DNA of 23,555 bases, taken from the IMG/VR virus record IMGVR_UViG_3300046804_004541, positions 1-23,555 of that record; one strand, 5' to 3'. How positions within the stretch are numbered: the first letter of the stretch is position 1; each line of letters starts with the position of its first letter. The notes under the pieces were generated by a model that searched no databases, had not been told where the DNA came from, and was given only the letters and a program-made list of their open reading frames with translations. Made by a program: the position numbers and the translations under genes. The stretch comes from a virus. Positions 1-23,555 of the stretch are shown in pieces.

Positions 1-1
1 G

Positions 2-70
2 GAGGGGGTGTGGGGGAGGAAGGGGGATTCTGCCAGAGATTGTTTTGAACCGCAAGCGGACTTGATTTGA
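2..70 (+). CDS. C-terminal end of an upstream gene, cut by the window edge
   Basis: An open frame enters from the left edge and stops at TGA 68-70, giving about 22 residues that end in DCFEPQADLI. The TGA overlaps the TTG start of the next gene as TTGA, the coupling seen at many junctions in this window, which is the main reason to believe this frame. A second frame (stop at 46-48) encodes a glycine-rich tail and cannot be excluded. Too little remains to name a product; a replication protein would fit the next gene. Confidence 0.35.
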   Translation, partial: EGVWGRKGDSARDCFEPQADLI

Positions 71-888
71 ATTCCGCCGGGACTTCGTCTAGGCTGGTCG
101 CCGTGAACAGATACTCCTCGATTTTCGACCCAGCCGAATACGCCGAACTGGAGTCTCGTGTCAGTTATCGGAAGCACGGAGATCTCTGCCCGACGTGCAA
201 GGGCACTGGGTACTACGAGTACAAGGGAGAGACACATGAATGCGAAAAAGACTATGACGGGATATGCATTCAAAGAAAACTGTTCCTCAGATACGAACTT
301 GCGAACATCCCTCTAGATTATCACAGAATAGATTGGGCCGATTTCGATACACAGCCAGAAGCGAAGCAATGTATAGAGGCCTACGTCAACAATCTGGATA
401 ACGCAATCGACAAAGGTCTTGGGCTATATGTCAACAGCACCGGACTTGGGACCGGCAAAACGCTGATCGGTTGTCACGTTTTGAAAGAGGCTGTGAAGAA
501 AAATAACCGAGCATACTTCTGTCAGTTTATGGATCTGGTCAATATCACTAATGATCATTATCAGAAAATAGAAGACAAACTTCTGAATTCAGACATTGTG
601 TGCATTGATGACATAGTCTCATCGAGCATATCCGTTAAGCAGAACGATCTGTTCAAGTATCTGCTTGAGAAGACAATTAGGCATCGAGTTCATAATGAGA
701 TGTCAATCATAGTCACATCCAATTTGGAGAGTGACGAATTCCTCAAAGCATACGACAGAGTATTTTCTCTGCTTATGAGTAGCGCGTTTGAGATTAAGTT
801 AAAGTCATCAATCGACTATCGTAGAGACTTTTTGGCAACAGAAATTGATGCACTTTTGCGGTCAAAAGAGATCGCACCGATAACCTAA
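67..888 (+). CDS. DnaC-like AAA+ ATPase, probable helicase loader, with N-terminal zinc finger
   Basis: The 273-residue protein has Walker A GLGTGKT (126-132), Walker B VCIDD (178-182) and a sensor-1-like VTSN (216-219), the layout of DnaC/DnaI/IstB ATPases. Proteins of this group load the replicative helicase on DNA or serve transposases; no transposase is visible, so a loader role in phage replication is inferred. Ahead of the ATPase, Cys41, Cys44, Cys59 and Cys67 form a likely zinc-binding knuckle, as in the N-terminal domain of DnaI-type loaders. The TTG start at 67 is chosen because it overlaps the preceding stop (TTGA); an in-frame GTG at 103 is the alternative and keeps every motif. 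A DnaB-like helicase is not in the window. The next gene follows after 77 bases. Confidence 0.8.
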   Translation: MNSAGTSSRLVAVNRYSSIFDPAEYAELESRVSYRKHGDLCPTCKGTGYYEYKGETHECEKDYDGICIQRKLFLRYELANIPLDYHRIDWADFDTQPEAKQCIEAYVNNLDNAIDKGLGLYVNSTGLGTGKTLIGCHVLKEAVKKNNRAYFCQFMDLVNITNDHYQKIEDKLLNSDIVCIDDIVSSSISVKQNDLFKYLLEKTIRHRVHNEMSIIVTSNLESDEFLKAYDRVFSLLMSSAFEIKLKSSIDYRRDFLATEIDALLRSKEIAPIT

Positions 889-965
889 AGAATTGTTCGA
901 TCCTACCACATCAAGACGATGCGGTTCTTTGAAATAAAACATATAGCGCCGAATTAGGAGATACG

Positions 966-2903
966 ATGACACAAGGTCATAACCTGCCAACAGACTACCA
1001 AAGATTCATTCATATTAGCCGATACGCTAGATGGGTAGACTCCCTCGGTAGAAGAGAGACATGGGAGGAAACTGTTGATAGATATTTTGACTTCATCGAA
1101 TCCAATCTTGCCAAAAAGAATGATTATAAATTGTCTGCAGAACTCAAGAAGGAGTTGCGTTCTGCAGTTCTAGACCTTGACATCATGCCGAGCATGAGAG
1201 CACTTATGACTGCTGGTCCTGCGCTTGAGCGTGACAACATCGCTGGATATAACTGTTCGTATATTCCGATCAACAGTGTTCGTTCTTTTGACGAAATCCT
1301 GTACATCCTTATGTGCGGCACCGGTGTTGGCTTCAGTGTAGAGAGACAGTTCGTCAGCGAACTGCCCGTCGTCAATGAGCATTTTGAGAACTCCCCGACC
1401 ACCATCATCGTTGAGGATTCAAAGGCTGGCTGGGCAAGAGCGCTGCGAGAACTGATCGCCATGCTTTACGCAGGCCATGTCCCCTCTTGGGATGTCAGCA
1501 AGGTTCGCCCTGCTGGTGCTCGGCTCAAGACTTTCGGCGGTCGTGCATCTGGGCCCGGTCCTCTTGAGGATCTTTTCCGTTTCTCAATCCGCACATTTCA
1601 AAATGCCGCTGGCCGTAAACTGACAAGTCTTGAATGCCATGACCTTGTTTGCAAGATCGCAGATATCGTTGTTGTTGGTGGTGTTCGTCGTTCTGCTCTT
1701 ATCTCCCTTTCCAATCTTACCGATGATCGTATGCGTCACGCTAAATCCGGCGCTTGGTGGGAGGATAATGTTCAACGCGCTCTCGCCAACAATTCTGTTT
1801 GTTATACAGAGAAGCCGGAGATGAGTTCCTTCATGGAAGAGTGGCTATCTCTTTATCAGTCGAAGAGCGGTGAGCGCGGAATCTTCAATAGGGACTCAGC
1901 CAAGAAGCACGTTGCTCGCAACGGTAGGCGTGATGTCGAATGGGACTTCGGAACGAATCCTTGCTCTGAGATCATTCTACGCCCGTATCAGTTCTGCAAT
2001 CTGACCGAGGTTGTGGTTCGCGCTGAGGATACGCCGAAGGACATTGAACGCAAGATTCGTCTGGCCACGATCCTTGGGACCTTCCAAGCGACCATGACCG
2101 ACTTCAAGTACCTTCGCAAAATCTGGAAGGACAACACAGAAGAAGAGCGCCTGCTGGGTGTTTCTTTGACCGGCATTCTGGACAATAAGTTCATGGCGAA
2201 TCGATCCAGTTCGTTGTCAGACGCTCTGGTTGGCTTCCGTGAAATGGCTGTCAAGACCAATGCTGAATTCGCCAAGAAACTCGGAATCAATCAGTCCGCC
2301 TCAATCACATGCATCAAACCCAGCGGAACTGTTTCGCAGTTGGTTGACTCTGCGTCGGGCATTCATGCTCGTCATTCTGAATATTACATTCGTCGCGTTC
2401 GTGGAGACAAGAAGGATCCTCTTACTCAGTTCATGATTGACGCTGGCATTCCTTGTGAAGACGATGTGACGAATTCTGAGAATATTGCAGTGTTTTCTTT
2501 CCCGATGAAGTCTCCAAAGGGTGCCGTGCTTCGTGATGATATGAGCGCTCTTGAGCAGTTGGAACTGTGGAAAACGTATCAATTGGAATACACAGAGCAC
2601 AAGCCTAGTATCACGGTTTCTGTCAAAGAGCACGAATGGATGGCGGTCGGTTCTTGGGTGTGGGACAACTTTGATTATGTGAGTGGCGTTTCGTTCCTGC
2701 CACATTCTGAGCACACCTATCGTCAGGCTCCTTACGAAGACATCGACAAGGACACCTACGAGAAGATGTTGTCGGAAATGCCCTCGACAATCGATTGGTC
2801 TCTTCTCGCCGACTACGAGCAGGAGGACAATACCGATGGTGTTCAGACGCTTGCCTGCTCGAATGGCGCTTGTGAGATCGTTGATGTTGGCATTTCGTCC
2901 TAG
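966..2903 (+). CDS. nrdJ: Adenosylcobalamin-dependent (class II) ribonucleotide reductase, monomeric RTPR type
   Basis: This enzyme reduces ribonucleotides, most likely triphosphates, to deoxyribonucleotides in the cytoplasm, making a thiyl radical from adenosylcobalamin. Key residues can be placed against the Lactobacillus leichmannii enzyme: Cys97 in YNCSYIP and Cys344 in FCNLTEV as the redox pair, the NPCSEI motif (331-336) with the radical Cys333 between Asn331 and Glu335, the phosphate-binding-type motif KPSGTVSQL (451-459), and a C-terminal C-x4-C pair (Cys631, Cys636) that would re-reduce the active site. At 645 residues it is shorter than the 739-residue Lactobacillus protein but has all catalytic parts. 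The start has a clear AGGAG ribosome-binding site. It supplies dNTPs for phage replication and creates a need for vitamin B12; a nickel/cobalt-permease-like gene follows directly. Confidence 0.95.
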   Translation: MTQGHNLPTDYQRFIHISRYARWVDSLGRRETWEETVDRYFDFIESNLAKKNDYKLSAELKKELRSAVLDLDIMPSMRALMTAGPALERDNIAGYNCSYIPINSVRSFDEILYILMCGTGVGFSVERQFVSELPVVNEHFENSPTTIIVEDSKAGWARALRELIAMLYAGHVPSWDVSKVRPAGARLKTFGGRASGPGPLEDLFRFSIRTFQNAAGRKLTSLECHDLVCKIADIVVVGGVRRSALISLSNLTDDRMRHAKSGAWWEDNVQRALANNSVCYTEKPEMSSFMEEWLSLYQSKSGERGIFNRDSAKKHVARNGRRDVEWDFGTNPCSEIILRPYQFCNLTEVVVRAEDTPKDIERKIRLATILGTFQATMTDFKYLRKIWKDNTEEERLLGVSLTGILDNKFMANRSSSLSDALVGFREMAVKTNAEFAKKLGINQSASITCIKPSGTVSQLVDSASGIHARHSEYYIRRVRGDKKDPLTQFMIDAGIPCEDDVTNSENIAVFSFPMKSPKGAVLRDDMSALEQLELWKTYQLEYTEHKPSITVSVKEHEWMAVGSWVWDNFDYVSGVSFLPHSEHTYRQAPYEDIDKDTYEKMLSEMPSTIDWSLLADYEQEDNTDGVQTLACSNGACEIVDVGISS

Positions 2904-2916
2904 TCTGTGTTAAAAT
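2887..2916 (+). promoter_or_regulatory. Sigma-70-like extended -10 promoter for the permease gene
   Basis: TTGGCA at 2887-2892 (five of six matches to TTGACA), an 18-base spacer and TAAAAT at 2911-2916 (five of six), preceded by TG at 2908-2909. The promoter overlaps the last codons of the reductase. Transcription would start near 2923 and produce a leader of roughly 105 nt before the permease start. The TGn extension is shared with the other promoters listed in this window. Confidence 0.5.
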
Positions 2917-2938
2917 CAAATCAAGCGATTTCCGTGCA

Positions 2939-3021
2939 ACGGGGTGATGGCCGCACGGGGCCATGTCCGGTCAGAGTTTCCTCCTTTCGCTGATCGGGCT
3001 TGCGTTGTTCAGGCACCCCGT
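2939..3021 (+). promoter_or_regulatory. Candidate structured leader RNA: four-way junction upstream of metal permease
   Basis: By eye the leader folds into a closed cloverleaf. P1 is ACGGGGTG (2939-2946) with CACCCCGT (3014-3021), eight perfect pairs. P2 is ATGGCC (2947-2952) with GGCCAT (2959-2964). P3 is CCGGTCAG (2967-2974) with CTGATCGG (2990-2997), one G-U pair, and a pyrimidine-rich 15-nt loop. P4 is GCTTG (2998-3002) with CAGGC (3010-3014), 7-nt loop, sharing one base with P1. The 3' strand of P1 ends 7 nt before the ATG, where a ribosome-binding site would be expected, and no Shine-Dalgarno sequence is seen. I do not recognise it as a cobalamin, fluoride or NiCo (czcD) riboswitch. It may also be chance structure or, if translation starts at GTG 2944, coding sequence. 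Confidence 0.4.
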
Positions 3022-3027
3022 CTAAAA

Positions 3028-3738
3028 ATGTTTGACGAATATCTAACATCATATGGAGAGGGTTGGGTATTCGTTCTCCTTGTCGGTGCTCTCCTTGGGC
3101 TTCGTCATGCCACAGACCCTGATCATCTCTCGGCTCTACTAACTCTGCGGCTGAGGAAGAAGCAGAAGTCTCCGCATATGCTCGGGGCTTCATGGGGCTT
3201 GGGTCACGCCGTATCCATGATTGTTGTTGGCATACCTTTGATTTTCTTTTTCGGAGAACTTCCGGAGGATCTCCAGAGAGGTCTTGAGTTCGCTGTTGGC
3301 GTCATGATCGCTGTTCTTGCGGCGAGAGTTTTGTGGGGCCTGATAACAATCAAAATAGATGATCACCCCCATGTCCATCATGATGGTCTTGAACATTCGC
3401 ATCCCCATACGCACACAGGCTCCGGACACTCTCATCGCTCAAATCGATCTGCGGCATTCATAGGTCTTCTCCATGGGGCCGGTGGTAGCGCGGGCGTCGT
3501 TGCACTTATTCTTAGCCGAATGCCCAATCACTGGATGGCTTCTATCGCTCTTGTGGTCGTATCGGTTTTTAGCGGTCTCTCTATGGCCCTCTGCTCATGG
3601 GTTCTTTGTCGTGGTCTTGACGCATCCGAAAGAATTGTCAACGTAAACCGAATGATCTTTATCGGATCAACATGTGCATTTTTGTTTGGAATATGGTATG
3701 CTTGCGCCGCATTTGAACTTGTCCCCTACCCCCTATAG
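3028..3738 (+). CDS. Nickel/cobalt permease-like membrane protein (NiCoT/NicO/UreH-type)
   Basis: The 236-residue protein has about six hydrophobic segments. The signature HATDPDH (27-33) matches the H-x4-D-H metal motif in the first helices of NiCoT-type transporters; WGLGHA (56-61) and GLLHGAGGSAGV (147-158) resemble later conserved motifs. A cytosolic or periplasmic loop (113-136) holds ten histidines alternating with other residues and probably binds metal. Known relatives import Ni2+ or Co2+ across the inner membrane. ATG 3028 is chosen since hydrophobic family-like sequence starts right there; GTG 2944 would add 28 residues from the structured leader. There is no Shine-Dalgarno sequence at 3028. 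Its place after a B12-dependent reductase suggests cobalt supply for corrin synthesis, but nickel uptake is equally allowed by the sequence. Confidence 0.8.
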   Translation: MFDEYLTSYGEGWVFVLLVGALLGLRHATDPDHLSALLTLRLRKKQKSPHMLGASWGLGHAVSMIVVGIPLIFFFGELPEDLQRGLEFAVGVMIAVLAARVLWGLITIKIDDHPHVHHDGLEHSHPHTHTGSGHSHRSNRSAAFIGLLHGAGGSAGVVALILSRMPNHWMASIALVVVSVFSGLSMALCSWVLCRGLDASERIVNVNRMIFIGSTCAFLFGIWYACAAFELVPYPL

Positions 3739-3750
3739 AAAGGAAAAGAA

Positions 3751-4002
3751 ATGGACATCAATAAATCCCTCCTACAACAGGCTGTCCTGAGAGCGGTTCG
3801 CTCATTCATTCAGGCCTTCCTCGTTGTCTACCCCGGTCAGGCCCTGATCAACTGGGCGATGGGCACAGGAGAACTCGATACGAACCTCCTCCGTGCAGCC
3901 GCGATCTCCGGCGGTGTCGCCGTTCTCTCGTTCCTCTGGAGATACCTCCTCGATCCTAGCCGCGTTCCCTCAATGGTTGACGCGCCGACTGACACTCACT
4001 AA
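3751..4002 (+). CDS. Putative holin
   Basis: An 83-residue protein with two hydrophobic stretches (about 15-37 and 48-66) separated by a short polar turn, a positively charged start and a polar tail. This shape and the position 2 bases upstream of the endolysin match small class II (r1t-like) holins, which form holes in the cytoplasmic membrane to release or activate the endolysin. The family assignment is by layout, not by a diagnostic motif. The start has an AAAGGA ribosome-binding site 8 bases upstream. It sits between the permease and the endolysin, so a general membrane protein role remains possible. Confidence 0.6.
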   Translation: MDINKSLLQQAVLRAVRSFIQAFLVVYPGQALINWAMGTGELDTNLLRAAAISGGVAVLSFLWRYLLDPSRVPSMVDAPTDTH

Positions 4003-4004
4003 AT

Positions 4005-4778
4005 ATGAAAACAATCAATCTCACCTCACCTCTCACCAAGGGTCCTGAAGTCAAGAAACTTCAGAGCCTGCTCAAGAAGAATCCTTACGGCTCTTTCTAC
4101 AGAGACAAGGTCGATGGAGTCTTCGGCACATACACCGCGAACTCTGTCAAGTCAGCGAAGTACTGGCTCGGCTACCCGGAGAACGAGATCAAGGCTTTTG
4201 CTGGCGACCCGCTATCTGAGTACCTTGACGGCACGAGAGAATTGCCGATGCTTTATAAGGCTCGTCGCAAGAGCCGCCTTAAGAAGTATTCACAGAACCC
4301 TTCGCTTCGTCTTCGTGAGGGCGCACTCGCAAGTGCCATTCCGTTCATTGGCGTCAAGGAGTCTCCCGCTGGCTCCAACATCGTGATGTTCTCTCAGTGG
4401 TATGGACTCATTGGTGCATGGTGCGCGATGTTTGTCACATACAACTACACTCAGGCGGGCAGCAAGGCGTTTGATAAGAACGCGGAGCGCTGGGCGTATT
4501 GTCCCTTCCTACTCGCCGACGCTCGTGCTGGTCGCAACTGGGTCAAGGAAGTCTCAATAGAGAATGTTCAGCCCGGTGATGTTGTTCTATATGATTGGGA
4601 TAAGGATAGTCTTGCTGATCATGTCGGTATCTTCGAGGCATGGACAGATAAAAAGAAGACAAAATTTACAGCAATTGAAGGTAATACGAGCGCTACTGAT
4701 AATAGTAACGGCGGAGAGGTGGCTCGTCAGTCACGCACAAAGTCGAACGTTATCGCTTTCGTTCGTGTCCTGAAGTAA
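4005..4778 (+). CDS. Endolysin: N-terminal peptidoglycan-binding domain plus CHAP amidase/peptidase domain
   Basis: The 257-residue protein starts with a peptidoglycan-binding-like repeat (about 8-65: LTKGPEVKKLQSLL ... VDGVFGTYTANSVK). A CHAP domain follows from about residue 105: the nucleophile Cys140 lies in GAWCAMFV, the general base His206 in DHVGIFE, and the third polar residue is probably Glu225 or Asn227 in EGNTS. CHAP enzymes cut peptidoglycan amide bonds, here for host lysis at the end of infection. There is no signal peptide, so export would depend on the upstream holin. The start is 2 bases after the holin stop and has no evident ribosome-binding site, pointing to translational coupling. 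A strong terminator follows. Confidence 0.9.
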   Translation: MKTINLTSPLTKGPEVKKLQSLLKKNPYGSFYRDKVDGVFGTYTANSVKSAKYWLGYPENEIKAFAGDPLSEYLDGTRELPMLYKARRKSRLKKYSQNPSLRLREGALASAIPFIGVKESPAGSNIVMFSQWYGLIGAWCAMFVTYNYTQAGSKAFDKNAERWAYCPFLLADARAGRNWVKEVSIENVQPGDVVLYDWDKDSLADHVGIFEAWTDKKKTKFTAIEGNTSATDNSNGGEVARQSRTKSNVIAFVRVLK

Positions 4779-4801
4779 TCTGACCCAAACTTCGGAGTGG
4801 G

Positions 4802-4834
4802 AAAGGGGTCGCCTTGTGCGGCCCCTTTTCTTTT
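4802..4834 (+). terminator. Rho-independent terminator after the endolysin
   Basis: AAAGGGGTCGC (4802-4812) pairs with GCGGCCCCTTT (4818-4828) through 11 pairs including one G-U, loop CTTGT, followed by TTTTCTTTT. It ends the replication/lysis transcript before tRNA-Gln. Confidence 0.9.
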
Positions 4835-4941
4835 GATAGACTCTTCATGCGGGTTGACCAATGATCCGGTCATTTGCAGACTAGGCCACGACAGGCCACA
4901 TCCTAGGAACGCACTGCACGTCCCTAGTTTGACCGCAACAG

Positions 4942-5012
4942 TGGGGGATCGTCTAAAGGCAGGACAACGGGTTTTGGTCCCGTGAATTGGGGTTCGAATC
5001 CCTGTCCCCCAG
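4942..5012 (+). tRNA. tRNA-Gln (anticodon TTG)
   Basis: Acceptor TGGGGGA/TCCCCCA, anticodon stem ACGGG/CCCGT with loop TTTTGGT (anticodon TTG at 4974-4976), and T-loop TTCGAAT. CCA is not encoded. A protein start codon lies 2 bases after the 3' end. Confidence 0.95.
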
Positions 5013-5013
5013 T

Positions 5014-5742
5014 ATGAGTAAAAAGAAAATCAAGTTCATCTCTAAGGACGCTATTTACGGTAGAGCGTTCACGCCCCCCGGCCCTGCTTCTAAAGACATA
5101 CCCAAGTGGTATAAAGAAGAAGAAAGATATATGGGCGGGGAGAAGAGATGGCATAACGACGGCTATCACGCTAGATTCAATCATTCAGTTAAAGCCTGCC
5201 CAGCAGTATACGACTCGATCACGGCTGGCTATGTGTTTTATCTTGATGCGGATGTTCATATTGAAAAGAGTCCCGAAGGCGTTATCAATGTCTCACAGGC
5301 AATTGATGACGACTATAGACTCGTTTCATTTCATGACATAAAACAGATCAGTAAATTTAATTTTGATAGAGAGTATTGGGACGATACGGTTATTTTTAAG
5401 TTTATGACCGGATGGAGAATAGAGGTGCCCAAGGGGTACTCATGTCTTTACATGCATCCCATGTGGAGAGAAGAGACACCGTTTAAGATTCTTCCCGGCA
5501 TAATTGATCAAGACAGTTATGGGTTTGTCGCAAACTTTTTCTTCTTTATTAAAAGAGGGTTTGAGGGAACAATACCCAGTGGAACTCCTATTGGCCAAGT
5601 CATTCCATTCAAAAGAGATGAATGGAGACATGAGGTCGAGTTGGGAACTAGAGAAGACTGGCAGACGATTTACATGAGCGTTAACCGAGAAATTGAAAAC
5701 GGCCACAAGAAGAAGAACTATTCCAAAAAGAGATGGCTATGA
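5014..5742 (+). CDS. Conserved phage-type protein of unknown function, paralogue of the gene at 13603-14316
   Basis: The 242-residue product has no function I recognise. It shares an ordered set of blocks with the protein encoded at 13603-14316: a start KxxIKFI, PPxPAxxxxPxWYK (about 21-33), PKGYSCLY (139-146), a TPFKxLPGIIDxDxY-type block (155-169) and GTPIGQVIPFKRDEW (190-204). The conserved PGYSCLF and GTPI-QV-PF blocks look structural, perhaps a compact beta-rich fold; there is no signal peptide or membrane segment. The start is ATG 5014, two bases past the tRNA-Gln 3' end, with no ribosome-binding site; an upstream in-frame start would lie inside the tRNA and is rejected. The stop overlaps the next start as ATGA. 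It heads a cassette with two glycosyltransferases and a methyltransferase, so a surface-modification role is a guess. Confidence 0.8.
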   Translation: MSKKKIKFISKDAIYGRAFTPPGPASKDIPKWYKEEERYMGGEKRWHNDGYHARFNHSVKACPAVYDSITAGYVFYLDADVHIEKSPEGVINVSQAIDDDYRLVSFHDIKQISKFNFDREYWDDTVIFKFMTGWRIEVPKGYSCLYMHPMWREETPFKILPGIIDQDSYGFVANFFFFIKRGFEGTIPSGTPIGQVIPFKRDEWRHEVELGTREDWQTIYMSVNREIENGHKKKNYSKKRWL

Positions 5743-6455
5743 ACATCGCGGCAATACCGGTTAAGAACAAGATTGAGTGGACTGCCCCTCTTGTAGAGCA
5801 TTTGCTTCTGCACGATGATCTAGACCAGATCTGGATATACGATAACGGCAGTACGGATATAACTCGTGAATGGGTAGAGAACCGCAAAAACATTGACCAG
5901 AGAATTACGATTTTTGATGTTCCGGATATGAAGATCTACGATATGTGGAACGATATGATTCTTATTGCCGCCGAAGAGTATAAGACTTCTAATCTTGCAA
6001 TTCTGAACAACGATATTAGACTGCCGCCCTACGCCATTAGAGATATGTCTTTAATGATGCGCAAAGAGGACTATCAGATTGCCGCTGTGGATCCGACCAG
6101 AACCGGACTGTACACCTTCTCAATTGGCTGGTGGGACCTGTCGCGAGCCCTGCCTCATCCAATTCAACCGTATTGCGAAAGGCTGCATATTGGAGACAGG
6201 ATTGGCTGGGCCTTCGTTGTTGCGGCAGAGTTCTGGAAGAATGAGAAGTACGCGATTCATCCGGACTATATTCATTATTTTGGCGATGATGATCTCTATC
6301 GCAGAGCGATGCATCGCGGTGGTAATGCCTGCATTGTGCGTGGCATTGGATGCGATCATGCGGAATCAACCACTGGTGGAATCGACGGCGATCTTTGGAA
6401 GCACGATGAGGATATCTATATGAGGTTGTGGGATGGCACATCAAGCGCAATTTGA
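5739..6455 (+). CDS. GT2-like glycosyltransferase
   Basis: The 238-residue protein shows a GT-A type nucleotide-sugar fold: N-terminal strand NIAAIPVKN, YDNGSTD (34-40), the DxD-equivalent LNNDI (89-93) for metal and sugar-nucleotide binding, and an acidic FGDDDLYRR (181-189) as the probable catalytic-base region. It would transfer a sugar to an unknown acceptor in the cytoplasm. ATG 5739 is preferred over ATG 5733 because it overlaps the previous stop as ATGA and has AAAGAG upstream. It overlaps the following methyltransferase by 23 bases. Sugar and acceptor cannot be deduced; candidates are virion proteins, DNA or host surface glycans. Confidence 0.75.
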   Translation: MNIAAIPVKNKIEWTAPLVEHLLLHDDLDQIWIYDNGSTDITREWVENRKNIDQRITIFDVPDMKIYDMWNDMILIAAEEYKTSNLAILNNDIRLPPYAIRDMSLMMRKEDYQIAAVDPTRTGLYTFSIGWWDLSRALPHPIQPYCERLHIGDRIGWAFVVAAEFWKNEKYAIHPDYIHYFGDDDLYRRAMHRGGNACIVRGIGCDHAESTTGGIDGDLWKHDEDIYMRLWDGTSSAI

Positions 6456-6963
6456 TTTTGTTCACTCAGTCAAGAACCGCTATCCAGATATGTTCGGTGG
6501 TCGAACGAAAGTTCTAGAGGTCGGTAGTCTCAACATCAACGGGACTATCCGCAATCTTTTTTCAACATCGTTTTATATCGGAATTGATCTTGAACTGGGC
6601 CCCGGAGTAGATTTGGCAGCGCCCGGTCATACAGTTCTTTTTGCTGACCGATTCTTTGATCTCTCAATCAGTTGCGAATGTTTTGAACATAATCCATACT
6701 GGGTTGAGACATTTTTGAATATGGTGAGAATGACAGACAAAATGGTCGTCTTTACCTGCGCAACAACAGACAGGCCGGAGCACGGAACGACGAGAACAAG
6801 CGAAGCCGAGTCCCCGTTCACAACAGGCATATGGGACTATTATCAGAACCTCACAGAAGATGATTTCAAAGAGTACATAGAACTAGAAAAGCATTTCGCT
6901 TTTTATGAATTCACTTCTAATGAAACAGCACACGATCTATATTTCTGGGGAATCAGAAAATGA
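6433..6963 (+). CDS. Class I SAM-dependent methyltransferase-like protein
   Basis: The 176-residue protein has a Rossmann methyltransferase outline: motif I VLEVGSLNINGT (27-38), an acidic strand-2 end YIGIDLE (48-54), and FDLSISCECFEH (about 74-85), which matches the post-strand-4 region of Methyltransf_11-type enzymes. Motif I is GSLNINGT rather than the usual GxGxG, as in some sugar or small-molecule methyltransferases found in glycosylation clusters. The start has GAGG upstream and lies inside the end of the glycosyltransferase gene; the stop overlaps the next glycosyltransferase start as ATGA. The substrate is unknown; methylation of a transferred sugar is a reasonable inference from context. 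Confidence 0.7.
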   Translation: MAHQAQFDFVHSVKNRYPDMFGGRTKVLEVGSLNINGTIRNLFSTSFYIGIDLELGPGVDLAAPGHTVLFADRFFDLSISCECFEHNPYWVETFLNMVRMTDKMVVFTCATTDRPEHGTTRTSEAESPFTTGIWDYYQNLTEDDFKEYIELEKHFAFYEFTSNETAHDLYFWGIRK

Positions 6964-7661
6964 AAGCGTCTATTGTTATACCCACATACGACAGCGTCCA
7001 TCTAATCGAAGACTGTCTTCGGTCACTGTTGGAGCGTGTTGACGCAGAGGTAATTGTTGTTGACAACGGATCCAGAGAATACTCTACAAAAGTATTTAAT
7101 GATCAAATCATTTATCTGCGCTTCTGTGAAAACCTTGGTTTCTCTCGGGCTTGCAACATGGGCGCAAAAGTATCTTCCGGCGACATAATCATTTTTCTCA
7201 ACAATGATACGATTATCAGCAATGACTTTGTCACGCCGATCCTTAATGTTTTTGCTCATGATGACGCCGGCATTGTCGGCAGCAAATTGCTTTATGAGAA
7301 CGGCGACATTCAGCATGCCGGAATTGATTTTGAGATCAGAGACGGGAACCTTGAGGGGCGAAACATTCACGAGGATATGCCGTTCGGTGAAGTGGCCGCT
7401 GTTACAGGCGCATGTCTTGCAATCAAGAGAGACCTGTTCTTTTCTCTGAATGGTTTTGATGAGGCGTACTGGGTCGGAAACGAAGACAGCGATCTCTGCT
7501 TCAGAGCGCGAGAAGCCGGAGAGAAGGTTGTCTATCAGCCCCTGTCAGTCCTTACTCATCTTGAGAGTTGTTCGGGATCGGCTCGCTGGGTGGCCGTCAC
7601 AGAGAACGTGCGGATCCTGACTGAGCGTTGGGCGAACAAGCCAGAGGTGTGGATGCTATGA
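6960..7661 (+). CDS. GT2 family glycosyltransferase, rhamnosyltransferase-like
   Basis: The 233-residue protein carries the family 2 markers in order: SIVIPTYD (4-11), VIVVDNGS (31-38), NNDT (81-84), a GAC acceptor-loop motif (150-152), NEDSDLCFR (174-182) as the catalytic ED motif and a late His200. The set resembles WbbL/rhamnosyltransferase-like enzymes, but sugar specificity cannot be read. It acts in the cytoplasm and has no membrane segment. The ATG overlaps the methyltransferase stop (ATGA), making it the last gene of the modification cassette before the tRNA cluster. Confidence 0.88.
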   Translation: MKASIVIPTYDSVHLIEDCLRSLLERVDAEVIVVDNGSREYSTKVFNDQIIYLRFCENLGFSRACNMGAKVSSGDIIIFLNNDTIISNDFVTPILNVFAHDDAGIVGSKLLYENGDIQHAGIDFEIRDGNLEGRNIHEDMPFGEVAAVTGACLAIKRDLFFSLNGFDEAYWVGNEDSDLCFRAREAGEKVVYQPLSVLTHLESCSGSARWVAVTENVRILTERWANKPEVWML

Positions 7662-7672
7662 TGAATCGTCCC

Positions 7673-7692
7673 CGCCCGCGAGGCGCATTTTT
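7673..7692 (+). terminator. Weak terminator-like hairpin after the modification cassette
   Basis: CGCC (7673-7676) pairs with GGCG (7682-7685) over a 5-nt loop, followed by CATTTTT. Only four GC pairs, so termination is likely partial and readthrough into the tRNA cluster is expected. Confidence 0.3.
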
Positions 7693-7702
7693 ATAAAGAC
7701 AG

Positions 7703-7785
<83 letters not shown>

Positions 7786-7786
7786 A

Positions 7787-7871
7787 GGATGGTTGGCCGA
7801 GTGGTTGAAGGCACCAGTCTTGAAAACTGGCAAGAGTAACATCTTCGGGGGTTCGAATCCCTCACCATCCG
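7787..7871 (+). tRNA. tRNA-Ser (anticodon TGA)
   Basis: Acceptor GGATGGT/ACCATCC, anticodon stem CCAGT/ACTGG with loop CTTGAAA, long variable arm, T-loop TTCGAAT. Only two bases separate it from tRNA-Leu, so both come from one precursor. Confidence 0.95.
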
Positions 7872-7873
7872 TT

Positions 7874-7960
7874 GGAGCGGTGGCCGAGTGGCTTAAGGTA
7901 CCTCCCTGCTAAGGAGGCGTGTGGGAAACTGCACCGTTGGTTCGAATCCAACCCGTTCCG
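7874..7960 (+). tRNA. tRNA-Ser (anticodon GCT)
   Basis: Acceptor GGAGCGG/CCGTTCC, anticodon stem CCTCC/GGAGG with loop CTGCTAA, long variable arm, T-loop TTCGAAT. Its T-loop lies where a -35 element of the next promoter would be. Confidence 0.95.
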
Positions 7961-7969
7961 TGATATAAT
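7941..7969 (+). promoter_or_regulatory. Extended -10 promoter inside the tRNA cluster
   Basis: TGATATAAT (7961-7969) is a perfect TATAAT with a TGn extension. Exactly 17 bases upstream is TTCGAA (7941-7946), the T-loop of tRNA-Ser, which could serve as a weak -35. Transcription would begin near 7976, about 13 bases before tRNA-Asn. Confidence 0.6.
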
Positions 7970-7988
7970 GAATTCGGCACTGCTGCCA

Positions 7989-8060
7989 TGGTCGGTAGTT
8001 CAACGGCAGAACCCCGCACTGTTAATGCGGTTGTTGCAGGTTCGAATCCTGCCCGACCAG
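7989..8060 (+). tRNA. tRNA-Asn (anticodon GTT)
   Basis: Acceptor TGGTCGG/CCGACCA, anticodon stem CCGCA/TGCGG with loop CTGTTAA, T-loop TTCGAAT. It follows its own TGATATAAT promoter and is two bases from tRNA-Thr. Confidence 0.95.
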
Positions 8061-8062
8061 TC

Positions 8063-8136
8063 GCCGGGCTAACTCAGTTGGCCAGAGTGCCTCCCTTGTA
8101 AGGAGGAAGTCGTCGGTTCGAATCCGACGCCCGGCT
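8063..8136 (+). tRNA. tRNA-Thr (anticodon TGT)
   Basis: Acceptor GCCGGGC/GCCCGGC, anticodon stem CCTCC/GGAGG with loop CTTGTAA, T-loop TTCGAAT. A TGCTATAAT promoter for the deaminase gene begins two bases after its 3' end. Confidence 0.95.
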
Positions 8137-8146
8137 CTGCTATAAT
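8117..8146 (+). promoter_or_regulatory. Extended -10 promoter placed for a leaderless deaminase mRNA
   Basis: TGCTATAAT (8138-8146) ends six bases before ATG 8153, so the normal start point of transcription coincides with the A of the start codon. TTCGAA of the tRNA-Thr T-loop (8117-8122) is 18 bases upstream of TATAAT. Confidence 0.65.
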
Positions 8147-8152
8147 TTGATC

Positions 8153-8602
8153 ATGAAGGAGGATGACCTGATTGATCTTGCGCATCGAATAGCGCAGCGT
8201 TCTCCGGTCCGCCGATTTCAGACTGGCGCGGTCATTGAGAAGAACGGAGTCATTCTATCCACCGGTTGGAGCCATGCCTCTGATCGTAATATGGCATGCT
8301 ATCGATCCATGCATGCGGAACTTCACGCGATATCTAGATGTGATGTGAGGGATACCGTCGGATCTACAATAGCCATTGTGACCCTATCTAGGAAATCCGG
8401 CAACCGTACCGACGGTACCCCCTGTCTTTTCTGTCTACGGAACATTCAAAAATTCGGCATAGAGAAGATCATATGCACAACCACAGGTGGCGGATCCAAA
8501 GTCATTTACGCAGATCTTCTGGACATGTCAAAGATATCCGATAAAATGGACATGTCCGCGAAAAAGAAATATGTTGGCCACATCCTCTCATATGCGAGTT
8601 GA
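8153..8602 (+). CDS. Cytidine/deoxycytidylate deaminase-like zinc enzyme
   Basis: The 149-residue protein has the zinc deaminase signature: HAE (54-56) with catalytic Glu56, and PCLFC (90-94) with Cys91 and Cys94. This family deaminates cytidine, dCMP, guanine or tRNA bases; in phages dCMP deaminase feeding dTMP synthesis is common and would complement the ribonucleotide reductase, but the substrate is not fixed by these motifs. ATG 8153 is chosen over TTG 8147. It lies at the predicted transcription start with no 5' leader. An AAGGAGG (8156-8162) lies just inside the gene, too late for this ATG and not suitably spaced to any in-frame ATG. The end overlaps the helicase start by 11 bases. Confidence 0.82.
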   Translation: MKEDDLIDLAHRIAQRSPVRRFQTGAVIEKNGVILSTGWSHASDRNMACYRSMHAELHAISRCDVRDTVGSTIAIVTLSRKSGNRTDGTPCLFCLRNIQKFGIEKIICTTTGGGSKVIYADLLDMSKISDKMDMSAKKKYVGHILSYAS

Positions 8603-10493
8603 GACATTCACTCCGGAAATAGAAGACGAACTTTCCTCCCTCACTGCAGAGGCTCGAAAGAAAATTCTATTTATTGAGAACCACCCGATGATTGAGATGC
8701 ACTGGTATGTCTCCGCTTTCGACAAGTCTTTCATAAAAGATTTTTCTTTCCTGAACAGTCGTCCGATCATTAATCCGTTTCAGATTCGTCGTCTTGCCGC
8801 CGAAGCGGAAAGACAGGGCTACCGAATGATCTGGTTGAGCGATCCAACCGAGGTGTTGGATTGGATCGACTCGCTTGACAACGAGCCCGACGTTCTCCTG
8901 CAGAGCGAACTTCCGGGAACAATCAGCGGCTTTCTCCCTTTTCAGATACAGGGATACAACTTTCTAAAGACGAAGCAAGCAGGGATAGCCAACTGGTCAA
9001 CAGGAACGGGTAAAAGCGTTCTGGCCTGCGGTCTGGTTAAACACCATTTCGAGAACAAGAACTTTGATGTCTGTCTCTGGGTGGTAAAAACTCACAACAA
9101 GATCAACACTCAAAGAACCATGGATCGCCTGACCGGGCTGGGCGAGCACTCAGTTGTGATTGACGGCTCTAGGAAAAAGCGCATCACTCTCTACGAGCAG
9201 GCAGAGAAGATAGACCGACCAATCATCATTCTGAACTACGAAAAGTTTCGAGATGATCCTGCAGACATATTGCGACTGATCGAAGGCAAAAGCGTATTCA
9301 TTATCTGGGATGAGATGCCGACGAAACTGAAGAACAGAGACACCAAGTTGTATCGAGCAATAGTCTCGCTGCTTTATCAGAACAAAAGCAAATTGTCTCT
9401 TGAGAAAATCAAGCCAAAGCACATCTCTCAGGTGATGCTTTCGGCAACACCAATTGAGAACTCCCCTGAGGATTTCTTCAACTGTGTTCGCCTAATGGAT
9501 CCCACCGTATTCGGAACGGTCAAGGAGTTTCATTCAAAGTATGTCGCTTCATTTAGTCGTTTCGGATGGAAACAGCCGGAGAGATGGAAGAACCTCGACC
9601 TGATGGGCGCGAAGGCAGCGCATATGACGCATCAGGTTGACAAGAACGATAAAGACATTGCGTCTCAGTTTCCCAACGTCATTGATGAGATCGTCTATGT
9701 TGACATGGGAGAAGGCCACAAGAGGATCTATGACCTTCTCATGGGCCAATACCAGAAAGACATGTCGCAGGATCTTGATGCGCCCAACATGCTCTCTAGA
9801 ATCAATGTTGCACAGATGCTTCTCAATCACCCAAGGTCAGTTCTCATTAGCGCAGATCGCAGGGAGGATGCAATTCAATCCACCCTTGATGGGATACCAG
9901 ACTTTGGGGGATCTGAGTTCGCACGTCGTCTTGTGGCGAGCGTTGGTCGAGAGGCTTTTGCCAAAACCGAATGTGAGAAACTTGATGTGCTCCAAGACAT
10001 TTTGGAGTCGAATGACGGCAAGTGCATTGTGTTCACGTCCATGAATGCAACGCTCATACCGCTCATTAGTGAGGCCCTCGACAAGTGGAAGTGCGGACAT
10101 GTCGTTTATCACGGTTCACTGTCAATGAAAGAAAAACAAGAAGCAGAAGACCGTTTCAAAAACGATCCAAACATTCGAGTTTTCGTATCCTCTGACGCCG
10201 GCTCTGACTCAATTAATCTAGAGATTGCGAAGACTGTTGTTCACTACGATATGCCATGGAAATGGTCAACGCTAATCCAACGACAGAATAGAGCCCACCG
10301 CATCACATCAGAGCACGATCATGTTCGCTATTACACTCTGATGTTTTCCAACACCGTAGAAGAGCGCAAGAGAGATAAGATTCTTTTGAAGGAGAATTTT
10401 CACGATGCCGTGCTGCGTGGATCGGTTGCAGAGATTTCTGGAGGAGCGAGACTTGGCCGCAAAGAACTTAAGTATATCTTGTTCGGCTCCTAG
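8592..10493 (+). CDS. SNF2-type DEAD-box-superfamily (SF2) helicase/ATPase
   Basis: The 633-residue protein has both RecA-like lobes: a Q-like region LPFQIQGYNFL, motif I STGTGKS (136-142), motif II DEMP (240-243, in place of DEAH/DEGH), motif III LSATP (283-287), motif V region with SDAGSDSINL, and motif VI QRQNRAHR (563-570). Such ATPases translocate on double-stranded DNA and remodel protein-DNA complexes, and phage versions are linked to replication, recombination or repair. There is no nuclease or bromodomain addition. ATG 8592 overlaps the deaminase end; it lacks a clear ribosome-binding site, and ATG 8571 is an alternative adding seven residues. It is probably cotranscribed with the deaminase from the leaderless promoter at 8138. 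Confidence 0.9.
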   Translation: MRVETFTPEIEDELSSLTAEARKKILFIENHPMIEMHWYVSAFDKSFIKDFSFLNSRPIINPFQIRRLAAEAERQGYRMIWLSDPTEVLDWIDSLDNEPDVLLQSELPGTISGFLPFQIQGYNFLKTKQAGIANWSTGTGKSVLACGLVKHHFENKNFDVCLWVVKTHNKINTQRTMDRLTGLGEHSVVIDGSRKKRITLYEQAEKIDRPIIILNYEKFRDDPADILRLIEGKSVFIIWDEMPTKLKNRDTKLYRAIVSLLYQNKSKLSLEKIKPKHISQVMLSATPIENSPEDFFNCVRLMDPTVFGTVKEFHSKYVASFSRFGWKQPERWKNLDLMGAKAAHMTHQVDKNDKDIASQFPNVIDEIVYVDMGEGHKRIYDLLMGQYQKDMSQDLDAPNMLSRINVAQMLLNHPRSVLISADRREDAIQSTLDGIPDFGGSEFARRLVASVGREAFAKTECEKLDVLQDILESNDGKCIVFTSMNATLIPLISEALDKWKCGHVVYHGSLSMKEKQEAEDRFKNDPNIRVFVSSDAGSDSINLEIAKTVVHYDMPWKWSTLIQRQNRAHRITSEHDHVRYYTLMFSNTVEERKRDKILLKENFHDAVLRGSVAEISGGARLGRKELKYILFGS

Positions 10494-10513
10494 CGCTATG
10501 CTAGGATTGAATC

Positions 10514-10587
10514 AGGCGGTGGGAGTACTGGTTGACTCATCCACTCTTATAAGGTGGACTTGCAGGGTTCGATTCCCTGACCGCCTA
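10514..10587 (+). tRNA. tRNA-Ile (anticodon TAT)
   Basis: Acceptor AGGCGGT/ACCGCCT, D-stem GAGT/ACTC, anticodon stem CCACT/GGTGG with loop CTTATAA (TAT at 10548-10550), T-stem CAGGG/CCCTG with loop TTCGATT. Two oddities: position 8 is G rather than the near-universal U, and two bases separate the D and anticodon stems. It reads the AUA codon. Confidence 0.85.
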
Positions 10588-10600
10588 CTTGGAAGGAAAA

Positions 10601-10693
10601 TTGACGCGAGATCGCGGGTTAGGCGTACCCCTCCTTCCATTCATTGTCGGTGCCTTTATACTAGTCAAACGAGGTTCCGGCCCCCGGTCCTGA
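10601..10693 (+). CDS. Possible 30-residue single-pass membrane peptide
   Basis: A TTG at 10601 follows GGAAGG (10591-10596) by four bases and opens a 30-codon frame. The peptide has a charged start (MTRDRG), a hydrophobic core of about 16 residues (LGVPLLPFIVGAFILV) and a basic tail (KRGSGPRS), the pattern of a small single-span membrane protein. The evidence is the ribosome-binding site plus the amphipathic layout; length alone proves nothing. No function is suggested. It fills most of the gap between tRNA-Ile and the HNH gene. The same segment also contains short inverted repeats, treated as less likely functional. Confidence 0.4.
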   Translation: MTRDRGLGVPLLPFIVGAFILVKRGSGPRS

Positions 10694-10757
10694 GCATGAC
10701 TTCTAAACTGCTCAACTTTTAATACTTAGTTTCGGTTAAAAGCGGCACATAAAGAGT

Positions 10758-11228
10758 ATGAAGACATGCTCTAAGTGCAAGCAAAACTTGCCGCTAACCG
10801 AATTTAACAAGAAGTCTAATCGCAAAGACGGGCTTCAACCTTTCTGCCGCGAATGCAATCGCGCTCGCTCCCGTCAGTACTATGCTGAGAATCGGGACAA
10901 GCATCTTTCTGTTGTAAGCAAAAGAAAAATAGAGCAGATAGCAAAAGCAAACGCTTTTGTTGCTGACTTTCTGTCAGAGAAAAATTGTGCCGACTGCGAA
11001 GAAAAGAACATTTTGGTTTTAGAGTTTGATCATATCTTTGGTGACAAAAGAAACAATATATGCACAATGATAGGAAACGGTTATTCCGTAGACTCAATTA
11101 AAGAAGAAATAAGCAAATGCGAGGTTGTTTGCCGAAATTGCCATTCTATTCGGACTCATCGTCGCGGCAACACATTCAAGTGGCGCTACCTTCAAGAACG
11201 TGCTAGTCTCACAGAGACGGGATCGTAG
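10758..11228 (+). CDS. HNH endonuclease with N-terminal zinc finger
   Basis: The 156-residue protein has a small N-terminal zinc finger (Cys4, Cys7, Cys30, Cys33) and a C-terminal HNH nuclease: Cys77/Cys80, LEFDHI with Asp91-His92, and CRNCHSIRTHRR with Cys125/Cys128 and His129. Two zinc pairs flank the catalytic beta-beta-alpha-metal unit. Free-standing phage HNH enzymes of this type cut DNA and often behave as selfish homing genes, frequently beside tRNAs; some instead work in DNA packaging. It lies between tRNA-Ile and tRNA-Lys, and its TAG stop (11226-11228) is inside tRNA-Lys. The start has only a weak AAAGAG upstream. Confidence 0.85.
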   Translation: MKTCSKCKQNLPLTEFNKKSNRKDGLQPFCRECNRARSRQYYAENRDKHLSVVSKRKIEQIAKANAFVADFLSEKNCADCEEKNILVLEFDHIFGDKRNNICTMIGNGYSVDSIKEEISKCEVVCRNCHSIRTHRRGNTFKWRYLQERASLTETGS

Positions 11229-11292
11229 CCAAGCGGTAAGGCAGCGGACTTTTAATCCGAAGATTTCGAAGGTTCGAATCCTTCCGGTCCCA
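11219..11292 (+). tRNA. tRNA-Lys (anticodon TTT)
   Basis: Acceptor GGGATCG/CGGTCCC with one T-G pair, anticodon loop CTTTTAA, T-stem GAAGG/CCTTC with loop TTCGAAT. Its first ten bases overlap the end of the HNH gene; U8, A9 and G10 of the tRNA form that gene's TAG stop codon. Confidence 0.95.
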
Positions 11293-11295
11293 TAT

Positions 11296-11317
11296 GGTTC
11301 GAATCCTTGTGGACCCA
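11296..11317 (+). repeat. Partial duplication of a tRNA 3' end (T-arm and acceptor)
   Basis: The 22 bases match the tRNA-Lys 3' end at 11271-11292 at 19 positions: 13 identical bases GGTTCGAATCCTT, two changes, then GG-A-CCCA in place of GG-T-CCCA. No complete tRNA precedes it. It is either the remnant of a second tRNA or a duplication left by recombination at the tRNA. Confidence 0.7.
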
Positions 11318-11335
11318 TCAAAATACGGAGCCAAC

Positions 11336-11545
11336 ATGAATTTTCTTTACTTTCTAGCGGACAACTTATTCCGCTTCAAATATCGAGATCCTTATTCTAC
11401 TCATGAGAATCGAACCTTTTGGGCTCTAGATGTTTTTGAAGAAGAGAACGAGAAGATGCGTCGTGACTTCTTTATCATGGGTTTGGTTTTCGGGGCTGTG
11501 ATTTCCATTCTTCTTGTCGGAGCACTATGGCTAATCGCCCGCTAG
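11336..11545 (+). CDS. Small membrane protein of unknown function
   Basis: A 69-residue protein with a polar, aromatic-rich N-terminal half (MNFLYFLADNLFRF...) and one C-terminal transmembrane segment of about 22 residues (47-68, FFIMGLVFGAVISILLVGAL). The start ATG 11336 has ACGGAG five bases upstream; a longer reading from 11294 would begin in the tRNA remnant and is rejected. It overlaps the next small gene by 19 bases, forming a small three-gene run. Candidates are a superinfection-exclusion or lysis accessory protein, but nothing in the sequence decides. Confidence 0.65.
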   Translation: MNFLYFLADNLFRFKYRDPYSTHENRTFWALDVFEEENEKMRRDFFIMGLVFGAVISILLVGALWLIAR

Positions 11546-11655
11546 GAACTGAACCCTCCTTTCAAAGAGAGTTTCAGATTAATGTCGAACCCCCTCGCGA
11601 GGAAGTCTCTTTCCGCGAAAAAATAAAAGCCATCTTACGCAAGAAGAACAAATGA
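11527..11655 (+). CDS. Small basic protein of 42 residues, unknown function
   Basis: The frame starts at ATG 11527 inside the end of the membrane-protein gene and stops at TGA 11653-11655, which overlaps the following start as ATGA. The product is polar, with an acidic middle and a lysine/arginine-rich end (KIKAILRKKNK). The double overlap with neighbours on both sides is the reason to call it real. No family is recognised. Confidence 0.5.
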   Translation: MANRPLGTEPSFQREFQINVEPPREEVSFREKIKAILRKKNK

Positions 11656-11852
11656 CAGAAGAAGAAAAAGTCAGGCTTCTTTTTCACTGCATCCTTGAGA
11701 TCGCCAAATCCTGCAAGATGCGTGGTTGTCCGCAGATCAATCCGGAGACCCCGTGCTGGTGCATGCAAGATGCTCAGACGATCTATGATGCGATGACGCT
11801 ACGCGGCCTTGACCTCGTATACCTTAGGTCAGATAATGACCCTCAGACTTAA
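11652..11852 (+). CDS. Small cysteine-rich protein, unknown function
   Basis: A 66-residue protein with five cysteines (13, 21, 26, 35, 37) clustered in the middle, including CKMRGCP and CWC, which could hold zinc or an iron-sulfur cluster. The start is coupled to the preceding gene (ATGA). The last 29 bases run into the end of the oppositely oriented RNA methyltransferase gene, with only a short GACCT/AGGTC inverted repeat near the junction. No family is recognised. Confidence 0.6.
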   Translation: MTEEEKVRLLFHCILEIAKSCKMRGCPQINPETPCWCMQDAQTIYDAMTLRGLDLVYLRSDNDPQT

Positions 11853-12405
11853 GCGTATAATCGTACATCGCAATAGCGGATGCGCTTCCGACATTGATTG
11901 ATCGCGTTGATCCAACCTGAGGGATGTAGACAATGTCGTCTGCCTGCGCGAGACTATTATTTGAGAGCCCGATCTGTTCTTGCCCAAGAACAATGATTGA
12001 CTTGTCCCACCACCTATAGCCAGTTATCGGCTGGGCCTCTTCCACATTATCAATCGCGACAATACGGTGTCTCTCGTAATTTGAGAAAACCTCGTCAATG
12101 TTTTCCGCGTGGTGGATGTGTTCGTATTTGTGCGTCCCACAGGTGCCCCTGCGGTCGAATCTCTTTCGACCAACGATCCAGACGCATTTACAAAGGAACG
12201 CGTTGGAGTTCCTGACAACCGTCGCGATATTGAAATCGTAGGCGAAGTTCTCACAGACCACAACAAGTTCAGACCTCTTCTTGTCGAGGTCTGCCACGAT
12301 TGCTTCGTGCTCCCAGTACTTGTAATGGTCGATGACGTTCCGCCTATCATGAGGCGAAATCTGTTCCAGTCCATCAGGGAAGTTCGGATTCAGTATCTTG
12401 GTCAC
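11824..12405 (-). CDS. SpoU/TrmH-type (SPOUT) RNA 2'-O-methyltransferase
   Basis: The 193-residue protein contains the three SPOUT motifs in order: motif 1 NFAYDFNIATVVRNS (53-67, with Asn59 and Arg65), motif 2 VLGQEQIGLS (139-148) and motif 3 IPQVGSTRSINVGSA (161-175), which form the trefoil-knot SAM site of SpoU/TrmH enzymes. These methylate ribose 2'-OH groups of tRNA or rRNA, as dimers. A phage with eight tRNAs nearby makes tRNA the natural target, but this is inference. GTG 12405 is chosen because GGAGG lies six bases upstream; a TTG at 12438 has no such site. Its start lies inside the preceding coiled-coil gene, so the two are coupled. In motif 3 the usual Ser-Leu-Asn is Ser-Ile-Asn. 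Confidence 0.85.
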   Translation of the reverse strand: MTKILNPNFPDGLEQISPHDRRNVIDHYKYWEHEAIVADLDKKRSELVVVCENFAYDFNIATVVRNSNAFLCKCVWIVGRKRFDRRGTCGTHKYEHIHHAENIDEVFSNYERHRIVAIDNVEEAQPITGYRWWDKSIIVLGQEQIGLSNNSLAQADDIVYIPQVGSTRSINVGSASAIAMYDYTLKSEGHYLT

Positions 12406-12511
12406 TCTTTTCCTCCAACTGCTTTTGCAGCGTATCAACGACCTCTTGCAATTGCAAAATCTGCAATTGAAGTTGTCCTAGGACGAGAGCGACCCTGTCG
12501 TTTAAACTCAT
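12374..12511 (-). CDS. 45-residue coiled-coil peptide, leaderless
   Basis: ATG 12511 opens a 45-codon frame ending at TGA 12374-12376. The product MSLNDRVALVLGQLQ... has a regular run of Leu/Ile/Val spaced with Gln and Glu (residues 8-34), a strong helical coiled coil, then an acidic tail. The start codon lies six bases after TATAAT, where transcription would begin. It overlaps the methyltransferase gene by 32 bases and carries that gene's ribosome-binding site. It may be a partner or a translational lead-in for the methyltransferase; no family is recognised. Confidence 0.6.
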   Translation of the reverse strand: MSLNDRVALVLGQLQLQILQLQEVVDTLQKQLEEKSDQDTESELP

Positions 12512-12517
12512 GGTTTA

Positions 12518-12526
12518 ATTATAGCA
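12518..12526 (-). promoter_or_regulatory. Extended -10 promoter placed for leaderless transcription
   Basis: On the minus strand TGCTATAAT (12526 to 12518) is followed by six bases and ATG 12511, the same arrangement as at 8138-8153. No convincing -35 is seen; the upstream position is taken by a terminator hairpin. Confidence 0.65.
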
Positions 12527-12529
12527 AAG

Positions 12530-12560
12530 AAAAAGGGCGACAGACCGAAGTCTGCCGCCC
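12530..12560 (-). terminator. Rho-independent terminator of the tail operon
   Basis: Read on the minus strand: GGGCGGCAGAC, loop TTCG, GTCTGTCGCCC, then TTTTT. Eleven pairs with one G-U and a C(UUCG)G tetraloop. On the plus strand the G-U pair becomes an A-C mismatch and there is no T-run, so it is directional. It ends the leftward tail transcript just before the next promoter. Confidence 0.92.
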
Positions 12561-12573
12561 CAGTTCTTTAGGA

Positions 12574-12903
<330 letters not shown>

Positions 12904-12931
12904 TCACTACTTATCCCGCTGGAGATGGAGA

Positions 12932-13606
12932 TTAGTGAGTGTGTGGGGTTTTGCTTGTTGCCGCGAAATCTTTGTTGATTGTTTCTTTATACTCTTGTGC
13001 AATCGACTCAATGATCTCATACACTCGCTCCGATTCTTGCTCAATAAAGGTCTTCTCTTCTACGTCTTTTCTTGCCGGAGGATTTGCAACGAGTTCATCA
13101 ATACCCTCTTGATCGATATTTGTGGGGTTGGCAAAAACGACAGGCCAAATCATTGAGCGCATGTCTTTGCTCATCGGCGGAACCACTCCACCGCTCACAA
13201 GATGAATTGAGCCACTTTCAAAATCAATTCCGAAATATCTTCCCAAATCTATATCTTCATTCTTGAACGGCGCATCCGAAAGGTGAGCAGCAAGGTTGTG
13301 TGCATTGAGGGGCGTAGAGTCGCTCAAGAATCCGGTACCCATCTCTTCACTGTCAAGAATGGGCGGACGAACAAAACCGTAGTCTTCCCAAAGAGGGGGA
13401 TCTGTCGGTCTCAACTCCCCTAGTTCGTTGTGATTGAAATAGATCTCATTTGTCTTATGAACTATGTCGGATGGCGAGAGAGACTCTAAGTCCCAGTCGA
13501 TTGCCTCAAGAACCCGTCGTGCAAGAAACTCCGCATCCTCAGGAGAAAGACCATGGAAAGGGACGGTCCAGCCCATCAATAGAATAATTTTTTCGTTCTT
13601 TGTCAT
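12932..13606 (-). CDS. Protein of unknown function in tail region
   Basis: A 224-residue soluble, acidic protein without signal peptide or membrane segment. The N-terminal part (1-50) contains GLSPEDAEFLARRVLEAIDWDL, probably helical; the C-terminal 60 residues are charged and probably form a long helix (EEKTFIEQESERVYEIIESIAQEY). No known motif is seen. ATG 13606 has AAAGGA upstream and overlaps the stop of the preceding gene as ATGA, so the two are coupled. Position suggests a virion or virion-assembly role. Confidence 0.7.
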   Translation of the reverse strand: MTKNEKIILLMGWTVPFHGLSPEDAEFLARRVLEAIDWDLESLSPSDIVHKTNEIYFNHNELGELRPTDPPLWEDYGFVRPPILDSEEMGTGFLSDSTPLNAHNLAAHLSDAPFKNEDIDLGRYFGIDFESGSIHLVSGGVVPPMSKDMRSMIWPVVFANPTNIDQEGIDELVANPPARKDVEEKTFIEQESERVYEIIESIAQEYKETINKDFAATSKTPHTH

Positions 13607-14316
13607 CTGTAGTCCTTTATGGTTCTATAGTCTTTTTTGTACCTATGACCGAATCGCCGTTTGGATTTTTGCCATTGTTTTGGATCAACTGTGCTTTTCT
13701 TTTTCACTTTGTGTTCCCAATCATCTCTTTTGAATGGAACAACCTGAATGATTGGTGTGCCCATTTCAATGCTTCCCCGGAAGCCCTGACGCAAAACAAA
13801 AGGAAAATTAATTGGCTGATTGCAATATCTATCGGTGTCGACCACACCGGAAAAACATCTAAATGGCAAATCTTCATGCCACATTGGTGCTGTAAAAAGA
13901 CACGAGTAACCGGGAGGTGTTTTAATCGCCCAAGGATTATGAAATTTCCACGCAACGGGCTCCCAAGCATCGGTGTTCAGCGGCAACTGATCAATCTGTT
14001 GAAGACTGTGTGTAGAGACTTGTTTGAATATATCGGATGGCCATCTTATTGATGCGCCACCTTCAGGGTTGTCGACCACCTCAATGTCTTGAGGTAGTGT
14101 TATTATGTATCCTGATGTCATCGCATCAAGCGCAGGCATACATTGCTTGATGGTGTGATTGTAATCACCAGTGTCGGTTACTTCTTTTGTCCCGCTCACA
14201 AAACCGCTCTGCATCTTGTACCAGTTGGGGAGAAGCGTTTTAGCCGGCACGGGCGGATCAAAAACCCCTTCAATGCTTTTTTCAGAAGGGATGAATTGAA
14301 TTAGTTTTCTTTTCAT
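13603..14316 (-). CDS. Conserved phage-type protein of unknown function, paralogue of the gene at 5014-5742
   Basis: The 237-residue product shares ordered blocks with the protein at 5014-5742: a start KxIQFIP, PPVPAKTLLPNWYK, PPGYSCLFTAPMW, LPFRCFSGVVDTDRY and GTPIIQVVPFKRDDW. Overall identity looks moderate and spread along the whole length, so these are diverged full-length duplicates. ATG 14316 is chosen since the homology starts there; it has AAGGA close by and lies seven bases after a TAGAAT -10 element. The sequence upstream in the same frame has no similarity to the paralogue. Function is unknown. Confidence 0.78.
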   Translation of the reverse strand: MKRKLIQFIPSEKSIEGVFDPPVPAKTLLPNWYKMQSGFVSGTKEVTDTGDYNHTIKQCMPALDAMTSGYIITLPQDIEVVDNPEGGASIRWPSDIFKQVSTHSLQQIDQLPLNTDAWEPVAWKFHNPWAIKTPPGYSCLFTAPMWHEDLPFRCFSGVVDTDRYCNQPINFPFVLRQGFRGSIEMGTPIIQVVPFKRDDWEHKVKKKSTVDPKQWQKSKRRFGHRYKKDYRTIKDYR

Positions 14317-14323
14317 TTTCCTT

Positions 14324-14332
14324 ATTCTAGCA
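14324..14332 (-). promoter_or_regulatory. Candidate extended -10 promoter in a 19-base gap
   Basis: On the minus strand TGCTAGAAT (14332 to 14324) precedes ATG 14316 by seven bases. It fits the TGnTAnAAT form of the other promoters here. A second TGCTAGA copy starts nine bases upstream, at the stop codon of the collar gene. The intervening AAGGAAA could act as a ribosome-binding site on longer transcripts. Confidence 0.4.
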
Positions 14333-14335
14333 TAT

Positions 14336-15022
14336 CTAGCATTTGATGATATGCCAAAGATCCATGTAAAGAGGTGTCCATGAGCCTTGCGAATCGCTAC
14401 CAAAATTGGCGGTATTTGTTGTCGGGTTGTTGTGGCTATGATTGGCTGCATTCATGTTTGAGGTCACATTATGAGCGCCGCCATAATGAGCAGAGTAGTT
14501 ACGATTTCCCGGATGCCCGTGACCCGGAGCAGAGACTCTGGTGTTTCCGGCGTTCCAAGATGTGCCGCCACCAGTTGAGTTTTGACCATAGTTTCCATTG
14601 TGATTGAAACCATGACCATCGGTTGAACAATTGATAGCATTGGTATCATGGTATCCGTTGCCACCTATGGAGACACTTGGGGATATGGAGTTTGAATGAG
14701 AGTGTGCGGCACTATATGTGTTTGACGCATTGCCTCTGCTTAAGTTGCCAGAGACCCCTTGTATAAATCTTGAAGAGCCTCCCGGCAAATTGAATGTTGT
14801 TGATCCGTCTCCAGAGCCATACGTTGTTGAGATTGCGGCAAACAGCGCAGCATAAATAGACCTGCTTACCGCAGACCCATCGCAAAACAACCAGCCCTCG
14901 GGGGCGGTTCTTGTTGTTTGTGTCCCATAGGTTGCGGCACCACCAGCCCACGGCACAATAAGTCCGGGAGGAATCGCAATCTGCGGTCCAGTCTGTAGAT
15001 TTCTGACGGATAGAACACTCAT
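14336..15022 (-). CDS. Tail collar-domain fibre protein 1 (His/Asn/Gly-rich)
   Basis: The 228-residue protein has a phage tail-collar domain: PPGLIVPWAG (18-27) then PEGWLFCDGSAVSRSIYAAL and TFNLPGGSSRF. After it comes a low-complexity part rich in His, Asn, Ser and Gly with paired histidines (HSHSN, HGHPG, NHSHNN), and a short end block PLYMDLWHIIKC. Collar domains occur in short and long tail fibres that contact the host, and alternating histidines in trimeric fibre tips are known to bind metal. Its ATG overlaps the previous stop as ATGA. It is the last of three tandem copies. Confidence 0.85.
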   Translation of the reverse strand: MSVLSVRNLQTGPQIAIPPGLIVPWAGGAATYGTQTTRTAPEGWLFCDGSAVSRSIYAALFAAISTTYGSGDGSTTFNLPGGSSRFIQGVSGNLSRGNASNTYSAAHSHSNSISPSVSIGGNGYHDTNAINCSTDGHGFNHNGNYGQNSTGGGTSWNAGNTRVSAPGHGHPGNRNYSAHYGGAHNVTSNMNAANHSHNNPTTNTANFGSDSQGSWTPLYMDLWHIIKC

Positions 15023-15744
15023 GTCTTAATGATCATTCCCGCAATAAACGTGTCTAAAGACTGATTGTTTGTGAACGTGACATTTCCTGACGCACTCGTT
15101 GCTGTCAAACTATGGTAGGCATTAGCGTGATCACCGGAATACGTTGCGTTTGTGCCATTGTGATTGTGAGTGTGATAATGGTCACCGGCATCAATATAGC
15201 CAACAATTGTGTGTGTGTGACTATCAATGCTACCGCCAGCACGCGTCCCGTTTCCAGCGGCAAAGTTGGAGGTGGATCCACTGGTATTGTTTGCAAGGTT
15301 GTAGTGATTATGATATGAGCCAGCGTTTCCTCCGTTGGTATTAATACCATTGATGTTGTGGCCGTGATATCCTAGGTTGTTGACATTTGCGGTGTTCGCT
15401 GCAAAACCAAACGTCACTGAATAACTTGCGTTGTGTGAATGACTGTTTGCTCCACCCTGAGCAATCGTTGAGGACAGCGTATTAGAGGCGGACCCCCAAA
15501 GATGTTTTCCAGTAACGGAAACATCTGGCAGACGAAATGTGCCAACTGCCTCTCCCCCGGTGTTATACTTGGAGCCGACCACAGCGTATAGCGCAGGAAA
15601 GTCGCTCTGATTCTTCACGGTACCGTCGCAGAAAAGCCAGCCGACAGGGGCAGTAGTTCCTCCGCCCCAGTGCATAATTGCCCCGGGTGGGAAAAATCTT
15701 AGGGCCGCAATAGGCCCACCTTTTGTCAAAGAGTGAACGCTCAC
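15019..15744 (-). CDS. Tail collar-domain fibre protein 2
   Basis: The 241-residue protein repeats the architecture of its neighbours: FPPGAIMHWGGG, PVGWLFCDGTVKNQSDFPALY and TFRLPDVSVTG in the collar, followed by a His/Asn/Gly-rich region with HSHN, YHGHN, HTHT and HYHTHNHN. The end (SLDTFIAGMIIKT) resembles the tip segment of collar fibres. The start is GTG 15744, overlapping the previous stop as GTGA. Probably a virion fibre that contributes to host recognition. Confidence 0.85.
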   Translation of the reverse strand: MSVHSLTKGGPIAALRFFPPGAIMHWGGGTTAPVGWLFCDGTVKNQSDFPALYAVVGSKYNTGGEAVGTFRLPDVSVTGKHLWGSASNTLSSTIAQGGANSHSHNASYSVTFGFAANTANVNNLGYHGHNINGINTNGGNAGSYHNHYNLANNTSGSTSNFAAGNGTRAGGSIDSHTHTIVGYIDAGDHYHTHNHNGTNATYSGDHANAYHSLTATSASGNVTFTNNQSLDTFIAGMIIKT

Positions 15745-16472
15745 ACCACACCCGTAAATAGAATATAATTGAGTTCGATATAGGGTGGCCTGTGATCGAC
15801 AGCGGCAGGCGCTGTGTTTGTGTTGGTTACACTGATGCCGTGATTATGTGATCCATCGCTGGTTGTGTTTGAGGTGTTGACTCCGTGACCGTGACCACCG
15901 TGACCACCACCGTCATAGTTATAAGCACCATTATGGCCGTGACCATAAAAGGACATTCCTTTTGCAGACCCAGAGCCGCCAAGTGGCTGTGAGCCACCAC
16001 CGTTTGCATCAATGTTTGCTCCTGACACAACATTGTTGAGACCCGGAGCATCCGTACCAGTGTTCACACTGCTGTGGTTGTGAGCCCCACCAGTCGCATC
16101 ATTTGCTGTCACATTGGTTGTGAACGTATGATTGTGCGTATTTGTTGCGTTACCGCCAGTTGCTCCAACGTTTGATGTTGCGCCCGACGGAGGAGTAGTT
16201 GTTGATGGACAGCGAATGAGACGTGTTCTCAGATCCGGAACACGAAAGTGCGTACTGCCCGCAGCGCCAGAACCATTTGTGTTTGCTCCAAAGGGAAACG
16301 TTGCGCCGTTGTTTGTTATGGTTTCATAAAGTTCTGGGTAGGTGGCAATTGCTAACTCTTGGCCATTGCACAATACCCAGTTCGTGGGCGCAGTTGAATC
16401 AGACCAAGCGAGAATGGTCCCGGTTGGGATGGTGTCTGATCTTGTAACTCCTGATATTGTGGTAATGCTCAT
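15741..16472 (-). CDS. Tail collar-domain fibre protein 3
   Basis: The 243-residue protein has the collar pattern PTGTILAWSDS, PTNWVLCNGQELAIATYPELY and HFRVPDLRTR, then a His/Asn/Gly-rich part with THNHT, GHGHN, GGHGGHGHG and SHNHG, and a conventional collar ending VDHRPPYIELNYILFTG that the other two copies lack or have changed. ATG 16472 lies two bases after the preceding stop; a start at 16505 would extend into the neighbouring gene and is rejected. It is the first and most canonical of the three copies. Confidence 0.87.
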   Translation of the reverse strand: MSITTISGVTRSDTIPTGTILAWSDSTAPTNWVLCNGQELAIATYPELYETITNNGATFPFGANTNGSGAAGSTHFRVPDLRTRLIRCPSTTTPPSGATSNVGATGGNATNTHNHTFTTNVTANDATGGAHNHSSVNTGTDAPGLNNVVSGANIDANGGGSQPLGGSGSAKGMSFYGHGHNGAYNYDGGGHGGHGHGVNTSNTTSDGSHNHGISVTNTNTAPAAVDHRPPYIELNYILFTGVV

Positions 16473-16474
16473 AA

Positions 16475-16885
16475 TTAGACGTAGCAGAGAACGCCAAAGA
16501 AACAAAAAGACAGATTGCTTGTTGATGAGTAGACAGTCACAATGTCTGTGGGTTGAATGGTCACTCCCATAGGGCAGATGTCTGTTTTGTTTCCTGCTAT
16601 CTTTTCATCGTAGTGGATGTAGTGTTTTGCTGCTAGCGCAGCGCCGCCATCTCTGATGGCTATTCGGTATGTCGCAGATGTTGTTGCTTGATTGCAAACC
16701 GTTATCCCTGAGAAAATGACTTGTCTTCCTGATGGCGCTGTGTAAACGTCTGTGTTTGTTGCCGCTGTCGGTATCGATTGAACGATTGGTCGATGATAAA
16801 AAACGACAGAAGAAGACGCATCCTGAATTTCAGGATATAGGGAGGAGGAAGGGTAGGTCGACGTTGAGGGATAGAGGATTGCCAT
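16475..16885 (-). CDS. Virion-type protein, paralogue of the gene at 20589-20918
   Basis: The 136-residue protein has an N-terminal 30-residue part (YPSTSTYPSSSLYPEIQ) followed by a beta-rich domain: ATNTDVYTAPSGRQVIFSGITVCNQ, RIAIRDGG, HYIHYD and IVTVYSSTSNLSFCFFG. The same blocks in the same order occur in the 109-residue protein at 20589-20918. This resembles small beta-sandwich proteins that accompany phage tail fibres; the name of the family is not certain. It starts exactly after the preceding stop (TAAATG). Confidence 0.7.
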   Translation of the reverse strand: MAILYPSTSTYPSSSLYPEIQDASSSVVFYHRPIVQSIPTAATNTDVYTAPSGRQVIFSGITVCNQATTSATYRIAIRDGGAALAAKHYIHYDEKIAGNKTDICPMGVTIQPTDIVTVYSSTSNLSFCFFGVLCYV

Positions 16886-17284
16886 TTACTTTTTTGAGGG
16901 CGGCACGGGCAACTCGAATCCGATAAGGACATCCATCTCGTTGAACGAGAGATCAAAGCCCGCCTCGGTGATATCGCGAAGTTGTTGACGATAGGCGTCC
17001 CATTCGGCGCACCAGTCTTCGCCTCGCACCTGTCGGATGTCGTAGCCTTGCGTCCAATCGGATTCTCTTAAAAGCCAATCTCTTATTTGACGCAAGTTCT
17101 CCATAGGCTCATCTTGCTTAAGTTCCTCAATGGCTGCCTCAACTTCTTCTCTTGTCGGCTGTTCGACATCGTCGCTATGCCATTCTATTTTGTCGTAGTC
17201 ATCATCTCTAACTGCGAACTGCGCCTGTGGGCGCAACTTCAAAAGAGCCTCAGTGACCCCAATATTTTTTCTCATTCCAATCAT
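16886..17284 (-). CDS. Phage tail assembly chaperone-like protein
   Basis: The 132-residue protein has an N-terminal region with QPTREEVEAAIEELKQ (42-57) and a C-terminal block ENLRQIRDWLLRESDWTQ followed by W-x-A-x-x-Y-R-Q-Q-L-R-D. The latter matches the R-x-x-L-L-x-x-(T/S)-D-W-T-Q ... YRQxLRD pattern of tail-assembly-chaperone proteins encoded beside tail fibre genes. These bind fibres during folding or attachment. The start ATG 17284 has GGAAG upstream. It lies among fibre genes, which supports the call. Confidence 0.65.
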   Translation of the reverse strand: MIGMRKNIGVTEALLKLRPQAQFAVRDDDYDKIEWHSDDVEQPTREEVEAAIEELKQDEPMENLRQIRDWLLRESDWTQGYDIRQVRGEDWCAEWDAYRQQLRDITEAGFDLSFNEMDVLIGFELPVPPSKK

Positions 17285-17285
17285 T

Positions 17286-17753
17286 TTAACTTCCTATCTC
17301 GTACAATCTTAGATAGTGATTTGTAGAACCACTATTGTATGTCCCAATCCAAGCCGTGCCTTGATGAGCCAGCGCTTGACCGGTGAAACTGTAAGTTCCG
17401 ACAGAGGCCGGAGTATAGATAAACGTTCTCTCATAGAATCCAATATGCAAACTATGAGCACCCATATGACCGCCATGCATTACTTGAGTTCCGTTGCATA
17501 AGACCCTATGATAAACCAAACACCAGTTTCCTTGAGCGTAATCATTTCTCGAATTCATAAGGTATTCGACAAGTATTTTATTTCCGGCTTTGCTTGTTGT
17601 TATAGATGTTGTGAGAGTGTTGACCCAAGTAGCAGTTCCAACCGTTGTGTTTACTGTACTGGTGTTGTCCACAAACTGAATGACAGTGCCGGGGATATTA
17701 ACAGCGCTTGACTCTGCGGTGATCTGCGTCCCATTGGAGAATTCGATGCCCAT
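17286..17753 (-). CDS. Virion-type beta-rich protein, tandem paralogue C
   Basis: The 155-residue protein shares with its two upstream neighbours the start MGIEFSNGTQIT, a Gly/Pro turn then VIQFVDN, a stretch of ITTSKAGNKILVEY, N-x-W-x-L-x-Y around 77-81, and an ending YLRLYEIGS. The pattern of alternating hydrophobic residues suggests a single beta-sandwich, as in small head or tail decoration proteins. Its start overlaps the preceding stop as TAATG. Function beyond a structural role cannot be assigned. Confidence 0.7.
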   Translation of the reverse strand: MGIEFSNGTQITAESSAVNIPGTVIQFVDNTSTVNTTVGTATWVNTLTTSITTSKAGNKILVEYLMNSRNDYAQGNWCLVYHRVLCNGTQVMHGGHMGAHSLHIGFYERTFIYTPASVGTYSFTGQALAHQGTAWIGTYNSGSTNHYLRLYEIGS

Positions 17754-18232
17754 TAGACCGCAATCTCCGTTAATCGCATGTATGCAGGAGTACCGTCAGA
17801 GCCTGTACCGAAGGTTGTTGAAGATGCTTGATACGACCAGCCTCGACATTTGTAGGAGTGTGGACCAACGGAACCCGGCGTGTGAATAGCAACACGATGA
17901 ATGTGACGAATAGTATTTGTATACTCACCATTATATCCACTATAAGACAACTGAGTTCCGGTCTGCACATGAACTATATCCATATAATGCAAATTCCATA
18001 CGTTGTCTCCCCAGTCGTTTGAACGGTTGTCACTATGCAATTCAATTAAGACTTTATTACTTGCGCTGGTCAAAGTAATTGTGTCGCTTGTGAAAAAGTC
18101 TACTGCGCTTGTGCTACTCGTTGCCATACCACTAGTGTTTAACGTGTGCACCGTCTGGACGATGTGTCCGGGCATGCTGATCTTGTTGCTTACCTCGGTT
18201 ATTTGTTTAGAGTTGCTAAATATGATGGCCAT
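17753..18232 (-). CDS. Virion-type beta-rich protein, tandem paralogue B
   Basis: The 159-residue protein starts MAIIFSNSKQITEV and carries the group blocks MPGHIVQTV, TLTSASNKVLIELH, NVWNLHYMDIVH, an aromatic/His middle (RHIHRVAIHTPGSVG) and the end YMRLTEIAV. Central segments differ strongly from copies A and C while the ends are conserved, as expected for surface loops under selection. It couples to both neighbours through TAATG overlaps. Confidence 0.7.
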   Translation of the reverse strand: MAIIFSNSKQITEVSNKISMPGHIVQTVHTLNTSGMATSSTSAVDFFTSDTITLTSASNKVLIELHSDNRSNDWGDNVWNLHYMDIVHVQTGTQLSYSGYNGEYTNTIRHIHRVAIHTPGSVGPHSYKCRGWSYQASSTTFGTGSDGTPAYMRLTEIAV

Positions 18233-18711
18233 TATGTTGCAAACTCTATTAATCGAATGTGGCTTATTCCATCATGTGCACAAGACGTATTGCAAACATG
18301 AGTGCCGCTCGGGTAGTTTCCGAACCTGAGGCTGTAAGTCTGAGCAGAGGTACTTGCGGGCGAGTGCAGGAAGTGCTTAGACCAATCGTAGATCACCATT
18401 CTCCACGTCCCATTCCATCCGCTTCGGCCTAGCGCTACGTTCTGCGTATTATTGTGAACCCAAAAATAGCCAAGGCTCCAACTGCCATCCGCAATGTCTC
18501 CACGAAAGTGACAATTGACGTAAATGAGTATTTGACTCGTCGTAGATGTTGGGGTTATCGTTGCGGTCGCAATCTCGTTTTGGGTCGACCAGTTATTTAC
18601 GGAAAGAGTTGCGGTAAAAGGGTTATCAACAATTTGAATAACTTTTTTGGGATAGGATATTTTTCCAGCGCCGACTTCGGTTATTGTGTTGTTAGGAAAT
18701 ACTATAGCCAT
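18232..18711 (-). CDS. Virion-type beta-rich protein, tandem paralogue A
   Basis: The 159-residue protein starts MAIVFPNNTITEV and shares VIQIVDN, TPTSTTSQILIYV, SWSLGYFWVH, FLHSPAS and the end HIRLIEFAT with copies B and C. ATG 18711 lies inside the last 20 bases of the halogenase gene, with GGGAG seven bases upstream, so it is translated from the same transcript. It is the first of three tandem copies. Structural role inferred from position. Confidence 0.7.
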   Translation of the reverse strand: MAIVFPNNTITEVGAGKISYPKKVIQIVDNPFTATLSVNNWSTQNEIATATITPTSTTSQILIYVNCHFRGDIADGSWSLGYFWVHNNTQNVALGRSGWNGTWRMVIYDWSKHFLHSPASTSAQTYSLRFGNYPSGTHVCNTSCAHDGISHIRLIEFAT

Positions 18712-20218
18712 ATTGGTACTCCCTAATATTTTGAATGAATTCGGTGTTGTCGAGCATACGTTCCATGATCGCTTCGGCGTTATACTCTCCCACCTCCCAG
18801 ACGGTTTTGGCGAGATCGTGCTGGCCGAAGAAATCCAATTCTCTTTGCGCTTCCTTTTTGCCGAAGTAGCCGAGACCGATAAGAATCCAGTTATAGAGTG
18901 ATGCTCCGGCGTGTCCCGGATATTGCTCTAAATCGTTTGGTCTAAGCATTCTGCACTTTTGAAGTTCAATAATCATTTTGCTGGATTCGGTGAGCGGTTC
19001 TCCGGTCCCCATCCAGCGCCAAAACTCAGAGTCTGTTCTTTGACTCGCGTAGTGAATATTCAGAAAATCTTTAAAGTCATCGTACATCTTTGACATTACG
19101 CGATTGTATATCCCAACAGACGCTTCGTTGCATGTGTCTTCGCGAGTGTCTCTAAGATATTGAAACACAAATGTGTTTAGTTGGATTACGGTGCTATGAA
19201 TACTTGTCGCCTCAAGAGGCTCCGCGAACGCAGCAGACAGGCCTGTGAAAAGACAGTTCTTAAACCAAAGTTTTTCTGAGCGTCCGGTTTCAAAATTGAA
19301 CACACGGATTGGTTCGATCTCTCTGCCCAGAGTATTTTCAATCTCAGCAAGAGCATCCCCATGAGAAACAAATGAATCATCAAACACATAGCCACAACCC
19401 CAGCGGTCCTGCGTTGGGATCATCCACATCCATCCCGCTTTCTGTGCCCAAGCAATCGTGACAGGATCGATTTTCTCGTCTTCCTCGTGAGGAATAAGAA
19501 ATGGCATTGCGGTATTGACGGGAAGGTGTTCCCGATAAGACCTCCAACCAATCCCTAGTCTCTTTGCGAACACACGAGCAAAACCCGTGCAGTCAACAAA
19601 GAAATCTGCTTCTATCGTCTGGCCGTTGCTGAGGTTGATTGATGTTATGAATCCCGTTTCATCAACGGCAATGTCCACAACTTCGGAGTCAATGCTAGTT
19701 ACGCCTTCTCCGCAAACCTTTTTAAAATACTTGCCGACCTTATGGGCGTCAAAGTGATATGCGTGACTATGCATGTTGATGATCTTCTCGGTCTTTTCTT
19801 CGGGGTAAAAAGACGACAGGGATCTTTCAATATACTTTCCGTCAAGACTTGCGGTATGAAAGGGCAAATCATTAACAAGAGCATGACAAAGTAGATAGTC
19901 TGTTCCAACGGAATTTGAGGTCGGGCCATCAAGCGGAGCAATATACTCATGACCGAGTTCCCTCCAGTCACGATGCTTAATGCCGAGTTTTATTGTCGCA
20001 TTGGTTTCGCGAAGAAAATCCCCCTCATCGCATCCGTAGTCCCATGCATTGCCTTGAATGATGTCTGTTAGATATCCGGTGCTGCCTTCACCTGCGCCAA
20101 CGATTCCAATTTTGCTGGACTCAATGACGGTCACATCATGGCTATCGCCCTGAACTTTTGTGATCATTAGCGCGGCCAGCCAGCCTGCTGTTCCTCCGCC
20201 GACAATCGCAATCCTCAT
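18692..20218 (-). CDS. Flavin-dependent halogenase, tryptophan-halogenase type
   Basis: The 508-residue protein is complete. It has the FAD-binding GGGTAGW (7-13), GIVGAGEG (38-45), the catalytic lysine Lys77 in TNATIKLGI, the family signature WMWMIP (263-268, W-x-W-x-I-P) and EPLEATSIH (333-341) with Glu336 in the place of the second catalytic acid. Such enzymes use reduced FAD, oxygen and chloride or bromide to halogenate tryptophan or other aromatic groups; a flavin reductase partner is needed and is not in the window, so host reductase is assumed. The ATG overlaps the stop of the preceding virion-type gene (ATGA) and its end overlaps the next one, so it is made from the tail operon. The substrate is unknown. 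Confidence 0.92.
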   Translation of the reverse strand: MRIAIVGGGTAGWLAALMITKVQGDSHDVTVIESSKIGIVGAGEGSTGYLTDIIQGNAWDYGCDEGDFLRETNATIKLGIKHRDWRELGHEYIAPLDGPTSNSVGTDYLLCHALVNDLPFHTASLDGKYIERSLSSFYPEEKTEKIINMHSHAYHFDAHKVGKYFKKVCGEGVTSIDSEVVDIAVDETGFITSINLSNGQTIEADFFVDCTGFARVFAKRLGIGWRSYREHLPVNTAMPFLIPHEEDEKIDPVTIAWAQKAGWMWMIPTQDRWGCGYVFDDSFVSHGDALAEIENTLGREIEPIRVFNFETGRSEKLWFKNCLFTGLSAAFAEPLEATSIHSTVIQLNTFVFQYLRDTREDTCNEASVGIYNRVMSKMYDDFKDFLNIHYASQRTDSEFWRWMGTGEPLTESSKMIIELQKCRMLRPNDLEQYPGHAGASLYNWILIGLGYFGKKEAQRELDFFGQHDLAKTVWEVGEYNAEAIMERMLDNTEFIQNIREYQYGYSIS

Positions 20219-20589
20219 GGCGTATCTCCCGACTTTGGTGGAACAACAGACGGATCAACCTCAATTAAAGCGAACTTAAATGCTCTGCCGCTTTTATTGT
20301 TTAGAATGAATAGGTCTTCCTCGCCCTCAATGATGGTGTAATCACCTATACCATTGCTGAGATTAAGATCCTGCGTGTAAAGATTTCTCCATCGATATGT
20401 GGCAGACCCGAGATCATATGAGTTCGTTGTTGACGGGTAGATTGTCGCGGCAATCCCAGACAGCCCGTCAAGTTTATCGTTGGCTGTCTTGACGCCCAAG
20501 TCAATCGTGTTCAGAGCAGAGGCGGATATCGCAGATGCAGTAGATGGGGCATCAACAAATCCACCAGCATAGGGTCTCGAATACGGCAT
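20215..20589 (-). CDS. Virion-type fibre-associated protein
   Basis: The 124-residue protein has an alanine/serine helical start (STASAISASALNTIDLGVKTANDKL), then YDLGSATYRWRNLYTQDLNLSN, a phrase common in phage fibre proteins just ahead of S74 chaperone domains, and FILNNKSGRAFKFALIEVDPS near the end. This fits a short fibre or adaptor protein with a coiled-coil stem and beta segment; the chaperone domain itself is absent. It starts in a TAATG overlap and ends in an ATGA overlap with the halogenase. Confidence 0.68.
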   Translation of the reverse strand: MPYSRPYAGGFVDAPSTASAISASALNTIDLGVKTANDKLDGLSGIAATIYPSTTNSYDLGSATYRWRNLYTQDLNLSNGIGDYTIIEGEEDLFILNNKSGRAFKFALIEVDPSVVPPKSGDTP

Positions 20590-20918
20590 TAGGTAATCAC
20601 CGATCCGAAGAGGGAGAACGAGAGATTTGCGCTAGAAGCGTAGACCGTTACTACGTCCGTTGTTCCCAACGTGATGCCTATAGTTATTGCCACTGTGGAC
20701 TTTGCGTAGACTGGCGAATCATAGAATATGTATTGACTCGCGGTTAATGTCGCCCCAACAGGACGGACCGCAAGACGAAACGTTGCATCGGACGTGCCCT
20801 GATTACAGACAGTCAGTGTTGAGCACACGATGCTTGTTGATGACGGCACCGTATACATGTCTGTATTTGTTGTTGCCGATGGATTTGATTGTGCAATTAC
20901 TTTATATGCTGTAGCCAT
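20589..20918 (-). CDS. Virion-type beta-rich protein, paralogue of the gene at 16475-16885
   Basis: A 109-residue protein with TNTDMYTVPSSTSIVCSTLTVCNQ, FRLAVRPVGATL, QYIFYDSP and DVVTVYASSANLSFSLFG. The same series is found in the protein at 16475-16885, which has an extra N-terminal 30 residues. Probably a small beta-sandwich virion component. It lies six bases after the collagen-like fibre gene and is coupled to the next gene by TAATG. Confidence 0.7.
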   Translation of the reverse strand: MATAYKVIAQSNPSATTNTDMYTVPSSTSIVCSTLTVCNQGTSDATFRLAVRPVGATLTASQYIFYDSPVYAKSTVAITIGITLGTTDVVTVYASSANLSFSLFGSVIT

Positions 20919-20924
20919 TTGTTC

Positions 20925-23198
<2,274 letters not shown>

Positions 23199-23283
23199 TC
23201 ACTGTCCCTCTGGCAAAAGAAACCTTTTCACATATTAGTTGCCGCAATATGCAAGATTAAATTGACCGTTTTTATTCTGTCCA

Positions 23284-23555
23284 TTATCTGTTCTCTAACT
23301 CAGCAATACGTTTCTTCAAGTCCTGCACCTCAGCGACAAGACAAGCGATCATGTCCCGTTCACGCCAGTTAATAGCCTGCTGCGTCCCCTCGTACTCGCC
23401 CATAATAACCAATTTACCATCAGTGTCTTCTTCAACCTCATCCGCAATAAAACCAATCTGATAATTATTACGCATAGACTCGGCCTCTTCAGGTGTATTA
23501 TCCGGCGAAATTTTAAATGTAAACTTGCGCACACGCAATTTATCAATAAGACCAA
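23284..23555 (-). CDS. C-terminal end of a tail fibre with S74-type intramolecular chaperone (partial)
   Basis: The frame is open to the right edge, leaving about 89 residues. It begins GLIDKLRVRKFTF, followed by YQIGFIADEVEEDTDGKLVIMG, then a region INWRERDMIACLVAEVQDLKKRIAELENR that ends in a coiled coil. This matches the end of the endosialidase-type (peptidase S74) chaperone domain, which helps trimeric fibres fold and is then cut off. The catalytic serine would lie beyond the window edge. It is upstream of the collagen-like fibre in the leftward operon. The 91 bases to the next gene hold no clear terminator. Confidence 0.85.
   Translation of the reverse strand, partial: GLIDKLRVRKFTFKISPDNTPEEAESMRNNYQIGFIADEVEEDTDGKLVIMGEYEGTQQAINWRERDMIACLVAEVQDLKKRIAELENR

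Follow-up and report, generated by a model that had tools for sequence, protein, structure and literature searches.

The cI mRNA of phage lambda is the classic leaderless message of a phage. Lambda is also noted in PMC3160421, according to which Actinobacteria belong to the groups with the most leaderless genes and average ~19% TA-led genes, and in Deinococcus, −10 motifs 6 to 7 bp before ORFs drive leaderless expression (PMC12340547). Two Thermus phages add related cases: phiYS40 produces leaderless middle and late mRNAs (PMC3594737), and P23-45 uses extended −10 promoters for its middle and late genes (PMC7403470). Here, we analyzed a 23,555-nucleotide stretch of DNA (the window) constituting positions 1 to 23,555 of IMG/VR virus record IMGVR_UViG_3300046804_004541, in which a deaminase gene is probably expressed as a leaderless mRNA from an extended −10 promoter, a cassette apparently reused across its phage family, whose host is probably actinobacterial. 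The TA-led leaderless mode is already known and the mechanism is not new; the locus is a well-supported further case, in an uncultured phage family.

The gene (8153 to 8602, plus strand) encodes a 149-aa protein of the dCMP/cytidine deaminase family, matching Pfam PF00383 (cytidine and deoxycytidylate deaminase zinc-binding family; E 3e-11) and phrog_174. Its start methionine (ATG 8153 to 8155) lines up with the start of its orthologs, and dN/dS of ~0.12 against the ortholog in related contig G002 indicates purifying selection; the gene is therefore probably expressed. The initial annotation had proposed a promoter six bases before this ATG and no ribosome-binding site upstream, and both proposals were confirmed at the level of sequence: the extended −10 element TGCTATAAT (8138 to 8146, plus strand), whose TATAAT (8141 to 8146) is preceded by TGC, is followed by the spacer TTGATC (8147 to 8152), a six-base spacing shared with other sites in the family, and no Shine–Dalgarno (SD)-like sequence occurs upstream of the ATG in GCTCTGCTATAATTTGATC. 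The locus thus has the TANNNT-like −10 about 10 bp before the start codon and the missing upstream SD of a TA-led gene, together with the TGN before TATAAT and the lack of a good −35 of an extended −10 promoter. The best −35-like hexamer, TCGAAT, scores 3/6 and lies in the T-loop of a tRNA-Thr(TGT) gene (8063 to 8137, plus strand) directly 5′ of the promoter; a −35 element was rejected both here and at a second TGCTATAAT site, at 12526, where the best hexamer scores 2/6. The acceptor stem of tRNA-Thr extends to 8135, the discriminator base is T8136, and CCA is not encoded, so that promoter and start are accommodated within 16 bases after the tRNA. The AAGGAGG that had been reported just inside the coding region is present at 8156 to 8162, in codons 2 to 4. 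It was rejected as a downstream SD because no in-frame ATG, GTG, or TTG is suitably spaced and the Lys-Glu residues are conserved in the orthologs; it is mostly Lys-Glu codon usage, kept as protein sequence.

The window matches part of a 57,176-base contig (IMGVR_UViG_3300043446_003411) with zero mismatches over 23,379 bases, and that contig therefore contributes no independent evidence. Related contigs were gathered through the deaminase, methyltransferase, and DnaE proteins, giving five close relatives (G001, G002, G004, G005, and G006) and a more distant one (G012; 160 kb, portal 51% identical). Of the 214 cultured phage records matched by the portal, 211 belong to phages of Mycobacterium, Mycolicibacterium, Gordonia, Rhodococcus, or Eggerthella, a kinship that suggests an actinobacterial host. 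The actinobacterial marker WhiB was not found, and a methyltransferase search of genome contigs returned no relative and hence no host genome. Among the annotated best matches, nucleotide similarity to cultured phages was confined to tRNA genes. The exact pattern TATAAT-N6/N7-ATG was missing from Rhodococcus phages E3 and Finch, Gordonia phages Skog and Stormageddon, and Mycobacterium phage Alice, five cultured actinophages whose portals are related. No Sigma70_r2 gene was detected in the six related contigs, in which controls were detected, and a phage sigma factor could be missed because these incomplete contigs are fragments.

Recurrence of the element exceeds expectation. The window contains three copies of TGNTATAAT, whereas shuffles yield 0.51, and a pattern scan returned two copies followed by ATG at N4–9 but none for the reversed pattern. 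The five close contigs contain 24 TGNTATRAT sites, a count that retains TGNTATAAT sites at G001 26231, 24013, and 15973 and their copies in relatives, which were rejected as promoters as they lie within conserved coding sequence. ATG stands at offset 6 in seven of the 24 and at every other offset in zero to three; the expectation for TGNTATRAT-N6-ATG is 0.23, and none of 200 shuffles reached seven (maximum, two). Among the seven, the methyltransferase promoter accounts for three as orthologous copies, and one ATG, in G004, is a tRNA gene edge. Across all 20 orderings of the hexamer letters, TATAAT ranked first, with five starts at N6/N7 compared with one at most for any other. The assertion that chance was an unlikely source of the arrangement is borne out by these comparisons, and the signal rises above dinucleotide shuffles for the extended form TGNTATRAT. 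In the distant relative G012, seven of 20 sites are followed by ATG or GTG at N6/N7, where 0.61 would be expected. Four distinct N6 mRNA sites exist in the close family, preceding the deaminase, the methyltransferase or a 45-aa ORF, a 374-aa gene in G002, and a 235-aa gene in G004. In the close family, C occupies −1 at each of the six mRNA-type N6 sites, as would be expected if transcription started at a +1 A behind a −1 pyrimidine; among 55 SD-type starts, the −1 base is a pyrimidine in only 19.

The geometry noted initially on the other strand is indeed there: TGCTATAAT at 12526 to 12518 (minus strand) is followed by TAAACC and ATG 12511 to 12509. This second extended −10 lies directly behind the strong intrinsic terminator of the gene upstream (12534 to 12561, minus strand), whose T-run abuts it. 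The order terminator, TGNTATRAT, N6, ATG is the same in the window, G002, and G004, the two relatives having the form TGATATGAT-N6-ATG, and the element is thus conserved at one orthologous promoter. The downstream ORF differs: in G002 and G004, the N6 ATG begins the methyltransferase itself, but in the window it begins a predicted leaderless 45-aa ORF (MSLNDRVALVL...; 12374 to 12511, minus strand) with no tblastn match in the related contigs. The window's SpoU-family RNA methyltransferase (11824 to 12405, minus strand; Pfam PF00588, E 8e-24) likely starts at GTG 12405, inside the 45-aa ORF, behind an SD (GGAGG, 12416 to 12412). The 45-aa ORF looks like an insertion that separates the methyltransferase from the conserved promoter.

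Deaminase orthologs are encoded in G002 (72%) and G004 (66%), where the gene follows tRNA-Asn with a short leader. Both carry an AAGG-type SD seven bases before the ATG and have neither TATAAT nor a −10 element; the tRNA-Thr gene is absent at this position. In the window, an additional tRNA-Thr and the −10 element stand where these relatives have the SD leader, and the leaderless layout of the deaminase is therefore lineage specific. Because the −10 element is missing in both known orthologs, support for the deaminase promoter comes from the family pattern rather than from direct conservation. The window lineage apparently switched the deaminase from SD-led to leaderless when tRNA-Thr and the −10 element arrived there; judged from these two relatives, the SD-led arrangement would be the older state. 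A seven-codon mini-ORF, absent in the window, has a TGA overlapping the deaminase ATG (ATGA) in G002 (L017, 5893 to 5916) and G004 (21391 to 21414), which suggests translational coupling in those relatives.

Copies of the element also occur elsewhere. On the minus strand, a 237-aa gene with its ATG at 14316 has TGCTAGAAT (14324 to 14332) seven bases upstream, and its G004 ortholog has TGGTATAAT-N6-ATG; the window site is ambiguous because its spacer, AAGGAAA, is also SD-like. The remaining sites precede tRNA genes. TGATATAAT (7961 to 7969, plus strand) lies between tRNA-Ser and tRNA-Asn, 19 bases before the latter, and G004 is alike, the distance being 19 to 20 bases in the two. TGCTAGGAT (10499 to 10507, plus strand) is exactly six bases before tRNA-Ile (10514), and TGCTATGAT is ~8 bases before its G004 counterpart. 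The element is also found nine bases before tRNA-Gln in G002 and G004 and seven before tRNA-Ser in G002. Some tRNA transcripts would accordingly start 0 to 3 bases from the mature 5′ end. The layout was not seen in tRNA-rich G012. Three further features near tRNA genes were observed. GGCACTGCTGCC, a small GGCA/TGCC hairpin, is conserved directly 5′ of tRNA-Asn in the window (7976 to 7987), G002 (L017, 5800 to 5811), and G004 (21305 to 21316). A second tRNA 3′ half (GGTTCGAATCCTTG...GGACCCA) follows tRNA-Lys at 11271 to 11316, resembling a duplication remnant. ATG 5014 of a 242-aa gene is one base past tRNA-Gln (4942 to 5012), which leaves an SD no room, and tRNA-Gln 3′ processing would leave an mRNA starting U-AUG.

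We propose that the extended −10 at 8138, without a useful −35, would be read by the host housekeeping RNA polymerase holoenzyme and that transcription would begin at A8153, the base after the spacer; the deaminase mRNA would therefore begin with its own AUG and be translated leaderless, ribosomes initiating on the 5′-terminal AUG. A start at this A, as first predicted, is favored by the spacing, the recurrence of the element, its conservation at the methyltransferase locus, the missing SD and good −35, and the −1 pyrimidine, all of them features of sequence. The family would deploy such a short cassette for several genes, often wedged in behind a tRNA or terminator, and at the deaminase it would have replaced the SD-led arrangement known from relatives.

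The most substantial rival, although an unlikely one, is that the deaminase is expressed only by read-through of the tRNA cluster, tRNA-Thr 3′ processing giving a 16-nt leader and TGCTATAAT being either accidental or the remnant of a tRNA promoter. Between tRNA-Thr and the deaminase, no clear terminator is seen, other TGNTATAAT sites occupy gaps between tRNA genes (7961; G002 5697), and the position of the G002 and G004 deaminases behind tRNA-Asn with a short leader fits such an origin, but the exact N6 and the C at −1 agree with the family's other mRNA sites, and the processed leader would be without an SD. In the predicted fold of this leader, moreover, the A of the AUG is base-paired within a hairpin absent from the leaderless form, a weak difference (z −0.85). 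Read-through may coexist with the promoter and add a transcript with the 16-nt SD-less leader.

If the promoter is real, transcription could start a few bases away, for example at G8149 or A8150, leaving a 3- to 4-nt leader: purines are present there, and start-site choice often spreads across two or three bases. By the spacing peak, however, the canonical +1 coincides with the A of the ATG, and the preceding base is a pyrimidine, making a shifted start very improbable, and functionally it would be almost identical to a leaderless one. Slighter still is the likelihood that an AT-rich intergenic stretch merely looks like a promoter; the window shows no surplus of TATAAT by itself (9 vs. 6.6), but the extended element with N6-ATG is ~30-fold over expectation in the family and is conserved at an orthologous promoter.

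If the deaminase is indeed expressed leaderless from its own promoter, sequence would suffice to predict start codons and promoters in the uncultured family, several genes would need no ribosome-binding site, and single-gene promoters would lie within or beside the tRNA array. It would also provide a comparative case of orthologous phage genes that are SD-led in some lineages and leaderless in another and would fit a probable actinobacterial host that translates leaderless messages well. A broader idea, which we offer tentatively and think rather doubtful, is that the lineage's minimal cassette (TGNTATRAT plus six to nine bases) starts both mRNAs and tRNAs at or near their first functional nucleotide, that genes moved beside tRNAs or terminators can acquire or abandon SD-led expression at a single stroke, and that processing at a tRNA 3′ end may sometimes release an mRNA with almost no leader, as at ATG 5014.

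The locus resembles the TA-led genes of Actinobacteria and Deinococcus-Thermus in its TANNNT-type −10 about 6 to 7 bases before the start, its lack of an SD, and the capacity of orthologs to change initiation mode (PMC3160421, PMC12340547), but differs from them in belonging to an uncultured phage and in having a near-consensus TATAAT with a TG extension. As in phiYS40 and P23-45, phage genes would be expressed from extended −10 promoters, as leaderless mRNAs, or both; the phage lineage and probably the host are different, kinship pointing to actinophages. As for lambda cI, the transcript is predicted to start at the AUG; unlike cI, a single repressor gene, the arrangement here extends to several unrelated genes.
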